64,000 nucleotides of DNA from Catellatospora paridis. GTDB lineage: Bacteria; Actinomycetota; Actinomycetes; Mycobacteriales; Micromonosporaceae. Below are positions 1 to 64,000 of this stretch, in pieces. Each line of letters opens with the position of its first letter. Within the stretch, counting starts at the first letter, position 1. Location of the stretch: positions 482,591 to 546,590 of the forward strand of contig NZ_ML769313.1 in NCBI RefSeq assembly GCF_009720365.1, in the 5' to 3' direction. Made by a program: the position numbers and the translations under genes. The notes under the pieces are model-generated. The model did no database searches, had not been told where the DNA came from, and worked only from the letters and a program-made list of their open reading frames with translations.

Positions 1-19
1 CGACCGCACGGGAGTCGCG

Positions 20-429
20 ATGACCATCGACCCGCGGGCGCACCTGCGCCTGGCCCGCCCCAGCCGCGACCTCGCGGCCGCCGAGCGCTTCTACGCCGAC
101 GGGCTCGGCCTGCACGTCCTCTACCGCGGGACAGCTACCGCCCCGGTGAGCACGACCTGCTGATGCTCGGCTGGCCCGACGCGCCTTGGCACCTGGAACT
201 GGTTGCTGGGGAGAACCTCGCGGCCCCGCCCGCGCCGACCGCCGAGGACCTGCTCGTCCTCTACCTGGCCGGGCCGGTCGACGACGCGCTGGTGGCACGC
301 CTGGTCGCCGCCGGGGGTGTCCGGGTCTCGCAGGGGCCGTACTGGGACCGGTGGGGTGTCACCGTCGCCGACCCTGACGGCTACCGGCTTGTCCTGAGCA
401 CCCGGTCCTGGTCCAACTCGGCCGACTGA
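20..429 (+). pseudogene. VOC (glyoxalase/bleomycin-resistance) family gene, frameshifted
   Basis: An ATG at 20 follows GGAG at 11-14 and reads MTIDPRAHLRLARPSRDL, a typical VOC first strand and helix, up to about base 130. The protein continues only in another frame: from about 130 the residues DSYRPGEHDLLMLGW lead into WHLELV and DPDGYRLVLS, the second half of a VOC fold, ending at the TGA at 429. One base appears to be missing in the GGG/ACAGC context near 128-131. Read straight, the first frame stops after about 44 residues. The joined product would be about 136 residues, normal for a single-domain VOC protein. It is either a real pseudogene or a sequencing error. The substrate cannot be told. 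Confidence 0.7.
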
Positions 430-512
430 GCCCGGTCCGCCGGATCACGGCCGGCCGCGAAGATCACGGCTCGCGCTGCCTGCCGCCACCTCATGACATA
501 CCCGCCAACCGT

Positions 513-616
513 ATTTGCTCTGCACCCAAAGCCTTGCTCTGCACCCACCGGCGCAACAGGCACGCGCCCCCGTTGCGTATGCGGGTGCAGAGCAAGCGAA
601 TGGGTGCAGAGCAAAT
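513..616. repeat. Nested palindromic intergenic element (four TTGCTCTGCACCC copies)
   Basis: The gap 430-733 has no credible gene. It holds TTGCTCTGCACCC at 515-527 and 534-546 and its complement GGGTGCAGAGCAA at 583-595 and 602-614. The outer pair extends to a perfect 15-bp inverted repeat (513-527 with 602-616). GCGCAAC at 551-557 faces GTTGCGT at 572-578 near the centre. The whole could fold into a long hairpin or cruciform. It lies downstream of both flanking convergent genes, so it may act as a bidirectional terminator or be a REP-like element. Confidence 0.65.
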
Positions 617-733
617 GCGCTGGAGAGGTACTTCCGGGGCCGGGCCGGCGGGTGCGGCGAATCCGCGGACTCGACCGGAGACCGCTGCCGTTCCAGCGGC
701 GGTAAACCGGTGTCGGTGAGCCGCCGCCATCGC

Positions 734-1231
734 CTAGCCGCCGATGCGATGCAGTTCGACGGCGGAGAGCCCGCCGTCTTTGATCTCCGCGGTGAGGAAA
801 GTGGCGTATGGCTGGCGGCGACGGTCGGTCGGTGAACCGGGATTGAGCAGGCGCAGCCCGGACGGGGCGGTGGTGTCCCACGGGATGTGCGAGTGGCCGA
901 AGAACAGCACGTCGCTGTCGGCGAACAGGGTGGCGCAGCGCCGCTCGCGGCCGGCCGCCGGGCCGGTCTCGTGGATCACGGCGACCCGTAGACCGGCCAG
1001 CTCGGCGCGGGCCGTCTCCGGCAGCCGGGCCCGCAGGGCGGGACCGTCGTTGTTGCCGTACAACGCGATCAGCCGTTTCGCCCGCTGCTCCAGCGCGTCG
1101 AGCAGCGGCACGTCGGCCCAGTCGCCGGCGTGCACCACGACGTCCGCCCTGTCGACCGCGTCCCACAGCGGCGCGGGCAGGTCCCGCGCCCGCTTCGGCA
1201 CATGCGTGTCCGCCATGACCACCAGCCGCAC
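734..1231 (-). CDS. Metallophosphoesterase, YfcE/MJ0936-type phosphodiesterase
   Basis: A 165-residue calcineurin-like phosphoesterase. The dinuclear metal-site motifs are all present and in order: D8-x-H10, G36-D37, G59-N-N-D62, H89, and G112-H113-S-H115, followed by an NPGS turn. Length and the lack of extra domains match the small YfcE/MJ0936 subfamily, which hydrolyses phosphodiester bonds with Mn2+ or Ni2+ in vitro. The protein has no signal peptide, so it should be cytosolic. It is transcribed alone, towards the palindromic element at 513-616. The natural substrate is unknown. Confidence 0.85.
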   Translation of the reverse strand: MRLVVMADTHVPKRARDLPAPLWDAVDRADVVVHAGDWADVPLLDALEQRAKRLIALYGNNDGPALRARLPETARAELAGLRVAVIHETGPAAGRERRCATLFADSDVLFFGHSHIPWDTTAPSGLRLLNPGSPTDRRRQPYATFLTAEIKDGGLSAVELHRIGG

Positions 1232-1333
1232 CCATCCAGCCTAGGCTGTCGGCCGGTCCGAAGTGGCGCGAGTCATGGCAGGTGCCCACTAGGATGACCG
1301 CGCCACAGGTGGCCGGAGCGGGGGAGACGGAAC

Positions 1334-1891
1334 ATGTCGCGGGTGGAGGAGACCGGGCGTCGGCGTCGGCGTACGTGGGCTCGGATCGTGCTGGTGCTGG
1401 CGGTGGTGGTCGCGCTGGTCGTCTTCGTTAGCTGGCCGCTTCTGGTGCAGTACCAGAATCGGCAGGAAGCGCAGGCGAATCAGGCCGCCCTGCCGGAGTA
1501 CGCGGCAGTGGTCAGGCCCGCGGTTCGCGCGGTAATGGCATACGACTACCGCGACTTCGACGGTGCCGTGGCGCGTGGGCAGTCCTTCCTCACCGGAGAC
1601 TTCGCCGCCGAGTACCCGCGCACCATGGCTTCGCTGCGCACGACCGTGCTTGCGGAACAGACCGTGGTGACCGTGGCCGACCCCTCGGTGGGCATTCGGC
1701 AGCGGGGGCGGCAGCAGGCCGAGCTGAAGGCCTACGTCACTCAGCGGCGCACATCGAACCGCCTGGCCGGGGTGGAGATCACGCACAGCGAGGTCCAGAT
1801 CACCCTCGAGCGGGTCGGGTCGGAATGGAAGGTGGCACGGTTCGTCATCACGCCGAACTCGACGACCGTCTCACCGACCGCCGTGCCATGA
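1334..1891 (+). CDS. Mce-associated-like single-pass membrane protein
   Basis: A 185-residue protein with a basic N-terminus (RRRRRTWAR), one transmembrane helix at about residues 17-38, and an extracytoplasmic domain of about 140 residues. That domain contains FLTGDFAAEYPRTMASL and ends in a strand VGSEWKVARF, the pattern of SnoaL/NTF2-like Mce-associated membrane proteins of actinobacteria. No mce operon lies nearby, so a role in lipid import cannot be claimed. The ATG at 1334 follows GGGGAGACGG, a good ribosome binding site. Confidence 0.6.
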   Translation: MSRVEETGRRRRRTWARIVLVLAVVVALVVFVSWPLLVQYQNRQEAQANQAALPEYAAVVRPAVRAVMAYDYRDFDGAVARGQSFLTGDFAAEYPRTMASLRTTVLAEQTVVTVADPSVGIRQRGRQQAELKAYVTQRRTSNRLAGVEITHSEVQITLERVGSEWKVARFVITPNSTTVSPTAVP

Positions 1892-2082
1892 CCGGCACCC
1901 GGTACGACGTGTGACGGGAGGTGCCGGTGGGGTGGCGGACGACCGTCAGATCCTCCGATCGCCGGTCCGTGCGACGCGGGCGGGCATAGCCTGAGCCGTG
2001 AGCGCGCAGACTGCCCGGCCTCGCCCGGACGCGGTGCGCCCGCAGTCTCCGTCCTCGGTCGCTGTCGCCGAAGGAGCCGCAC

Positions 2083-3375
2083 ATGAGTACGTCCGCCGGT
2101 GTCCAGCCGCTGCAAGGTCCGCCCGCGGCCGGCCTGTTCCAGGGACGCCGCATCGTGGTGGTCAGCGACGCCGACGCGGTGCCGTCCGCGCCGATGCAGG
2201 CGCACCTCGGCCCCCGTGAGGCGGGGCAGGAGGACACGCTCACCGTCATCGCGCTGCCCCTGGCCTTCGACGGCACCCCGCCGACGATGGGCACCATCGC
2301 CGCGTCGAACTCGGTGACGCCGCCGCCGAGCGTGCTCGCGGTCGACGAGGAGGGCTCGCACGCGTACGTCGTGGAGACCCTCGGCCAGCGCGGCCCGGAC
2401 GCGCACCTGCTGACGGACCTCGACGCCGGCAGCACGGTCCGGGCGTACGACATCAGGGACGCGGCGAAGCCGCAGCTGCTGTACGCCTACCCGGCCGGGC
2501 ACATGCCGCAGGCCGTGTCGCTGCACCCGCACGGTGGGCTGCTCGCCATCGCGTGCGGGGACGTCTTCGCGATCCTCGGCCCGGAACCCCACCCGTCACT
2601 GCGGCTGATCCCCGTCGGGCCGGGCGGTTTCGGCGACGCCGCAGTGCTGGTGCCGCACAGCGAGGACGGCGAGCCGATGGTGCCGTCCTACGTGGAGTGG
2701 CATCCGTCCGGCGAGCTGTTCGCGGCGTGCTTTCCCTGGCGGGACGAGGTGCGGCTGTATGCGGCGCACCGGGTGCCCGAGCTGTGGATCGAGCCGGTCG
2801 GGCCGCCGATCCGGACCGGGAGGTTCCCGTTCACCGGCCGGTTCACCCCGGACGGGCGTCATTTCCTCACCACGGACGTGCTGTGGGGCAGCAAGGCCGA
2901 GGCCGTGGAGGGCTGTCCGGGCGAGGGGCGCCTGTCGGTGCTGCGGATCGATCCGGCCACGGGCGCCGGGGAGAAGATCGGCGACGCGGGCGTGGGCCGC
3001 AATCCCGGCGGGCTGGCCGTCAGCCGCGACGGCCGCCTCGCGGTCACCTCGAACCTGCGGATGAGCCATCTCGCCTGGGGCGATCCGCGGCTGGACCGGC
3101 AGAGTTCGCTGAGCCTGCTCACCTTCGACCCGGTCAGCGGCCGGTTGGAGACCGTGGGCGAGGAGCTGTTCGACGGCCTGCGGCCCGAGGGCGTCGCGTT
3201 CGACACGGACGGCAAGTTCGTCGTGGTGACCGTGTTCGACCACCTCGACCTTGTGCACCGTCGCGGTCAGCTCCGCTTCTTCGAGGTGGTCCGGGAGGGC
3301 GGGGTGCCGCGGCTGTGCCCGACGTACTACTCGATCGAGGTCATGCGCGGCCCGCACACGGTCGTCGTCGTGTAG
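2083..3375 (+). CDS. Cytoplasmic beta-propeller (lactonase-like) protein of unknown function
   Basis: A 430-residue protein of repeated four-stranded blades, for example FTPDGRHFLTTDVLW, VSRDGRLAVTSNLR and FDTDGKFVVVTVFD, with the spacing seen in seven-bladed YVTN/6-phosphogluconolactonase-like propellers. There is no signal peptide or membrane helix. The ATG at 2083 is preceded by GAAGGAG at a good distance. It is transcribed alone and ends just before a strong palindromic terminator at 3379. I do not recognise catalytic residues, so enzyme activity is not assigned. Confidence 0.6.
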   Translation: MSTSAGVQPLQGPPAAGLFQGRRIVVVSDADAVPSAPMQAHLGPREAGQEDTLTVIALPLAFDGTPPTMGTIAASNSVTPPPSVLAVDEEGSHAYVVETLGQRGPDAHLLTDLDAGSTVRAYDIRDAAKPQLLYAYPAGHMPQAVSLHPHGGLLAIACGDVFAILGPEPHPSLRLIPVGPGGFGDAAVLVPHSEDGEPMVPSYVEWHPSGELFAACFPWRDEVRLYAAHRVPELWIEPVGPPIRTGRFPFTGRFTPDGRHFLTTDVLWGSKAEAVEGCPGEGRLSVLRIDPATGAGEKIGDAGVGRNPGGLAVSRDGRLAVTSNLRMSHLAWGDPRLDRQSSLSLLTFDPVSGRLETVGEELFDGLRPEGVAFDTDGKFVVVTVFDHLDLVHRRGQLRFFEVVREGGVPRLCPTYYSIEVMRGPHTVVVV

Positions 3376-3378
3376 CGA

Positions 3379-3428
3379 AAGGAAGGGCACCTTCACATCG
3401 CTATGCGTTGTGGAAGGTGCCCTTCCTT
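3379..3428. terminator. Palindromic terminator, AAGGAAGGGCACCTTC family, copy 1
   Basis: A perfect 16-bp inverted repeat, AAGGAAGGGCACCTTC (3379-3394) with its complement at 3413-3428, encloses a further partial stem (ACA..TGT, CGC..GCG). It lies between two convergent genes and its right arm reaches the stop codon of the LysR gene. Three related copies are at 13549, 38293 and 50445. Confidence 0.8.
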
Positions 3429-4327
3429 CATGGCTGCTGGGCGAGGAAGGCGGTGGTGGCGGTGCGGATGGCGGCGATGCAGGCGGCGACGGCGGGGTGG
3501 TCGGCGGAGCCGCGGCGGTACGCGATCCGGGTGCGCCGCCGTGAGGTCAGCGGCACCAGCCGTACGCCCGGCGGTGGCTGGACCGCGCCGAGCTGCGGCA
3601 CCAGGGCCACGCCCTGCCCGGCCGCGACCAGGGCCAGCACGGCGGTGAAGTCGTCGGCGTGGTGACGTGCCCGCAGCGGGTGGCCCGCGGCCTGGCAGAC
3701 CCGTATCGCGACGGTGTGGCACAGCGTGCCGGGCGTGCCCACGATCCAGTCGGCGTCGCGGGCCGCGTGCACCGGGTCGTCGCCGACCGGGAAGCCGTCG
3801 GGCACCGCGAGGTACACCGTCTCGTCGAGCAGCGGGGTGGAGTCGACGGTCGGGTCGGGCACCACCGGGGCGAGGTCGTAGTCGTGCAGCAGCGCCACGT
3901 CGAGGCGGCGTTCGCGCAGCGCGTCGGGCATCGCGACCGGGTCCAGCTCGGTGACCGTCAGGTCGAGCGCGGGATGGTCGCGGGCGAGCGCGACCAGCGC
4001 CGCAGGCAGCAGCGTGCGCACCGCGGTCGGGAACGCGCCGATGCGCACCGTGCCGTGCAGGCCGGTGCGGGCCGCGGCCAGCGTCGCCGACGCGGCCTCC
4101 AGCGCGGCGAGCACGGTCTCGGTGTGGCGTACCAGCGCGGTGCCGGCCGGGGTGAGGGTCACGCCGCGGCCGGTGCGTTCGATCAGCGGCACGCCTGCCT
4201 CGCGTTGCAGCGTGGCCAGCTGCTGCGAGACCGCGGACGGGGAGTAGGTGTGGGCCTCGGCGACCGCCGCGATCGTGCCCAGCCGGGCCAGGTCGCGCAG
4301 CAGCCGCAGCCTGCGGACATCAAGCAT
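3428..4327 (-). CDS. LysR-family transcriptional regulator
   Basis: 299 residues. The N-terminal winged helix-turn-helix (about 1-60: LRLLRDLARLGTIAAVAE, YSPSAVSQQLATLQREAG, LTPAG) is classic LysR, followed by a periplasmic-binding-like effector domain (about 88-290). It is divergent from the DapA-family gene at 4398 with a 70-bp shared promoter region, the usual arrangement for a LysR protein that controls its neighbour and itself. That region holds an imperfect dyad around 4352-4371 (AGGAACC..GGTCCTT). The effector is probably the substrate of the lyase, by inference. Confidence 0.9.
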   Translation of the reverse strand: MLDVRRLRLLRDLARLGTIAAVAEAHTYSPSAVSQQLATLQREAGVPLIERTGRGVTLTPAGTALVRHTETVLAALEAASATLAAARTGLHGTVRIGAFPTAVRTLLPAALVALARDHPALDLTVTELDPVAMPDALRERRLDVALLHDYDLAPVVPDPTVDSTPLLDETVYLAVPDGFPVGDDPVHAARDADWIVGTPGTLCHTVAIRVCQAAGHPLRARHHADDFTAVLALVAAGQGVALVPQLGAVQPPPGVRLVPLTSRRRTRIAYRRGSADHPAVAACIAAIRTATTAFLAQQP

Positions 4328-4397
4328 CAGCTCAGCTTACGGGTTGCGTCAGGAACCGGAACTGGTCCTTCCGGAACGGTTTCGGCAGCATGAAGGC

Positions 4398-5270
4398 ATG
4401 ACTTCGTTGCATGGCCTGTACATCCCGCTGGTCACCCCGTTCGACGTCGATGGCGCGGTCGCCCTCGCCGCGCTGGAGCGGCTCGCCCACCAGATGCTCG
4501 ACGAGGGCGCGACCGGCCTCGTGGCGCTCGGCACCACCGGCGAGCCCGGCTCGCTCACCGAGTCCGAGAAGCAGTCCGTGGTCGACACCGCCGCCCGGGT
4601 GTGCCGCGAGCGGTCGGCCCCGCTGATCATCGGCGCGGCCACCGCCGAGGCGCTCGCCGGGCTGGCCACGGTCCCCGAGGCCGTCGCTGCGCTGACCGTC
4701 GTGCCGCCGTTCGTGCGCCCCGGCGAGGCGGGCGTGCTCGCCCACTTCACCCGGCTCGCCGCGGCGAGCCCGGTGCCACTGGTCGTCTACGACATCCCGT
4801 ACCGCACCGGGCAGTACCTGACCGCGGGCGCGCTGCGCGGGCTGGCGGCGATCCCGAACGTGGCCGGGGTGAAGTACGCCGGGGGCGGCATCAACGACGA
4901 CACCGTCGCGCTGATGGCCGACCCGCCGGCAGGTTTCGCCGTGCTCGGCGGCGACGACACGTTCATCTCGCCGCTGCTGGCGCTCGGCGCGCACGGCGGC
5001 ATCCTGTCCTCGGCACACCTGGCGACCGCGCAGTTCGCCGAGCTGATCCGGTTGTGGCAGGCCGGTGACGCGACCCGGGCCCGAGCGCTCGGGCACCGGC
5101 TCGCGCCGCTGTCCAAGGCCCTGTTCGCCGAGCCCAACCCGACGGTGGTCAAGGCCGCGCTGCACGCGCAGGGCCGCATCCCGACCCCGGCGGTACGCCT
5201 CCCGCTGCTCGACGCCCACCCCGACAGCACCGCCGCGGCCCTCAAGCAGCTCGCCGAGGTCGGCGGCTGA
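4398..5270 (+). CDS. DapA-family (dihydrodipicolinate synthase / N-acetylneuraminate lyase superfamily) aldolase
   Basis: 290 residues forming a TIM barrel. The GTTGE motif (45-49), the tyrosine of YDIPYRTG (Y131) and the Schiff-base lysine of GVKYAGG (K159) are in place. The usual Asn of the YNVP motif is Asp here, which suggests a branch other than housekeeping DapA, such as an aldolase acting on a 2-keto acid. The ATG at 4398 overlaps no other gene and follows GAAGG closely. A divergent LysR gene probably controls it, and it converges on the DUF1963 gene with a 1-bp gap. The substrate is not determined. Confidence 0.8.
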   Translation: MTSLHGLYIPLVTPFDVDGAVALAALERLAHQMLDEGATGLVALGTTGEPGSLTESEKQSVVDTAARVCRERSAPLIIGAATAEALAGLATVPEAVAALTVVPPFVRPGEAGVLAHFTRLAAASPVPLVVYDIPYRTGQYLTAGALRGLAAIPNVAGVKYAGGGINDDTVALMADPPAGFAVLGGDDTFISPLLALGAHGGILSSAHLATAQFAELIRLWQAGDATRARALGHRLAPLSKALFAEPNPTVVKAALHAQGRIPTPAVRLPLLDAHPDSTAAALKQLAEVGG

Positions 5271-5271
5271 G

Positions 5272-6291
5272 CTACTGCTGGTCGAGCCGGAACGGGGCGC
5301 CGGGGCAGGTCGGGCACACGAAGACCCGCAGCGCGCCCCACCGGCCGACGACCACGCCCGTCGGCTCGTCGGCGTCGTAGCCGAGCGTGCCGGGGTCGGC
5401 GCCCGCCTCCTCGACCGGCCGCCAGCGCGCGGTCGCGTTGCTCTCGCCGGAGTCGATGACCAGCAGCAGCCGGGTCGGCCCGGCGCAGACCCGGCACGGC
5501 GTCGGCCGCAGATCGGTGAGCTGCCACTTGGCATACCCGCCGACCTTCCAGCCCGGCGCCATGAACATGGTCACGTAGTCGCCGGGCCAGTTCTTCGCCT
5601 GGTCCTGCAACGGCTCCGGAAGCTCCTGCGGGTACGGGTACTCGACGATCTGCTCGGGGTGCAGGCGGCACGGCGCAGGCACGTAGCCGTCGTCGCCGAC
5701 CGCGGAGTCCGGAGCGGTGGCGAGCGGGCCGGTCACGTCGGCCTCGCGCCGCCAGACCAGCCGCATCGTCGGTCCCCACACGCCCTCGTCGTCCTGTGCG
5801 TGCTCGAACGGGCACCACAGCACCTGCAGCAGGTCCGCGCCGCCCGGTGTGGGCAGGTCGGGCACGTTGGCGGCCCGCAGCTGAGCGACGGCCAGCATCG
5901 GATTGGCGTGCGGCCGGGGCACGTACCGGAAGCCCATGGTCGGGCCGCCCATGCTGCCCCAGCCGGCGAACCCCGGCCCGACCAGCGTGGCCAGCTCCTC
6001 GTGGAGCACGGCCTCCTCGTCGGTGATGATGTTGTGCTGCGTGCGTCCCCGCTGTGCCGCGGCGAGCCGGTCCAGCAGCTCCTGCGGCAGCGGCACCTCC
6101 TCATTGACCATGTGCGGGTGCTCGCAGAGCGGCCAGGGTTCGTCGGCGGGCCAGCGCAGCGGACCGCCGACGTGGCTGTCCTGCGCGGTGACCGTGCCGG
6201 GGCGCGGGTGCAGGCGGGTCGCCGTACGGCCGAACGCCGCCAGCCCGGGGAGGGCGGCCAGCGCGTCCGCGGGCAGGGCGGGGGTGCGCAT
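5272..6291 (-). CDS. DUF1963 / YwqG-like protein
   Basis: 339 residues. Near the N-terminus SHVGGPLRWPADEPWPLC is the hallmark GG.P..WP strand of DUF1963. Later it has FEHAQDDEG and a CPTC pair close to the C-terminus (VFVCPTCPGAPF), while RVCAG adds another Cys. The ATG at 6291 has a perfect AGGAG six bases upstream, which decides the start against longer readings. It is the second gene of a pair, 11 bp after the DUF4265-like gene. Function is unknown; such proteins are often found near toxin-immunity or polymorphic loci, but nothing of that kind is here. Confidence 0.7.
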   Translation of the reverse strand: MRTPALPADALAALPGLAAFGRTATRLHPRPGTVTAQDSHVGGPLRWPADEPWPLCEHPHMVNEEVPLPQELLDRLAAAQRGRTQHNIITDEEAVLHEELATLVGPGFAGWGSMGGPTMGFRYVPRPHANPMLAVAQLRAANVPDLPTPGGADLLQVLWCPFEHAQDDEGVWGPTMRLVWRREADVTGPLATAPDSAVGDDGYVPAPCRLHPEQIVEYPYPQELPEPLQDQAKNWPGDYVTMFMAPGWKVGGYAKWQLTDLRPTPCRVCAGPTRLLLVIDSGESNATARWRPVEEAGADPGTLGYDADEPTGVVVGRWGALRVFVCPTCPGAPFRLDQQ

Positions 6292-6302
6292 CGGACTCCT
6301 CG

Positions 6303-6740
6303 TCAGGGTGTGCCGAACTGCCATTCCAGGCCGGGGATGTGGTCGCCGGCCTCGGTCATGATCGCCTCGACGTGCTCGCGGCCCGCTGAGGTCGGGACGG
6401 TGGCGACGGCGAACTGCCGCTGCGGCGGAGCCTCGACGTAGCCGCCGACGGTGTCGAAGGCCTTGGCCAGCCATGCCATCGCGTGGTCGTCGAGCGGCGG
6501 GTCGGCGTACACCTGCACGCTGTCGTTCGGGCCGCGGCGCACCACCTGGAAGCCACTGGCCTGCAGCACCAGCACGTCCCCGGCGGCCGCGCCGGTCACC
6601 AGGCCGGGGCTGCCCAGCAGCTCCACCAGGCCGCCCGACAGCGACTTCCCGGGCAGCACCTCGGTGATGAGCTGGCCGTCGGGCTCCACGGTGGTGAGCC
6701 GGACGTGGCCGAACTGGTCGGCTTCGCTTCCCTCGGTCAT
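6303..6740 (-). CDS. DUF4265-like small protein
   Basis: 145 residues with the layout of DUF4265 proteins: an N-terminal strand (HVRLTTVEPDGQLITEVLPG), a central GDVLVLQASGFQVVRRGPNDSV, and a C-terminal alpha/beta half with LEWQFG. It is upstream of, and probably co-transcribed with, the DUF1963 gene. The start is uncertain: ATG at 6740 or ATG at 6752, neither with a strong ribosome binding site. No catalytic motif is visible. Confidence 0.55.
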   Translation of the reverse strand: MTEGSEADQFGHVRLTTVEPDGQLITEVLPGKSLSGGLVELLGSPGLVTGAAAGDVLVLQASGFQVVRRGPNDSVQVYADPPLDDHAMAWLAKAFDTVGGYVEAPPQRQFAVATVPTSAGREHVEAIMTEAGDHIPGLEWQFGTP

Positions 6741-6819
6741 GGCGAGGATCATGCCAGCCGCCCCGGCCCCGGGGTAACCCCCGATCGCTGCAGTTTCCTG
6801 CACCCGAGCCGACCTGCCG

Positions 6820-6837
6820 CACAACCCTTCCACAACC
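6820..6837 (+). promoter_or_regulatory. Candidate SARP-type direct repeat upstream of the M4 protease
   Basis: CACAACC-CTTC-CACAACC: a perfect heptamer direct repeat with a 4-bp spacer, so an 11-bp period. A possible -10 (TACCCC) starts at 6858, 20 bp after the repeat. The same repeat occurs at 8842-8859 before the next gene. SARP activators are known to bind heptameric direct repeats of this geometry, and an AfsR-type SARP gene is adjacent at 9321-12458. Confidence 0.55.
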
Positions 6838-6897
6838 GCATGACAGCCGCGGCCGCGTACCCCTGTGGCCATGGCTGACAGGGAAGGGAAGGTCGTC

Positions 6898-8796
6898 ATG
6901 AGACGGATCTCCATGGCGCTCGCGGCGGTGCTGCTGTGCGGCGGCGCCGTCGCGCTGACCGCGCCGGCGCAGGCCGCCGGATCACCCGAGGACGCGGCGA
7001 TCGCCCGCGCGCAGGAGCTGATCAGGCTCAACCCCGCGGCGGTACGGGCCGCCGACGGTGACCGCTACGAGGTGCTCCGGGCCGCGGTCACCCGGACCGG
7101 CTCCGCCCACGTCCGGTTCAACCGGCTGTTCCAGGGCCTGCCGGTGGCGGGCGGGGACTTCGTGGTGCACGTGGCTCCGGACGGCGCCCTCGACGGGGTG
7201 TCCGTGTCGCTGGACGCGCCGGTCGCCGTGGCCACCGAGCCCCGGGTCACCGCGTCCCAGGCGGCGACCACGGCCCGGGACGCCCTGCGGGCGACCGAGG
7301 TCGGCACGCCGCAACTGATCGTCGACGGGGTCGGCGGCACGGGCCGGCTGGCCTGGCGGCTGCCGGTGACGGTCGCGACCGGGGAGGCGGAGGCGGTCGT
7401 CGACGCCGTCGAGCCCCGGGTGCTGCGCAGCCAGGCGCTGGAGCACACGGCCACCGGCACCGGGCACAGCGTCTACGGCGGCCAGGTGTCGCTGAGCACC
7501 ACGCAGACGATCTTCGACTACAAGATGATCGACCCGCTGCGCGGCAACTCGAAGACCTGCGACATGCAGCACACCACGACCGGCCCGTGTGTGACGTTCG
7601 CCGACGCCAACAACATCTGGGGCAACGGCAACCCGGCACACAACCAGAGCGCGGCCGTGGACGTGCATTACGGTTCGGCCAACACCTGGGACTTCTACCT
7701 CAATGTGCTGGGCCGGCACGGCATCTTCGACGACGGCGTCGGCACCACCTCGCAGGTGCACCGCGGCGTCGACTGGGCCAACGCCAGCTGGAGCTCGACG
7801 CAGAAGGTGATGCGCTACGGCGACGGCAGCAACGGGCTGCGGCCGCTGGTGTCACTGGACGTCGTCGCGCACGAGATGTCGCACGGCGTGACCCAGGCCG
7901 TCGGCGGCCTGATCTATTCCGGGGAGTCCGGCGGCCTCAACGAGGGCACCAGCGACATCCTCGGCACGATGGCCGAGTTCTACGCGAACAACGCCGTGGA
8001 CACGCCGGACTACCTGCTCGGCGAGGAGATCGACATCTTCGGCACCGGCGATCCGCTGCGCTACATGTACCAGCCGTCGCTGGACGGGATCTCCAAGGAC
8101 TGCTGGTACAACGGCATCGCCAACCTCGACCCGCACTTCTCCTCGGGTGTGGCCAACCACTTCTTCTTCCTGGCCGCCGAGGGCAGCGGGAACACGCCGT
8201 ACGGCACCAGCCCCACCTGCAACGGCTCGTCCGTCGTCGGCATCGGCCGCGACCGCGCCACCCAGATCTGGTACCACGCGCTGGCCAACTACTTCACCAG
8301 CGACGAGACGTTCGCCGAGGCGCGCGCGGACACCCTCGCAGCCACCGCGGACCTCTACGGCAAGTGCGGCAGCACCTACCGGACCGTCGCGACGGCGTGG
8401 GCGGCCGTCGGCGTCGGCACCTACAGCTACCCGTGGAAGCTGTGCATCCCCAAGTGGAACCTGGTCTGGGAGGAGTGGCCGCAGCCGCCGATCCTGGACC
8501 CGGGCCCGATCAAGTGGATCACCAAGGTCCAGGAGAAGGGCACCCTGGAGGTCGCCGAGGTCGCCGTCAACCTCACCCACCCGCGCCGCGGTGACCTGCG
8601 CCTGGAGCTGGTCTCCCCGGCCGGCCGGTCCTACCTGCTCAAGGCCCCCGACGCCAGGGACCGCGCGGCTGACCTGGCCGACGTCTACCAGGTGCGCCTG
8701 GGCGGGGTCGCCGAGGCCGGGGAGTGGACGCTGATCGTCGAGGACGTCGTCAAGGGCGAGCAGAGCCACCTGCGCGGCTGGAGCCTGCTCTACTAG
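6898..8796 (+). CDS. Secreted M4 (thermolysin-family) zinc metalloprotease with P-domain
   Basis: 632 residues. Signal peptide about 1-27 (MRRISMALAA..APAQAA), then an FTP/PepSY-type propeptide to about residue 195, then the M4 catalytic domain. The zinc motif HEMSH is at 325-329 and the third ligand is E349 in GGLNEGTSD. The C-terminal about 90 residues (VAVNLTHPRRGDLRLELVSPAG to HLRGWSLLY) form a proprotein-convertase P-domain, often appended to secreted actinobacterial proteases. The ATG at 6898 follows GGGAAGGGAAGG. It should be exported, self-processed and degrade extracellular protein. A strong hairpin follows at 8805-8842. Confidence 0.92.
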   Translation: MRRISMALAAVLLCGGAVALTAPAQAAGSPEDAAIARAQELIRLNPAAVRAADGDRYEVLRAAVTRTGSAHVRFNRLFQGLPVAGGDFVVHVAPDGALDGVSVSLDAPVAVATEPRVTASQAATTARDALRATEVGTPQLIVDGVGGTGRLAWRLPVTVATGEAEAVVDAVEPRVLRSQALEHTATGTGHSVYGGQVSLSTTQTIFDYKMIDPLRGNSKTCDMQHTTTGPCVTFADANNIWGNGNPAHNQSAAVDVHYGSANTWDFYLNVLGRHGIFDDGVGTTSQVHRGVDWANASWSSTQKVMRYGDGSNGLRPLVSLDVVAHEMSHGVTQAVGGLIYSGESGGLNEGTSDILGTMAEFYANNAVDTPDYLLGEEIDIFGTGDPLRYMYQPSLDGISKDCWYNGIANLDPHFSSGVANHFFFLAAEGSGNTPYGTSPTCNGSSVVGIGRDRATQIWYHALANYFTSDETFAEARADTLAATADLYGKCGSTYRTVATAWAAVGVGTYSYPWKLCIPKWNLVWEEWPQPPILDPGPIKWITKVQEKGTLEVAEVAVNLTHPRRGDLRLELVSPAGRSYLLKAPDARDRAADLADVYQVRLGGVAEAGEWTLIVEDVVKGEQSHLRGWSLLY

Positions 8797-8804
8797 GCCC
8801 GCCC

Positions 8805-8842
8805 GTGCCTGGCCGCCGGTCGCAGGGCCGGTGGCCAGGCAC
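8805..8842 (+). terminator. Hairpin terminator after the M4 protease gene
   Basis: GTGCCTGGCCGCCGG (8805-8819) pairs with CCGGTGGCCAGGCAC (8828-8842), with 14 Watson-Crick pairs and one G-T pair around an 8-base loop. There is no T-run, as is usual in high-GC actinobacteria. The last base of the stem is also the first base of the SARP-type repeat that precedes the next gene. Confidence 0.7.
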
Positions 8843-8859
8843 ACAACCTTTCCACAACC
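8842..8859 (+). promoter_or_regulatory. Candidate SARP-type direct repeat upstream of the Calx-beta gene
   Basis: CACAACC-TTTC-CACAACC: the same heptamers and 4-bp spacer as at 6820-6837. A -10-like TACCGT begins at 8869, 9 bp after the repeat. That matches the roughly 8-bp gap described for SARP-activated promoters, and differs by exactly 11 bp (one helical turn) from the first site. Confidence 0.6.
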
Positions 8860-8881
8860 CGGCCCGCCTACCGTGCGGGCC

Positions 8882-9313
8882 ATGACTCGTATCGCACGCT
8901 GGCTCACCGCCTCAGCCCTGGCTCTCCTCGCGATGATCGTGCTGCTGCCGCAGCCCGCGTCCGCCGCCGGCAGCATCCCGTGCGGACCCCAGTGCGTGGC
9001 CCTCAACCGGGACGCGGTCTGCTGGGAGAAGGAGTGGTGCGCCGTGCCGATCGTGGTCAAGGGCACCGTGCCGGCGGCGGGGTCGGTGCTGAACTACCGC
9101 ACCGCCGACGGGACCGCGGCCGCGCCCGGCGACTACGTCGCGGTGCCGTCCGGGGAGGTCTCCCTGACCGCAGCGGGTGCCGCGGTGCGGGTGTTCGTCG
9201 CGGGAGACGCGGCCCGGGAGCGGGAGGAGACGTTCGCCGTCGAGTTCGTCGACGGGGACGGCCGGGTGCTCGCCACGTCCACGGTCACCGTCCTCGACCC
9301 CGCCGCGCACTAG
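8882..9313 (+). CDS. Secreted single Calx-beta domain protein
   Basis: 143 residues with a signal peptide (about 1-28, ending PASAAG). A short region with four cysteines (CGPQC, CWEKEWC) follows, then one Calx-beta repeat: LNYRTADGTAAAPGDYVAVPSG, VFVAGD, REREETFAVEF. Calx-beta domains bind Ca2+ or serve as adhesion modules. A free-standing secreted one next to a Ca2+/Zn2+-dependent M4 protease, with a shared promoter element, suggests a partner, stabiliser or inhibitor; this is inference. The gene converges on the SARP gene with a gap of only 7 bp. Confidence 0.75.
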   Translation: MTRIARWLTASALALLAMIVLLPQPASAAGSIPCGPQCVALNRDAVCWEKEWCAVPIVVKGTVPAAGSVLNYRTADGTAAAPGDYVAVPSGEVSLTAAGAAVRVFVAGDAAREREETFAVEFVDGDGRVLATSTVTVLDPAAH

Positions 9314-9320
9314 GTCCCGG

Positions 9321-12300
9321 TCAGGTGAACGTGTCGGCCAGCGCCTCGGCTTCGGCCGGGGCGTTGGCCTTGCGGAACAGGTCGACGGCGAGCTGCCACT
9401 GCGTACGGGCCTCGCCGGGGTCACCGCTGCGGCGTGCGAGTTCGCCGAGGTCCCGGGCGATGCAGGCGGCCTCGAAGTGGTCCGGTGCGCGGCTGCGCAG
9501 GGCCTGCGCCAGGCGCAGGTAGCCGGCGGCGGCCACCGGGTCGTCGCGCTCCAGGTGGGTGCGGCCGAGGTTGGCCAGCGCGGTCGCCTCCAGGTGCCGG
9601 TCGGCGATCTCCCGGCTGAGTTCCAGCGCCCGGCCGAACTCGTCCAGCGCCGCTCGCTGGTCGCCGCGGCGCAGGTGCACGGTGCCGATGGTGTTGCGGG
9701 TGTCGGCCTCGTGGCGGCGGTCGCCGCGGTGCTTGCGTACGGCCAGGGCCTGGCGCAGGTGGTCCAGCGCGGCGTCCAGGTCGCCCAGCGCCGCGTGGGC
9801 CTGGCCCAGCCCGCTCAGCGCCGCCGCCTCCAGCCGGGCGTTACCCAGCTCCCGGGCCGCGGGCAGGGCCCGGGCCAGGTACTCCAGGCTCAGCTCGGCG
9901 CGTCCCATCCGGACGTACGCGTCGCCGATGTTGTTGAGCCCCAGCGCCACCCCGAGCGCGCTGCCGATCGACGTGTGCAGCGCCAGCGCCTGCTGGTACG
10001 CCTCCACGGCCTCGTCGTGGCGGCGCAGCCCGGCGTTGGCCACGGCGATGTTGTTGTGCACGTGGCCCTCGCCGCGCGTGTCGCCGCACCGGCGGGTCAG
10101 CGCCAGCGCCGACTGCAGCACGTCCAGCGCCTCGTCGAAGCGCCGCGTCATGATCAGGGCCACGCCCAGCCCGCTGCGCATCAGCCCTTCCGCGCCGGGA
10201 TCCCCGCAGCGCGCCGCGGCGGCCACACCCAGGCGGCACAGTTCGACCCGCTCCGCCCAGTGCCCGCGCGAGTCGAAGAACCCGGTCAGCAGGTAGGTCA
10301 GCTGCCAGGCGGCGGCGTGGCGCCCGTGCTCGGCGGCGTGCCGGACGACCGACTGCATGCCCGCCCGCTCGCCGTCGAGGAAGGCCAGCGCGGCGACCGG
10401 GTCGTCGGCGAACGGCAGCTGCGCCGGCGGGTGTGCGGGCGCGGCCCGGACCCGGTCGCGGCCCGGGTCGACGAGCCGGTTCGCGGCGTCGGCGACGGCC
10501 AGGTGCCAGTCCACGATGCGGGCGAGCGCCTCATCGCGGGCCGCGGCGGTCTCGTCGGTGGCCGCGCACTCGCGGGCGTAGAGGCGCAGCAGGTCGTGGC
10601 AGCGGTAGCGGTCCGGGGCGACCTCGCCAACCAGGTGCGCGGACACCAGCTCGGCGAGCACCCGCCGCGCCGCGGGCAGGGTCAGGTCGGCGGCCGCGGC
10701 AGCCAGGTGCCCGGTGAACGTGGCACCCGGGTGCAGGCCGAGCAGCCGGAACAGCCGCGCCGCCGGGCCTGGCAGGGCCCGGTACGCCGAGCCGAACACG
10801 GTGCGCACGCTGCGGCTGTCGCCGGGCACGGACAGCTCGTCGAGCCGGTCGTCGTCGACCAGCTCCGCGGTCAGCTCGGCCAGGGTGCGGCCCGGGCGGG
10901 CGGCGAGCTTCGCGGCGGCGATGCGCAGCGCCAGCGGCATGCCCCCGCACAGCTCGGCCAGCTCGACCGCGGCGGCGGGCTCGCGGTCCACCCTGGCCCG
11001 GCCGAGCACCTGCGCCAGCAGCGCGACCGCCGCGTGCCGGTCGAGGGCGTCCAGTGCCACCGCGTGCACCGCGTGGTGCACGGCCAGCGCGGTCGGCCGG
11101 CTGCGGCTGGTGACCAGCAGCAGGCTCGCCGCGGTCGGCGGCACCAGCGGCAGCACCTGGTCCGGTCCGGCCGCGTTGTCGAGCACCACCAGCATCCGGC
11201 GCTCGCTCAGCAGCGTGCGGTAGAGCGCGGACCGGGCGGGCAGCTCGGCGGGGATGCGCCCGGCAGGCACGCCCAGGCTGGCCAGCACCTGTGCCAGCGC
11301 CTGCGTGGGCGGCAGCGCGGTGGCCGGGTCGTGCCCGCCGAGGTCGACGTACAGCTGGCCGTCGGGGAACCGGGGCACGACGGTGTGCGCCCACCGGACG
11401 GCGAGTGCCGTCTTGCCCATGCCGCCCGGACCCGCCACGAACCCGATGCGCGGCTGCGGCCCCTCCTGCTCCAGCAGCCGGTCCAGGGCGGACAGCTCCT
11501 CGTCGCGGCCGACGAAGTGCCCCGCGGGCGCGGGCAGCTCGGCGGGCACCGGCTCGGCGTTCGGCGCGGCCGGCCTGACTAGCGCGGAGGCGGGCGCAGG
11601 GGTGTGCCCGGCGAGCTCGGAGGTCGCGGGTGGATTCGCGACGGCGGGCGTGGCCGGGTGCAGCGCCGGGTCCTCGCGCAGGATCGCGGTGTGCAGCCGT
11701 TGCAGGTCGGGCCCCGGGTCGGTGCCGAGCTCGTCGGCGAGGTGGGCGCGCACCCGCCGGTACGTGTCGAGGGCCTCCGCCGGCCGCCCGCACCGGTACA
11801 GCGCCAGCATGGACAGCCCGACCAGGCGCTCGCGGTGCGGGTGGCTGACCAGCAGCCGCTCCAGCTCGCCGACGGCGGTGCGGTGGCGGCCCAGCCGCAG
11901 CTCGGCCTCCCACAGGTCCTCCTCGGCGCACAGCCGCACCTCGTTGAGCCGCGCCGCCTCCGCGGCCGCCCAGCCGGTGGGCTCGCCGTCGGCCAGCGCG
12001 TCGCCGCGCCACAGCGCGAGCCCTTCGCGCAGCTCGCGGGCGGCGGTCTCGGGCACGCTGTCACCCAGGTGGCGGCGGGCCGAGGCCACCATGGACTCGA
12101 ACAGGTGGGCGTCGACCTCGAGCGCGGGGATGTCGAGCAGGTACCCGGCGTGCCGGGTGTGCAGGGCCGCGGGCAGGCCGCAGGCGTCGAGCGCCTGGCG
12201 TACCCGGGCGATGTGGCTGTGCAGCGTCTTGACCGCGGTGCGGGGCGGGTCCCAGCCCCAGAGCGCGTCGATCAGGCGGGACTGGTGCACGACGGTGCCG

Positions 12301-12458
12301 GCGTGCACGGCCAGCACCGCGAGCAGGGCCCGCTGGCGCGCGCCGGTGAGCACGGCCGGGCCGTCGTGACCGGCCGCCTCGATGGGCCCGAGGATGCGCA
12401 CCCCGGCGTTGCCCGCGTACGTGGGTGCGGTCGCCGGGCGGGCGCCGGTGGCGTTCAT
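9321..12458 (-). CDS. AfsR/SARP-family transcriptional activator with NB-ARC and TPR domains
   Basis: 1045 residues. An OmpR-type winged helix (about 20-100) and a bacterial transcriptional activation domain (about 115-260) form the SARP core. They are followed by an NB-ARC ATPase with Walker A GPGGMGKT (343-350) and Walker B LVVLDN, and a C-terminal array of TPRs (about 700-1040, for example ALGLNNIGDAYVRMGRAELSLEYLARAL). This is the AfsR architecture, in which nucleotide binding and TPR contacts gate DNA binding. Its likely local targets are the protease and Calx-beta genes, both of which carry CACAACC direct repeats. Its own promoter region has the perfect palindrome CGTGACGTCACG at 12497-12508. 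Confidence 0.92.
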   Translation of the reverse strand: MNATGARPATAPTYAGNAGVRILGPIEAAGHDGPAVLTGARQRALLAVLAVHAGTVVHQSRLIDALWGWDPPRTAVKTLHSHIARVRQALDACGLPAALHTRHAGYLLDIPALEVDAHLFESMVASARRHLGDSVPETAARELREGLALWRGDALADGEPTGWAAAEAARLNEVRLCAEEDLWEAELRLGRHRTAVGELERLLVSHPHRERLVGLSMLALYRCGRPAEALDTYRRVRAHLADELGTDPGPDLQRLHTAILREDPALHPATPAVANPPATSELAGHTPAPASALVRPAAPNAEPVPAELPAPAGHFVGRDEELSALDRLLEQEGPQPRIGFVAGPGGMGKTALAVRWAHTVVPRFPDGQLYVDLGGHDPATALPPTQALAQVLASLGVPAGRIPAELPARSALYRTLLSERRMLVVLDNAAGPDQVLPLVPPTAASLLLVTSRSRPTALAVHHAVHAVALDALDRHAAVALLAQVLGRARVDREPAAAVELAELCGGMPLALRIAAAKLAARPGRTLAELTAELVDDDRLDELSVPGDSRSVRTVFGSAYRALPGPAARLFRLLGLHPGATFTGHLAAAAADLTLPAARRVLAELVSAHLVGEVAPDRYRCHDLLRLYARECAATDETAAARDEALARIVDWHLAVADAANRLVDPGRDRVRAAPAHPPAQLPFADDPVAALAFLDGERAGMQSVVRHAAEHGRHAAAWQLTYLLTGFFDSRGHWAERVELCRLGVAAAARCGDPGAEGLMRSGLGVALIMTRRFDEALDVLQSALALTRRCGDTRGEGHVHNNIAVANAGLRRHDEAVEAYQQALALHTSIGSALGVALGLNNIGDAYVRMGRAELSLEYLARALPAARELGNARLEAAALSGLGQAHAALGDLDAALDHLRQALAVRKHRGDRRHEADTRNTIGTVHLRRGDQRAALDEFGRALELSREIADRHLEATALANLGRTHLERDDPVAAAGYLRLAQALRSRAPDHFEAACIARDLGELARRSGDPGEARTQWQLAVDLFRKANAPAEAEALADTFT

Positions 12459-12496
12459 GGCCGACTCCCTTCCGACGCGACGCCGTCCGGGCAGGG

Positions 12497-12508
12497 CGTG
12501 ACGTCACG
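12497..12508. promoter_or_regulatory. Palindrome in the SARP gene leader
   Basis: CGTGACGTCACG is a perfect 12-bp palindrome 38 bp upstream of the SARP start codon. It could be an operator for a repressor or for SARP autoregulation, but no CACAACC heptamer is present here, so control by a different protein is more likely. Confidence 0.3.
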
Positions 12509-12637
12509 TCGCCCCCAGGTTGGCAAAGCATCCGCCGGATGGGCTCCGGTCTGTCGCCATACCGTCGGTTGGGAAAGGACCGGAACCTTGCCGGCGGACG
12601 CCGCGCCGGTCCGCTGTCGGGCGCGGGCGGTGGCCGG

Positions 12638-12910
12638 TCAGGCGGTCCAACCGAGCCAGGCTCCGCCGGCACTGAGCACCGCGAACCAGGCGGCCACCGC
12701 CACGACCGGGACCAGGGGCACCAGGAAGGGCCGGGTGCGCCACAGCCGGATCGCGACCACCAGCAGCGCGGTCCAGATCATCATCAGGAGGATCAGCCCC
12801 CACAGTGGCGTGGCCAGGCCGCTGGAGAGGAAGAAGGGCAGCAGGACGAGCTGCGCGAGGATGCCGAGCGCTCCTACGACTTTGGCCGGGACAGAGGGCG
12901 AGTCCGCCAT
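12638..12910 (-). CDS. Small membrane protein with three predicted helices
   Basis: 90 residues, starting at the ATG at 12910, which has GGAGG five bases upstream. Hydrophobic stretches at about residues 10-29 (VVGALGILAQLVLLPFFLSS), 34-54 (PLWGLILLMMIWTALLVVAIRL) and 60-85 suggest three transmembrane segments with a short basic loop (RLWRTRP). No family is recognised. It stands alone between the SARP and lipoprotein genes, and no function is inferred. Confidence 0.6.
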   Translation of the reverse strand: MADSPSVPAKVVGALGILAQLVLLPFFLSSGLATPLWGLILLMMIWTALLVVAIRLWRTRPFLVPLVPVVAVAAWFAVLSAGGAWLGWTA

Positions 12911-13056
12911 GGTGACCTCCACGATGGCCGCGGACCTGCGCCGCGCTTACCCGCAGCGTCGCAGAACGCGGCAACGCTGTATATCCGCCACCCGATATCC
13001 GCCACCCGGCGGCCGGTCCTCGAGCCGCGTCCGTATCCGCTGCAGGATCGGGACGC

Positions 13057-13473
13057 TCAGCCCGGTGGCGGCTCGTCGGCGTCGCGGCCGACGTGGTCGA
13101 GGCCTGCCAGGGGCTGTGCCGCCGCCACGAAACCGTCGACGTCGGCTCCCGCGGCGAGCGTCGCCGTGAAGGACTCGGGCAGGTCGGCCGCGCTGATCGA
13201 GCCGACGAGCTCGGCCGAGTCGCGGTAGGCCTCCCGGAACCTGGCCAGTGTCTGTTCGCGGGTCTCGAACGTGAACGAGGCGACTTCGGGCCGGGTCCGC
13301 AGCCAGGACTCGATCGCGGTGCGCTGCGGCGCGGTCGCGTCCATGGCGAGTTCCAGGCGGACTACCGTGGCCTGCGGTGCGGGTCGCGGCTCGGGGGCCT
13401 GGCCCGCGGGCGCGCCACAGCCCGCCACCGTGAGCAGGGCGACGACGGCGAGCGCTACCCAGCGCGATCCCAT
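13057..13473 (-). CDS. Lipoprotein resembling the FtsX extracellular domain
   Basis: 138 residues with a signal peptide and lipobox LLTVAGC (lipidated C19). The rest (RTAIESWLRTRPEVASFTFETREQTLARFREAYRD ... SAADLPESFTATL, shown here in part) follows the pattern of the FtsX ectodomain: a short helix, the VxSFxFxTREQAL strand-turn, then ADLPxSFxxxL. True FtsX has four transmembrane helices and a partner FtsE, and neither is present here. It could therefore be a free, membrane-anchored ectodomain that competes for or relays to cell-wall hydrolases. It ends 13 bp before the helicase-side palindrome cluster in the opposite direction of reading. Confidence 0.6.
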   Translation of the reverse strand: MGSRWVALAVVALLTVAGCGAPAGQAPEPRPAPQATVVRLELAMDATAPQRTAIESWLRTRPEVASFTFETREQTLARFREAYRDSAELVGSISAADLPESFTATLAAGADVDGFVAAAQPLAGLDHVGRDADEPPPG

Positions 13474-13548
13474 CGTCGCAGTCTACGGTCCGCGGACCGT
13501 CCACATCGACCCATCTCACTAACCCGCACCCTGCAAGCGGGACCAGGC

Positions 13549-13602
13549 GGTAGGAAGGGCGCCTGCACAACGCTCCGCGTTGCAGCAGGCGCCCTTCCTA
13601 CC
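13549..13602. terminator. Palindromic terminator, AAGGAAGGGC family, copy 2
   Basis: GGTAGGAAGGGCGCCTGC (13549-13566) pairs perfectly with GCAGGCGCCCTTCCTACC (13585-13602). The loop carries an inner CAACGC/GCGTTG stem. It lies downstream of the helicase gene and upstream of the lipoprotein gene. It shares the GGAAGGGC core with the copies at 3379, 38293 and 50445 but uses GCGCCTGC in place of GCACCTTC. Confidence 0.75.
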
Positions 13603-13664
13603 CGGCCTGGACGGGCGCGACCGCGGCTCGCCGTGCCGGGACGGCGGACCCGCGGCGACGCGCC

Positions 13665-15983
13665 TCAGAGGTCCATGTCGCCGTGGTGCAGCACGGTCAG
13701 CCGCTGGGTGGGGCGGGTGATCGCCACGTACAGGTCGCTGTGCCCGCGCGGGGACTCGGCCACGATGGCGCCCGGGTCGGCGATGACGACCGCGTCGAAC
13801 TCCAGCCCCTTGGCCTGGCGTACGGTCAGCACCACCACCGGGTCGGTCAGCTCGGTCAGCTCCCCGACCCGCGCCTGCGGCAGCGCCGCGGTGACCACCG
13901 CACCCAGCTCGTCGATCCTGCCGGCCGGCACGAGCACACCGAGCGTGCCGTCGCCCAGCGCGGCGACCTCGCGGCGCACCTCCTCGGCCAGCCGTGCCGC
14001 CAGGTCCTCCGGACCGACCTCGGTCAGCTGCGGAGCCTGGCCGGTGTGGCGCACCGAACGCGGCGGCTCCAACGCCGGATCGATCGACTTCAGCACCTGG
14101 CCGGCCAGGTCCATGATCTCGGCGGGCGTGCGGTAGTTGACGGTGAGTTGCGACTGCCGCCAACGGTCGGCCACGTATGGATGCAGCACCGCGTCCCAGG
14201 ACGAGGTGCCCGCCGGGTCGCCGGTCTGGGCGACGTCCCCGACGATGGTCATCGAGCGGCTCGGGCAGCGGCGCATCAGCAGCCGCCAGGCCATCGGCGA
14301 CAGCTCCTGCGCCTCGTCCACGATGACGTGCCCGAACGCCCAGCGGCGGTCGGCGGCGGCCCGCTCCGCCGCGGTCAGCCGCCGCTCGTCCTCCTGGCGC
14401 TCGCCGAGTTCCATCGCGCCGAGCACGTCGGCCGCGGTCAGGATCTCCGGGTCGAGCTCGTCCTCCAGGTCGATGGAGCGGGAGCCGTGCAGGATCTCCA
14501 GCGCGCCCTCGGCGTAGGCCAGCCGCTGCCGCCGGCGGCGCTCGGCCAGCTCCTCGGCGTCGCGGTCGTCCTCGCCCAGCAGCTCGGCGGCCTCGTCGAG
14601 CAGCGGCGCGTCGGCCGGGGTCCACCCGGCGTCGCGGCTGCGGCGTAGCAGGGCCCGCTCGGCATCGGTGAGCATGGTCGCGGCGGTGGCGATGCGTGCC
14701 TCGCTCGCGTACAGGTCGGACAGCAGCCGCTGCGGGGTCAGCACCGGCCACAGCCAGTCCAGCACCGTCTGCACGTTCGGGTCGGCCTGCAGCTCCCGGC
14801 GCAGCTCGGCGAGGTCGGCCTCGTCGAGCAGCTGCGGGTCGCCGGGGGCGTCCCCGCCGCCGAGCGGGTCGTCGGCGTACGGGTCGGTGCCGATCCGGTC
14901 GGCGAGCTGCATCGACAGCGCGTGGATCATCTCGACGTCGAACAGCTGCCGGGCCAGGTTGTGCGGCTTGCCGCTGCGCCGCGCGACCTCCCGGGCGGCT
15001 TCGCAGGCGGCCCGGTCCAGGATCAGGGGCTCCTGGTCGAACTCGACCTCCACCGTGTCGTCGGGCACCTGCTGCCGGTCACGCACCGCCGCGGCCAGCA
15101 CCTCGGCCATCACGGCGCGGCCCTTGACCTCGGCGGTCTCGTCGGGCTCGACGCTGGTGGCGGTGACGCCGGGGAACAGCCCGCCCACGGTGCGCAGCAC
15201 CACGCCGGTCTCGGCCAGCGACGGCAGCACCTGGGAGATGTACTTCAGGAACGTCGTGTTCGGGCCGACCACGAGCACCGCCCGGGTCGACAGCTCCTTG
15301 CGGTACGTGTACAGCAGGTAGGCCGCGCGGTGCAGCGCGACCGCGGTCTTGCCGGTGCCGGGGCCGCCCTGCACCACCATGATCCCGCCGAGGTCGGCGC
15401 GGATGATGTGGTCCTGCTCGGCCTGGATGGTCTCGACGATGTCGCGCATGCGGCCGGTGCGGCCCGCGTCCATCGCCGCGAACAGCGCGGCCTCGCTGGT
15501 CAGCCCCTCGTGGTGGGGCGCGGCCGCGGCGGCGTCGGCCAGGTCGAGCACCTCGTCGTCGAGCGCGGTGACGGTGCGCTCGGCGGTGCGGATGTGCCGG
15601 CGACGCCGCACGCCCTGCGGCGAGGCGGCCGTGGCCAGGTAGAACGGCCGGGACGCGGGGGCACGCCAGTCCACCAGCAGCGGCTCGTACTCGGCGGCCT
15701 CGTCGAAGATGCCGATGCGCCCGATGTAGCGCGCGCCCTCCTCGATCAGGTCGAGGCGGCCGAAGCAGAGGCCGTTCTCGACCGCGCCCAGCGAGGCCCG
15801 CTGGTCGGTGTAGAGGGCGACCGTCGATTCGCGCTGCGAGCGTTCCTGCTGGGTGCCGCCCGTCTGCAGCAGCGCCTGCGACAATCTGCGCTCGGCCTGC
15901 TCGCGCAGGCCGTCGAGGCGGCGGTACAGGTCGGAGACGTATTCCTGCTCGCGGTGAATCTCGTCGGCGGCGTCGCTTGACAA
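13665..15983 (-). CDS. HelD-like RNA-polymerase-associated UvrD/Rep-family helicase
   Basis: 772 residues from a TTG at 15983 with GAAGGAG well placed upstream. The N-terminus is a long coiled-coil (EIHREQEYVSDLYRRLDGLREQAERRL) as in HelD. Walker A is GGPGTGKTAV (P-loop about 207-213). Later come the superfamily 1 motifs VIVDEAQELSPM (Walker B), GDVAQTGDP, VNYRTPAEIM and LTVRQAKGLEFDAVVI, ending YVAITRPTQRL. HelD proteins release stalled RNA polymerase, and some actinobacterial ones protect against rifamycins. A -10-like TATAGA (16005-16000, minus) sits just upstream, next to the dyad ACGCT-TTC-AGCGT at 16021-16033. Confidence 0.88.
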   Translation of the reverse strand: MSSDAADEIHREQEYVSDLYRRLDGLREQAERRLSQALLQTGGTQQERSQRESTVALYTDQRASLGAVENGLCFGRLDLIEEGARYIGRIGIFDEAAEYEPLLVDWRAPASRPFYLATAASPQGVRRRRHIRTAERTVTALDDEVLDLADAAAAAPHHEGLTSEAALFAAMDAGRTGRMRDIVETIQAEQDHIIRADLGGIMVVQGGPGTGKTAVALHRAAYLLYTYRKELSTRAVLVVGPNTTFLKYISQVLPSLAETGVVLRTVGGLFPGVTATSVEPDETAEVKGRAVMAEVLAAAVRDRQQVPDDTVEVEFDQEPLILDRAACEAAREVARRSGKPHNLARQLFDVEMIHALSMQLADRIGTDPYADDPLGGGDAPGDPQLLDEADLAELRRELQADPNVQTVLDWLWPVLTPQRLLSDLYASEARIATAATMLTDAERALLRRSRDAGWTPADAPLLDEAAELLGEDDRDAEELAERRRRQRLAYAEGALEILHGSRSIDLEDELDPEILTAADVLGAMELGERQEDERRLTAAERAAADRRWAFGHVIVDEAQELSPMAWRLLMRRCPSRSMTIVGDVAQTGDPAGTSSWDAVLHPYVADRWRQSQLTVNYRTPAEIMDLAGQVLKSIDPALEPPRSVRHTGQAPQLTEVGPEDLAARLAEEVRREVAALGDGTLGVLVPAGRIDELGAVVTAALPQARVGELTELTDPVVVLTVRQAKGLEFDAVVIADPGAIVAESPRGHSDLYVAITRPTQRLTVLHHGDMDL

Positions 15984-16100
15984 ACCTGGCTCCTTCGTGT
16001 CTATACTGAAGCCCGAACGGACGCTTTCAGCGTGTCGTTCTTTTTTTGTGCTCGAATCGCCAAAGATACCGCACCGGCGGGCCACGGCGCAGCCGGGTGA

Positions 16101-16841
16101 TCACTTTCCGGGCAGGCCGCCCGTCTGCGGGTCACGCGCGGTCAGGCAGTAGACGCCCCCGGCGGGGTCGCTCATGACGACCCAGCGCGCGCCGTCGGCC
16201 ACGTGGGTCGCCCCGCACTTGACGTGCCAGGCGCGCACGCCATCGACATCCGAGCAGGCCAGGTCCAGGTGCGCCGACGTCGGCCGCTCCTGCTGGAGCC
16301 GCTGGAGCAGGATGCGCACCGGCAGCTCGGCGGGCGGCGCGACGACGTGGAACTCCGGCCGCGAGCCGAACGAGGACTCCCAGCCGGTCAGCTCGGCCCA
16401 GAAGGCGACCTCGGCGTCGTATGCGGCCGGGCCGACGTCGATGCAGACCTGGTCGAGGCGGCTGAGCGCGCCGTCCGGCGTGGTGTGCGCCATCGGGCGG
16501 CGGAACTCGTCGTGCCACGGCACCGCGCAGAACAGCAGGCCTGCGGGCGAGCGCAGCACCTGGTAGCCCAGGTCGGCGACGTGGGTCGCGCCCAGCTCCA
16601 CCGCGCGGGCCGCCAGCGCCGCCGGGTCGTCGACGCTCAGATCGAGGTGCGCGCCGCCGCCCTCGTGCACGGCCTGGAGCTTCACGCACGCGTCCGCCCC
16701 GATCGGCAGCAGCGTCGCGAACTCGCCGTGCTCGCCCCGGCGTGCGGTCAGGTGCGTGCCGGTCACCCGGGACCAGAACGACGCGGCCTCGGTGAACACG
16801 TCAGCGGGCCGGTCGATGAACGCGTACGTCCAGCGGATCAC
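16101..16841 (-). CDS. Two-domain VOC (glyoxalase-like) protein
   Basis: 246 residues from a GTG at 16841 with GAGGAG upstream. Two tandem VOC/glyoxalase-like units are visible: the first ends with HVADLGYQVLRSPAGLLFCAVP, the second with THVADGARWVVMSDPAGGVYCLT. The repeated GATHVADxxxxVxxxPAGxxxC pattern shows internal duplication. This PF18029-like subgroup is common in actinobacteria and of unknown substrate. It lies upstream of the HelD-like gene on the same strand. Confidence 0.8.
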   Translation of the reverse strand: MIRWTYAFIDRPADVFTEAASFWSRVTGTHLTARRGEHGEFATLLPIGADACVKLQAVHEGGGAHLDLSVDDPAALAARAVELGATHVADLGYQVLRSPAGLLFCAVPWHDEFRRPMAHTTPDGALSRLDQVCIDVGPAAYDAEVAFWAELTGWESSFGSRPEFHVVAPPAELPVRILLQRLQQERPTSAHLDLACSDVDGVRAWHVKCGATHVADGARWVVMSDPAGGVYCLTARDPQTGGLPGK

Positions 16842-16973
16842 TTGGTCTCCTCGCCGTGTCGATCTGCCGAGCGTATAGGCGTGGCGGGCTGCGGGAGCCG
16901 CACGACGCGGCGGAGTCCGTCACCAGCACTCGCATCGATGGTAAGGCCGTGCCGGGCACCGGGATCCAGCAGG

Positions 16974-17999
16974 TCACCCGGCTGCGGCGGGGCTCCCCGG
17001 CGGTCCGGCCTGGACGGCGCGCAGCGCCGCGGGCAGCGCGGTCACGGCGAGCGTGAGCAGCGACATCGCGACACCGAGCAGCGTCACCACCAGGGGCGTC
17101 GAGATGTCGGTGTCCGCGCTGTTGATCGGAGGGTTGCCGGCCAGGCTGGTCAGCACGCTGCCCACGACCATGCCGCCGATGATCATCACAGCGAACGCGG
17201 CGACGGCGCAGACGGCGCTGAGCACGGTCATGCCGACCAGCCCGGCGACGCTGCGGACCCGCGGCGCCACGACCGCGACCAGCGCCGCGGCGACGGCGAT
17301 GAGCAGGGCGTACGAAAAGACGAACTGGTACTCGCCGACCGCGACGAACACCCCAGCCACGACGGCGACCAGCCCGAAACCGATCGTGGCACCGCCGTGG
17401 GCCGCGGGTCGGCCGACCGTGACGGCCGCGAGCACGGCGAACAGCACCGACACCACGACCTTGAGCACGGTCATCTCGGCCCTGATCTGGGCCGGTGTGG
17501 TCTGCTCGAGCCAAGGGGTGACCACGAGCAGTGAGGTCACGGCGAGCAGCGCCAGGGTGCCGGCCACCACGTGCCGGACCGCCGGGCCGCCGGTGTCCGC
17601 ACGGGACAGGCGGGCCGCGAAGAACGCGGCGGCGGCGACGTACGCGGTGGCGGCCGTTGCCAGCACCACCGCGGTGGCGGTGCCGTGCACGTCGAACCGG
17701 TCGAGCAGCACATCGGCGATGAGCCAGCCGCCTGCGGCGACGACCGCCGTGGCGACGGCGCGCGAGGCCGCGCGGCAGAGCACGACGATCCCGGCGACCG
17801 CCAGCAGGACGGCCAGGTGGCGCAGCTCGCGCGGCCAGTAGGTGTTGCTCTCCACGGTGCTCTGCACCACCGGGCCGCCGGCGTGCCGCAGGTCGGCCGG
17901 TTCCATGATCGGTTGGTACACCGCCGAGCTGACGGCCCACGTCACGGCCCCGACCAGACCGGCCGCCCCGCCGACCGCGACACGCCAGGAGATTCGCAT
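16974..17999 (-). CDS. Polytopic membrane protein, about nine helices
   Basis: 341 residues beginning MRISWRVAVGGAAGLVGAVTWAVSS, with about nine hydrophobic segments spaced through the chain (for example LRHLAVLLAVAGIVVLCRA, VVLATAATAYVAAAAFFAAR, VVVSVLFAVLAAVTVG, FVFSYALLIAVAAALVAVVAP). The pattern resembles actinobacterial DUF4386-like integral membrane proteins but I cannot name a family with confidence. The start may instead be the ATG at 18017. The hairpin at 18065-18089 separates it from the ThuA gene upstream. Confidence 0.6.
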   Translation of the reverse strand: MRISWRVAVGGAAGLVGAVTWAVSSAVYQPIMEPADLRHAGGPVVQSTVESNTYWPRELRHLAVLLAVAGIVVLCRAASRAVATAVVAAGGWLIADVLLDRFDVHGTATAVVLATAATAYVAAAAFFAARLSRADTGGPAVRHVVAGTLALLAVTSLLVVTPWLEQTTPAQIRAEMTVLKVVVSVLFAVLAAVTVGRPAAHGGATIGFGLVAVVAGVFVAVGEYQFVFSYALLIAVAAALVAVVAPRVRSVAGLVGMTVLSAVCAVAAFAVMIIGGMVVGSVLTSLAGNPPINSADTDISTPLVVTLLGVAMSLLTLAVTALPAALRAVQAGPPGSPAAAG

Positions 18000-18064
18000 C
18001 GTCACATCGTGAACCATCCGGGAGCGGAAGGAAACCATTCCCGGACACGGCCGACCGTGCCGGT

Positions 18065-18089
18065 GGCGCCGGGCCTCCCGCCCGGCGCC
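18065..18089 (-). terminator. Hairpin terminator after the ThuA multidomain gene
   Basis: GGCGCCGGGC (18065-18074) and GCCCGGCGCC (18080-18089) form a perfect 10-bp GC stem with a 5-base loop, 27 bp beyond the stop of the large gene read on the minus strand. Confidence 0.6.
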
Positions 18090-18115
18090 CCCGGCCCCCC
18101 CGCCACGGCGACGGG

Positions 18116-21100
18116 CTAGCTCAGCAGCCCGATGACCTGGAAGTCCGACAGCTGAGCCGCGGGCCAACCGGTGTTCGCGGTGAAGGTCAGCCGGACGTGG
18201 CGGGCCGTCGTGTTCGCGGGCAGGGTGATCGTCACCGTGTTGCCCGCCGGGTTGAACTGGTACGCCGCCGAGCCGACGATCGTGGTGAACGTCGACCCGT
18301 TGGTGCTGCCCAGCACCGACAGCGTCTGGGTGCGCGCACCCCACGCCGACGGCAGCTTCAGCACGATCGAGCTGAGCGACGCGCTGCCGCCCAGATCCAC
18401 CGTGATCGACTGCGGGAACGCGTTGTTGGGGCTCTCCCAGTACGAGTTGGCGTCGCCGTCGACCGCGTTGCCGGGCACGTAGTTCTGCACGTGACTCGCG
18501 GTCACCGGCTTGCCCAGCGCCAGGTTGGAGCTGGTCGCCGTGGTGCCGGTGCCGGTCAGTCCGACCGACAGCGACGGGTTGGACGCGCTGCTGGCCACGG
18601 TCAGTGTGCCGGTCTTCGCCCCCGCCGAGGTGGGCGCGAAGGCGACCGTGACCGTGCAGCTCGCCCCGGGTGCCAGCGCCGACCCGCAGCCGTTGGCCGA
18701 CAGGCTGAACCCGGTCCCGGACACCGTCACCGACGAGATCGAGGCGGTGGTGCCGCCGGTGTTGCCGATCTGCGTCGTACGGGTGACCGTGCTGCCGACG
18801 TTCGTGTTCGGGAACGCGATCGACGTCGGGTTGGCCGCCAGCGTGGCCGGGGTCTGCACCGTGGTGCCGGTGCCGGTCAGGCCGACCGTCAGCGACGGGT
18901 TGGACGCGTTGCTGGCCACGGTCAGCGTGCCGGTCTTCGCCCCGGCCGAGGTCGGGCTGAAGGTGATCGTGATGGCGCAGGTCGCCCCGGCGGCCAGGGT
19001 GCCGACGCAGCCGCTCGCGCCGAACTGGCTCGACGCGGACACCGCCGAGATGACCGCCGCGGTGCTGCCGGTGTTGGTGATGGTCACCGGCGAGCCGCCG
19101 CTGGTCGTACCCACGTTCTGGTTGCCGAAGGCGACCGAGGTGGGGTTCGCCGCCAGCACGGCCGGGCCGGGCTGGCCGCCGCCGCCGAAGATCTGCAGCT
19201 CGGCGATCTGACCGGCGGGCCAGCCGGTGTTCGCGGTGATGGTCACCCGCAGGTAGCGCACCGAGGCCGCGGTGAACGTGGCGGTCGCCGTGTTGCCCGT
19301 GGCCGGGTCGAACAGGTAACCCGCCGACGCCTTCAGCGTGCTGAAGTTCGTGCCGTCGGTGCTACCGGTGATCGACAGCGTCTGGGTGCGGGCACCCCAC
19401 GCCGCCGGCGGCGGCAGCTTCAGGGTCACCGAGCTGACCTGCTTGGCGCTGCCCAGGTCGGCCTGCAGCCACTGCGGGAACGCGTTGTTGTTGGACTCCC
19501 AGTAGCTGCCGGTGTTGTCGTCGTTGGCGGCCGAGGCGGGGAAGCCGCCGTTGCTGGTGCTGGCCGACATCGCCGCCCCGATGGCGAGGTTGGTGGTGCT
19601 GCTGACCCCGGTGCCGGTCAGGGAGACCGTCAGCGGTGACGCGGTGGTCGAGTTGGCCACCGACAGCGTGCCGTTCTGCGCCCCGGCCGAGGTGGGCGCG
19701 AAGCGCACGCTCACCGTGCAGGACGCCCCGGCGGCCAGCGAACTGCCGCACGTGTTCGTCTGCGTGTACTGGCCGGAGACGGTGATCGCGCTGATGCTCG
19801 CCGCCGCCGTGCCCGGGTTGCTGACCGTGACGGTCTGCGCCGCCGTGGTCGTGCCGACGTTCGCCGAGCCGAAGGCCAGGCTGCCGGGCGTGATCTGCAG
19901 CTGCGACCCGTCGGCCACCCCCTGGCCGATGAAGTCGACCCAGTTCACGTTGAAGATCGAACCCTGGCCGGTGTCGCCGACCGGATTCTTCGCGACCAGG
20001 TAGAGCGGGCCGGTGGTGGTGCTCGCGGACAGGGTCGCGGTGACATCGGCGAAGGTCTGCCAGCCGCCGGTGCCGCCGAAGGTGGCGGTGCCGACCAGCG
20101 GGCCGTTCGGCGCGCCGGTGCGGACCTCGATCCGGCCGCCGCTGCCGGGCGAGGCCACCCGGAAGCGTGCCGAGGTGATGTTGCGCAGGTTCACCGGGGT
20201 GTACGACCAGTAGTCGCCGTCCTCGATGAAGCCGATGTTCTGGAAGCCGCCCGCGGTGTCCGTGGTCGTCTCCCGCTGCACACCCGGGTCGCCGCCGCCG
20301 ATCGCGCCCGGCGCGCGGCCGGTGCTGTTGAAGAACTCGGCCTGCTTGTGCTTGGGCTGCAGCTTGACGGTGGCCCGGCCGGTCTGCGGCGCGGCGCCGC
20401 CCCCGCCCAGGTCGGTGTAGCTGGCCTCGATCACGGCGAAGATGTCCGCGTCGTCGCCGTGGCCGGTGCCCATCGACGTCTGGATCACCCCGGTGCACCC
20501 GGTGTATCCCTGCAGTGGGTGCGCGTGCGCGTCGTGACCCAGGTAGTACTGCACGTTGACCCGAGAGCAGTTGATCGTGCCGTCCTCGGGGTCGGTCACG
20601 GTCACCGTGAAGCGCACCTGGTCGCCCCAGGCGAAGAAGCCGCCGTCGGCCGGGGCGGTCAGCGTCACCGTCGGCGCGGTGTTGCCCACGGCGATCGGCA
20701 CGTTGGCCACGGCGGTACGCCCACCGGGGTCGCGCACGGTGAGCTGGGCGTTGAAGTTGCCGGCCGTCGCGTACGTGTGCGACGGGTTGGCCGCGGTCGA
20801 GGTGCCGCCGTCACCGAACGTCCACGCGTACGTGATCGGCTGCCCGGCCGGGTCACGCGATCCCGCGCTGGAGAACTGCACGGTCAGCGGCACCCCGCCC
20901 GACGTCGGGTTGCCCGAGGCGACCGCGATCGGGTTCTGGTCCCCGGCGATGTAGTCGATCCGGTATACGCCCGAGTCGGCGTTGTTGCCGCCGAAGCCGG
21001 TGCCCCACTCGATCAGGTACATCGCGCCGTCGGGCCCGAACTCCAGGTCCATCGGCCGCAGGAAGCTCATCGAGCCGAACAGCTGGTTGATGTCGACCAG

Positions 21101-23044
21101 CGACCTGCCGTTCGGGGTGACCTGCATCGTGTACAGCTTGTTCTGGTTCCACTCCCCGAAGATCGCCTTGCCGTCGAAGTACTGCGGCCACTTACGGTCC
21201 GACGTCGACGCCGCGTTGTACCGGTAGACCGGCCCGCCCATCGGCGCGCCACCGCCCCCGATCTCCGGGAACAGCGGGTTGCCGCCGTAGTCGTAGTCGA
21301 CCGTGGCGGGCTGCGCGGCCGGCAGGTTCGTCAGGCCGGTGTTGTTCGGCGAGTTGTTCACCGGAGCCGCGCAGTTGTACTTCGCCGCCGACGGCCCGGA
21401 CGGGAACGCGTAGTCGTTGTAGGCGTAGTTCGCCCCGATGCAGTACGGCCAGCCGTAGTTGCCCGCCTGCCCGATGATGTTCCACTCCACGGTGCCCTCG
21501 GGGCCGCGGTTGGGGTCGGTCGCGCCCGCGTCGGGGCCGTAGTCGGCGACGTACAGCGTGTTGGTCGCCGGGTCGGTGCCGATGCGGAACGGGTTGCGGA
21601 AGCCCATCGCGTAGATCTCGGGCCGGGTCAGCGCGGTGCCCGGCGCGAACAGGTTGCCGCTCGGGACGGTGTACGTCCCGTCGGCCTGCGGCCTGATCCG
21701 CAGCACCTTGCCGCGCAGGTCGTTGGTGTTGCCGGAACTCTTCTGCGAGTCGAAGTCCGACCGGCCCGCCCGCTCGTCCAGCGGCGCGAAGCCGTTGGAC
21801 TCGAACGGGTTGGTGTTGTCGCCGGTCGCCAGGTAGAGGTTGCCCGCCGCGTCGAAGGTCATCGACCCGCCCGCGTGGCAGCAGGTGTTGCGCTGCGTAG
21901 CGACCTGGACCAGCACCTTCTCGGTGGCCGTGCTGATCGTGTCCCCGGAGACGGTGAACCGCGACAGCTGGTTGCGGGCCGAGCCGGTGGTGGGGGAGTA
22001 GTACAGGTAGATGAAGCCGTTGCTCGCGAACCCGGGGTCCAGGCGCATGCCGAGCAGGCCGTCCTCGTTGCCGGTGAACACCGGCAGGGTCAGCGCGGTC
22101 ACCGTGGTGCCCGTGCTCGGCTTGATGATCTGCACCCGGCCGTCGCGCTCGATGTAGAAGACCCGGCCGTCGGCGGCCACGTCCAGTTCCATCGGGTTGC
22201 TGGTGTTGCTGTCCAGGGCGACCTTCTGGAAGCTCGCCGAGCTGGTGGCGGTGCAGTCGCCCGCGACCTGGCCCGCGGCCGTGCGGATGCCGCCGAGCAG
22301 GTGGTTGAGGAAGTTCGTGTCGCTGTACGCCGCCGCGGTGTGCCCGAGCGCGGTGTACCAGGACCGGCCGCCGTCGTACGGCTTGCACCAGGCGACCGGG
22401 TGGTCCGCGCCCATCGCGGAGCTGCCCGGGGCGTAGCTGCGCTCGTCGAGGCTCGCCAGCACGTGCGCATTCGTCCGAGGATTCGTCTGGAACGAGTACC
22501 ACTCGTCGAACCGCGACCACAGCGGCGGCAGGCCCGCCGTGGACGGGTGCGCCGGGTCCTCGACCTTCACCGTGGCGGTCTGCTCGGCCGGGTGGCTGGA
22601 GAAGTACGCGCCGACCAGGCTGCCGTACCAGGACCAGCCGTATTCGGTGTCGGAGGCGGCGTGCACGCCCGCGAAGCCGCCGCCCGCGCGGATGTAGCGC
22701 TCGAAGGCGGCCTGCTGGGTGGCGTCGAGCACGTCGCCGGTGGTCGACAGGAACACCACCGCGGCGTACTTGGCCAGGTTGGTGTCGTTGAACGCGGTGG
22801 CGTCCTCGGTCGCGTCGACGGTGAACCCGTTGGCGGTGCCGAGGTTGCGGATGGCGGTGACGCCGGTCGGGATCGAGTCGTGGCGGAACCCGGCGGTCTT
22901 GGAGAACACCAGCACCGAGAACGGGGCCGCGTCGGCGCGCTGCGGCACGGCGAGCAGGCCCGCGGCCGCGGCCAGCACGACTACGGCCAGCAGGCGCAGC
23001 AGCCTGGACAGGGGTGGATGCAGGGACGATGACGCGAGGGGCAT
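18116..23044 (-). CDS. Secreted ThuA / sugar-dehydrogenase / carbohydrate-binding multidomain protein
   Basis: 1642 residues from an ATG at 23044 with GAGGAG upstream. The order is: signal peptide (1-40); ThuA-like glutamine-amidotransferase-fold domain (about 42-255, FSVLVFSKTAGFRHDSIPTG); glucose/sorbosone-dehydrogenase beta-propeller (about 275-640, DGLLGMRLDPGF, GNLYLATGDNTNPF, RNPFRIGTDP); PKD domain (YAWTFGDGGTSTAANPSHTY); an Ig-like segment; a CBM6-like module (FQNIGFIEDGDYWSYT); then Hydin/SPD-2 choice-of-anchor repeats and F5/8 type C (discoidin) modules in the order ASH-discoidin-ASH-ASH-discoidin. The repeated modules are nearly identical in places (GARTQTLS, NTGWPA), so internal duplication is recent. 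It should act outside the cell on polysaccharide-derived sugars. Confidence 0.85.
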   Translation of the reverse strand: MPLASSSLHPPLSRLLRLLAVVVLAAAAGLLAVPQRADAAPFSVLVFSKTAGFRHDSIPTGVTAIRNLGTANGFTVDATEDATAFNDTNLAKYAAVVFLSTTGDVLDATQQAAFERYIRAGGGFAGVHAASDTEYGWSWYGSLVGAYFSSHPAEQTATVKVEDPAHPSTAGLPPLWSRFDEWYSFQTNPRTNAHVLASLDERSYAPGSSAMGADHPVAWCKPYDGGRSWYTALGHTAAAYSDTNFLNHLLGGIRTAAGQVAGDCTATSSASFQKVALDSNTSNPMELDVAADGRVFYIERDGRVQIIKPSTGTTVTALTLPVFTGNEDGLLGMRLDPGFASNGFIYLYYSPTTGSARNQLSRFTVSGDTISTATEKVLVQVATQRNTCCHAGGSMTFDAAGNLYLATGDNTNPFESNGFAPLDERAGRSDFDSQKSSGNTNDLRGKVLRIRPQADGTYTVPSGNLFAPGTALTRPEIYAMGFRNPFRIGTDPATNTLYVADYGPDAGATDPNRGPEGTVEWNIIGQAGNYGWPYCIGANYAYNDYAFPSGPSAAKYNCAAPVNNSPNNTGLTNLPAAQPATVDYDYGGNPLFPEIGGGGAPMGGPVYRYNAASTSDRKWPQYFDGKAIFGEWNQNKLYTMQVTPNGRSLVDINQLFGSMSFLRPMDLEFGPDGAMYLIEWGTGFGGNNADSGVYRIDYIAGDQNPIAVASGNPTSGGVPLTVQFSSAGSRDPAGQPITYAWTFGDGGTSTAANPSHTYATAGNFNAQLTVRDPGGRTAVANVPIAVGNTAPTVTLTAPADGGFFAWGDQVRFTVTVTDPEDGTINCSRVNVQYYLGHDAHAHPLQGYTGCTGVIQTSMGTGHGDDADIFAVIEASYTDLGGGGAAPQTGRATVKLQPKHKQAEFFNSTGRAPGAIGGGDPGVQRETTTDTAGGFQNIGFIEDGDYWSYTPVNLRNITSARFRVASPGSGGRIEVRTGAPNGPLVGTATFGGTGGWQTFADVTATLSASTTTGPLYLVAKNPVGDTGQGSIFNVNWVDFIGQGVADGSQLQITPGSLAFGSANVGTTTAAQTVTVSNPGTAAASISAITVSGQYTQTNTCGSSLAAGASCTVSVRFAPTSAGAQNGTLSVANSTTASPLTVSLTGTGVSSTTNLAIGAAMSASTSNGGFPASAANDDNTGSYWESNNNAFPQWLQADLGSAKQVSSVTLKLPPPAAWGARTQTLSITGSTDGTNFSTLKASAGYLFDPATGNTATATFTAASVRYLRVTITANTGWPAGQIAELQIFGGGGQPGPAVLAANPTSVAFGNQNVGTTSGGSPVTITNTGSTAAVISAVSASSQFGASGCVGTLAAGATCAITITFSPTSAGAKTGTLTVASNASNPSLTVGLTGTGTTVQTPATLAANPTSIAFPNTNVGSTVTRTTQIGNTGGTTASISSVTVSGTGFSLSANGCGSALAPGASCTVTVAFAPTSAGAKTGTLTVASSASNPSLSVGLTGTGTTATSSNLALGKPVTASHVQNYVPGNAVDGDANSYWESPNNAFPQSITVDLGGSASLSSIVLKLPSAWGARTQTLSVLGSTNGSTFTTIVGSAAYQFNPAGNTVTITLPANTTARHVRLTFTANTGWPAAQLSDFQVIGLLS

Positions 23045-23182
23045 GGACGGTCTCCTCGTCGGGGACGGACGTGGGAAACCCCTGGCGCGGGTGAGCGGCC
23101 CCGGAGGGGAGCGGTGCGGCGGAGCAGGGTGCGGCAGAGCCGTTGCGGCGCATGGATTGCACCGATGTTTCGAGGCAGTCAC

Positions 23183-23234
23183 AAATTTGCACCCATGACG
23201 CTGATGCTGTCAACGCGTGGCGCAAAATTTGCAC
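23183..23234. promoter_or_regulatory. Twin AAATTTGCAC sites between divergent genes
   Basis: AAATTTGCAC occurs at 23183-23192 and 23225-23234, exactly 42 bp apart (four helical turns). Each lies in a small dyad: CAAATTTG at 23182-23189 and GCAAAATTTGC at 23222-23232. These are the most AT-rich stretches in the region and sit between the ThuA gene (minus) and the amidohydrolase gene (plus), so they could be paired operators. Confidence 0.5.
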
Positions 23235-23320
23235 GTGCCACGTCGAGATCCTGGAGTAACCCCGCGTGTCCGCCGGGTCCGCGGCGATCCGGCCGATACC
23301 GTCGGCCGGTGAGGCCGATC

Positions 23321-24178
23321 ATGGATTGCAACGTGCATCTGTGGGATCAGCGCGACGACCCGGTGGGCTGGCTCGCCGACCGCACCGCGGTGCGGGACCT
23401 GCTCGGCGACTACGACTGCCTGCCCGAGGTCTACACGCTGGCCGACTACCGCGCCGAGACCGCCGCGCACCCGGTGAACGGCGTGGTCTGGTCTGATGCG
23501 GGCAGCGCCGACCCGCTGCACGCCGCGGCCTGGGTCCAGCGCCAGGCCGACGCCGCCGACCTGGACGTGCTGCTGGTGACCCTGGGCGACCCCGCCTCGG
23601 CGGGCTGGCCCGCGTTCCTGCGCTCCTTCGCCGAGCTGCCCGCCGCCGCAGGGGTGCGCATCCGGCTCGTCAGCGGGCTGGGCGGCGGCACGGCGCTGGC
23701 CGGGGACGCCCTGGCCCACCTGCGGCTGCTGGCCGAGCACGACCTCACGCTCACCGTCGAGGCCGCCGCCGACCAGCTCGGCGAGGTGGCGCGGCTGGCC
23801 CGCGAGCTGCCGCGGATCCGCGTGGTGCTGGACCATTTCGGCTGGCCTGCCGACCTCACCGTCGCCGGTTCACGCGCGCACGCGGCGCGGCTGGCCGAGG
23901 TGGCCGCCGCGCCGAACACCGCCACCCGCGTCGACGCGCTCGGCACCGTGTTCGGCGACTGGACCGCCGACCGCGTACGCCCCTGGCTGCTGGCGGCCCT
24001 GGACGCGTTCGGCCCGGGCCGGTGCATGCTCGGCTCGGACCTGCCCATCGAGCGCCTGCGCGGCGGCTTCACCCACCTGTACGACGCCTACGAGCAGGTC
24101 TTCGCCGAGTGCACCGAGCCCGAACGGGAAGACCTCTGGCACGGCACGGCCCGCCGCTGGTACGGCGACGGCGACTGA
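23321..24178 (+). CDS. Amidohydrolase-family (amidohydro_2, fuconolactonase-like) hydrolase
   Basis: 285 residues starting MDCNVHLWDQRDDPVGWL; the usual DxHxH of the superfamily is reduced to D-x-N-x-H here. Other superfamily elements are VVLDHFGWP (metal or substrate His) and MLGSDLPIER (the late catalytic Asp). This matches the metal-optional lactonase/decarboxylase branch. It is divergent from the ThuA/sugar-dehydrogenase gene, whose product could yield a sugar lactone. A pathway link (oxidise the sugar outside, open the lactone inside) is plausible but is inference. The ATG at 23321 follows GGTGAGG. Confidence 0.7.
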   Translation: MDCNVHLWDQRDDPVGWLADRTAVRDLLGDYDCLPEVYTLADYRAETAAHPVNGVVWSDAGSADPLHAAAWVQRQADAADLDVLLVTLGDPASAGWPAFLRSFAELPAAAGVRIRLVSGLGGGTALAGDALAHLRLLAEHDLTLTVEAAADQLGEVARLARELPRIRVVLDHFGWPADLTVAGSRAHAARLAEVAAAPNTATRVDALGTVFGDWTADRVRPWLLAALDAFGPGRCMLGSDLPIERLRGGFTHLYDAYEQVFAECTEPEREDLWHGTARRWYGDGD

Positions 24179-24225
24179 CACGCGACGCGGGCGGCGTCCC
24201 GAGGGAGCGCCGCCCGTGTCGCGTG
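24179..24225. terminator. Bidirectional hairpin terminator
   Basis: CACGCGACGCGGGCGGCG (24179-24196) pairs with CGCCGCCCGTGTCGCGTG (24208-24225), 17 of 18 positions Watson-Crick. It sits between the convergent amidohydrolase and glycosyltransferase genes. Confidence 0.8.
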
Positions 24226-24236
24226 GTCGCGGTCGG

Positions 24237-25574
24237 TCAGTGGCCGGGCAGCAGCGAGGAGTAGACCCGCTCCAGCACGTCGGCCTGGTGCTGCCAGGTC
24301 CAGCCGTCGAGCAGGCCGGGCTTGTCGTAGACGGCCCGGTAGCGCTCCGGGTCGGCGAGCACGGCCTTGGCCGCCCGGACGAAGTCGGCCACGTCGTCGG
24401 CGCGGAACACCTCGCCCTGCCCGGTGCTGCGCACCGTCGCGGCGAGGGTGCGCACGTCGCTGCCCACGATCGGCAGGCGGGCGTGCGAATACTCGAAGAA
24501 CTTGGTCGCCAGCGACATCTCGTGGTTGAGGTGGTGGCGGATCGGCATCACGCCGAGGTCGGCCGTGGCCAGCAGCGGCACGACCCGGTCGTGCTGGACG
24601 TAGCCCATCAGGTGGATCCGGTCGGCGACGCCCAGCTCGGCGGCCCGCTCCTTCAGCGTCGTCGCGTAGGGCCCGTCCGGCTGGTTGATGATCATCGCGA
24701 GGTGCAGGCCCGGCAGCTGGGGCAGCCCTTCGATGACCAGGCCCAGGCCGCGCTGCGGCGACGCCGCCCCGCTGTAGACCATCAACGGCACGTCCGGCCC
24801 GATGCCGCACAGCTCGCGCAGCGTCGGGCCGTCGGCCTGGCCGGGATCGTGGCTGACCTCGGGCGCGTTGAGCACCACCGCCGGGGTCACCGGCAGCCTG
24901 TGGTCGCGCTGCAGCCGGGCCGCGATCTCGTCGGACACCGTGATCACCGCATCGGCGACCGGGGCGTACTCGCGCTCGTAGGCCAGGTGCGCGGGCAGCC
25001 AGCGGGCGTGGTCGCGATACGGGATCACACCTGGCAGGTACTCGTGGGCGTCCCAGACCAGCTTGACGTCGCGTCCCCGCGCCCGGCCGCGCTGCACCGC
25101 GCGGGCGCCCACCCCCAGCATCCGGAAGTCGTTGGCGTGCACGAGGTCGGGGTCGAGCTCGTCGATGACCTTGCCGAACGCGACCTCGAAGCTCCACAGC
25201 TGCGGCTCCAGGCGACGCCAGGACTTGTCGCCGAGCTTGCGCTGCCAGTACCAGACCAGGGCGGCGTCGACCGGGCGGCGGGCTTGCTTCACCGCGCCGG
25301 GCATGGCCGTCCGCACGCGCCGCAGCGCCGCCTTGGCGCCCCCGCCACCGCCCGCGCCCCCGGACCCCGAGCCGCCGCCGACCACGACCAGCCGCACCTG
25401 CGCGCCGCCGAGCTGCCACTGCTGCGGCTCGTTCGTCGGGGAGCGGCCGATCAGCGTCACGTCCCAGCCGGCCTCGGCCGCGGAGATCGCCTGCTTCTGC
25501 ACCCGCGAGTCGCCGTGGACCCCGGTGTCGACGATCATGACCACACGACCACGGCCGCGACGTTCGACTCCCAT
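24237..25574 (-). CDS. GT4-type glycosyltransferase
   Basis: 445 residues, GT-B fold. The N-terminal half has IVDTGVHGDSRVQKQAISAA and DLVHANDF. The C-terminal half has the GT4 signature: MVYSGAASPQRGLGLVIEGL for the nucleotide-sugar site and LGVMPIRHHLNHEMSLATKFFEYSHARLPIV for the EX7E region (quoted in part: EMSLATKFFE). A glycine-rich linker at about residues 66-78 is unusual. It is divergent from a GT2 gene, so the two probably build a cell-surface glycan. The ATG at 25574 has AGAGGCGG upstream, inside a possible hairpin arm. Confidence 0.85.
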   Translation of the reverse strand: MGVERRGRGRVVMIVDTGVHGDSRVQKQAISAAEAGWDVTLIGRSPTNEPQQWQLGGAQVRLVVVGGGSGSGGAGGGGGAKAALRRVRTAMPGAVKQARRPVDAALVWYWQRKLGDKSWRRLEPQLWSFEVAFGKVIDELDPDLVHANDFRMLGVGARAVQRGRARGRDVKLVWDAHEYLPGVIPYRDHARWLPAHLAYEREYAPVADAVITVSDEIAARLQRDHRLPVTPAVVLNAPEVSHDPGQADGPTLRELCGIGPDVPLMVYSGAASPQRGLGLVIEGLPQLPGLHLAMIINQPDGPYATTLKERAAELGVADRIHLMGYVQHDRVVPLLATADLGVMPIRHHLNHEMSLATKFFEYSHARLPIVGSDVRTLAATVRSTGQGEVFRADDVADFVRAAKAVLADPERYRAVYDKPGLLDGWTWQHQADVLERVYSSLLPGH

Positions 25575-25612
25575 GGTCCGCCTCTCTGGGTGATGCCGGT
25601 GCCGGGCGGACC
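25575..25612 (-). promoter_or_regulatory. 5'-leader hairpin covering the GT4 ribosome binding site
   Basis: GGTCCGCC (25575-25582) and GGCGGACC (25605-25612) are perfect complements with a 22-base loop. On the transcript of the GT4 gene the arm next to the ATG includes the GGCGG of the Shine-Dalgarno sequence, so the hairpin would hide the ribosome binding site. Confidence 0.4.
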
Positions 25613-25752
25613 GCAGCCTACGGGACTGCCGGCGCGCGTCCGCTCCTGATCTACGCGTACTGCCGGCTTATTGTTACCGTAGTCGCCAGCAAGCCGCACC
25701 CGGGTGTCTCCACGCCGACCCCGGCACCCCTGCCGAGCGCTGGAGCGAATAC

Positions 25753-27300
25753 GTGACCCCTGTCGACGTCAGTGTCATCGTCCCGGTCTACAACACGATG
25801 CCCTATCTGCGGCGCTGCATGGACTCGCTGGTGGGGCAGACCCTCGGGCTGAACCGCATGGAGATCATCGCGGTGGACGACGGCTCGACCGACGGCAGCG
25901 CCGCGGAGCTGGCACGCTTCGCCGACCGTTACCCCGGCAGCGTCAAGGTGGTCCGCCAGCCCAACTCGGGCGGCCCGGCCAGCCCCTGCAACCACGGCCT
26001 GCGGCTGGCCACCGGCCGGTTCGTCTTCTTCGTCGGCGCCGACGACTACCTGGGCCCCGAGGCGCTGGAACGCATGGTCGACGCCGCCGACCACCACGGC
26101 GCCGAGGTCGTGCTCGGCAAGACCGTCGGCGTCAACAGCCGCTTCATCTACCAGCAGGTCTTCGCCCGCAACGAGGCCGATATCAGCTTCGCCGGTTCCG
26201 GGCTGCCCTGGTCGCTGGCCAACATCAAGCTGTTCTCCCGCGACCTGATCGAGCGGCACGACATCCGCTACCCCGAGGACATGCCGATCGGCAGCGACTT
26301 CCCGTTCACGCTGGAGGCCTGCCACCGGGCCGCGCGCATCTCGGTCGTCGCCGACTACGACTGCTACTACGCGGTGCGCCGGCTCAACGCCCAGAACGTC
26401 ACCCACCTGAGCAACGCCGCCGACCGGCTCTACTGCATGCGCCGCCTGATGGAGTTCACCGTCGGGCTGATGCCGCCCGGCAAGGACCGCGACGCCGTGC
26501 TGTCCCGGCTGTTCGCGCTCGAGGTCGCCGTCGTGCTGCGCGACGACCTGATCAACGTCGACCGCTCCGTGCAGGAGGCGGTGCACGCCTGCGTACGCGA
26601 GCTCGCCGACCGGCACCTGACCGCCGAGACCGGCGCGGAGCTGGAGGTCGAGACCCGGCTGCGCATCGCCGTCGTGCAGGCCGGCGACGTCGACGACCTG
26701 CTCGCCGTCATCCGCCAGGACGTGCAGCACGGTGTCGCCCCGATCGTCGTCGAGGACGACCGCTGGTATGCCGCCTACCCAGGATTCCGCACCCCGGGCT
26801 CGTCGATCCCGGACGAGGTCTTCGAGATCACCGCGCAGGCGGCCGGCTGGGCCGCGAAGCTCGACGCCACCCAGGCGGTGTGGCGACGCCGGGCCGACGG
26901 CGCGACGGTGCTGGCCATCTCGGCCCGCAGCCCGCTGCCGGACCTGGCCGCGCAGGGCGAGATCCGGGTCCAGGCCGAGGACCTGACCGCGCCGGTCCAG
27001 GTCACCGAGAGCCGCCCGGCGACCGTGGTGCAGGCCGAGTTCGCCGTCGCCGACGTGGTCAACGCCAGCGCCGTCAGCGGGCAGCGCCGCTCGGTGCGGG
27101 TGAGCGTGCACGCGCGCGGTCAGGAGGGCTCCGCGCCGCTGCGCGCCGCCGGCCTGCGCCTGCCGCGACCTCTCATCTGGCGTCGCGGCCTGCGGGTGTA
27201 CGCGATCACCCCGGCCAAGGACCCGTCCGGCCGCCTCATGATCTCCGTCGTCCCGATGACCCCCGGCCGCATCCTGGCCCGCCTCACCCGCCGCCGCTGA
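25753..27300 (+). CDS. GT2-family glycosyltransferase with TarS/TarP-like C-terminal region
   Basis: 515 residues from a GTG at 25753 with GGAGCG upstream. A GT-A domain fills residues 1-230: VSVIVPVYNTMPYLRRCMDSL, VDDGSTDGSAAEL, the DxD-type GADDY, and GSDFPFTLEACHRA as the catalytic-base region. The remaining about 280 residues (a helical linker, then beta-rich domains) are arranged like the trimerising or linker parts of wall-teichoic-acid glycosyltransferases. This suggests glycosylation of a cell-wall polymer, by analogy. No transmembrane helix is evident; the basic C-terminus (RILARLTRRR) may touch the membrane. Confidence 0.8.
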   Translation: MTPVDVSVIVPVYNTMPYLRRCMDSLVGQTLGLNRMEIIAVDDGSTDGSAAELARFADRYPGSVKVVRQPNSGGPASPCNHGLRLATGRFVFFVGADDYLGPEALERMVDAADHHGAEVVLGKTVGVNSRFIYQQVFARNEADISFAGSGLPWSLANIKLFSRDLIERHDIRYPEDMPIGSDFPFTLEACHRAARISVVADYDCYYAVRRLNAQNVTHLSNAADRLYCMRRLMEFTVGLMPPGKDRDAVLSRLFALEVAVVLRDDLINVDRSVQEAVHACVRELADRHLTAETGAELEVETRLRIAVVQAGDVDDLLAVIRQDVQHGVAPIVVEDDRWYAAYPGFRTPGSSIPDEVFEITAQAAGWAAKLDATQAVWRRRADGATVLAISARSPLPDLAAQGEIRVQAEDLTAPVQVTESRPATVVQAEFAVADVVNASAVSGQRRSVRVSVHARGQEGSAPLRAAGLRLPRPLIWRRGLRVYAITPAKDPSGRLMISVVPMTPGRILARLTRRR

Positions 27301-27376
27301 CCCGCCCGCTGCCCGCCCCGCCGCCCCGTCAAGATCGCCTCGCCCGGTCCAGGCCGCCCACCCCGTCAAGATCGTC

Positions 27377-27437
27377 CGACTTGCCGGGCAATCGGGCGTA
27401 TCTTGGGCGCGCATTCGCCCACCTGCCTGGCAAGTCG
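27377..27437. repeat. Nested hairpin with CAAGATCGTC repeats
   Basis: CGACTTGCCGGGCA (27377-27390) faces TGCCTGGCAAGTCG (27424-27437), with an inner GGGCG/CGCCC pair. Just before it, GTCAAGATCG appears twice (27328-27337 and 27365-27374). The rest of the 218-bp gap 27301-27518 has no gene. It may be the terminator of the GT2 gene or a mobile-repeat remnant. Confidence 0.55.
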
Positions 27438-27518
27438 AGTGATCGTGGCGGCGTGCGGGCGCTCCGGCCGGTCGGGAATGCGCTTGCGATCGCCGGACGC
27501 GCTGCAGAGGATCACGGT

Positions 27519-28268
27519 GTGCTGGAGGACGAAGAGGCGCTGGTCGGGAATGTGACCGCCGGTGTGGTGCGGGTGGGGCAGACGGTGCGGCGGCCTGCCG
27601 GGCCGTGGACGGCGGGCGTGGATGCGTTCCTGCTGCACCTGGAGCGAGCGGGGTTCACCGGCGCGCCCCGGGCGCTCGGCCGTGATGAGCAGGGCCGCCA
27701 GGTGCTGGAGTACGTGTCCGGTGAGATCGGCGACGCGACCGGGACCTATTCGGTCTCGGAGCTGGCCGAGATCGGCCGGATGCAACGCGCGCTGCACGAC
27801 GCCGCGGCGGCCTTCGTCCCCGATGCCGGGACCCGGTGGGAGACGCCGATCCCGCCCGACCGTACCGAACTGGTCTGCCACAACGACGTCGCGCCCTGGA
27901 ACCTGGTGCGCGCCGACCACGGCTGGGTGCTGATCGACTGGGACGGCGCGGCGCCGAGTTCCCGGCTGTGGGACCTGGCGTACGCGGCGCAGAGCATGGC
28001 GGGGATGAGCCCGCGCCGAGAGCCGGCGGAGTCGGCCGCCCGGCTGCGCGCCTACACCGACGGCTACGGTCTCGACCCCGCGCAGGGTCCGGAACTGGCC
28101 GCGCTGCTCGGCCGCCGGGCGCGGGCCATGTACGACCTGCTGGAGACCGGATTCCGGGAGAACCGGCAGCCCTGGGCGCGAATCTTCACCGAGGACGGCC
28201 CGTACTGGCGCGACACCGCCGCCTACCTGGACCGGCACACGGCAGTCTGGGCCGCCGCGCTCGCCTGA
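27519..28268 (+). CDS. APH-like phosphotransferase
   Basis: 249 residues from a GTG at 27519. The protein-kinase-like aminoglycoside phosphotransferase fold is marked by the catalytic loop HNDVAPWN (HxDxxxxN) and the metal-binding VLIDWDGAAP. The N-lobe is short and lacks a clear glycine loop (GEIG..). Such proteins include antibiotic kinases and small-metabolite kinases, and nothing here selects between these. AGAGG lies nine bases upstream of the start. Confidence 0.75.
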   Translation: MLEDEEALVGNVTAGVVRVGQTVRRPAGPWTAGVDAFLLHLERAGFTGAPRALGRDEQGRQVLEYVSGEIGDATGTYSVSELAEIGRMQRALHDAAAAFVPDAGTRWETPIPPDRTELVCHNDVAPWNLVRADHGWVLIDWDGAAPSSRLWDLAYAAQSMAGMSPRREPAESAARLRAYTDGYGLDPAQGPELAALLGRRARAMYDLLETGFRENRQPWARIFTEDGPYWRDTAAYLDRHTAVWAAALA

Positions 28269-28289
28269 GCTGTCGCGCGGTGCGCCGCG

Positions 28290-29258
28290 TCAGCGTTCGT
28301 CGAGGCCGCGCAGGATCGCCGCCTCCCGTTCCGGGCCGAGGCCGTCGGCCGGCACCGGGCCCGGAGTCGAGGCCAGCCAGGCCCAGGTGGCGGCGACGGT
28401 CTGCGCGATCGGACGGCAGCCCAGACCGGCCGCGTGCGCGCGCTCGGCGTCGGTTTCGTGCAGACCGCGTACAGCGCTGTCCGCCGGCACCCAGATCGGC
28501 AGCTCGGACCAGGGCTGCACACCGGCCGCAAGGACCGCGGCGGGCGGGACCCAGCGCAGCCGGGCCCGGCAACCGGTCGCGTCGGCGCACGCCGCCAGCA
28601 GCGCCCCCATCGTGGTGTGGCCGGGTCGGCTGACCACGTTGTAGGTCCCGCCGAGCCCGGCGTGCGCGGCGTCGAGCAGCCAACCGGCGAGATCCCGCAC
28701 GTCGATGTACTGCAGTGGCAGGTCGGGTGGTCCGGGGACCGGCACGTCACCGCCGCGGGCCAGCCTGCGCAGCCACCAGACGAGGCGTTCGGGCTGCTCG
28801 TGCGGACCGAGGATCAGGCCGGGCCGGGCGACCAGCGCCCGGTCGCCGAACGTGTCGCGCACCGCCTGCTCGGCGGCCGCCTTGACCGCGCCCAGGGTTG
28901 AGCCGTCGGTGCCCGTCAGCGGCGACTGCTCCGTGAGGCCCCAGGTCGACAGGTCGCGGTAGACGGAGCGGCTCGACACGTGGACGTAGCGGCTGCAGGC
29001 CGGTTCCAGGGCGGTCGCGGCGAGAGCGGCGACGTGTGGCGCACCGTCCCAGGTGTCCACGACCGCGTCCCAGGTCCGGTGGGTGAGCGGGGCGAGATCG
29101 GCGACCTGGGTGCGGTCGCCGCGCACGGAGGCGGCCCCGGCCGGCGGGGCACCCGATACGCCGCGGTGGAACGCGGTGACCTGCCAGCCGCGGCCGACGG
29201 CGTCGGCGGCGAGCGCCCGGCCGAGGAAGCGGGTGCCGCCGAGGATCAGCAGTCGCAT
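28290..29258 (-). CDS. NAD(P)-dependent extended-SDR-like epimerase/reductase
   Basis: 322 residues with an N-terminal Rossmann fold (MRLLILGGTRFLGRALAA, GGTxFLG motif), the strand YVHVSSRSVY, and DVRDLAGWLLDAA with GTYNVVSRPG typical of extended SDRs. At the expected YxxxK site the sequence reads LGAVKAAAE: the lysine is present but the catalytic tyrosine is replaced by leucine. Either another residue supplies the acid or the protein binds rather than reduces. It is divergent from the PadR gene across 96 bp. Confidence 0.75.
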   Translation of the reverse strand: MRLLILGGTRFLGRALAADAVGRGWQVTAFHRGVSGAPPAGAASVRGDRTQVADLAPLTHRTWDAVVDTWDGAPHVAALAATALEPACSRYVHVSSRSVYRDLSTWGLTEQSPLTGTDGSTLGAVKAAAEQAVRDTFGDRALVARPGLILGPHEQPERLVWWLRRLARGGDVPVPGPPDLPLQYIDVRDLAGWLLDAAHAGLGGTYNVVSRPGHTTMGALLAACADATGCRARLRWVPPAAVLAAGVQPWSELPIWVPADSAVRGLHETDAERAHAAGLGCRPIAQTVAATWAWLASTPGPVPADGLGPEREAAILRGLDER

Positions 29259-29313
29259 ACGCGGCAGGTTAGCGGGTCGGCGACAGGTGGCGCGGCCCTT
29301 GCTCGGATGCGTA

Positions 29314-29329
29314 TACTCGGGGACGAGTA
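29314..29329 (+). promoter_or_regulatory. PadR-type operator palindrome
   Basis: TACTCG-GGGA-CGAGTA is a perfect inverted repeat 26 bp before the PadR start codon at 29355. PadR repressors usually bind a dyad in their own promoter, so autoregulation is likely. The divergent reductase promoter lies within 60 bp. Confidence 0.6.
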
Positions 29330-29354
29330 ATCAAGACGAAGGGTGGCGGCGGGC

Positions 29355-30008
29355 GTGGCGAAGCGGCGCAAGGTCGGCAATCTGATGGCGCTGGCCGTGC
29401 TGTCCGCGCTCGTCCAGCGGCCCATGCACCCGTACCAGATGGCCTCGGTCCTGCGTGAGCACGGCAAGGACCAGAACATGAAGATCAAGTGGGGTTCGCT
29501 CTACACGGTCGTGCAGAACCTGGAGAAGCACGGCCTGATCGAGGCCACCGAGAGCACGCGCCAGGGCGGCCGCCCGGAGCGGACCGTCTACGGCATCACC
29601 GAGGCGGGCCGAGTCGAGCTGACCGACTGGGTGCGCGAGCTGCTGGCCACGCCGGAGCAGGAGCAGTCGCGGTTCACGGCCGCGCTGTCGGTCATGGCGG
29701 TGCTGTCGCCCGCCGAGTCGGCCGACCTGCTCGCGCAGCGGCTCACCGCGCTGGAGAAGGGGCTCGCCGCCCGCCGCGCGGCCCTGGCCGAGGCGGCCCG
29801 CGAAGTGCCGCGGCTGTTCCTCGTCGAGGAGGAGTACGAGCTCGCCGTCGCCGACGCCGAGGTCGGCTTCGTGCGCGGCCTGCTCGGCGAGCTGACCTCG
29901 GGAACGTTCCCGGGCCTGGCGGACTGGCAGGTCTTCAGCGAGACCGGGGTCGTCCCGCCGGAGCTGGCCGAGCTGATGGAGAGGGGGCTGCACCCGCAGC
30001 AACCCTGA
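29355..30008 (+). CDS. PadR-family transcriptional regulator
   Basis: 217 residues from GTG 29355 (221 if GTG 29343 is used). The PadR winged helix is clear: LMALAVLSALVQRPMHPYQMASVLREHGKD, GSLYTVVQNLEKHGLIE, GRPERTVYGITEAGR. A C-terminal helical dimerisation domain follows. PadR proteins repress genes for phenolic or toxic compound handling. The next gene on the same strand is a flavin monooxygenase, a natural target. I prefer the second GTG because it gives the common MAKRRKVGN start of this subfamily. A hairpin at 30014-30051 follows. Confidence 0.85.
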   Translation: MAKRRKVGNLMALAVLSALVQRPMHPYQMASVLREHGKDQNMKIKWGSLYTVVQNLEKHGLIEATESTRQGGRPERTVYGITEAGRVELTDWVRELLATPEQEQSRFTAALSVMAVLSPAESADLLAQRLTALEKGLAARRAALAEAAREVPRLFLVEEEYELAVADAEVGFVRGLLGELTSGTFPGLADWQVFSETGVVPPELAELMERGLHPQQP

Positions 30009-30013
30009 AGAGC

Positions 30014-30051
30014 GGTCCCCGGCGGCGTGCGCCAACACGCCACCGGAGACC
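30014..30051 (+). terminator. Hairpin after the PadR gene
   Basis: GGTCCCCGGCGGCGTG (30014-30029) pairs with CACGCCACCGGAGACC (30036-30051) at 14 of 16 positions with a 6-base loop. It would end the PadR transcript before the monooxygenase gene, so the latter probably has its own promoter. Confidence 0.55.
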
Positions 30052-30196
30052 TCAACCCTCGCACCGCACCGCAGGGGCCCGGCCACGAGAGGTGGCAACC
30101 AAAGGATAGCCGGGCTCCCCTGCCCGTTCGGTGTGCACCGATCCGAACCCGAGCCGGTCGACCGACCGGCCGGCTACCCCTGGGGAGCAGACAGTC

Positions 30197-31408
30197 ATGA
30201 CGAAGGTGAAGACGGCACTGGTCGTGGGCGGCGGCATCGCCGGCCCGGTGGCCGCGATGGCCCTGCAGCAGGCGGGCATCGAAGCGCGCCTGTACGAGGC
30301 GTACGGCAGCACGGCCGAGAACGTCGGCGGAGGACTGAGCATCGCGCCCAACGGCCTGGCCGCGCTGAAGGTGATCGGCGCGGACGAGGTGGTACGCGCG
30401 ATCGGCCTGCCCATGTCCAGCATCGTGATCCACAGCTGGACCGGCAAGCGGCTGGCCGAGTTCGGCGGGCCGAGCGGCATGGAACCGCAGCGGTTCGTGA
30501 TGCGGCCCGACCTCTACCGGGCGCTGTACGGCGAAGCCGCCCGCCGCGGCATCGCCGTCGAGCACGGCAAGCGCCTGGTCTCCGCAGATCACCTGGGCTC
30601 GCCGACCGCGCCCTCGGGCGTGCGCGCCCACTTCGCGGACGGCACCGCCGCCGAGGCGGACGTCCTGATCGGCGCGGACGGCATCCGCTCCACGGTGCGT
30701 ACGGTCATCGACCCGTCCGCGCCCCAGCCCCGCTACACCGGCCTGCTCGGCTTCGGCGGCTGGTCGACCGGCACCGGCCTGCCGAGCACGGGCGACGCGA
30801 TGTACATGATGTTCGGCAAGCGCGCGTTCTTCGGATACCAGGTGTTCGACGACGGGCGCTGCGGCTGGTTCGCCAACCTGCCGCACCCGCAGCCGATGTC
30901 CTGGGCGCAGGCCAACCGGACCAGCCCGCGGGAGTGGATGCGGCAGCTCACCGAGGCGTTCACCGACGACCGGATGCCGGTGCTCGACATCCTGCGCGCG
31001 TCCGAGGAGTCCGAGTTCGTCGCGATCGGCGGCATGGAGGACATCCCGCGCGTGCCGCACTGGCGCCGCGGCCGGATGGTGCTGGTCGGCGACGCCGCGC
31101 ATGCCACGTCGCCGTCGTCGGGCCAGGGCGCCTCGCTGGCCGCGGAGAGCGCGGTGCAGCTCGCCCGCTGCCTGCGCGACCTGCCCGCCGAGCAGGCGTT
31201 CGCGGCGTACGAGCGGTTGCGCCGGGAGCGGGTCGAGCGCATCATCGCGGCGGCGGCACGTACCAACAGCGACAAGGCCGCGGGCCCACTGGCCCGGGTG
31301 CTGCGCGACGCGCTGCTGCCCACGGCGATGAAGCTGCTGGCCAAGCCGGAGAAGATGGCCTGGCAGTTCGACCACCGCATCGACTGGGCGGCCCGCGTCA
31401 CGGCCTGA
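30197..31408 (+). CDS. FAD-dependent aromatic monooxygenase (PHBH family)
   Basis: 403 residues. The GxGxxG dinucleotide site is VVGGGIAGPVAAMAL near the N-terminus, the DG motif is VLIGADGIRSTVR, and the GD motif is MVLVGDAAHATSPSSGQGASLAAESA. These three identify class A flavin monooxygenases, which hydroxylate aromatic or polyketide substrates with NAD(P)H and O2. The ATG at 30197 follows GGGGAG. With the PadR regulator just upstream it probably forms an inducible detoxification or tailoring unit. Confidence 0.88.
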   Translation: MTKVKTALVVGGGIAGPVAAMALQQAGIEARLYEAYGSTAENVGGGLSIAPNGLAALKVIGADEVVRAIGLPMSSIVIHSWTGKRLAEFGGPSGMEPQRFVMRPDLYRALYGEAARRGIAVEHGKRLVSADHLGSPTAPSGVRAHFADGTAAEADVLIGADGIRSTVRTVIDPSAPQPRYTGLLGFGGWSTGTGLPSTGDAMYMMFGKRAFFGYQVFDDGRCGWFANLPHPQPMSWAQANRTSPREWMRQLTEAFTDDRMPVLDILRASEESEFVAIGGMEDIPRVPHWRRGRMVLVGDAAHATSPSSGQGASLAAESAVQLARCLRDLPAEQAFAAYERLRRERVERIIAAAARTNSDKAAGPLARVLRDALLPTAMKLLAKPEKMAWQFDHRIDWAARVTA

Positions 31409-31519
31409 CCCGGCGGCCGCACCGAACGCCGGTCCGGGCGCTTGCCGATCGGCAGCCGGTCCCGGCGCGATCGGCGAACGACATCGACCCAGCTACCTAG
31501 GACACCGTAGGGGCGGTGT

Positions 31520-31562
31520 GCCAGGGCACCTGCCGTTCCGTGAGAACGGTCGGTGCCCTGGC
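31520..31562 (+). terminator. Two-part hairpin between monooxygenase and glycosidase genes
   Basis: GCCAGGGCACC (31520-31530) pairs perfectly with GGTGCCCTGGC (31552-31562). Inside, CCGTTC (31533-31538) pairs with GAACGG (31544-31549). It probably terminates the monooxygenase transcript, or folds in the leader of the glycosidase gene. Confidence 0.55.
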
Positions 31563-31599
31563 GTGCCGCGTTCATCCGCGGCGGCTAGGGTGTCGCCTC

Positions 31600-32658
31600 G
31601 TGGACGAGACCTCGCAGCGGCAACCGGGCAGGCACGTGCGGCGCGACCACAGGAAGCTGTGGCTGGCGGTGGCGCTGGTGGTGGCGGTCCTGATCGGAGG
31701 CTCCTTCGCGGCGGTCCGGCTGTGGAGCGGAGAACAGCCGAGCGCGGCGGCCGAGCCGGGGGAGCCTGCGGCGGTGACCCAGGGCGCGGCGGATCCGGCG
31801 GTGTCCGGTGCCGCGTCGGCGGGGCCGTCGGCGAGCGCGTCCGCCACACCGCGGCCGTCGGCGTCGCCGAGCACGAAGACGTCACCGAGTCCGCAGGCTC
31901 AGCCCGGCGGCCCGGCTAAGACGTCGGCCAAGAAGGGCGTCAGCGTATGGGACTCCGTCGGGCTGAAGGCGGCGCTGACCGACGTGCGGGCGAGCTGGTA
32001 CTACAACTGGTCCGCGGGCCCGAGCAAGGACGCGGGCACCAGCGCCGCGTTCGTGCCGATGATCTGGGGCGAGAAGTCGGTGACCGACGCCGAGCTGGCG
32101 CGGGCGAAGAAGTCGGGCAAGGTGCTGCTGGGCTTCAACGAGCCCGACTTCGCCAGCCAGGCCAACATGACCGTCGAGCGCGCCCTGGACCTGTGGCCGC
32201 GGCTGCAGGCGACCGGCCTGCGGATGGGCAGCCCGGCCGTCGCGGTCGGCGCGGACAAGGCGGGCGGCTGGCTGGACCGGTTCCTCAGCGGGGCCAAGGC
32301 GCGCGGCTACCGGGTCGATTTCATCACCGTGCACTGGTACGGCGCGGACTTCTCCGCGGCCGCGGTCGGGCACCTGAGGAACTACCTGCAGGCCGTGTAC
32401 CAGCGTTACCGGATGCCGATCTGGGTCACCGAGTACGCACTGATCAAGTGGGGGGCGAACGGGGCGGTGTACCCGAGCGACGCGCAGCAGTCGGCGTTCG
32501 TCACCGGCTCGACGAAGATGATGCAGGGCCTGTCCTACGTGGAGCGTTACGCGTGGTTCGCGCTGCCCTGGCCGACCGAGGGCCACCAGGGCACCGCGCT
32601 CTACCGCGACGGGGACAGCCCGACCGCGGCCGGCCGGGCGTATCGCGCGGCAGGCTAG
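31600..32658 (+). CDS. Membrane-anchored GH128-like glycosidase (glycosyl hydrolase catalytic core)
   Basis: 352 residues from a GTG at 31600 (weak AGGG upstream). A basic N-terminus and one transmembrane helix (KLWLAVALVVAVLIGGSFAAVRLW) lead into a long Ala/Ser/Pro linker (about 50-110). A TIM-barrel domain then follows with KVLLGFNEPDF (acid/base Glu) and MPIWVTEYALIKWG (nucleophile Glu), and FITVHWYG between them. These match the Glyco_hydro_cc/GH128 family, which includes endo-beta-1,3-glucanases. It would work at the cell surface, anchored by the helix. Confidence 0.8.
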   Translation: MDETSQRQPGRHVRRDHRKLWLAVALVVAVLIGGSFAAVRLWSGEQPSAAAEPGEPAAVTQGAADPAVSGAASAGPSASASATPRPSASPSTKTSPSPQAQPGGPAKTSAKKGVSVWDSVGLKAALTDVRASWYYNWSAGPSKDAGTSAAFVPMIWGEKSVTDAELARAKKSGKVLLGFNEPDFASQANMTVERALDLWPRLQATGLRMGSPAVAVGADKAGGWLDRFLSGAKARGYRVDFITVHWYGADFSAAAVGHLRNYLQAVYQRYRMPIWVTEYALIKWGANGAVYPSDAQQSAFVTGSTKMMQGLSYVERYAWFALPWPTEGHQGTALYRDGDSPTAAGRAYRAAG

Positions 32659-32666
32659 CCGGCGCG

Positions 32667-32954
32667 TCAGTCGCTCGGGTCGGCGAAGCCGTCGCCGACC
32701 GCCGCCAGTGCCAGCACCGCGCCCAGTGCGGCGAGGAAGCCGCCGCCCGGTGCGCCCGTCGCGAACAGGAACACGGCCAGCGCGAACCCGGTGAGGCTCA
32801 GCGCGATCCGCAGACCGGACCGGCGCCGCTTGCGGTATTCGGCGGGCGGACGCGGTTCGCCGGCGCCGAGCCCGAGCGCGAAGTGCGGGTCCTCCGCGCG
32901 GGTGCGCTCGGCCAGCTCCGCGAGCCGACTCTCCTCCTCCGGGCCGAGTGCCAC
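32667..32954 (-). CDS. DUF3040 small membrane protein
   Basis: 95 residues from a GTG at 32954. The N-terminus MALGPEEESRLAELAERTRAEDPHFA is the DUF3040 hallmark, followed by a basic stretch (YRKRRRSG) and two transmembrane helices. DUF3040 proteins are actinobacterial and often lie near cell-division or wall genes, but no such link is visible here. The gene converges on the glycosidase gene with an 8-bp gap. Confidence 0.8.
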   Translation of the reverse strand: MALGPEEESRLAELAERTRAEDPHFALGLGAGEPRPPAEYRKRRRSGLRIALSLTGFALAVFLFATGAPGGGFLAALGAVLALAAVGDGFADPSD

Positions 32955-33062
32955 CCGACCTCACCCCATCCCCGTCGACATGTTCGCGCCGCCGGCGGCC
33001 GAAACGCGCCGCGGGGCACCGACCCATCATGGTCGCGGCAGGCAAACTCCGCGTCCGGGCGG

Positions 33063-33662
33063 TCAGCCCGCCTTGCGTATGGCGGCGATGAACTCCCTGA
33101 TCAGAGCCTCGCTCTTGACGCCGCGGGCGGACTCGACGCCGCTGGACACGTCCACGCCGCCCGCACCGGACAGCGCGACCGCGTCGGCGACCGTGTCGAC
33201 GCTCAGCCCGCCCGCGAGGATCCAGCCCTCGCCCAGGCCGCGCTCGCGCAGCAGCGCGTAGTCCCACGCGCCGCCCGAGCCCGGCTCGGTCGCGTCGACC
33301 AGCAGCAGGTCCTCGCCGTACGCGCCGATGCGCAGCTCCGGAGCTTCGTAGCTGGTCGCCCGCACGAGGGTCAGGCCGAGGTCGGCGACGGCCGCGAAGT
33401 CGGCCCGGGAGTAGTCGCCGTGCAGCTGCAGCGCCCGCAGGCCGGTGTCGCGGACCAGGTCCCGTACGGTCGCGACATCCGCCCCGGCGACGACGGCGAC
33501 GGTCAGCACGTGCGGCGGGACGGCCTCCGCGAGCCGTCGCGCGGTGTCCGGGGTCACCTGGCGTGGGCTGCGGGTCAGCACGAAACCGACCGCGTCCGCG
33601 CCGGCGTCCACGGCGGCGGCGACGGTCTCGGCGGTGGACAGTCCGCAGATCTTCACGAACAC
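33063..33662 (-). CDS. trpF: Phosphoribosylanthranilate isomerase
   Basis: 199 residues from a GTG at 33662 with GGAGG six bases upstream. The active-site cysteine is C6 in VKICGLS. GFVLTRSPRQVTP, LRALQLHGDY, LLLVDATEPGSGGAWDY (catalytic Asp) and GVDVSSGVESARGVKS complete the TrpF signature. It isomerises N-(5-phosphoribosyl)anthranilate in tryptophan synthesis. It is not near other trp genes; the gene before it, 12 bp away on the same strand, is an alpha/beta hydrolase. Many actinobacteria lack TrpF because the bifunctional HisA/PriA enzyme covers this step, so its presence is notable. Confidence 0.92.
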   Translation of the reverse strand: MFVKICGLSTAETVAAAVDAGADAVGFVLTRSPRQVTPDTARRLAEAVPPHVLTVAVVAGADVATVRDLVRDTGLRALQLHGDYSRADFAAVADLGLTLVRATSYEAPELRIGAYGEDLLLVDATEPGSGGAWDYALLRERGLGEGWILAGGLSVDTVADAVALSGAGGVDVSSGVESARGVKSEALIREFIAAIRKAG

Positions 33663-33674
33663 GATGACCTCCGG

Positions 33675-34505
33675 TCAGGCTTGCGCGGCGATGCGGGCCA
33701 GGATCTCGCGGGCCGTGTCGTCGGGCGCCTCGTCCGGGATCCAGTGGCTGACCCCGGGCAGGGTGACGAAGCGGTAGTCGCCGGTGACGTAGTCGGCGCA
33801 GCTCTCGGCCGCCTTCGGCCCGATCGCCCAGTCGCCGTCGCTCCACAGGAACGTGGTCGGCACCGCGACCCGGCCGGCCGGGGCGAAGCCGGAGCCCAGC
33901 GTCAGCGCCCGGTACCAGTTCAGGCCGCCGGTGAGCCGGGCGCGGTCCAGCATCGGGGTGACGAAGCGCTCGACCCGCTCGGCGGGCACGCCGGTGAAGA
34001 TCTCCCGCAGCCGTTGGCCGTCGTGCTCCAGCAGCAGGTCCTCGGCCTTGCCCTCCTGCTGGAACAGTCCGATGTAGGCCGAGCGCTGCTGCTGGTCGGG
34101 GTCGGTGGCGATGGTCTTGGCGAACGCCACCGGATGAGGCACGGAGAGGGCGGTGAGGGTGCGCACCCGGTCGGCGTGCGCGGCGGCCAGGTGCCAGGCG
34201 ACCACGGCGCCCCAGTCGTGGCCGACCACGTGTGCCCGGTCCACGCCCAGCGCGTCGAGCACCGCGAGCGCGTCGGCGACGCACTCGCCCATGGCGTAGT
34301 CGGCGACGGCGGTGGGGCGCGCGCCGGGGGAGTAGCCGCGCTGGTCGAACGCGTAGGTGCGTACGCCGGCGTCGTGCAGGCGGTCGGCGACCGGCTCCCA
34401 CTCGCCCGCGTGCTGCGGGAAGCCGTGCAGCAGCAGTGCCACCGGCCCGTCCGCCGGGCCGCCCGCGTGGAGGTCGAACACCAGGTCCCGTGCCGTGATC
34501 TGCAT
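33675..34505 (-). CDS. Alpha/beta hydrolase, epoxide-hydrolase/dehalogenase-like
   Basis: 276 residues beginning MQITARDLVFDL. The oxyanion motif is HGFPQ. The nucleophile elbow is VVGHDWGAVVAW, so the nucleophile is Asp, not Ser, as in epoxide hydrolases and haloalkane dehalogenases. The catalytic His is in GVSHWIPDEAP. A cap region with LNWYRAL carries a possible epoxide-orienting Tyr. It is transcribed with trpF immediately downstream. The substrate is unknown. Confidence 0.8.
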   Translation of the reverse strand: MQITARDLVFDLHAGGPADGPVALLLHGFPQHAGEWEPVADRLHDAGVRTYAFDQRGYSPGARPTAVADYAMGECVADALAVLDALGVDRAHVVGHDWGAVVAWHLAAAHADRVRTLTALSVPHPVAFAKTIATDPDQQQRSAYIGLFQQEGKAEDLLLEHDGQRLREIFTGVPAERVERFVTPMLDRARLTGGLNWYRALTLGSGFAPAGRVAVPTTFLWSDGDWAIGPKAAESCADYVTGDYRFVTLPGVSHWIPDEAPDDTAREILARIAAQA

Positions 34506-34565
34506 ACCGGCCAGCCTAGTACGCAATCGTGCGCGCCGATCATGTGGCGGCGGCCGCGGAGCCGG

Positions 34566-35405
34566 TCAGGGGCTGCTGATCCACCGGTCGCGCAGGCTCG
34601 CCAGGATGGTCACCGAGACCACGAGCAGGATCAGGCTGAGCACGATCGCCGCCTCGAGGTCGGTCTCCAGGGCCAGGTACACGGCCAGGGGCATGGTCTG
34701 CGTACGCCCGGGGAAGTTGCCCGCGAAGGTGATCGTCGCGCCGAACTCGCCCAGCGCCCGCGCCCAGCAGAGCACCGCGCCGGCGGCGATGCCGGGTGCG
34801 ACCAGCGGCAGGGTGACCCGGCGGAAGGTCGTCCAGCGGCCGGCGCCCAGCGTCGCGGCGGCCTCCTCGTAGCGGGTGTCCGCGCCGCGCAGCGCGCCCT
34901 CCACCGCGATGACGAGGAACGGCATCGCCACGAACGCCTCGGCGACGACGACGCCTGCGGTGGTGAACGGCAGCGTGAAGCCGAAGGTCTCGTCGAGCCA
35001 CGACCCGATCAGGCCGCGGCGGCCGAACAGCAGCAGCAGGGCCACGCCGCCGACGACGGGCGGCAGCACCAGCGGCACGGTGATCAGCGCGCGGGCCAGC
35101 CGCCGCCCGGGGAACTCGACCCGGGCCAGCAGCCAGGCCAGCGGCACGCCCAGCAGGATGCAGCAGAGGGTGGCCAGTGAGGCGGTGAGCAGCGACAGCC
35201 GCAGTGCGGCGAGGATCGCGGGCTCGGCCAGGTGCTGCGGCAGCTCCCGCCACGGGGTGCGCAGCAGCAGCGCGACCAGCGGCAGCACCAGGAACGCCAG
35301 CCCCAGCCCGGCGGGCAGGATCAGGAAGACCGGGATGCGCCGGGGACCGCGACGGCGCGCCGGGGACACCGCCGCGACGGGGTGTGGGAGCTCGTCGACG
35401 GCCAT
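34566..35405 (-). CDS. modB: Molybdate ABC transporter permease
   Basis: 279 residues with about six transmembrane helices and the binding-protein-dependent permease EAA loop YEEAAATLGAGRWTTFRRVTLPLVAPGI (quoted in part: EEAAATLGAGRWTTFRRV). ALGEFGATITFAGNFPGRTQTMPLAVY is strongly characteristic of ModB/NifC-type permeases for molybdate or tungstate. Neither a modA nor a modC gene is adjacent: the flanks are an amidohydrolase and the hydrolase-trpF pair. The permease must therefore use partners encoded elsewhere. Confidence 0.85.
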   Translation of the reverse strand: MAVDELPHPVAAVSPARRRGPRRIPVFLILPAGLGLAFLVLPLVALLLRTPWRELPQHLAEPAILAALRLSLLTASLATLCCILLGVPLAWLLARVEFPGRRLARALITVPLVLPPVVGGVALLLLFGRRGLIGSWLDETFGFTLPFTTAGVVVAEAFVAMPFLVIAVEGALRGADTRYEEAAATLGAGRWTTFRRVTLPLVAPGIAAGAVLCWARALGEFGATITFAGNFPGRTQTMPLAVYLALETDLEAAIVLSLILLVVSVTILASLRDRWISSP

Positions 35406-35440
35406 GGGCCCAGACTACGGAGCTGATGACCCGGTCGCGG

Positions 35441-36799
35441 TCAGGGCAGGGTGTTCCGGACCGCGACACCGTTCTTCATGATCACCCGGAGGTTGTCGGG
35501 ATCGGCGAGCACGGCCAGGTCGGCCAGCGGGTCGCCGTCGACGAGCAGCAGATCCGCGTACGCGCCCGCCCGCACCACGCCCAGCGGGGCCGGGTAGGGG
35601 TCGCGCGGCCCGGACATGGCCAGCAGGGCCGCGTTCTCCGACGTCGCCATGCGCAGCACCTCGGCGGGGGAGAACCAGCGGCCCAGTTTCGCCAGCTGCG
35701 CGCCCTGGCGGGTGGCCAGCCCGGCGTCGAACAGGGTGTCGGTGCCCCAGGCCAGCCGCACCCCGTGCTTGCGGGCCAGCCGGTATGCGGTCTCGGTGCC
35801 GTCGGTGACCGCGAGCTGCTTTTCCCGCCCGGCCGGGTCGAGGATCGGGATGGCGTCGGTGTCGTCGAGGAACGGCTGCATCGACCACCACACGCCCCGC
35901 TCGGCCATCAGTGCGGCGGTCTGGTCGTCGAGCAGGTGCCCGTGCTCGACGCAGCGCACCCCGGCCCGGATCGCCTGCTGCACCGACGCCGGGGTGTACG
36001 CGTGCACCATCACGTAGGTGCCCCAGTGCCCGGCCGCCTCCACCGCGGCCGCCAGCTCCGCGAACGTGTACTGGGTGACGTCGATCGGGTCGTACGGCGA
36101 CGCGACCCCGCCGCCGGCCATCACCTTGATCTGGCTTGCGCCGCGCATCAGCTGCTCGCGGGTCGCCCGCAGCACCGCGTCGACGCCGTCGGCGATGGCC
36201 GCGGTGCCGGTGCGCTCCACCATGGTCAGCGGCGCGCCGGGTTCGCGCGGCACCTCCAGCAGCGACCGGAAGTCGCCGTGCCCGGCGGTCTGGCTGATGA
36301 ACGCGCCGCTGGGGTAGATGCGCGGACCGGCGACGATCCCCTCGTCGATGGCCCGTTTGAGCGCGAACACCGGGCCGCCCGCGTCGCGCACGGTGGTGAA
36401 CCCGCGCAGCAGGGTCCGTTCCGCCTCCCGGCCGGCGATCAGGTGGAGGTAGCCCGGGTCGGCGGTGGCCAGCACCGGCAGCGACACGGCGGCCATCATG
36501 GCGTGCCAGTGCGCGTCGATCAGGCCGGGCATCAGGACCCGGCCGCCGCCGTCGACGACCGTGACGGCCGGATGTCCGCCGGGCCGGCGGTCCGCTGCGC
36601 CGGTCTGTCCGGCGGTCCGGCCGGACGGGGCGTCGCCCGTGCCGGACGGGGCGGCACCGGCCTCGGCCTGCCCGCCGACGCGGGTGACGAGGCCACCGGA
36701 GACGGTGACCGTGGTCGGCGGGGACAGCGCCGGGTCCACCCCGTCGAACACCCGGACGTTGCGGAACTCGGTCACCTCGGTCGCCTGCTCACGTGCCAT
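35441..36799 (-). CDS. Metal-dependent amidohydrolase (imidazolonepropionase/prolidase-like)
   Basis: 452 residues. Superfamily elements appear in order: PGLIDAHWHAMM (HxH metal ligands), IKVMAGGG, YVMVHAYTP, GVRCVEHGHLLD, and LAWGTDTL with the last catalytic Asp. The C-terminal strand GAYADLLLVDGDPLADL closes the small beta-sandwich. A glycine/proline-rich insert at about residues 45-75 is unusual. This branch cleaves Xaa-Pro dipeptides or cyclic amides. The ATG at 36799 lacks a strong ribosome binding site, so the start is uncertain. Confidence 0.8.
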   Translation of the reverse strand: MAREQATEVTEFRNVRVFDGVDPALSPPTTVTVSGGLVTRVGGQAEAGAAPSGTGDAPSGRTAGQTGAADRRPGGHPAVTVVDGGGRVLMPGLIDAHWHAMMAAVSLPVLATADPGYLHLIAGREAERTLLRGFTTVRDAGGPVFALKRAIDEGIVAGPRIYPSGAFISQTAGHGDFRSLLEVPREPGAPLTMVERTGTAAIADGVDAVLRATREQLMRGASQIKVMAGGGVASPYDPIDVTQYTFAELAAAVEAAGHWGTYVMVHAYTPASVQQAIRAGVRCVEHGHLLDDQTAALMAERGVWWSMQPFLDDTDAIPILDPAGREKQLAVTDGTETAYRLARKHGVRLAWGTDTLFDAGLATRQGAQLAKLGRWFSPAEVLRMATSENAALLAMSGPRDPYPAPLGVVRAGAYADLLLVDGDPLADLAVLADPDNLRVIMKNGVAVRNTLP

Positions 36800-36915
36800 C
36801 TGTCGAGTGTCCCGGCCGCGGCGGCGTCCGCGTGGCCGAACAGGCCGGACACGCGGCTCGGGGAGTGTCGCATGCGGCCGGTACCTTCCCGCTGCGCCCT
36901 GCGGAGGAGGCACTG

Positions 36916-37335
36916 GTGGGCACATGGGACTCGGGTCCGTTCGACAACGACGGCGCCGCCGACTGGTGCGGCGACCTGGACGAGGCCGATCCGGCCGACC
37001 GGCTCGGCGTGGTCCGGCAGACGCTGGCCGCCGTGGCCGACCATGCCGGATACCTCGACGACCGGCTCGGGGTGCGGGCCGTCGCGGCGGCGGCGGTCAT
37101 CGTGTCGCAGCGGCCCGGCGCGGAGCCGCTGACCTCGCCGTACGCGCCGGAGTTCCTCCTCGAAGGCGGGTCTTTGGTGGTCCCCGAGGACGTCGCGGCG
37201 CTCGCGGTGCGGGCCCTGGACCGGGTCGTCGGCGACGACTCCGAGTGGCGTGAGCTGTGGGAGGACACCGGCGACCCGGCGGATGCGCTCGCGGCTGTCG
37301 GCGACCTGCGCACCGCGCTCGCCGCCGCGCCGTAG
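36916..37335 (+). CDS. DUF4259 protein
   Basis: 139 residues from a GTG at 36916 with GGAGGAGG upstream. The N-terminus MGTWDSGPFDNDGAADWCGDL is diagnostic for DUF4259. The rest is an acidic all-helical domain ending in ALAAVGDLRTAL. Function is unknown. It lies 38 bp before the kinase gene on the same strand and may be co-transcribed with it. Confidence 0.85.
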   Translation: MGTWDSGPFDNDGAADWCGDLDEADPADRLGVVRQTLAAVADHAGYLDDRLGVRAVAAAAVIVSQRPGAEPLTSPYAPEFLLEGGSLVVPEDVAALAVRALDRVVGDDSEWRELWEDTGDPADALAAVGDLRTALAAAP

Positions 37336-37373
37336 CGGTCCCGCCGCGATGACGGCGCTCGGTAGGGTGAGGT

Positions 37374-38267
37374 GTGTCCGGCCGCCACCCCACTGCCGAC
37401 GTCCGCGACGTCATCGCTGCTCACCTGCCTGATCGCCGGATCCGTTCGGTGATCGAGCTCGGCTCGGGCCTGGACAACGTGGCGTACGAGGTCGACGGTG
37501 AGCTGGTCGTGCGGTTCAGCCGGGAGCCCGACCCGGTGGTGCGGGCCGCGCTGGTCGAGCGGGAGGCCCGACTACTGGCCGCCGTCGCCGAGGTCTGCCC
37601 GCTGCCGGTGCCCGAACCCGTGTTCACGGCCCCGGAGCAGGGCTGCCTCGCCTACGCGAGACTTCCCGGTGTGCCCCTGGCGGAGCTGCCCCGGCCGGGG
37701 TGGTCGGCGCACGGCACGTCGATCGCGGCGGTGCTGGGTGGGATGCTCGACGCCCTGCACGCAGCGCCGGTCGACCGGTGGGAGGGTCTGGCGGACGTCG
37801 ACGACCAGCCGTTGGCCGAGTGGCTCGGGGAGGCTGCCGAGCTCTACCGGTCGGTCGCCGGGCACGTCCCGGTGGCGCACCGCCGCGCGGTGGAGGCGTT
37901 CCTGGACTCACCGCCGCCGGCTGCGGTCCGCGGTCTCGTGTTCTCCCACAACGACCTGGGCATCGAGCACGTGCTCGTCGACCCGGCGGGGTGGACAGTG
38001 ACCGGTGTCATCGACTGGAGCGACGCCGCGCTGGTGGATCCGGCGTACGACTACGGCCTGCTGTATCGGGACTTCGGTCCGGACGCGCTGCGGGCTGCCG
38101 TGGGCCGGTGCCGCAGCGACGCCGCCGACGTCGCGGCGCTCGTCGAACGCGCGGTCTTCTACGCCCGGTGCAGCGTCTTCGAGGATCTGGCCTACGGCGT
38201 GGAGACCGGGCGGGACGGCTTTGTCGGCCGGTGCCACGCCGCGATGCGCTGGCTGTTCCCGGCGTAG
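37374..38267 (+). CDS. APH-family phosphotransferase, macrolide-2'-kinase-like
   Basis: 297 residues from a GTG at 37374 behind AGGGTGAGG. The N-lobe has GSGLDNVAYEVDGELVVRF, the catalytic loop is HNDLGIEHVLVD, and the metal motif is GVIDWSDAALVDPAYDYGLL. In the catalytic loop His takes the place of the usual Asn, as in Mph macrolide 2'-phosphotransferases (HGDL..GH). This suggests a macrolide-kinase-like branch, but substrate specificity cannot be proved. A palindromic terminator follows at 38293. Confidence 0.8.
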   Translation: MSGRHPTADVRDVIAAHLPDRRIRSVIELGSGLDNVAYEVDGELVVRFSREPDPVVRAALVEREARLLAAVAEVCPLPVPEPVFTAPEQGCLAYARLPGVPLAELPRPGWSAHGTSIAAVLGGMLDALHAAPVDRWEGLADVDDQPLAEWLGEAAELYRSVAGHVPVAHRRAVEAFLDSPPPAAVRGLVFSHNDLGIEHVLVDPAGWTVTGVIDWSDAALVDPAYDYGLLYRDFGPDALRAAVGRCRSDAADVAALVERAVFYARCSVFEDLAYGVETGRDGFVGRCHAAMRWLFPA

Positions 38268-38292
38268 CAGGTCAGCGGCCCACTCGCATTAA

Positions 38293-38336
38293 GAAGGGCA
38301 CCTTCCTCCACGCATGGCGATCGGAAGGTGCCCTTC
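38293..38336. terminator. Palindromic terminator, AAGGAAGGGCACCTTC family, copy 3
   Basis: GAAGGGCACCTTCC (38293-38306) pairs perfectly with GGAAGGTGCCCTTC (38323-38336). It lies between the convergent kinase and SGNH-hydrolase genes, 5 bp from the stop codon of the latter. Confidence 0.8.
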
Positions 38337-38341
38337 CTTCG

Positions 38342-39592
38342 TCACTGGAAGGTGAGGGTGCCGTTGGGGTTGCGGATGCAGGCGATGGTGCGGTTGGCGG
38401 TGGTGGAGGCGGCGGCGAGGCACTGGCCGAGGACGGCGTGGCCGGCCGCGTTCGGGTGCCAGGACTCCTGGCAGGTCTGGAAGTAGGTCACGCAGGCGTT
38501 GGCCATGCGCTGGATGGCGATCTTGTCGTACCCGGACAGGTTGGTGATGTGCGTGCCGGTGGGGCCGTCCATCACGCGCACCGGGGTGGCCAGCGTGCCG
38601 GTGGGGCTGTTGGCGTTCTCGCAGAGCCGGGCGCCGTCGAAGGCACGCTGCACGTTGAGGTAGACCAGGTCCGCGCCGGGGAACTCGGCGGTCAGGTTGG
38701 CGTGGGAGTTGCGCACCACCACACCGAGGTTGGCCGAGAAGCGGTGGCCGGGGGCGAGGCTCGCGCGGTGGATCGGGCAGCCGGCCGCGTACCGCTCGGC
38801 GCCCAGCTCGCGGAACTTGTCCCGGTCGTCCTGCCGTCCGTCCTGCTCGATGAACGAGGAGTACACGTCCGTCGGCAGCGGGTTGGTGTAGTCCTGGAAC
38901 ACGATGCGGTGCTGGCCGTCGGCGTCGACCTGGTCCAAAGTGGTGATCAGCTGGCGGAGCGCGGTGGTGGTCTCCGCGGTGGCCGCGGCGACCTCGGCCG
39001 CGCTGGCCAGGTCGGCGTCGGTGCACGGCTCCTGCGGCACCGGGCCGTTGAGGTAGGCCCAGAACTCCCACCAGCCGGTCCACGCGTCGGCGATGAAACG
39101 GTTGGCGCACAGCGTCGCCACGTCGCCGAAGGTGAACGAGCTGTTGTTGGAGCCGAGGCCGACCAGCACCAGGTCGATGTCGTGGGTCTGCGCCACGGCC
39201 CGCAGCTGGTCGAGCTGCGCGGCGACCTGGCGGCCGCTGGTGCGGGTGTTCGAGGCGGCGGCGATGTCGTGCGGCTGGCCGCCCGAGCAGGCCAGGTTGA
39301 ACCGGGCGGAGATGCCCGACAGCGCGGCCTTGTTCAGCGACGCGTTGGCCGAACGGTGGCAGAAGTACGCGTTGGCGTTCGCCCCCGACCAACCGGGGAA
39401 GCCCTGGGCGACCCCGTTGACGTCGACGACGGCGGTGTACGCGCCCGCGCCTTCGCCGCTGATGAAGCTGTCACCGATGGCGACGGCCGCCGTGGGCAGG
39501 GCGGCCGTGGCAGGGGCGGCGGCTACCGCGAACGCGGCCCAGCCGAGCGCGACGGCGGCGGCGCCCGCCATCGCCTTGCGAAGTCTCAGCAC
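38342..39592 (-). CDS. Secreted SGNH/GDSL hydrolase
   Basis: 416 residues from a GTG at 39592 with GGAGAGG upstream. The signal peptide ends at ATAALP (about residue 31). Block I is AIGDSFISGEGAGAY, with the nucleophilic Ser; the Gly block is ACSGGQ; VGLGSNNSSF is block III; and ESWHPNAAGHAVLG holds the catalytic His. Several cysteines (CHRSAN, CSGGQ, CANRF, CTDAD, CENAN) suggest disulfides, typical of exported esterases. It resembles Streptomyces-type secreted lipases and esterases. Confidence 0.88.
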   Translation of the reverse strand: MLRLRKAMAGAAAVALGWAAFAVAAAPATAALPTAAVAIGDSFISGEGAGAYTAVVDVNGVAQGFPGWSGANANAYFCHRSANASLNKAALSGISARFNLACSGGQPHDIAAASNTRTSGRQVAAQLDQLRAVAQTHDIDLVLVGLGSNNSSFTFGDVATLCANRFIADAWTGWWEFWAYLNGPVPQEPCTDADLASAAEVAAATAETTTALRQLITTLDQVDADGQHRIVFQDYTNPLPTDVYSSFIEQDGRQDDRDKFRELGAERYAAGCPIHRASLAPGHRFSANLGVVVRNSHANLTAEFPGADLVYLNVQRAFDGARLCENANSPTGTLATPVRVMDGPTGTHITNLSGYDKIAIQRMANACVTYFQTCQESWHPNAAGHAVLGQCLAAASTTANRTIACIRNPNGTLTFQ

Positions 39593-39754
39593 TGAGCTTC
39601 CTCTCCGAAGTGGAATGTGAGAACGGTTCGCGAGATCAGATCACGGTCGGCGAAGTACGTCAATGCCACCGTTAACGCCGAAGAAAACCTTCCGCACGAC
39701 ACGCCTGGATCGCTTCACGGCCTGTTCACGTCGGCTGGCCGTAGGGTTCCTCAG

Positions 39755-40678
39755 GTGACGACGACCGTCCGCCTCGGCACCCGGGGCAGCACCATGGCCC
39801 TGGCGCAGGCCCGCCACGTCGCCCGCGAGCTGGAGTCCGCGCACGCGGGCCTCGCGGTGCGGATCGTGCCCGTGTCCACCCACGGCGACCGCTGGACCGG
39901 CAGCCTCGCCACAGCCGGCGGCAAGGGCGCGTTCACCAGCGAGATCGACGCGCTGCTGCAGGCCGGCGACATCGACCTGGCGGTGCACTGCCTCAAGGAC
40001 ATCCCCGGCGACGTCGCCCTGCCCGAGGGCATCTGCATCGCGGCCCACCTGCCGCGCGACGACCCCCGCGATGCGCTGATCAGCCGCGACGGCCTGCGGC
40101 TCGACCAGCTCGCCCGGGACGCGGTCGTCGGCACCAGCGCGGTGCGCCGCCAGGCGCAGCTCCAGCGGGCCCGCCCCGACCTGCGGGTCAAGCCGATCCG
40201 CGGCAACGTGGACAGCCGCATCGCACGCCTGGACTCCGGCGACGTCGACGCCATCGTGGTCGCCGCGTGCGGGCTGCACCGCATCGGCCAGGCGCACCGC
40301 ATCACGCAGCTGCTGGACGCCGAGCTGATGGGCCCGGCCGTCGGCGCGGGCACGATCGTGGTCACCACGCGGACATCCGGACAGGCGTACACCCTGGTCA
40401 TGGCGTTGGACGAGCCGGACAGCCGGGATGCGAGCCTGGCCGAGCGGGCGCTGCTGTACCGCTTCGGCGCGAGCTGCAACAGCGCGGTCAGCGGGCACGC
40501 GACCGTCGAGCGGGACACGGTCACCCTGCGCGCCGCGGTGTACGCCCCGGAGGGCGACCGCCTGCTGGCGACCGTCGTCGCGGGCGACCGCACCGCCGCG
40601 CCCACGCTCGGCCGGCAGGCCGCCGACGAGCTGCTGGCCCTCGGCGCCCGCAAGCTGCTCGATCCCTACCTGCGCTGA
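39755..40678 (+). CDS. hemC: Porphobilinogen deaminase (hydroxymethylbilane synthase)
   Basis: 307 residues from a GTG at 39755. Catalytic and cofactor residues are conserved: GTRGSTMALAQA, D82 in CLKDIP (E. coli D84), R131 and R132 in GTSAVRRQAQL, KPIRGNVDSRIARL, and the dipyrromethane-anchoring C241 in FGASCNSAVSG (E. coli C242). It should polymerise four porphobilinogens into hydroxymethylbilane. The gene is isolated from other hem genes, and its neighbours are an SGNH hydrolase and a HEAT-repeat protein. It may be a second copy; the FGASCNSAV segment diverges from the usual GGCxxPxG. Confidence 0.88.
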   Translation: MTTTVRLGTRGSTMALAQARHVARELESAHAGLAVRIVPVSTHGDRWTGSLATAGGKGAFTSEIDALLQAGDIDLAVHCLKDIPGDVALPEGICIAAHLPRDDPRDALISRDGLRLDQLARDAVVGTSAVRRQAQLQRARPDLRVKPIRGNVDSRIARLDSGDVDAIVVAACGLHRIGQAHRITQLLDAELMGPAVGAGTIVVTTRTSGQAYTLVMALDEPDSRDASLAERALLYRFGASCNSAVSGHATVERDTVTLRAAVYAPEGDRLLATVVAGDRTAAPTLGRQAADELLALGARKLLDPYLR

Positions 40679-40679
40679 C

Positions 40680-41552
40680 TCAGCCGGTCTCCCCGGTTGT
40701 GGCGTAGCGGGCCAGCGCCGCCAGCAACTCCTCCGGCAGCTCCTCGTCCGGCGCATTCTGCAGCCAGTCGTCCCGGTGGGCGAGCAGGTGCGGGTACAGC
40801 CGGGGATCGGCGGTCGTGGCAGCCATCGCGTACAGCGCCTCGGTGGTGAGATCGACGCCGTGGCTCCGCGCCGGGAGCTCCAGCGCGGCCAGCAGCGCCG
40901 GCATGGCCCGTTCGTCGCCGCGCAGCGCCAGCCCGTTGACGGCCTCGGCGAGCGTGTCGGGGTCGTCGTCGGCGAGCCGGGCGGCGAGCGAGTCCCGCAG
41001 CCGCGGTAAGTCCTGTTCGGTCTGTTGGCCCAGCCCGAATGTGGCCCAGTAGCGGACCTCGGGCGCGCTGTCGGAAGACAGCGTGATCAGCAGGTCCAGG
41101 GCGGCCGCTTCGGGTCGCCGGAGCAGCCCGAACACGACCCCCTCCCGGACTGTCACGTCAGGATGCGTGTGCAGCCGTGACAGCGACGCCAGGCATCGCT
41201 CGTCCCCGAGGTGCCCGAAGCCGACGGTGATCGAGTTGAGCACCTGTGGATCGTGCTCGCGCTCGACCATGCTCAGCAGTAGAGCGAGCGCCTCATCGCG
41301 GTACGGGCTGTCGAGCGGCGCCCGGCCCGGTCCGGCGCCCAGTTGGCAGAGGATGTCCGCGGCCGCCTGCCGGTGCGACGGCTCGGGATGCCCGGACAGC
41401 CGCGACGCGGCGTCCAGCGCATGACGGCCGCCGTGCCCCTGCAACCACCATACGAGGTCCCACCAGCAGTCCTCGTCCTCCTCGGCCGTCAACGACAGCA
41501 ACTCGTCGATGGCGGACGTCACGGCGAACTCCAGCATCGGCATGCCGGTCAT
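40680..41552 (-). CDS. HEAT-repeat protein
   Basis: 290 residues of alpha-helical repeats, for example HRQAAADILCQLG, DPQVLNSITVGFGHLGDERCLASLSRLHTH, DVTVREGVVFGLLRR and APEVRYWATFGLGQQ. These are typical HEAT/PBS-lyase-type units. There is no signal peptide or other domain, so it is probably a cytosolic scaffold. It converges on hemC with a 1-bp gap. No further function can be claimed. Confidence 0.8.
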   Translation of the reverse strand: MTGMPMLEFAVTSAIDELLSLTAEEDEDCWWDLVWWLQGHGGRHALDAASRLSGHPEPSHRQAAADILCQLGAGPGRAPLDSPYRDEALALLLSMVEREHDPQVLNSITVGFGHLGDERCLASLSRLHTHPDVTVREGVVFGLLRRPEAAALDLLITLSSDSAPEVRYWATFGLGQQTEQDLPRLRDSLAARLADDDPDTLAEAVNGLALRGDERAMPALLAALELPARSHGVDLTTEALYAMAATTADPRLYPHLLAHRDDWLQNAPDEELPEELLAALARYATTGETG

Positions 41553-41585
41553 CCTGGTGACCTTGGGCAGCCGGGCGCAACGCCA

Positions 41586-42161
41586 TTACCGCCGCTGCGG
41601 CGGGGGCGCGACGGGCTCGCCGCACGAGCCGGCCGCGGCCAGGCCGGAGCGGGCCGCGATCAGCGCGACGCTGTCGTCGAACGTCGACTCCGGCCCGATG
41701 ACGTGCTCGCCGTCGACGCCGAGCACGTCGCGTTCGCGGTACCAGCCGCGCATCTGGTCGGGGGTGAAGTCGGTGACCTGCGGTCGGGTGCCGTGGCGGC
41801 GCACCGTCTCGTCGAACGGGATGTCGAGGTAGAACGCCGAGCTGGTGCCGCGGTGTGCGGCCAGTAGCGCCCGCAGCATGTCGCCGTACTTGTCGTCGCG
41901 GAGGATGCCCTCCAGCACCACGTGGTAGCCGTTGTCGAGCAGGTAGCGCACGGTGTGGTCGATGAAGTCCGGGGCCAGGCCGCCGGGGCCGTCCAGCTCG
42001 CGCAGGATGATCCGGCGCAGGTGGTCCTGCTCGACGAGGGCGCAGCCGCGGCCGCACGCCAGCCGCACCGCCCGTGCGATCGACGACTTGCCGGAACCGG
42101 AGTTCCCCCTGATCACGACCAGGATGGTGGACGGTGTCCCGCAGGCGTCGGCATCGCGCAC
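41586..42161 (-). CDS. P-loop kinase of unknown substrate
   Basis: About 191 residues. Near the N-terminus ILVVIRGNSGSGKSSIARAVR is a Walker A motif followed by a lid-type layout (LVEQDHLRRIILRELDG, YHVVLEGILRDDKYGDML) like zeta-toxin, chloramphenicol 3-O-phosphotransferase and gluconate-kinase families. The start is uncertain: GTG 42161 is used here, but a TTG at 42242 overlapping the stop of the RibD-like gene would allow translational coupling. It is the third gene of an AraC-RibD-kinase group on the minus strand. Confidence 0.65.
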   Translation of the reverse strand: MRDADACGTPSTILVVIRGNSGSGKSSIARAVRLACGRGCALVEQDHLRRIILRELDGPGGLAPDFIDHTVRYLLDNGYHVVLEGILRDDKYGDMLRALLAAHRGTSSAFYLDIPFDETVRRHGTRPQVTDFTPDQMRGWYRERDVLGVDGEHVIGPESTFDDSVALIAARSGLAAAGSCGEPVAPPPQRR

Positions 42162-42238
42162 AGCGCGATGATGCCATGCCCGCGGGCTGCCGGTCCGATG
42201 CCGGGCGGGCACCTCCGCGCCGTGACTCCTCAGATCGG

Positions 42239-42820
42239 TCAACGGCGCACCCGATAGCGCAGGTGAAGCACCCGGTTGCCCTGAATCACCGCGTCAGGAT
42301 CCGCCAACAGGTGCTGCGCGTGGACCGACCCGAAGTAGCGCTTGCCGGACCCGAACACGACGGGTACGACGTCCATGCGCACCTCGTCGACCAGGCCCGC
42401 GGCAAGCACCTGGCCACCGACGTCGCCGGCGGCGACCTCGACGATGCGGTCACCCGCGAGTTCCTGCGCCTTGGCCATGGCTGCCTCGACGCCGTCGACG
42501 AAGTGAAACGGCGCCTCGGGGTCCCAGCCCTCGGGCGCCGGCCGGTGCGTCACGACGACCACGTGGTCGATCCCGCCCGGAGGCTTGCCGTCCCAGCCGT
42601 CTGTCATGTCGAAGACGTGGCGGCCGGCGATCGTCACCCCGATCTGGTCCCAGTACGGCCGGGTGTAGTCGTAGGACGTCTGTGACACTTTCAGCGCGCC
42701 GCTCTCGTCCAACGGGACGTCACCGCTGGTCAACCAGTCGAACAGCGGTCCGGGCTGGTCTTTCTCGTCCGCGATGAAGCCGTCCACCGATACCGAGGCG
42801 TACATGACCACCTTGCCCAC
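42239..42820 (-). CDS. Dihydrofolate-reductase-like RibD C-terminal domain protein
   Basis: 193 residues from a GTG at 42820 with GGAGAG upstream. MGKVVMYASVSVDGFIADEKDQPGPLFDWL and the later HVVVVTHRP and GGQVLAAGLVDEVRMDVVPVVFGSG are the standard RibD_C/DHFR-like pattern. These stand-alone proteins bind NADPH and reduce unknown small molecules. It lies 67 bp downstream of the AraC gene and is probably controlled by it. Confidence 0.85.
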   Translation of the reverse strand: MGKVVMYASVSVDGFIADEKDQPGPLFDWLTSGDVPLDESGALKVSQTSYDYTRPYWDQIGVTIAGRHVFDMTDGWDGKPPGGIDHVVVVTHRPAPEGWDPEAPFHFVDGVEAAMAKAQELAGDRIVEVAAGDVGGQVLAAGLVDEVRMDVVPVVFGSGKRYFGSVHAQHLLADPDAVIQGNRVLHLRYRVRR

Positions 42821-42887
42821 GGGACTCTCCTTTGCTTCGGGTTACCCCCAAAGTTAGTGTGCCGTGAGCTGCCGGTCTTGTAAGAAA

Positions 42888-43727
42888 TCAATCGGCCGGC
42901 AGCGGCCAGCCGTCGAACGCGTGGCCGGGATGTTCGCGCAGGAACCGCCGCCTGGCTTCGAGGTACCGGGTCGGTGTGAGCCCGGTGAACCCCCGGAACT
43001 CGTGGCCGAAGTGGGCCTGGTCGAAGTAGCCTGCGCCACTGGCGAGGTCGTCCCAGTCGATCGGTTCGGCGGGGTTGATCGCGAACACGGTGGCGGTGAA
43101 TCGGTAGGTGCGGGCCAGCCGCTTCGGCGTGACACCGATGAGCTCCTTGAACCGTTGTGCCAGGTGAGTGCTGCTGACACCGGCTGCCACGCTCAGGTCG
43201 CCGATCGCCACCGCCCCGCCGGCCGCCGCGATGACGCTGCTCGTATGGCGGACCAGCCCCAGGCCGGCGGTCTCGCACAGCCGTCGCATCAGTTGCTCCT
43301 CGAGCAGCGTCAGCATCTCGTGTGGTCCGTCCGCCGTGGCCAGCCGGTCTCGCAGCTCAGCAGTGGTGGGCCGGCCCCAAACCTGCTCTATCGTCACCGG
43401 CCGGTCACACAGCTCGGCCGCGGGCATCGGCAGGAACGGCGCCAGCCCCCACGGCTTGAAGTGCACGCCGACGGACCGGGTACGGACCGGGTAGCCGAAC
43501 TCCCACGCGCGGGTGGGCATGGTGATCACGCAGCCGTCAGCGTACTCGGCCGTCTCGATGTCGGCGCCGGCGCGGATGCGGAACGGCGCCCCGAGGTTGA
43601 CGACGAGCAGCGCCGACGGCGCTGGCGGCAGCGTCAGCCGGGCGTACGGCGACGTACCCTCCAGGTAGTAGAGGTCGTCGATCAGCCCGTCCAGCGGCGG
43701 TCGCGGCACTCTGGACACGTACTCCAC
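42888..43727 (-). CDS. AraC-family transcriptional regulator
   Basis: About 279 residues from GTG 43727 (GTG 43733 is also possible). The C-terminal about 100 residues hold the double helix-turn-helix: IGDLSVAAGVSSTHLAQRFKELIGVTPKRLAR, then GYFDQAHFGHEFRGFTGLTPTRYL. The N-terminal part (MEYVSRVPRPPLDGLIDDLYYLEGT) is the DUF6597-like sensor common in actinobacteria. It likely activates the downstream RibD-like reductase and kinase genes. Confidence 0.85.
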   Translation of the reverse strand: MEYVSRVPRPPLDGLIDDLYYLEGTSPYARLTLPPAPSALLVVNLGAPFRIRAGADIETAEYADGCVITMPTRAWEFGYPVRTRSVGVHFKPWGLAPFLPMPAAELCDRPVTIEQVWGRPTTAELRDRLATADGPHEMLTLLEEQLMRRLCETAGLGLVRHTSSVIAAAGGAVAIGDLSVAAGVSSTHLAQRFKELIGVTPKRLARTYRFTATVFAINPAEPIDWDDLASGAGYFDQAHFGHEFRGFTGLTPTRYLEARRRFLREHPGHAFDGWPLPAD

Positions 43728-43848
43728 GCCCACAGCATCGCCGACGCCCCGCCGGCGTCGCGCGCCGGGACGGTCCAGCCGCGCTGCCGCCGGCATCGAG
43801 CCGGCGCCGATCCGGGACGAGCGCCCGGCCGCGTGTGCCGGCCTGCGC

Positions 43849-44766
43849 TCAGGCTCCGGCTAGGGTGAGCCGGCGATCGGCCTCCTCGGGCGACAGCCAC
43901 GCGACGCCGTCGAGAGCGAGCTTCTTAGCGTTGAACGCGTCGATCCAAAGGCTCGCCGCCCAGGCCGCCTGCACCTGCCCGGCGCTCCAGCAGGAGCCGG
44001 CGGCCTGCTGGTACGCCTCGACGAACGCCGCCGACTCGTCCAGCGTGGCCGGTCGGCGCACGACCCCGGTGGGCCAGCAGGCGGCGGCCAGGCCGACGAT
44101 CACCGGCTCCGGCGCGCTGATCAGGCTGTCCCAGTCGTGCACCGCCCACGGCTGCCCGCCGCGCCAGCGAAGGTTGTGCGCGCCCCAGTCGCCGTGCCCG
44201 ACCACCGTCGGTCCCGCCAGACCGCGGCGCAGCCGACGGCGGACGCGGTCGCCGACCTCGTCCAGCCAGGCCGTGTCCGGCAGGGCGTTGAGGTCGGCAG
44301 CACGGTCGTCGGCGGGTGGCCAGATCCGGCCGAGCTCGTGGTCCCAGGCGGTCCACGGCGGGTGCGGCGCGAACATGTCCGCGGCCTGCGGTCGGGGTGC
44401 CTGGCGGACCAGGCGGGCGAGCAGCGCGGCGTACTGTGCCACGCCGTCGAGCGCCAGCAGGTCGCCACCCGGGACCAGCACCTCCGCGGTGGCGGCGTGG
44501 GCACCGAACGGCACCGGCCCGAGCAGCGGGCGCGGGCACGGGAACCCCGAGTGCCACAGTGCCTGCTGCACCGCGGTGCACACGGCGAGCCGGGCTGCGG
44601 GCGGCCGTACCTTCACGACCACCTTGCGGTCGTCCTTGAGCCGTACGCCGACGACGGCCGACAGGTGCGCGGTGGTGAACAGGGTCTCCGAGACGCCGGA
44701 GCCGAGCCAGCGCAGGCACCACGCGTCGAGCTCGGTGTCGGCCGGGGCGGGCTGTGATTGCGCCAT
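43849..44766 (-). CDS. APH-like phosphotransferase
   Basis: 305 residues from the ATG at 44766. The catalytic loop GHGDWGAHNLRW (HxDxxxxN) and the metal motif AVHDWDSLISAPEPVIVG are intact. The N-lobe has VVGVRLKDDRKVVVKVRP with the ATP-anchoring lysine. The length and full motif set favour an active kinase. Three APH-fold genes lie within 17 kb (27519, 37374, 43849), but they are not close copies of each other. The substrate is unknown. Confidence 0.78.
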   Translation of the reverse strand: MAQSQPAPADTELDAWCLRWLGSGVSETLFTTAHLSAVVGVRLKDDRKVVVKVRPPAARLAVCTAVQQALWHSGFPCPRPLLGPVPFGAHAATAEVLVPGGDLLALDGVAQYAALLARLVRQAPRPQAADMFAPHPPWTAWDHELGRIWPPADDRAADLNALPDTAWLDEVGDRVRRRLRRGLAGPTVVGHGDWGAHNLRWRGGQPWAVHDWDSLISAPEPVIVGLAAACWPTGVVRRPATLDESAAFVEAYQQAAGSCWSAGQVQAAWAASLWIDAFNAKKLALDGVAWLSPEEADRRLTLAGA

Positions 44767-44807
44767 GGCGCGGCAGGCTAGCACCAGCGGCGTCGCCGTG
44801 CCGTCCC

Positions 44808-45278
44808 TCAGGCGGTGACCTGCAGTCGCGCCACGACCTCGGTGTCCTCGGTCTCGCCGGTCTCGGTGAAGCCGAGGCCCGCGTAGCAGCGCCGGGCGGC
44901 GACGTTGGCCGGCTCGTACGACAGCGCGAACCTGCTGATCCCGTGCTCGGTGGACAGCAGTTCGATCGCGGCGCGCACCGCGGCCCGGCCGTAGCCCCGG
45001 CCCTGCCGTGCGGCGTCGATGATGATCCCGCCGAGCCAGGCCGCGCCGTCGGCGGGGTCGACGGTCCACATGAGGAAACCGACGACGTCGCCTTCGGTGT
45101 CGAGCACCGCCAACGGCTGCCAGCCCAACTCGCCGTAGTGGCACAGCGCCAGGTAGTAGGCGGGCGCGGCGACCCAGTCCGACTGCGACTCGGCGACGGT
45201 GAGCGCGGTGACGGCGCGCCAGTTGACGGCGTCGACGGGCGCGAGCCGGACGGGATTAGGCGTGACAGGGGCGGTCAT
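44808..45278 (-). CDS. GNAT-family N-acetyltransferase
   Basis: 156 residues from ATG 45278 (ATG 45290 possible). The acetyl-CoA-binding motif A is IIIDAARQGRGYGRAAVRAAIELL (R/QxxGxG/A), with LSYEPANVAARRCYAGLGFTETG as motif B. This is the RimI/SpeG-like layout of small-molecule or protein acetyltransferases. It lies upstream of the APH-like gene on the same strand, with a 41-bp gap, and the two may form one unit. Divergent from it is a nucleotidyltransferase. Confidence 0.85.
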   Translation of the reverse strand: MTAPVTPNPVRLAPVDAVNWRAVTALTVAESQSDWVAAPAYYLALCHYGELGWQPLAVLDTEGDVVGFLMWTVDPADGAAWLGGIIIDAARQGRGYGRAAVRAAIELLSTEHGISRFALSYEPANVAARRCYAGLGFTETGETEDTEVVARLQVTA

Positions 45279-45336
45279 GTCGGGCATCATGCCAGGTCGG
45301 ACGGGTGTCGATGGCTATGGGACCGGAGAGCTGGGA

Positions 45337-46080
45337 ATGCCGGACATGATGGAGTTCTGCGCGCACGCCGTCGCGGAGCTGACCGTGCGCGGTCAGCTGC
45401 ACGGCGAGCCGGTGGTGCTGGTGGGCAGCCACGCGCGGGGCACCGCGACGGCGGAGTCCGACGTGGATCTCCTGGTGCTGGGGCAGGGTCCGGAGTATCT
45501 GCTGGAGGTGATCGGCGAACGGCTGGTCGCGCTGTCCTGGCGCACTCCGCAGGAGCAGCGGCGGCGGTTCGCCGCCCCGGCGTCGGCGGTGGCCGAGGTG
45601 CCCGCCTGGCGCGCCGGCGTGGTCGTCCAGGACGCTGAGGGCATCGCGGCCGGCCTGCGCGCGCAGGCGCTCGCCTTCACCTGGAAGGCGTTGGCCGCGC
45701 AGGCGGACGAGTGGGTCGCCGAGCAGGTCACCGGCTTGGCCGAGGAGGCGCACAAGGTGGCCGCCGCGCTGCGTACGGGCCGTGCACGGATGGCCGCCGT
45801 GCAGCGGAACGTGCTGGTGCTGCGCCTGCCCATGGTGCTCGCCGTGCACCTGGGCCTGCTGTACGACAGCGAGAATGAGGTCTGGGACCTGGTCGCGGCG
45901 GCGGCCGGTGGCGCGTGGGCTGACCTGCAGGATGCCGCGCTCGGGCTGCGCGACCTGCCGCCCGACGACGCCTGCCGGGCCGCGCTGGCCCTCTACCGCG
46001 ATGCCGCCGCCCGGGTCGGCGGACTGCTCGACCCGCGGCAGGCTGCCGTGGTCGCGCGCGCCGTCGCGCTGACGGGCTGA
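45337..46080 (+). CDS. Nucleotidyltransferase-domain protein
   Basis: 247 residues from the ATG at 45337 behind GGAGAG. The polymerase-beta-like signature GSHARGTATAESDVDLLVLG (GSxARG, then DxD) is followed by an all-helical C-terminal half of about 150 residues, rich in Ala. This matches aminoglycoside-nucleotidyltransferase-like and minimal-nucleotidyltransferase proteins. With GNAT and APH genes alongside (44808, 43849) the group looks like three antibiotic-modifying enzyme folds in a row. No resistance can be claimed. Confidence 0.78.
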   Translation: MPDMMEFCAHAVAELTVRGQLHGEPVVLVGSHARGTATAESDVDLLVLGQGPEYLLEVIGERLVALSWRTPQEQRRRFAAPASAVAEVPAWRAGVVVQDAEGIAAGLRAQALAFTWKALAAQADEWVAEQVTGLAEEAHKVAAALRTGRARMAAVQRNVLVLRLPMVLAVHLGLLYDSENEVWDLVAAAAGGAWADLQDAALGLRDLPPDDACRAALALYRDAAARVGGLLDPRQAAVVARAVALTG

Positions 46081-46157
46081 CCGGCACGCGTGCCGTCCGG
46101 TGGGTCCACGCCGCGGTGCGGGTCCGAGCAACCGGGAGGCCTGACTCCGTCCACCGG

Positions 46158-46220
46158 CGACGATCTTGCGCGAGTGGCCCTCTTCGGGCGTGCCGTGGGG
46201 ACATCCGTGCAAGATCGTCG
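46158..46220. terminator. Bidirectional hairpin with GCAAGATCGTC arms
   Basis: CGACGATCTTGC (46158-46169) pairs perfectly with GCAAGATCGTCG (46209-46220) around 39 bases. It sits between the convergent nucleotidyltransferase and SRPBCC genes. The arm sequence recurs at 27366, 51420 and 57440. Confidence 0.65.
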
Positions 46221-46235
46221 CGGGAGCGGCGGGCG

Positions 46236-46640
46236 TCAGGCGGCGAGCGCGGATTCGATGCGGCGCAGCAGGCCAGGCCAGCCGCGGGACATGCCCTCGA
46301 AGGCGGTGCGACCCACCGGGGAGTCGAGGTCCAGGCCCGCCTGCTCGAAGAACAGCCGGGTGCCGGTGCCTTCGGGCTCCAGGCGGAAGGTGATGGTGTT
46401 GTCCAGCGAGCCGGTGGCGAAGCTGTAGCTCAGCAGCTTCTCGGGCTCGACCACGAGCACCTCGCAGGGCTGCTGCCCCCAGTTGCCCATGTCGAGGGTG
46501 AAACGGTGGCCGACGACGGGCCGCACGTCGCCCGCGGCCCACCACTTCGCGTGCAGCTCGGGATCGGTCAGTGCCTGCCACACCCGCGCGGGCGGGTGGC
46601 TGAGGAACTGGTCGCAGCGGATGACACCTGGTTCGGTCAT
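46236..46640 (-). CDS. SRPBCC (AHSA1/START-like) domain protein
   Basis: 134 residues from the ATG at 46640, with GAGGAATTCTC upstream and a 4-bp ATGA overlap with the ArsR stop codon. RCDQFLSHPPARVWQALTDPELHAKWW and the end strand GTRLFFEQAGLDLD are standard for the AHSA1 branch. ArsR-SRPBCC pairs like this are widespread in actinobacteria, where the SRPBCC protein is thought to bind a hydrophobic ligand. It is co-transcribed with the ArsR gene. Confidence 0.88.
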   Translation of the reverse strand: MTEPGVIRCDQFLSHPPARVWQALTDPELHAKWWAAGDVRPVVGHRFTLDMGNWGQQPCEVLVVEPEKLLSYSFATGSLDNTITFRLEPEGTGTRLFFEQAGLDLDSPVGRTAFEGMSRGWPGLLRRIESALAA

Positions 46641-46948
46641 GAGAATTCCTCGTCGAGTACGTCGCGCAGCGACCTGAGCCGCTCGCGCCAGAAGTGTTCG
46701 TAGGGATGCAGCCACTGCCCGACCTCGGCCAGGGGTTGCGCTTGCAGGTGGTAGTACCGGTGGCGGCCGCGCGGCTCCTCGCGCACCAGGCCCGCGCCGC
46801 GCAGCACCTGCAGGTGCTCCGAGACCGCGGGCCGGCTGAGCGAGAACTGCCCGGCGAGCTCGCCGGCCGCGCGCGGGCCCTCGCGCAGCGAGTCGAGCAG
46901 CTGCCGGCGTACCGGATTGGCCAATGCGCTGAACACGTCAGTGGTCAC
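46637..46948 (-). CDS. ArsR-family repressor, probably translated from a leaderless mRNA
   Basis: 103 residues from GTG 46948: MTTDVFSALANPVRRQLLDSL, then the recognition region LSRPAVSEHLQVLRGAGLVREE and the wing RGRHRYYHL. An upstream GTG at 46999 would add 17 residues, but a consensus promoter (TTGACA, 18 bp, TATTGT at 46986-46957) overlaps that extension and places the transcript start at or within two bases of GTG 46948. No metal-binding Cys motif is visible, so the signal is likely not arsenite. The operator overlaps the promoter spacer. Confidence 0.8.
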   Translation of the reverse strand: MTTDVFSALANPVRRQLLDSLREGPRAAGELAGQFSLSRPAVSEHLQVLRGAGLVREEPRGRHRYYHLQAQPLAEVGQWLHPYEHFWRERLRSLRDVLDEEFS

Positions 46949-46956
46949 AGTCGGTG

Positions 46957-46986
46957 ACAATACGTCGGAGAATTCCGACGTGTCAA
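46957..46986 (-). promoter_or_regulatory. Consensus promoter with ArsR operator in its spacer
   Basis: On the minus strand TTGACA (46986-46981) and TATTGT (46962-46957) are separated by 18 bp. The spacer holds the perfect 8-bp-arm dyad ACGTCGGA-ATTC-TCCGACGT (46981-46962), which overlaps both boxes. A repressor bound here would block the polymerase. Confidence 0.7.
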
Positions 46987-47008
46987 CTTCTTCCGACACG
47001 TTGGGGCC

Positions 47009-47036
47009 TTGACGGTGGTGGTTACGCGCGTAACCA
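47009..47036 (+). promoter_or_regulatory. LacI-type operator and promoter of the GH3 operon
   Basis: TGGTTACGCGCGTAACCA (47019-47036) is a perfect 18-bp palindrome with a central CG, the typical form of LacI/GalR operators. A -35-like TTGACG lies at 47009-47014 and a -10-like TAACCA at 47031-47036, so the operator covers the spacer and -10. The regulator is probably the LacI protein encoded at the end of this operon. Confidence 0.65.
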
Positions 47037-47073
47037 TCACTGTTGGCCGGTGACCACGAGATGGGGAGCGCTC

Positions 47074-49452
47074 ATGACGGCGACGGCGGACACCGACCAG
47101 CTCGTGGCGTCGATGACCCTCGCGGAGAAGGCGGCGCTGTGCGCCGGGCGCGACTTCTGGTCCCTGTACGGCGTGCCCCGGCTCGGCGTCCCCGAGATCC
47201 TCGTCGCCGACGGCCCGCACGGGCTGCGCAAGGAGCTCAGCACCGAGCAGGTGCCGCTCGGCGCCAGCGTCCCCGCCACCTGCTTCCCGACCTCGGCGGG
47301 CATGGCCTCGACCTGGGACCCGGAGCTGATCGAGCAGGTCGGCCGGGCGCTGGGAGCCGAGGCGCGGGCTGAAGGCGTCAGCGTGCTGCTCGGCCCCGGC
47401 GTCAACATCAAGCGCACCCCGCTGTGCGGCCGCAACTTCGAGTACTTCAGCGAGGACCCGCTGCTGGCCGGGCGGATGGGCGCGGCCTGGATCCGCGGCG
47501 TGCAGAGCCAGGGCGTGGGCGCCTCGCTCAAGCACTTCGCCGCCAACAACCAGGAGCACCGCCGGTTCAGCGTCGATGCACTGGTCGACGAACGAGCGCT
47601 GCGCGAGGTGTACCTCGCCGCGTTCGAGGGAGCTGTCGCCGGGGGCGCGCCGTGGACGGTCATGTGCGCCTACAACCGGGTCAACGGCGTCTACGCCGCC
47701 GAGCACGGGTGGCTGCTGACCCGGGTGCTGCGCCAGGAGTGGGGCTTCGACGGCATCGTGGTCTCCGACTGGGGTGCGGTCAACGAACGGGTCGACGGCC
47801 TCGCCGCCGGGCTCGACCTGGAGATGCCCGGCTTCGGCGGCCACCATGACCAGCTCATCGTCGATGCCGTGAACAGCGGCCTGCTGCCCGTCGACGTGCT
47901 CGACCGGACCGTCGCGCGTTTCCTCACGCTGATCGAGCGCACCGCGCAGGCCCGCGCGGGCGGGCACTCCTACGACCGCGACGCCCACCACGCGCTGGCC
48001 GGGCGGGTCGCCGCCGAGGGCACGGTGCTGCTCAAGAACGACGGCGGACTGCTGCCGCTGGCGTCGGGCGGGCGGATCGCGGTCATCGGCGCGTTCGCCA
48101 AGCAGCCCCGCTTCCAGGGCGCGGGCAGCTCGCACATCAACCCGCACCGCCTCGACGACCCGTACACCCGGCTGTCCGACCTGGCCGAGGTGACCTACGC
48201 CCCCGGCTACCGGCGCGACTCCGACGAGACCGACGACGAGCTGCTCGCCGAGGCGGTCGAAGCGGCGCGCGCCGCCGACACCGTGCTGCTGTACGTCGGC
48301 CTCACCGAGAGCTACGAGACCGAGGGCCTCGACCGCACCCACCTGCGCCTGCCCGCGAGCCACGACGCCCTCGTCGCCGCCGTCGCAGCGGCCAACCCGC
48401 GAACCGTGGTGGTGCTCCACAACGGCGCGCCCGTCGAGCTGCCCTGGCACGCCGACGTGCCCGCGATCGTCGAGGCCTACCTCGGCGGGCAGGCCGGCGG
48501 CAGCGCCGTGGCCGACGTGCTGTTCGGCCGGTGCGAGCCGGGTGGGCGGCTGGCCGAGACGTTCCCGCACCGCTGGGCCGACAACCCGGTGCACGCGCTG
48601 CCCACCGGTCCGCGGCAGGCCGAATACCGGGAGAGCGTCTACGTCGGCTACCGCTACTACGACACCGCGGGCGCCGACGTGCTGTTCCCGTTCGGCCACG
48701 GGCTGAGCTACACGTCGTTCGCCTTCGCGGACGTCACGGCCACCGGAACCGGCCCCGTCGAGGTCACCGCCATCGTCACCAACACCGGCGAGCGCACCGG
48801 CAGCGAGGTGGTCCAGGTGTACGTGCACCACCCGGCCGCCGCCGGGGCGCGTCCCGACCAGGAACTCAAAGGCTTCGCCAAGGTGCGCCTCGCACCGGGG
48901 GAGTCGCGCGCCGTCACGATCAGCCTCGACCGGCGCGCCTTCGCCTGGTACGACGTCGCCGGCGCGCGCTGGGCCGTCACCGGCGGCCGGTACGAGATCC
49001 GCGTCGGCGCGTCGTCGCGCGACATCCGCGCCACCACCACCGTCGAGGTGACCGGCGACGGCCCGCCCGCCCCGGCCTACCCGGTGCCCGCCGCCGGGCA
49101 GCAGTGGGACCGGGACCGCTTCGCCGCCCTCCTCGGCCGCCCGCTGCCCGACAACACCGCGGACACACCCGGCGCGTTCACGCTGAACACCCCGCTCAAC
49201 GACATGCGCAGCTCCCCGGTGACCCGGCTGCTGCAGGCCTCGGCCCGGCGGCAGGCCCGCGGCCTCGTCAAGGACCCGAAGAGCCCGATGGCGCTGCTCA
49301 TCGGCGCGATGCTCGACGAGTCACCGCTGCGCCTGCTGTCGATGATGAGCCGCGGCAAGGTCGGCCGCCCGGCCCAGGAAGGGCTGCTCGACCTGGTCAA
49401 CGGGCACTGGCTGCGCGGCCTGGGCCGGCTCGCCCGGGCCCGGCGGCAATGA
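47074..49452 (+). CDS. Glycoside hydrolase family 3 beta-glucosidase
   Basis: 792 residues from the ATG at 47074 behind GGGGAG. The GH3 N-domain (residues about 1-290) includes ILVADGPHGLR and the nucleophile Asp in GIVVSDWGAVNERVDGL; the C-domain follows (about 310-530). A fibronectin-III-like domain ends near 680 (EVVQVYVHHP..DQELKGFAKVRL), followed by a roughly 115-residue helical tail. There is no signal peptide, so it should act in the cytosol on imported oligosaccharides such as cellobiose or plant glycosides. The stop codon overlaps the start of the LacI gene (ATGA). Confidence 0.93.
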   Translation: MTATADTDQLVASMTLAEKAALCAGRDFWSLYGVPRLGVPEILVADGPHGLRKELSTEQVPLGASVPATCFPTSAGMASTWDPELIEQVGRALGAEARAEGVSVLLGPGVNIKRTPLCGRNFEYFSEDPLLAGRMGAAWIRGVQSQGVGASLKHFAANNQEHRRFSVDALVDERALREVYLAAFEGAVAGGAPWTVMCAYNRVNGVYAAEHGWLLTRVLRQEWGFDGIVVSDWGAVNERVDGLAAGLDLEMPGFGGHHDQLIVDAVNSGLLPVDVLDRTVARFLTLIERTAQARAGGHSYDRDAHHALAGRVAAEGTVLLKNDGGLLPLASGGRIAVIGAFAKQPRFQGAGSSHINPHRLDDPYTRLSDLAEVTYAPGYRRDSDETDDELLAEAVEAARAADTVLLYVGLTESYETEGLDRTHLRLPASHDALVAAVAAANPRTVVVLHNGAPVELPWHADVPAIVEAYLGGQAGGSAVADVLFGRCEPGGRLAETFPHRWADNPVHALPTGPRQAEYRESVYVGYRYYDTAGADVLFPFGHGLSYTSFAFADVTATGTGPVEVTAIVTNTGERTGSEVVQVYVHHPAAAGARPDQELKGFAKVRLAPGESRAVTISLDRRAFAWYDVAGARWAVTGGRYEIRVGASSRDIRATTTVEVTGDGPPAPAYPVPAAGQQWDRDRFAALLGRPLPDNTADTPGAFTLNTPLNDMRSSPVTRLLQASARRQARGLVKDPKSPMALLIGAMLDESPLRLLSMMSRGKVGRPAQEGLLDLVNGHWLRGLGRLARARRQ

Positions 49453-50438
49453 CCGGACGCCGCCCCACCAGCGCCGACGTGGCCCGCGAGGCCGGGGTGT
49501 CCCGCGCGACGGTGAGCTACGTGCTCAACGACGCCCCGGGCGAGCGCATCGCCCAGCCGACCCGGGAACGGGTGCTCGCCGCCGCCGCGCGGCTGGGCTA
49601 CGCCCCGTCGCTGGCGGGACGGACGCTGGCCAACGGGCAGAGCGACATCGTGCTGCTGGCCATGCCCGATGCGCCGTCCGGGGAGCTGACCTCTCGATTC
49701 GTCGACGCGGTCACCCGCTCGCTGGCCGCACAGGGCCTGACCCTGGTCGTCCACTTCGACGTGCCGTCCGCGCCCCGGCTGCCGCGCCTGGCCGCGATGC
49801 TGTCGGTGCGCGCCGTGCTCAGCCTGTTCCCGCTGCCCGACGCCGACAACGCCGCCCTGCGGCGGATGGGCATCCGCGTCGTTCCGGCCGGCACCGAGTC
49901 CGACGGGCTCGCCACCTCCGCACTGTTGCGCAGGCAGGGCCGGATGCAGGTCGAGCACCTCGTCGCGGCGGGACACACCCGGCTCGCGTACGCCCTGCCC
50001 GCCGACCCGCGCCTGTCCGTCTTCGCCGACCCCCGCCACGACGGCGTGCGCCAGGCCTGCGCCGAGCGCGACCTGCCGGTGCCCGCGACCTTCACCGTGC
50101 CGGACGACCCGTCCGCCGTCGTCCCCGCGGTACGCGCCCTGCTCGCCGATGCGCCCCAGGTCACCGCGATCTGCGCGTACAACGACGAGGTGGCGCTCGC
50201 GGTCCTGCACGGCCTGCGCGAACTCGCAGTGCACGTCCCCACCCGCATGGCACTCATCGGCGTCGACGGCATCCCCCTGTCCGCCTACAGCGCCCCACCC
50301 CTCACCACCATCACCGTGGCCCCGGCCGCCACCGCCCGCCACCTGGCCCGCGCCGCCGTCGCCCGCCTCGCCGGCGACCGCGCCACCCCCGTCCCCATCG
50401 AAGACGTCCTCCACCTCACCCCCCGCGCCACCACCTGA
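49449..50438 (+). CDS. LacI-family transcriptional repressor
   Basis: 329 residues. The LacI helix-turn-helix and hinge are plain: TSADVAREAGVSRATVSYVLNDAPGERIAQPTRERVLAAAARLGYAPS (quoted in part: VAREAGVSRATVSYVLN). A periplasmic-binding-like domain follows with the ending ALIGVDGIPLSAYSAPPLTTI. It overlaps the GH3 gene by 4 bp (ATGA), so translation is coupled. It should bind the palindrome at 47019-47036 and release it upon sugar binding. A palindromic repeat follows at 50445. Confidence 0.92.
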   Translation: MTGRRPTSADVAREAGVSRATVSYVLNDAPGERIAQPTRERVLAAAARLGYAPSLAGRTLANGQSDIVLLAMPDAPSGELTSRFVDAVTRSLAAQGLTLVVHFDVPSAPRLPRLAAMLSVRAVLSLFPLPDADNAALRRMGIRVVPAGTESDGLATSALLRRQGRMQVEHLVAAGHTRLAYALPADPRLSVFADPRHDGVRQACAERDLPVPATFTVPDDPSAVVPAVRALLADAPQVTAICAYNDEVALAVLHGLRELAVHVPTRMALIGVDGIPLSAYSAPPLTTITVAPAATARHLARAAVARLAGDRATPVPIEDVLHLTPRATT

Positions 50439-50444
50439 CCAAAG

Positions 50445-50488
50445 GAAGGACACCTTCACGTCGCTCTGCGTAGCGGAAGGTGCCCTTC
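50445..50488. terminator. Palindromic terminator, AAGGAAGGGCACCTTC family, copy 4 (degenerate)
   Basis: GAAGGACACCTTC (50445-50457) faces GAAGGTGCCCTTC (50476-50488) with one A/C mismatch. It terminates the GH3-LacI operon. Confidence 0.7.
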
Positions 50489-50708
50489 ATAACGCCATAC
50501 GCCGCTGACCTGCATGGCATGACGTGTCCTTGTGCGGAGTCCGATGCAGACCGGTCGGCGGGGACGGTGCTTTCACAAGAAATTCATGCCGTCGTACGGC
50601 TCCGGTCTGGATCAACGGCCACACATTTGAGATGGTCCATCTGTCGTCGTCGTGACCCCAGCCGGACCCCCCACCGGCCGCGGCGACGGACAGTCGGGAG
50701 ACCCTCCA

Positions 50709-51341
50709 ATGTCCCGTGTCCTGAAGGCGTTGGCCGCCACCGCGGCCGCCCTGGCCATGTCGTTCACCCTCACCGCGACACCGGCCCACGCCACCCCGCC
50801 CAACATCCCCTCCTACAGCACCGCCGTGAGCCGCCTCGCGGCGTTGACGGTCACGGCCGAGTCGCACGGCTCCACGTACAACCGTGACCTGTTCCCGCAC
50901 TGGATCACGATCACCGGCGCCTGCAACACCCGCGAGCAGGTCCTCAAGCGCGACGGTGTCGGCGTCGTGGTCAACAGCAGCTGCGCCGCGACCTCCGGGT
51001 CCTGGTACAGCCCGTTCGACGGCGCCACCTGGACCGCGGCCTCCGATGTCGACATCGACCACATGGTCCCGCTGGCCGAGGCGTGGGCTTCCGGCGCCTG
51101 GGCGTGGTCGACCGCGCAGCGCCAGACCTACGCCAACGACCTCGGCGGGCCCGAACTGTGGGCGGTCACCGACAACGTGAACCAGTCCAAGGGCGACAAG
51201 GACCCGGCGGAGTGGCAGCCGTCGCTGTCCTCGTTCCGCTGCACCTACGCCCGCGCCTGGATCCAGGTGAAGTGGTACTACAACCTCACCGTCGACAGCG
51301 CGGAGAAGTCGGCCCTCAACGGCATGCTCGCCACCTGCTGA
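50709..51341 (+). CDS. Secreted HNH-family endonuclease (DUF1524-like)
   Basis: 210 residues. The signal peptide spans about 1-28 (MSRVLKALAATAAALAMSF..PAHA). The catalytic core is ASDVDIDHMVPLAEAWASGA (D117-H118) with the later Asn/Lys pattern TDNVNQSKGDKDPAEW, matching actinobacterial exported HNH nucleases. Cysteines at 72, 92 and near the end suggest a disulfide. It should degrade DNA outside the cell, for nutrient scavenging or competition. The ATG at 50709 follows GGGAG. Confidence 0.88.
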   Translation: MSRVLKALAATAAALAMSFTLTATPAHATPPNIPSYSTAVSRLAALTVTAESHGSTYNRDLFPHWITITGACNTREQVLKRDGVGVVVNSSCAATSGSWYSPFDGATWTAASDVDIDHMVPLAEAWASGAWAWSTAQRQTYANDLGGPELWAVTDNVNQSKGDKDPAEWQPSLSSFRCTYARAWIQVKWYYNLTVDSAEKSALNGMLATC

Positions 51342-51362
51342 TCGTTACGCAGCTCGGCAGTC

Positions 51363-51395
51363 CCCGGCCGCGGGCGGAATCCGCCGGCGGCCGGG
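51363..51395 (+). terminator. Hairpin after the HNH nuclease gene
   Basis: CCCGGCCGCGGGCGGA (51363-51378) pairs with TCCGCCGGCGGCCGGG (51380-51395) at 15 of 16 positions around an almost closed loop. It is 22 bp beyond the stop codon. Confidence 0.65.
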
Positions 51396-51419
51396 ATCCG
51401 TCACGGGCGGAGTCCGCTC

Positions 51420-51630
51420 ACGATCTTGCCCAACACCATGGGGCGCTTCGATCTGATCCGGGCGGACGTGGAACTCGTCGCGGCCGTCCTCGCTCGTCAC
51501 GCTGTCGATCGCCGTCGACACGACGAGCTTGCCCGGGCCAGTCGTCGTCGATGAGCTCGGCAGCCTCGACCTTCAGCAGCGACCAACTCGGCGCCGACCC
51601 CTCAGGCCGGGTGCACGGTGGCGGGGGCAT
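51420..51630 (-). pseudogene. Possible frameshifted coding remnant
   Basis: From ATG 51630 the minus strand reads MPPPPCTRPEGSAPSWSLLKVEAAELIDDDWPGQ and then loses protein-like character. Skipping one base near 51531 restores a protein-like stretch: KLVVSTAIDSVTSEDGRD, then EFHVRPDQIEAPHGVG. Neither half matches a family I know. It may be a decayed gene, a sequencing slip or chance. The rest of the gap 51342-51650 shows only the terminator hairpin and the GCAAGATCGT element at 51420. Confidence 0.3.
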
Positions 51631-51650
51631 CGGCGGGGCGGGACTCGTCG

Positions 51651-52178
51651 TCAGGTCGCGCGGATGCGGTCGAGCAGCAACGGAATCCAATGGTCGTCGT
51701 AGCGTTCGCGCAGGTCCGGCAGTTGCCAGTCGTCGCCGGTGATCACGCCGCGGCACAGCGACGCGCCGCAGGCGCAGTCCATGCGGAAGCCCCCCACCGC
51801 TGTGCTCGTGCCGTAGTCGTTGGTGAGTTCCTCACCGGCCGCGATGTCGCGCCTGGCAGCGAGCGTGTACGCGTCGACCCACCACAGGTTCGGGTCGCAG
51901 CTGTGGTTGCCGTACCCGTTGGGACGGCGCGGCGGCAGGACCAGGTGCAGGTCGTCGGCGACGCTGACGGTGTCGACGTAGCGCTGCTCCCGAGCCGCCC
52001 GCGTGAACAGCTCCTGCAACTCCGCCCAGCTGACGAGGTGCCCGCCCAGCCGGGACACGACGGTCCCGGCCGGGAGGGCGGCACGCGCGAACAGACCCTT
52101 GCCGGCGATGGGGGAAGTGCCGAGCTCGACGTCGACGTGCAGCCAGCAGTCGGCTGCGGGCATGGCCACGCGATTCAC
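51651..52178 (-). CDS. SET-domain protein methyltransferase-like
   Basis: 175 residues. Canonical SET motifs are present: IAGKGLFARAALPAGTVV (SAM-binding N-part), GNHSCDPN (91-97, the pseudoknot NHSCxPN), GEELTNDYG (catalytic Tyr at 122), and a post-SET cysteine set CACGASLCRG (C135, C137, C142) that could bind Zn2+. SET proteins methylate lysines and are rare in bacteria. The start is GTG 52178 or ATG 52163. It follows the heptad-repeat gene by 15 bp on the same strand, so the pair is probably co-transcribed. Confidence 0.85.
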   Translation of the reverse strand: MNRVAMPAADCWLHVDVELGTSPIAGKGLFARAALPAGTVVSRLGGHLVSWAELQELFTRAAREQRYVDTVSVADDLHLVLPPRRPNGYGNHSCDPNLWWVDAYTLAARRDIAAGEELTNDYGTSTAVGGFRMDCACGASLCRGVITGDDWQLPDLRERYDDHWIPLLLDRIRAT

Positions 52179-52193
52179 CGTGTACGCCGGTCG

Positions 52194-52583
52194 TCAGCCG
52201 GTCGGTGCGCCGATGTGCTGCCGGACCACCTCGGGTGTGGCCGGTGTGACCACGGCCAGGATCTGCCGCAGCAGCCCATCCACGCCGTCGAAACGCCGAT
52301 CCATGCCGTCAAGCCGGCTGTCGATGCCGTCGAGCCGGCCGTCGATGCCGTCGAGCCGACCGTCGATGCCATCGAGCCGACCGTCGATGCCGTCGAGGCG
52401 CTGGTTCACGCCGGCGAACTGCTCCTTGGTGTCGTGGCGGTGTTCGCGCAGGTCGGCGGAGAGTTCGTTGACTGCGCCGCGGAGCAACGTCACCTGGTCT
52501 CCAGGGTCGGAGAACCCTGCGGTGTTGTTGCGGAAAGCCTCGCTTTCGAGGGCTGTCAACCGCTGTTCGTGTGTCTGATTCAC
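52194..52583 (-). CDS. Heptad-repeat coiled-coil protein
   Basis: 129 residues from a GTG at 52583 with GGAGGACGAAAG upstream. Residues 62-103 are six near-perfect heptads, RLDGIDG x3, RLDGIDS, RLDGMDR, RFDGVDG, preceded by a helical region with E/R/H. The hydrophobic positions repeat every seven residues, so it forms a parallel coiled coil or rod. The DNA is a 21-bp tandem repeat. The C-terminal about 25 residues (LLRQILAVVTPATPEVVRQHIG) are hydrophobic and may anchor or oligomerise the chain. Confidence 0.8.
   Translation of the reverse strand: MNQTHEQRLTALESEAFRNNTAGFSDPGDQVTLLRGAVNELSADLREHRHDTKEQFAGVNQRLDGIDGRLDGIDGRLDGIDGRLDGIDSRLDGMDRRFDGVDGLLRQILAVVTPATPEVVRQHIGAPTG
52274..52399 (-). 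repeat. Tandem 21-bp repeat encoding RLDGIDG heptads
   Basis: Six successive 21-bp units in frame, the central three nearly identical. Copy number could vary by slippage without a frameshift, changing the coiled-coil length in steps of seven residues. Confidence 0.7.
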
Positions 52584-52871
52584 CTTTCGTCCTCCCCATG
52601 TCAGCTGCCGGGTGGCCGAGCCGCCCGGCGTGCCCTTCGCTCGATATTCTCCATCGACTAAGTCGGTTTCGCCACGACGTGGACGTGCCAGGCCGAATCG
52701 TGATCTGCCGTTCTACTCGAACGGGTGATTACCTCGAGCGGCGCGCCCGGCTGTCCCCACCCGTGGACCCGATCTTGCGGAATGCCCTGCTGCGGGTAGG
52801 GTCGCGATGATCCCTGCCGGACGGCGCCCGCTCACGTCACCCGGCCACTGAGACGCACCTGAAGGACAGCC

Positions 52872-54158
52872 ATGTTGCAGGAGCAGACGGCGGACCCGCC
52901 GGCCGTGATGGAGGAGACGCAGGCGCCGTGGGCGGCGCGGGACGGTCTGCGGATCACCGGCGTACGCGCGATCGTCACCGCCCCCGAGGGCCTGCCCCTG
53001 GTCGTCGTCCGCGTCGACACCAGCGATCCCGGCCTGTACGGCTACGGCTGCGCCACGTTCACGCAGCGCTTCCACGCCGTCGTGGCAGCCGTCGACCAGC
53101 ACGTCGGCCCGATGCTGATCGGGCGGCACCCGGCCGACATCGAGGACATCACCCGCATGGTGCACCTGTCGTCGTACTGGCGGGGCGGCCCCGTTCTCAA
53201 CAGTGCCCTGTCGGGGGTGGACCAGGCGCTGTGGGACATCGCCGGCAAGCGTGCCGGGATGCCGGTGTACGAGCTGCTCGGCGGCCGGGTGCGCGCCGCC
53301 GCCGACACCTACCTGCACGCCGCGGGCGCGACCATCGAGCAGACCCTGGAGCACGCGCGGGAGATCCTCGACTCCGGCTACCGGCACGTACGCCTGCAGG
53401 CGGGCGGCCCCGGTCTGGGCACCTACGGCGCACCCGGCACGCCCGGCGGCTACCCCGACGCGCCCTACCCGGACGGCTGGGACGTGCAGCAGTACCTGCG
53501 CGACACCCCGAAGCTGTTCGCCGCCGCCCGCGAGGTGCTCGGCGAGACCCCGAACCTGATGCACGACGTGCACCACCGGCTCACCGTGAAGCAGGCCGTG
53601 GCCCTGGCCCGCGCCCTGGAGCCGTACCGGCTGTTCTTTCTGGAGGACCCGATCCCGCTGGAGCTGTACGACCGCCTGCCGGAGCTGCGCGCCGCCGCGC
53701 CGATGCCGATCGCGGTCGGCGAGCAGGTCGCCTCCGTCGCCGACGCGGCCCGCCTCGTCCTCGGCGGCGGGGTGGACCTGCTGCGGCTGCACATCTCCGC
53801 GATCGGCGGCCTCACCCCGGCCCGCAAACTCGTCGCGTTGTGCGAGCTGACCGGGGTCGGCACGGCCTGGCACGCGCCCGCAGACGTGTCGCCGATCGGC
53901 GCGGCCTGCAACGTGGCACTGGACGTGAGCAGCCCGGCGTTCTCGATCCAGGAGGGCCACCTGTGGCCCGACCCGGTGCGCGAGGTGTTCCCGGGCACGC
54001 TCGACCCGCGCGGCGGTTACCTCTATCCGAACGACGCCCCCGGCTGGGGCATCGAGGTCGACGAGAAGGCGGCGGCGAAGTACCCAGCCGTCACCCACCT
54101 GCACGAACGATGGTCGGCCCGGGTACGCCGGCCCGACGGGGGGATCGAGGCGCCGTGA
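52872..54158 (+). CDS. Enolase-superfamily sugar-acid dehydratase (mannonate/galactonate dehydratase-like)
   Basis: 428 residues from the ATG at 52872 behind AAGGA. It has an N-terminal capping domain (GLRITGVRAIVTAPEGLPLVVVRV) and a barrel domain with LMHDVHHRLTVKQA (metal ligand Asp and catalytic His), FFLEDPIPLE (metal Glu), IAVGEQ (metal Glu), and TAWHAPADVSPIG (catalytic His/Asp region). These are the features of the ManD/GalD-like group, which dehydrates aldonic acids to 2-keto-3-deoxy acids. It overlaps the next gene by 4 bp (GTGA). Confidence 0.85.
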   Translation: MLQEQTADPPAVMEETQAPWAARDGLRITGVRAIVTAPEGLPLVVVRVDTSDPGLYGYGCATFTQRFHAVVAAVDQHVGPMLIGRHPADIEDITRMVHLSSYWRGGPVLNSALSGVDQALWDIAGKRAGMPVYELLGGRVRAAADTYLHAAGATIEQTLEHAREILDSGYRHVRLQAGGPGLGTYGAPGTPGGYPDAPYPDGWDVQQYLRDTPKLFAAAREVLGETPNLMHDVHHRLTVKQAVALARALEPYRLFFLEDPIPLELYDRLPELRAAAPMPIAVGEQVASVADAARLVLGGGVDLLRLHISAIGGLTPARKLVALCELTGVGTAWHAPADVSPIGAACNVALDVSSPAFSIQEGHLWPDPVREVFPGTLDPRGGYLYPNDAPGWGIEVDEKAAAKYPAVTHLHERWSARVRRPDGGIEAP

Positions 54159-55207
54159 CCACACTCGCGATCGTCGGCACCGGCAACATCGCCGCCGGCT
54201 ACCTGACCGACCTGCGCACCTATCCGGGCATCGAGGTCGTCGGCGGCTACGACAACGACCCGGCGCAGTCCGCGGCGTTCGCGGCCGCGCACGACCTGCC
54301 GATCTACGGCAGCCTCGACGAGCTGCTCGGCGACGAGAAGGTCGACGTGGTGGTGAACCTGACGCCGCTGTCGGCGCACGTCCCGGTCACCCGGGCGGCG
54401 CTGCGCGCCGGCAAGCACGTGTTCAGCGAGAAGCCGCTCGCGCCGACGGCGCACGAGGCGCGGTCGCTGATCGCCGAGGCGGCCGCGCACGGGCTGCGGC
54501 TGGGCTGCGCGCCGTTCACGTACCTGGGGGAGGCGATCCAGACCGCGTGGAAGCTGGTCCGCGACGACGCCGTCGGGCCGATCAAACTGGTGTACGCCGA
54601 GGTCAACCACGACCGGATCGAGTCCTGGCATCCGGCTCCGCAGGGGCCGTACCGGGCCGGGCCGCTGTTCGACGTGGGCGTCTACTCGTTGACGGCGCTG
54701 ACCGCGATGCTCGGCCCGGCCCGCAAGGTGTGGGCGTACGGCACGATCCTCAAGCCGGACCGGGTGACCCTGTCCGGTGAGATGTTCTCCCCGCAGGCCC
54801 CCGACTTCTCGGTCGTCGTCCTGGAACTGGCCGGCGGCGCGACGGTGCGCCTGACCGCGAACTTCTACGTCGGCGCGGGCACCCGCCAGTCCGGCATCGA
54901 GCTGCACGGCGAGCGCGGCTCCATCCACATCGCCGACTGGACGAACTTCGACTCCGAGATCCGCGTCGGGCTGCCCCCGGAGCCGGTCGCCCTGCTGGGT
55001 GACCCCTACCGGGGCATCCCGTGGGGCCGCGGCATCGCCGAGTTCGTCGCCGCGATCAACGAGGGCCGCCCGCACCGCTGCTCGGCCGAGCATGCCGCCC
55101 ACATCGTCGACATCCTCACCGCCGCCGCGCAGTCCCAGCGGACCGGAACCCCGGTCGAGGTCTCGTCGGCGTTCCCGCCGCCGCTGCCCATGCCCTGGGC
55201 GGCCTGA
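54155..55207 (+). CDS. Gfo/Idh/MocA-family oxidoreductase
   Basis: 350 residues from a GTG at 54155 that overlaps the stop of the dehydratase gene. The Rossmann N-half has LAIVGTGNIAAGYL and the conserved sugar-binding motif KHVFSEKPLAPTAHEA (EKP). The C-half is the dehydrogenase beta-sheet domain with GPLFDVGVYSLTALTAMLG. It should oxidise a sugar or sugar acid with NAD(P)+ as the partner step to the dehydratase. The two genes form a small sugar-acid catabolic operon. Confidence 0.9.
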   Translation: MTTLAIVGTGNIAAGYLTDLRTYPGIEVVGGYDNDPAQSAAFAAAHDLPIYGSLDELLGDEKVDVVVNLTPLSAHVPVTRAALRAGKHVFSEKPLAPTAHEARSLIAEAAAHGLRLGCAPFTYLGEAIQTAWKLVRDDAVGPIKLVYAEVNHDRIESWHPAPQGPYRAGPLFDVGVYSLTALTAMLGPARKVWAYGTILKPDRVTLSGEMFSPQAPDFSVVVLELAGGATVRLTANFYVGAGTRQSGIELHGERGSIHIADWTNFDSEIRVGLPPEPVALLGDPYRGIPWGRGIAEFVAAINEGRPHRCSAEHAAHIVDILTAAAQSQRTGTPVEVSSAFPPPLPMPWAA

Positions 55208-55232
55208 AAGGGGTCACCGGGCGAGGTGCGGC

Positions 55233-56129
55233 TCAGTGCAGGGCCAGGGGCGTCTCGGATTCGATGCGGGACAGCTTCTCCGGGTTGCGGACGTAGTAGA
55301 TGCCGGTGACGCGGGCATCCTCGATCCGTAGCGCGGCGACGCCGTCGATCTGTCCGTCGAGGCGGAACACCAGCGCCGGGCCGCCGTTGATGACGGTCGG
55401 TTCGGTGGTGAGGGTGCCGCCGACCTTCTGCATGCTGCCGACGAACAGACGGATCGCCTTCTCCGCCCCGAAGACCGGCTGCAGCGCGGCCTGTTTGAGG
55501 CCGCCGCCGTCGCTGACCACGACCACGTCGGGTGCGAGCACGTGGAGCAGGCCCTGCAGGTCGCTGGTCTCGACCGCACGCTGGAACGCCTCCAGCGCCG
55601 CCCGCCGCTCGCCCGCGGAGACGAGCTTGCGGGGGCGGCGGGCGTCGACGTGCTGCCGGGCGCGGTGCGCGATCTGGCGTACGGCCGCCGGGCTCTTGTC
55701 GACGGCCGCGGCGATCTCGTCGTAGCTGACCTCGAACGCCTCGCGTAGCACGAAGACGGCGCGCTCGGTCGGCGAGAGCGTCTCGAGGACGAGCATCATC
55801 GCCATCGACACGCTCTCGGCCAGCTCGGCGTCGTCGGCGGTGTCCGGCGCGGTGCGCAGCGGCTCGGGCAGCCAGGGTCCGACGTAGGACTCCCTGCGCC
55901 GCTGCAGGGTGCGCAGGCGGTTGAGCGACTGGCGGGTGGTGATCCGGATCAGGTAGGCGCGCTGGTCCCGTACCTGATCCAGATCGACCTTGACCCACCG
56001 CAGCCAGGTCTCCTGCAGCACGTCCTCCGCGTCGGCCGCCGATCCGAGGATCTCGTAGGCGACGGTGAAGAGCAGGTTCCGGTGCTCGACGAAGGCCTCG
56101 GTCGCCTGGTCACCCGAATGGTCGCTCAT
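55233..56129 (-). CDS. ECF41-type sigma factor with SnoaL-like C-terminal domain
   Basis: 298 residues. Sigma region 2 (FVEHRNLLFTVAYEILGSAADAEDVLQETWLRW) and region 4 (LSPTERAVFVLREAFEVSYDEIAAAVDKSPAAVRQIAHRAR) flank the group-specific WLPEPL. The C-terminal about 110 residues are a SnoaL-like domain ending NPEKL (variant of the NPDKL motif), which in ECF41 factors replaces the anti-sigma factor. It follows the oxidoreductase gene by 12 bp, the usual ECF41 context (oxidoreductase, carboxymuconolactone decarboxylase or epimerase), and a matching promoter lies upstream of that gene. Confidence 0.92.
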   Translation of the reverse strand: MSDHSGDQATEAFVEHRNLLFTVAYEILGSAADAEDVLQETWLRWVKVDLDQVRDQRAYLIRITTRQSLNRLRTLQRRRESYVGPWLPEPLRTAPDTADDAELAESVSMAMMLVLETLSPTERAVFVLREAFEVSYDEIAAAVDKSPAAVRQIAHRARQHVDARRPRKLVSAGERRAALEAFQRAVETSDLQGLLHVLAPDVVVVSDGGGLKQAALQPVFGAEKAIRLFVGSMQKVGGTLTTEPTVINGGPALVFRLDGQIDGVAALRIEDARVTGIYYVRNPEKLSRIESETPLALH

Positions 56130-56141
56130 CTCGGCGCCTCC

Positions 56142-57341
56142 TCAGGCCCGCCGGGCGGCGGCCGGTGCCTCACCGGCCTTGACGCGCAGTGCCGTCCGGC
56201 GGCTGCTGTCCTTGAACCAGAGGTTGAGCGAGCCCGGTTTGCGGGCCTCGTGGGTCATCTGCCAGACGGTGCTCTTGCACACGCCCTCCTTGAGCATCGC
56301 CATGGGCTTGCCGCCCAGCAGGTAAACCCTGGTCACGGAGTCGTCCTTCTTTGCGTACTGGACGACTCCGGCGCCGCGGCCGAGGCTGATGCACTGGCCG
56401 AAGAGGCCGACGTGGAAGTCGGCGGGCCGCTTGCCGGCGATCCGGCTCAGCACCGTGTCGGCGGCCTGCGGGCCGATCTGCATCGCGGACTGGCAGCTCA
56501 TCCGCACCGGCAGGTCCGACGGCGCCGCCGAGTCCCCGGCGGCGATGATGCGCACGTCGTCGACGCTCGTGAGCGTCTCGTCGGTGCGCAGGCGGCCCAG
56601 GGCATCGGTGCTCAGCCCGCTGCGGGCGGCCAGGTCCGGGACGCCGAATCCGGCGGTCCAGATGGTCACGGCGCTGGGCAGTTCGCGGCCGTCGGCGAGC
56701 AGGACGGTTTCACCGGTCGCACCCGTCACGGTGGCGCCGGCGCCTTCGAGCACGGTCACGCCGAGCTTGGTGAGCCGGTCGGCCACCGCGCGCCGGGCAC
56801 GCGGGTGCAGGTAAGCCCCGAACACCCGGCCGCATACGAGGGTGACCTTCCGGCCCTGCTCTGCCAGCTCGGATGCGGTTTCGATGCCGGTCGAGCCGCC
56901 GCCGACCACCGTCAGCACGGCCGAGGCCGGTGCGGCGTCGACGACCGGCCGTAGCCGCTGGGCCTCCTCCAGGGTGGAGATCGGGTAGGCGTGCTCGGCC
57001 GCGCCGGGCACGCTCGGTGCGGCGGAGCCGCTGCCCACGGCGTAGATCAGGTAGTCGTAGTCGAGGGTGCCGCCACTCGCCAAGGTCACGCGACGCCCGG
57101 CCGCGTCGATCCAGGTCGCGGTGTCGACGACCAGCCGGACGCGGGGGGCCAGAATCCGCCGGTAGTCCACGAGCGCGTCGTCGGATCCGGTGACCAGCTG
57201 GTGCAGGCGGATCCGCTCGACAAAGGCCGGGCGGGGGTTGATCAGGGTCACTGCCACGTCGTCGCGCTGCGTCAGGCGGTTGGCCGCCACCACGCCGGCG
57301 TATCCGCCGCCGACCACGATGACCTTGGTGTTCTCAGCCAT
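56142..57341 (-). CDS. NDH-2-like FAD-dependent pyridine nucleotide-disulfide oxidoreductase
   Basis: 399 residues from the ATG at 57341 with GGAGAGG upstream. The first dinucleotide fold is VIVVGGGYAGVVAANRL (FAD) and the second is VLTVVGGGSTGIETASEL (NADH), with IIAAGDSA as the FAD motif before the C-terminal part. No redox-active CxxC is visible, so it resembles NDH-2 or monodehydroascorbate-type reductases. It is the first gene of the ECF41 operon and probably the direct target of the sigma factor. Confidence 0.85.
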   Translation of the reverse strand: MAENTKVIVVGGGYAGVVAANRLTQRDDVAVTLINPRPAFVERIRLHQLVTGSDDALVDYRRILAPRVRLVVDTATWIDAAGRRVTLASGGTLDYDYLIYAVGSGSAAPSVPGAAEHAYPISTLEEAQRLRPVVDAAPASAVLTVVGGGSTGIETASELAEQGRKVTLVCGRVFGAYLHPRARRAVADRLTKLGVTVLEGAGATVTGATGETVLLADGRELPSAVTIWTAGFGVPDLAARSGLSTDALGRLRTDETLTSVDDVRIIAAGDSAAPSDLPVRMSCQSAMQIGPQAADTVLSRIAGKRPADFHVGLFGQCISLGRGAGVVQYAKKDDSVTRVYLLGGKPMAMLKEGVCKSTVWQMTHEARKPGSLNLWFKDSSRRTALRVKAGEAPAAARRA

Positions 57342-57375
57342 TGACCTCTCCTTCGTCTTCAAGGTGCGGCCTCAA

Positions 57376-57403
57376 GACACCGCGCGCTCGGCGGTTTGTG
57401 ACA
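57376..57403 (-). promoter_or_regulatory. ECF41-type promoter of the oxidoreductase-sigma operon
   Basis: On the minus strand TGTCACA (57403-57397) is followed after 17 bp by TGTC (57379-57376). The published ECF41 consensus is TGTCACA, a 16-18-bp spacer and CGTC, so one base of the -10 differs. It lies 35 bp upstream of the start codon of the oxidoreductase gene. Confidence 0.7.
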
Positions 57404-57511
57404 TCAGTGAGTCGGATCACTCGCCCAACACCGGGCCGAGCAAGATCGTCCCTTGTCGGGGACGGTCCCGGGAGGCGGCAGCCATGGCTCGGTGAGCCGA
57501 GATGGACAAAA

Positions 57512-57555
57512 CGGTCGACCCTCATGCGAACGAGTGTTCGCATGAGGGTCGACCG
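57512..57555 (-). terminator. 20-bp perfect palindrome, terminator of the GDPD gene
   Basis: CGGTCGACCCTCATGCGAAC (57512-57531) and GTTCGCATGAGGGTCGACCG (57536-57555) are perfect complements with a 4-base loop. It is 75 bp beyond the glycerophosphodiesterase stop. The gap 57404-57630 also has GCAAGATCGTC at 57440-57450 and no credible gene. Confidence 0.75.
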
Positions 57556-57630
57556 CGCCGCCTGAGTCAGTGCAGGTCGGCGGACCGGCGACGGGTGGTC
57601 GGGGAGGACGTCCGCCCGTCGCCCAGCGTG

Positions 57631-58698
57631 TCAGCGCGCCTTGTACGCCTTGGGCAGCTTCATGCCGCGCTCGGCCATGAGGTCGCGCACCCGGTTCGGG
57701 TAGTCGGTGATGATGCCGTCGACGCCCATGTCCATGAGCGCGGCGACGGTGGGCATGTCGTCGCAGGTCCACGGGATCACCTTGAGGCCCCGGGCGTGTG
57801 CCCGGTCGACCATGGCCTTGTCCGGGTAGAACCGGAACCCCGGGTCGCCGATCTTGCCGTTCTGCGGGAATCCGTAGTTCGGCGACAGTGCGGTGACGCC
57901 CTTGATCGACGCGGCCGCGGCCACGAAGTCGCCACCGAAGTCGTCGGCGTCGATGCCGCCCAGCCACGGCGACGCGCCCGGCTGACCGACCTGCAGGAAG
58001 TCGTAGTTGGTCAGCGCCACCAGCGGCCACTTCGGGGCGAGGCGGTGCATCGCCATCAGCGCGCCCCAGTCGAAGGACTGGATGCTGACCTGCTTCTCGA
58101 TGCCCGACCGGCGGATCTCCTCGAACACCCGGCGGACGAACAGCTCACGGGGCGCGGTCTGCTCCGGCGCGCCCGCCTCGACCTTCGTCTCGATGTTGAG
58201 CGTGACCTGGTGGGCACGGTAGCGCTTGACCAGGTCCAGCACGTCGCGCAGCTCGGCCATGCGCTGGCCCTTGATCTGCTCCTGCTCGGGGAAGCCCGGC
58301 AGCTGCTGAAATCCGCAGTCCATCGTCTTGACCTGGGCCAGCGTCAGGTCCTTGAGGTACTTGCCGACGTATGGATACATCGGGTCGCCGGGCGTCACCG
58401 GCGCGGTGTCGGCGCACTTCTGCGCGCTGACCTTGCGGTCGTGGGTGACGACGACTTTCTCGTCCTTGGTGATCTGCGTGTCCAGCTCCAGCGTGCTGAC
58501 CCCGAGGCGCAGCGCCTTGGCGAAGCCTTCGAGGGACTCCTCGGTGGTCATGCCGATGCCGCCGCGGTGGGCCTGCAGGTCGAAGTGCGTCTTGTGGGGC
58601 AGCGGACCGTGGCCGCCGTGCGGCGACGCGAACGCGGCGGTCGGCACGGCGAGCGCCGGCACCACGGCCAGGGCGGCCAGGACGTGACGTAGGGACAT
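57631..58698 (-). CDS. Secreted glycerophosphodiester phosphodiesterase
   Basis: 355 residues from the ATG at 58698. The signal peptide ends at AAFAS (about 25). The GDPD signature is FDLQAHRGGIGMTTEESLEGFAKAL (HR..., E-E-S in place of EN), LELDTQITKDEKVVVTHD (ExD and HD metal and acid residues), and later KVIPWTCDD and GVDGIITDYP. It releases glycerol 3-phosphate from extracellular glycerophosphodiesters. Three PHO-box-like units upstream indicate induction by phosphate starvation, as known for Streptomyces glpQ genes. Confidence 0.9.
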   Translation of the reverse strand: MSLRHVLAALAVVPALAVPTAAFASPHGGHGPLPHKTHFDLQAHRGGIGMTTEESLEGFAKALRLGVSTLELDTQITKDEKVVVTHDRKVSAQKCADTAPVTPGDPMYPYVGKYLKDLTLAQVKTMDCGFQQLPGFPEQEQIKGQRMAELRDVLDLVKRYRAHQVTLNIETKVEAGAPEQTAPRELFVRRVFEEIRRSGIEKQVSIQSFDWGALMAMHRLAPKWPLVALTNYDFLQVGQPGASPWLGGIDADDFGGDFVAAAASIKGVTALSPNYGFPQNGKIGDPGFRFYPDKAMVDRAHARGLKVIPWTCDDMPTVAALMDMGVDGIITDYPNRVRDLMAERGMKLPKAYKAR

Positions 58699-58759
58699 GG
58701 GGGTACCTCGGTTTCCTCAAGATCTACTTACCGACTGACCGTAGGTGCCCACCCGATAC

Positions 58760-58792
58760 CAGCCGTGACCTGGGCGTGAGGAGCCCGTGAAC
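58760..58792 (-). promoter_or_regulatory. PHO box: three 11-bp direct repeat units
   Basis: On the minus strand the units GTTCACGGGCT (58792-58782), CCTCACGCCCA (58781-58771) and GGTCACGGCTG (58770-58760) all carry TCACG at the same position, spaced exactly 11 bp apart. PhoP of Streptomyces binds arrays of such 11-nt units (GTTCACC-like). They lie 62-94 bp before the GDPD start codon. Confidence 0.65.
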
Positions 58793-58934
58793 GTTCGTGG
58801 ACGCGCCGGTGCCGCGGTGCGATGTGGAACACCCGCGCGAGATCCGGCTCAGTGGATCCCCTGGCGGCACTTCGGGGTCGCGGTCGGGGACCGACCCGGA
58901 GGCAGACCATGCGGTACGCGCAGAGGATCAGGGA

Positions 58935-59666
58935 GTGAAGAAACCTGCCGCCATCGCGCTGCTCGCCGCGCCGCTCCTGCTCGCCGCCTACGGGCTCGTC
59001 CGCATCATCGGCAAGTCCGACGGCGTCTACGGGCCGGGCCTGGACTGGCAGGCCGCGCACCTGCTCGCCCTCGCCGGTGTGCTCCTGTTCGTGCCGGGGG
59101 TCCTGCACCTGGGCGGACTGATGCCCCGCGGTCCGTGGCGGTCCGGCACGGTCGCCGTGACGCTGTTCGGCCTCGCGGCCTCGACGGTTCAGTTCGGAGC
59201 CGACATCTGGTTCGCGCTGCGGGCCGAGGACAAGGCCGGCATGCAGGCGCTGTCCGGTGACTTCGGCGACATCCCGGGCGTCGACCTGGTCGTCTACCAG
59301 GTGGGGCCGCAGCTGTTCTTCGTCGGCCTGCTGGTGCTGACGATCCTGGCGGCCCGCGCCCGGCGGCTGCCGTGGTGGAGCCCCGCCGTCCTGCTCGTCG
59401 GCATCGTCGCGCCGCCCGTGTCACTGGACCTGCTGTCGCTGTCCGGTCTGCTGATCATGGCGGCCCTGTGGCCGGCCGCCCACGGCGACCGTGCGGCCGT
59501 GTCCGCCGCCGTCCAGGGCACCGCCGTGCGTGACCGCGGCGCTGCCGGGTCGGCGGGCACCGGTACCCGTACGGCGGTCGGCCTCAGGCCGGCTTCGTTC
59601 GGCAGCGCAGACGCGGGCAGTGGAGACGAGGTGCCCGCAGGTCCGCCGCCGCGCATCACGCCGTGA
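58935..59666 (+). CDS. Membrane protein with about six helices and an Ala/Gly tail
   Basis: 243 residues from a GTG at 58935. Hydrophobic segments include [93 protein letters not shown] and [14 protein letters not shown]. The last 50 residues are low-complexity and probably disordered. No family is recognised. Its end overlaps the end of the siderophore ATPase gene by 11 bp (tail-to-tail). Confidence 0.6.
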
Positions 59667-60459
59667 CGGCCCGGGCGGAGTGGTGGCGGCTCAGCGGGAT
59701 GACCATCGGGGTGGCGGTGACGGGGTCGGGCACCACCTGGCAGCCCAGCCCGAACACCTCGGTGACCAGCTCCGCCGTCACCACCGTGGCCGGGTCGCCC
59801 TCGGCCGCGATCCGCCCGTCGCGCATCACCACGAGATGGTCGGCATACCGGCAGGCCTGGTTGAGATCGTGCAGCACCATCACCACGGTGCGGCCGTCGC
59901 GCCGGTTCAGGTCGGTGACCAGGTCCAGCACGTCGACCTGATGGGCCAGGTCCAGGTAGGTCGTGGGCTCGTCGAGCAGCAGCACCGGGGTCTGCTGGGC
60001 GACGGCCATCGCGATCCAGGCCCGCTGCCGCTGCCCACCGGACAGCTCGTCGACGGGCCGGTGGGCGAGGTCGGTCATGCCGGTGGCGGCCAGCGCCGCG
60101 GCGACGGCCTCCTCGTCGGCGGCGGACCACTGCCGCCACCAGGTCTGGTGCGGCGAGCGGCCCCGGCCGACCAGGTCGAGCACACTGATGCCCTCCGGGG
60201 CGGCGGGAGTCTGCGGCAGGATGCCCACCTGCCGCGCGACCTGCCTGGTCGGCAGCGCGTGGATGGCCCGCCCGTCGAGCAGCACCGCGCCGTGCGCGGG
60301 GCGCATCAGCCGGGCGAGCGCGCGCAGCAGGGTCGACTTGCCGCAGGCGTTGGCCCCGACGACGACCGTGACCCGGCCCTCGGGGATCTGCAGGTCGAGA
60401 CCGGACACGACGGTCCGGTCGTCGTAGGCGAGGGTCAGGCTCTCGGCCCGGAGCGTCAC
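59656..60459 (-). CDS. Iron-siderophore ABC transporter ATP-binding protein (FepC-like)
   Basis: 267 residues from a GTG at 60459 with an AAGGAGG seven bases upstream, a better start than the upstream GTG at 60516. Walker A is [13 protein letters not shown], the signature is [10 protein letters not shown], and Walker B is [12 protein letters not shown] with the H-loop [33 protein letters not shown] is characteristic of the FepC/FhuC siderophore subfamily. It is the third gene of the minus-strand transporter operon and powers the two FecCD permeases upstream. Confidence 0.92.
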
Positions 60460-60517
60460 CGGACCTCCTTGGTGGACAGGGCCGCCTGCGGGCGGTGGCG
60501 GGAACGAAGAGGTCACG

Positions 60518-61582
60518 TCAGCCTCCGCTGCCGGCGCGGTTGGAGCGGACCAGGAGCCGGAGCAGGAACCCGGCGCCGATGGCGCCGGTCACCACCCCGA
60601 CCGGCAGGTCCGTGTCGGGGAGCAGGTGCCGGGCCAGCAGGTCGCTGCCGGACACCAGCAGGACGCCGGTCAGCGCGGACAGCAGGACCGGCGGCGCGGA
60701 CAGCCTGGCCAGGCGCTGGGCGATCTGCGGCGCGGCCAGCGACACGAACAGCACCGGCCCGGCCGCCGCGGTGGCGAACGACACCAGCGCGACGCTGACC
60801 AGCAGCAGCAGGCCGCGGGCGAGCTGCACGGGGGTGCCGAGGCCGCGGGCGACGTCGTCGCCGAGCTGCAGGTTGCGGTTCCAGCCGGCCAGCAGCAGGG
60901 CCGCGGGCAGCAGCACCGCGACGGCGACACCCAGCGGGCGTACGGCCTCCCAGCCGCGCCCGTTGAGGTTGCCGACCAGCCAGCCGACCGCCTCCTGCGC
61001 CTGGTGCATCTTGGCCCGGGTGAGCAGGTAGTCGGTGGCGCTGGTGCACATCCAGGACACGCCGATGCCGACCAGCACGATCCGGAACCCGGTGCTGCCC
61101 CGCCGCCAGGCCAGCAGGTACACGGCGAGCGCGCCGAGCAGCCCGCCGGCCAGGCCCAGGGTGGGCGTGCCGAGGGTGTCGCCGAAGCCGAGCACGATCC
61201 CGGCTACGACCGCGGTGGTGGCCCCGGCGTTGATGCCGACCATGTCGGGGCTGGCCAGGGCGTTGCGGGTGATCGCCTGCAGCACCGCGCCGGAGGCCGC
61301 GAACGCCGCGCCGACCAGCACGCCGGTGAGCGCGCGGGGCAGCCGCACCTCGTGGACGACGAAGACGGTGCCGCGTGCGCCGGAGCGCCACAGCGCCGGG
61401 ACCACGTCGACCAGCGGCACGGGGTAGTCGCCGAGCGCCAGCCCGAGGCAGAACACGCCGAATGCGGCGAGCGCGGTGCCGACGCACATGACGACCAGGC
61501 GCGGACGCAGGGGCAGGCCCAGTACCGCCGGCCGGAGCGTGCGCGGCCGGTCCTCGACGGCGGTGGCGGTCACGGTGCTCAC
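60518..61582 (-). CDS. FecCD-family siderophore permease 2
   Basis: 354 residues from a GTG at 61582, which overlaps the stop of the first permease gene by 4 bp (GTGA). About ten transmembrane helices. The family motif is [42 protein letters not shown] (quoted in part: [17 protein letters not shown]), and the C-terminal [18 protein letters not shown] is the FecCD coupling region. It pairs with permease 1 as a heterodimer in the cytoplasmic membrane. Confidence 0.9.
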
Positions 61583-62610
61583 ATCTCGGCCAGGCGTCGG
61601 CGGCGGGCCAGCGCGATGAAGAACGGCCCGCCGAGGAACGCCACGACGATGCCGGCCTGGATCTCCTCGGGGCGGGCGACGACGCGGCCGAGCACGTCGG
61701 CGGCGATCAGCAGGCTCGGCGCGCCGAGCAGGGTCAGCGCGAGGATGCGCCGGTGGTCGGGGCCGGTGACCATGCGGGCCAGGTGCGGGGTGACCAGTCC
61801 GATGAAGACGATCGGCCCGGCCAGCGCGACGGCGGTGCCGGCCAGCACGGTGATGGCCAGGGTCGCGCGCAGGCGGATCAGGCCGACCCGGCGGCCCAGC
61901 GCCGCGGCGACGTCCTCGCCCAGGGCGAGGCTGTTGAGGGCGGGTGCGGTGGCCAGGGCGAGCACCGCCGCAGCGGCCAGCAGCGGAGTCACCTGCCACA
62001 GCGTGCCTGCGTCGGCGGAGGTGAGGGATCCGGCCGCCCAGAACCGGAACCGGTCCAGTGCGAGCGGGTTCTGCAGCACGAGGGCGCTGGTGAAGGAGCC
62101 GAGCAGGAACGTCACCGCGATCCCGGCGAGTGCGGTCTTGACCGGGGTCGCGCCGCCGCGGCCGAGGCCGCCGAGCAGGTGGACGCTGACCGCGCCGGCG
62201 AGCGCGCCGGCGAACGCGTACCAGATGAGGTTGGTGGGTGCGGTGCTCGCGCCGAACGCCGCGACCGCGAGCACGATGGCGAACGAGGCCCCGGCGCTGA
62301 CCCCGAGCAGGCCGGGGTCGGCGAGCGGGTTGCGGGTCAGGCCCTGCATCAGCGCGCCGGCCAGGCCGAGCGCCGCGCCGACGAGCAGCCCGGTGGCGGT
62401 GCGCGGCAGGCGCACGTGCCACACGATCGCCTCGATCTGCGGGTCGACACGGGCGCGGTCGAACAGCGCTTCGGCGACCTGTCCGATGGGGACGGCGCGG
62501 CTGCCGAAGGTCAGCGAGAGCAGGCACAGCACGGCCAGCAGCAGCGCCGCGGCGGGCAGGTAGGCGATGGCGCGGCGCAGCGGGGCGGGTGGCGGGGGAG
62601 CGGGGGTCAC
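61579..62610 (-). CDS. FecCD-family siderophore permease 1
   Basis: 343 residues from a GTG at 62610 with GAGGTCGAA upstream. About ten transmembrane helices. The motif is RLPRTATGLLVGAALGLAGALMQGLTRNPLADPGLLGVSAGAS (quoted in part: RNPLADPGLLGVSAGAS) and the coupling region is GPIVFIGLVTPHLARMV. It is the first gene of the operon, directly downstream of the iron-box region, so its expression should rise when iron is scarce. Confidence 0.92.
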   Translation of the reverse strand: MTPAPPPPAPLRRAIAYLPAAALLLAVLCLLSLTFGSRAVPIGQVAEALFDRARVDPQIEAIVWHVRLPRTATGLLVGAALGLAGALMQGLTRNPLADPGLLGVSAGASFAIVLAVAAFGASTAPTNLIWYAFAGALAGAVSVHLLGGLGRGGATPVKTALAGIAVTFLLGSFTSALVLQNPLALDRFRFWAAGSLTSADAGTLWQVTPLLAAAAVLALATAPALNSLALGEDVAAALGRRVGLIRLRATLAITVLAGTAVALAGPIVFIGLVTPHLARMVTGPDHRRILALTLLGAPSLLIAADVLGRVVARPEEIQAGIVVAFLGGPFFIALARRRRLAEM

Positions 62611-62632
62611 TTCGACCTCATGGCGGCCATCT

Positions 62633-62651
62633 TAAGGTGAGGCTTGCCTTA
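62633..62651. promoter_or_regulatory. Iron box (IdeR/DmdR1-type), transporter side
   Basis: TAAGGTGAGGCTTGCCTTA is a 19-bp dyad with 7 of 9 pairs complementary and matches the actinobacterial iron-box consensus TTAGGTTAGGCTAACCTAA in its AGG..CCT arms. It lies 23 bp upstream of the permease start. Confidence 0.7.
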
Positions 62652-62696
62652 CTGCACGACAGGGCATGAGCTGGGCAAATGCCGTGAATCTTGAAA

Positions 62697-62715
62697 TTAG
62701 GTTAGCCTTACTTTA
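62697..62715. promoter_or_regulatory. Iron box (IdeR/DmdR1-type), receptor/NRPS side
   Basis: TTAGGTTAGCCTTACTTTA follows the iron-box consensus in its left half (TTAGGTTAG) and is degenerate on the right. It lies 39 bp upstream of the lipoprotein receptor start. With the first box it would give coordinated iron repression of both divergent units. Confidence 0.65.
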
Positions 62716-62753
62716 CCATCCCCTCAGTTGCCCACCCACGTCGAGGGGAAGTC

Positions 62754-63794
62754 ATGTCCACCCTGCCGAAGCACGCCGGCCCTCCGCGCGCACGTCGTCT
62801 GTGGTCGGTCACCGGCCGTATGACCGCAGCGCTCGCGGTGGCCGCGCTGGCCCTCACCGCCTGCGGCGGTGACCCGGCCGCGACGCCCGCGCCGAGCGGT
62901 TCCGCAGCTCAGGGCGCAACCTTCCCCGTCACCGTCTCCCACAAGTACGGCGACACCGTCATCGACAAGGCCCCGACCCGCGTGGTCACCCTCGGGCTCA
63001 GCGACCAGGACCCGGTGCTCGCCCTCGGCGTGGTGCCGGTCGGCTCCATCGACTGGTTCGGCGAGCGCCCCTACGGCAAGTGGCCGTGGGCGCAGCCGCT
63101 GTGGGGCAGCAAGGCCCCCGAGGTCGTCGGCGAGCGCGACGAGTACAACCTCGAGAAGATCGCGGCGCTGAACCCCGACCTGATCATCGGTATGTACTCC
63201 GGCATGAGCCAGGACCAGTACACCAAGCTCACCCAGATCGCGCCGACCGTGGCGCAGGTCAAGGGCTACGACGACTACAGCGCGCCGTGGCAGGAGATGA
63301 CCATGCACGCCGGCCGGGCGCTCGGGCAGCCCGCCAAGGCCGCCGAGCTGATCGCCGCGATCGACAAGCGGCTGGCCGACCTCAAGGCCAAGAACCCGCA
63401 GTTCACGGGCAAGACCGTGGCCGTGGTCGAGCCGTACGAGCCCGGCAAGTACGCCGTGTTCGCGCCGAGTGACCCGAAGGTCGTGCTGCTGACGCAGCTC
63501 GGCTTCACCGTGCCGGAGGCCATCGTCAAGGCGGCCGGCAAGGAGTACGCCGCGGAGATCGGCTCCGAGCGGCTCGACCTGATCGACGTGGACAAGCTCG
63601 TCTTTCTCACCGCCGATGCGTCCACCGAGACGACCGTCAAGGCCGACAAGGTCTACACCACGCTCAAGGTCGCCAAGGAGAACCGGGCCGTGTTCCTGCC
63701 GTACGAGACGCCGCCACTGGGCGCCGCGCTGTCCTTCAGCACGGTGCTGAGCATCCCGTACGCGCTGGACCAGCTGGCCCCACTGCTCGGCTGA
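62754..63794 (+). CDS. Siderophore-binding lipoprotein (FepB/FhuD-type)
   Basis: 346 residues from the ATG at 62754 behind GAGGGGAAG. It has a long basic N-region, then the lipobox ALALTACGG (lipidated C37), a short Ala/Pro linker, and a class III periplasmic-binding fold: DTVIDKAPTRVVTLGLSDQDPVLALGVVPVG, LEKIAALNPDLIIGMYSG, QIAPTVAQVKGY, and a long central helix. It captures the ferric siderophore outside the membrane for the FecCD permeases. The next gene on the strand is the siderophore NRPS. Confidence 0.93.
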   Translation: MSTLPKHAGPPRARRLWSVTGRMTAALAVAALALTACGGDPAATPAPSGSAAQGATFPVTVSHKYGDTVIDKAPTRVVTLGLSDQDPVLALGVVPVGSIDWFGERPYGKWPWAQPLWGSKAPEVVGERDEYNLEKIAALNPDLIIGMYSGMSQDQYTKLTQIAPTVAQVKGYDDYSAPWQEMTMHAGRALGQPAKAAELIAAIDKRLADLKAKNPQFTGKTVAVVEPYEPGKYAVFAPSDPKVVLLTQLGFTVPEAIVKAAGKEYAAEIGSERLDLIDVDKLVFLTADASTETTVKADKVYTTLKVAKENRAVFLPYETPPLGAALSFSTVLSIPYALDQLAPLLG

Positions 63795-63851
63795 GCCCGT
63801 CCCACCGTTACCAAACGCGCCACCCGTACCGCCCCCGAAAGGTGTCTCCCC

Positions 63852-64000
63852 GTGACCGAGACCGTGTCCCAGCCCGTATCGGACGAGGAGCTGCACCGCA
63901 TCCTCGTGGCGTGGAACGACACCGCTTGCGGGCAACCGCCGGCGACCTGGCCGGAGCTGTTCACCGACCAGGTCGCCGGGCGGCGCGACGAGATCGCGCT
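63852..64000 (+). CDS. Non-ribosomal peptide synthetase, N-terminal fragment (runs off the window)
   Basis: A GTG at 63852 behind GAAAGG starts MTETVSQPVSDEELHRIL, then VAWNDTACGQPPATWPELFTDQVAGRRDEIA, open to the window edge. WN.T....P....ELF..QV...D..A is the usual entry to an adenylation domain, so this protein begins with an A domain without a preceding condensation domain. It is therefore probably the loading module. With the iron boxes and receptor it should make the siderophore. Only 49 codons are visible. Confidence 0.85.
   Translation, partial: MTETVSQPVSDEELHRILVAWNDTACGQPPATWPELFTDQVAGRRDEIA

Follow-up and report, generated by a model that had tools for sequence, protein, structure and literature searches.

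Members of the SARP family are employed to raise the output of antibiotic clusters, and to our knowledge the operator of a given SARP cannot be told from its sequence. In the window analysed here, a stretch of 64,000 nucleotides from Catellatospora paridis, the gene for a large SARP adjoins two genes for secreted proteins, an M4 metalloprotease and a Calx-beta-like protein, and each of the two is preceded by tandem CACAACC heptamers (Table 1). Which regulator uses these repeats, and what does it control? The original prediction was that the SARP is a local activator of an extracellular proteolysis unit. We consider it highly probable that the SARP binds the CACAACC array in an AfsR-like manner, with residues 77 and 80 helping to choose bases 6 and 7 of the heptamer, and that it activates the Calx-beta-like gene, the M4 gene and a third gene on another contig, C14. 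Our best reading is that antibiotic-type SARP machinery here serves a secreted-protein regulon.

Table 1. Positions in the window of the SARP, its candidate operators and their target genes
Feature	Coordinates	Strand	Remarks
Candidate SARP operator of the M4 gene	6820..6848	+	CACAACC 6820-6826, CACAACC 6831-6837, degenerate GACAGCC 6842-6848; 11-bp period
-10 element TACCCC	6858..6863	+	9 nt past last heptamer of M4 operator
M4 thermolysin-like metalloprotease	6898..8796	+	FTP propeptide and P-domain; secreted (signal peptide judged by eye)
Candidate SARP operator of the Calx-beta-like gene	8842..8859	+	CACAACC 8842-8848, CACAACC 8853-8859
-10 element TACCGT	8869..8874	+	9 nt past last heptamer; 7 nt before ATG of Calx-beta-like gene
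Calx-beta-like protein, 143 aa	8882..9313	+	secreted (by eye); convergent to SARP
Large SARP, 1045 aa, proposed activator	9321..12458	-	winged helix, BTAD, NB-ARC and TPR
Recognition-helix region of SARP, residues 72-88	12195..12245	-	alignment to AfsR
Lys77 codon of SARP	12228-12230	-	
His80 codon of SARP	12219-12221	-	

The window SARP has the features of a large-type SARP: an N-terminal Trans_reg_C domain (1.3e-10) followed by BTAD (1.2e-45), NB-ARC (3e-10) and TPR in the C-terminal half, and, at its candidate target promoters, heptamer repeats of 11-bp period close upstream of the -10. The SARP/NB-ARC/TPR composition originally proposed for this protein is thus borne out. In the AfsR orthologue test it scored 509.6 bits, below the NCBIfam NF053617 cut-off of 1430. 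The protease contains both the Peptidase_M4 and the Peptidase_M4_C domain, and its gene has an alternative in-frame ATG at 6871, 7 nt past the -10. The Calx-beta-like protein aligns with 15 counterparts, and its AlphaFold model has 7 strands, with a mean pLDDT of 78 (moderate confidence). At 25.4 bits it misses the Pfam threshold (27 bits for PF03160). All 12 of the convergent-gene proteins scanned match Calx-beta at E < 0.001, and 9 exceed 27 bits; the others are the window protein, L067 (26.1) and L109 (20.6). With 9 of its 11 scanned counterparts above the cut-off and the window protein itself below, the earlier Calx-beta call was kept as Calx-beta-like. A DUF4265 gene is kept in 6 other loci.

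The repeat in the window is real and not a product of chance. Both of the heptamer pairs originally described are exact, the M4-side pair reading CACAACC-cttc-CACAACC (6820-6837) and the Calx-beta-side pair CACAACC-tttc-CACAACC (8842-8859). With up to 2 mismatches allowed the window holds 3 pair matches, compared to a mean of 0.37 in 100 dinucleotide shuffles, none of which (0/100) gave 3. The third match (6831-6848, 2 mismatches) reveals an in-phase GACAGCC at 6842-6848, and GACAGCC is the third M4-promoter heptamer in 6 Catellatospora loci, the window's among them. As the window has no further match at this tolerance, there is none upstream of the SARP gene, and autoregulation of the SARP was dropped from the model.

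The third heptamer also sets the register of the two promoters. The TACC elements begin at 6858 and 8869, which is 20 and 9 nt past the second exact heptamer, and these distances had been taken as a variable spacing to the -10. While the distances themselves are correct, the 11-bp shift arises from the in-phase GACAGCC before the M4 gene, and when this degenerate copy is counted the last heptamer lies 9 nt from the -10 in both promoters. Variable spacing was therefore replaced, as a promoter feature, by a third heptamer. The same register recurs among 110 tandem runs that were found without demanding a -10 (exact duplicates removed, sister species kept). TA occurred exactly 9 nt past the last heptamer in 53 of these runs; at the remaining offsets between 0 and 29 it occurred in 0 to 6. 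The second base of the hexamer 9 nt on was A in 96 of 110 (at most 37 at other offsets). By a counting rule that overlooks some degenerate heptamers, 91 runs had 2 heptamers, 17 had 3, one had 4 and one had 5. In several genes the ATG follows the -10 hexamer by 7 nt (e.g. at 8882), which suggests leaderless transcripts, possibly including that of the Calx-beta-like gene.

The pair is rare elsewhere in the same genome (8.97 Mb, 35 contigs), where CACAACC-N4-CACAACC occurs exactly three times, twice in the window and once on C14, and the reversed pattern 0 times. Allowing 1 mismatch added a single match, which overlaps the C14 site on its upstream side (1 for the reversed pattern). The C14 operator is a triple, GACAACC-CACAACC-CACAACC. 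The gene that it precedes encodes a protein of 197 aa, which begins with what looks by eye like a signal peptide and matches nothing in Pfam or NCBIfam. All three operators of this genome precede genes for secreted proteins.

Across the 61 genomes searched there were 31 exact matches, in 14 genomes. The exact motif was present in 12/12 genomes that have a SARP with 59% identity or more (10 Catellatospora, G020 and G030), compared to 2/49 of the others, and the one Catellatospora without a SARP orthologue (G007) is also without the exact motif. A same-clade SARP adjoins 22 of the 31 matches: at the locus of the orthologue 10 are upstream of the Calx-beta-like gene and 5 of the M4 gene, a paralogous SARP (55-57% identity) has 4 at its side, and the SARPs of G020 and G030 account for 3. 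Two more lie beside more distant SARPs (G029), and 5 precede homologues of the C14 secreted gene elsewhere in the genus. Of the last two, both with no SARP near, one (G009) precedes a GntR/aminotransferase (MocR-type) regulator gene and the other (G016) is unexplained. The original prediction would have been refuted, by its own terms, had the repeat been equally common before unrelated genes far from SARPs; these matches do not refute it. In the 11 Catellatospora genomes, 25 of the 39 pairs with spacers of 0-30 have spacer 4. When all of these spacers are pooled the pair is not commoner than the reversed pattern (39 vs 54), and the excess is therefore confined to spacer 4.

A search from the protein side, with a profile of 8 SARPs taken mostly from motif-bearing loci, fetched 37 loci by similarity of the SARP. 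Eight of these (L061-L068) were already known and two (L088 and L090) hold earlier exact matches; since the query SARPs were drawn from motif-bearing loci, only the 27 new loci count as unseen. The loci belong to Micromonosporaceae and Pseudonocardiaceae (Catellatospora, Rugosimonospora, Catelliglobosispora, Amycolatopsis, Actinokineospora, Kutzneria, Kibdelosporangium, Actinocrispum and Actinophytocola), many of them from sister species and hence non-independent. A tandem pair at up to 2 mismatches was found in 37/37 (27/27 of the new loci). At spacer 4 the 37 loci gave 25 exact pairs and 60 at up to 1 mismatch (36 loci), and the other 30 spacers summed gave 1 and 20. The 27 new loci showed the same pattern, with 13 exact pairs (12 loci), 45 at up to 1 mismatch (26 loci) and 55 at up to 2 (27 loci) at spacer 4, and 1 exact pair and 19 at up to 1 mismatch for the other 30 spacers summed. 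Among 34 further permutations of the heptamer, exact pairs appeared for two alone (8 and 5 pairs in the 27 new loci), both of them one-base shifts of the motif; the other 32 gave 0.

The heptamer differs where the recognition helix of the neighbouring SARP differs. SARPs beside CACAACC have the helix RTAVK(T/S)LHSH or one near it, and those with other helices have changed heptamers, CACAAGC or CACAACA, at the same place. Beside sister SARPs with LYSH in the helix the pair reads CACAAGC-N4-CACAAGC, followed in most cases by GATGAT at 9 nt, and the gene that it precedes is of the same kind as at the CACAACC loci. In the 12 LYSH loci the CACAAGC pair was exact in 6 and within 1 mismatch in 8, and the CACAACC pair exact in 0. 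A -10 filter requiring TA had yielded nothing common to more than 2 of these 12 loci; the operators emerged without the filter, their -10 being GATGAT. At 15 loci with more distant SARPs, none of the six heptamers tried was present at up to 1 mismatch.

We then left bases 6 and 7 free in the operator rule (two nRCAAnn/nRCA(A/G)nn units with spacer 4 near a SARP, and a hexamer 9 nt on with A second or T first). This rule gave operators for 65 of 72 SARPs (64/71 after leaving out one duplicate) and none for the other 7, of which four (L053, L071, L096 and L132) have the motif elsewhere or degenerate, while no operator was found near the SARPs of L110, L131 and L137. Among the SARPs with an operator, the identity of residues 77 and 80 goes with that of bases 6 and 7; three loci form a mixed class. 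Base 6 was C in 105 of 106 heptamers for SARPs with Lys or Arg at 77 and His or Gln at 80 (51 loci; one duplicate out), and G in 20/20 for those with a non-basic residue at 77 and Tyr80 (10 loci). The mixed class is Arg77 with Tyr80 (3 G and 3 C; 3 loci). With His or Gln at 80, base 7 was C in 84/84 heptamers for Lys77 (42 loci), and not C in 20/22 for Arg77 (A 13, G 6, T 1, C 2; 9 loci). L132, which has His80 within the Tyr80 clade, lies outside the rule and is in no count; its heptamers are TGCAACC, GACAACG and CACAGGC, with C at base 6 in 2/3.

How often these changes arose was read from a quick tree of the NB-ARC/TPR part alone, without the DNA-binding domain and with the duplicate included, to which a long-branch warning applies. 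This tree shows a single change at residue 80 and a single one at base 6 (first heptamer); within the 52 tips that have His or Gln80 there are 4 changes at residue 77 and likewise 4 at base 7. A rule setting base 6 by residue 80 alone held in 65/65 tips, by the first heptamer. For the residue-77 switch, 3/3 well-supported independent pairs agree, which are too few for significance (sign test, p = 0.25), and many of the loci counted come from sister species.

What do these operators control? For 58 of the 72 SARPs, by the nRCA-unit rule, the operator lies up to 2.3 kb downstream and points at the SARP, that is, before the convergent gene. Pseudonocardiaceae have a second operator just upstream of the SARP, pointing away, before a gene for a vWA protein or a secreted protein of unknown family (of three scanned, L071 was vWA, and L074 and L072 had no family match). 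The M4 protease is at the locus in 9 of the 10 Catellatospora with a SARP orthologue. One could hold, with the original prediction, that the SARP binds the repeats but that the regulon serves proteolysis, the M4 protease being its purpose: the protease gene is one of only three targets found in its own genome, and its promoter has 3 to 5 heptamers, some degenerate, in 9/9 Catellatospora loci holding M4. We find this unlikely, because G001 has no M4 gene at the locus and yet keeps the SARP, the operator and the Calx-beta-like gene, and because M4 relatives were found in Catellatospora alone among 87 SARP loci searched (nor was one found beside the SARPs of L053, L055, L056 and L060), the second target in Pseudonocardiaceae being of other kinds. 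This distribution points to the protease as a local addition and to the secreted Calx-beta-like protein as the constant partner and conserved core target. Of the proposed local proteolysis unit, the neighbouring SARP as activator is retained; the third operator, on C14, means that the unit is not local alone, and its core is the Calx-beta-like gene rather than the protease.

Two further explanations were weighed. The pair could be an effect of chance or composition, or a copied intergenic segment, and the similar spacers in the window (CTTC and TTTC) would fit copying. However, copies in other genera have unlike spacers, and the shuffles, the spacer and permutation controls and the -10 register weigh so heavily against this explanation that we give it practically no credence. 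Alternatively, another winged-helix activator acting in trans (e.g. an OmpR/PhoB-type response regulator) may use the repeats, with the SARP as a mere neighbour. OmpR/PhoB-type regulators likewise bind 11-bp direct repeats, and no SARP was found near the C14-type secreted-protein family or near one regulator gene. We nevertheless regard a regulator in trans as very improbable: 27/27 of the new loci, which were fetched by their SARPs, carry the repeat, and where a sister SARP has another helix, the corresponding site has another heptamer. A heptamer that varies with the helix of the neighbouring SARP argues against a regulator acting in trans. The repeat in 37/37 loci and the helix and heptamer differing in step thus support the adjacent SARP as the predicted activator.

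If the SARP is the activator, we infer binding, activation and ATP control as follows, with recruitment of RNA polymerase by a SARP array and ATP gating by the NB-ARC/TPR half carried over from AfsR. The window SARP would bind the CACAACC repeats, with their 11-bp period, as a side-by-side array of one monomer per heptamer, and the downstream monomer would occupy the last heptamer, 9 nt from the -10, at a promoter that is otherwise poor. If it works like AfsR, the bound SARP would keep sigma region 4 and RNA polymerase at the promoters, and the genes activated would be that of the Calx-beta-like protein (the core target), that of the M4 protease and, at a distance, the C14 gene for a secreted protein. 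Until a signal and ATP binding set it free, the SARP would be kept inactive by its NB-ARC/TPR half. In the recognition helix, residues 77 and 80 would help to select heptamer bases 6 and 7.

The parallel with AfsR of Streptomyces coelicolor extends to domain order (winged helix, BTAD, NB-ARC/NOD, TPR; PMC10936776, in part) and to an alignment of the DNA-binding and BTAD domains over 250 aa. The afs box of afsS, like the window operators, has two 11-bp direct repeats overlapping the -35 region and a weak -10, but its repeat has TTCAGC, compared to CACAACC in 2 to 5 copies (PMC10936776, in part). AfsR in its complex contacts bases through T88 and R92 and, further along the repeat, the backbone through R87 (PMC10936776, in part). 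The alignment places K77, H80, S81 and R85 of the window SARP at AfsR A84, R87, T88 and R92. The window SARP differs from AfsR in having His/Ser at the R87/T88 places, in that the targets found are secreted proteins, and in scoring below the NCBIfam AfsR cut-off.

A role outside antibiotic control has a precedent in EmbR of Mycobacterium tuberculosis, which acts on cell wall genes. EmbR has SARP-like domains (2fez, E 5.3e-32) but, unlike the window SARP, an FHA domain in place of NB-ARC/TPR (PMC10936776, in part). PimR and other SARP-LAL regulators, which use CGGCAAG repeats, resemble the window SARP in their 4-nt spacers, two or three copies, cooperative monomers, an operator beside the regulator gene, and the core RCA common to both heptamers; they differ in their LAL-type C-terminal half and a main operator without -35 overlap (PMC5930380, in part). 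PolY and RslR3, large SARPs of antibiotic clusters, also have about 1000 residues with SARP, NB-ARC and TPR, but are given as regulators of biosynthetic clusters (PMC10972967, in part). The main text of the review that lists them contains neither of the terms 'protease' and 'extracellular' (PMC10972967). A literature search returned no paper combining 'SARP family' and 'Calx-beta', and no title naming SARP control of secreted Calx-beta proteins.

New here is how far the system extends: two families share a conserved module of SARP and Calx-beta-like gene, the window's genome has a predicted regulon of three promoters for exported proteins, and helices and operators form a natural series of pairs. 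More tentatively, and at a little under even chances, these sequences may represent a module of Micromonosporaceae and Pseudonocardiaceae (an NB-ARC/TPR SARP, usually with a convergent gene for a secreted Calx-beta-like protein) that we found in none of the papers searched, in which helix residues 77/80 and bases 6/7 have changed together to give a readable specificity code, perhaps reaching AfsR and PimR types. If this is true, the operators of uncharacterised SARPs would be predictable from sequence. The dozens of naturally paired regulators and operators in one clade indicate which helix residues and bases differ together, and make target choice by SARPs directly testable. They also point to antibiotic-type activator machinery in the service of a small exported-protein regulon, of which the Calx-beta-like protein is the most constant member.

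The residue rule was also compared with PimR types. The PimR operator pattern, sought in 392 genomes of a Streptomyces-like genus, was found in 2, and a loosened pattern applied class-wide matched 2 of 246 genomes, by their letters not a PimR operator. AfsR, with A84 and a G at -34, would fit as well; this depends on a registration by the -10 made here and was excluded as a test. Beside both PimR-type operators the SARP has the helix APRHAVATLQSH (A77, Q80), and the operator GGCAAG has G at base 6, where the window operators have C. A rule based on residue 80 alone, in which Gln80 goes with C at base 6, thus fails on these two SARPs. A hypothesis based on residue 77, stated post hoc, in which a basic residue goes with C at base 6 and a non-basic residue with G, would fit the PimR types.

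The third operator of the Catellatospora paridis genome (G000), which lies on contig C14, precedes a gene whose product had no match in Pfam or NCBIfam. Homologues of this gene in four other Catellatospora (loci L058, L059, L049 and L146) are preceded by the same operator. The operator was also found before MocR-type genes, one of which, in genome G020, adjoins a SARP gene, while the other, in genome G009, has no SARP nearby. At the G029 locus, which contains an array of heptamers, there are two SARPs (identity only 31–35%), one with the recognition helix TAVKTLHAH, and here the operator motif may extend past the SARP clade.

Features associated with the operators (L, locus with local coordinates; G, genome)
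Feature	Location	Strand	Details
DUF4265 protein gene	window 6303-6755	-	33.8 bits (cut-off 27)
Gene behind third operator	L057:6909-7502 (G000:C14)		~197 aa, secreted-looking
MocR-type gene behind operator	L053:7037-8494 (G020)		GntR and aminotransferase class I/II domains
MocR-type gene behind operator	L145:6006-7409 (G009)		GntR and aminotransferase class I/II domains
Run of five heptamers	L054:9754-9804 (G029)		one is CACAGTC; last 9 nt before TAGAAC
Two operators, opposite orientation	L085:11620-11672		starts ~20 bp apart
Two operators, opposite orientation	L086:11829-11883		starts ~20 bp apart

The paired opposing operators sit between two divergent genes, both with secreted-looking products. 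For several targets the ATG lies 7 nt after the -10 hexamer (window 8869-8882 and related loci), a spacing that suggests that their mRNAs are leaderless.

Within the window, the DUF4265 gene and the M4 protease gene form a divergent pair. The former also persists at this locus in six further Catellatospora, including one without the M4 gene. At the loci of SARPs with the LQSH helix (L128:5710 and L129), the Calx-beta-like gene is neighboured by one whose product, on visual inspection, looks secreted and carries RTX-like GGDGND repeats.
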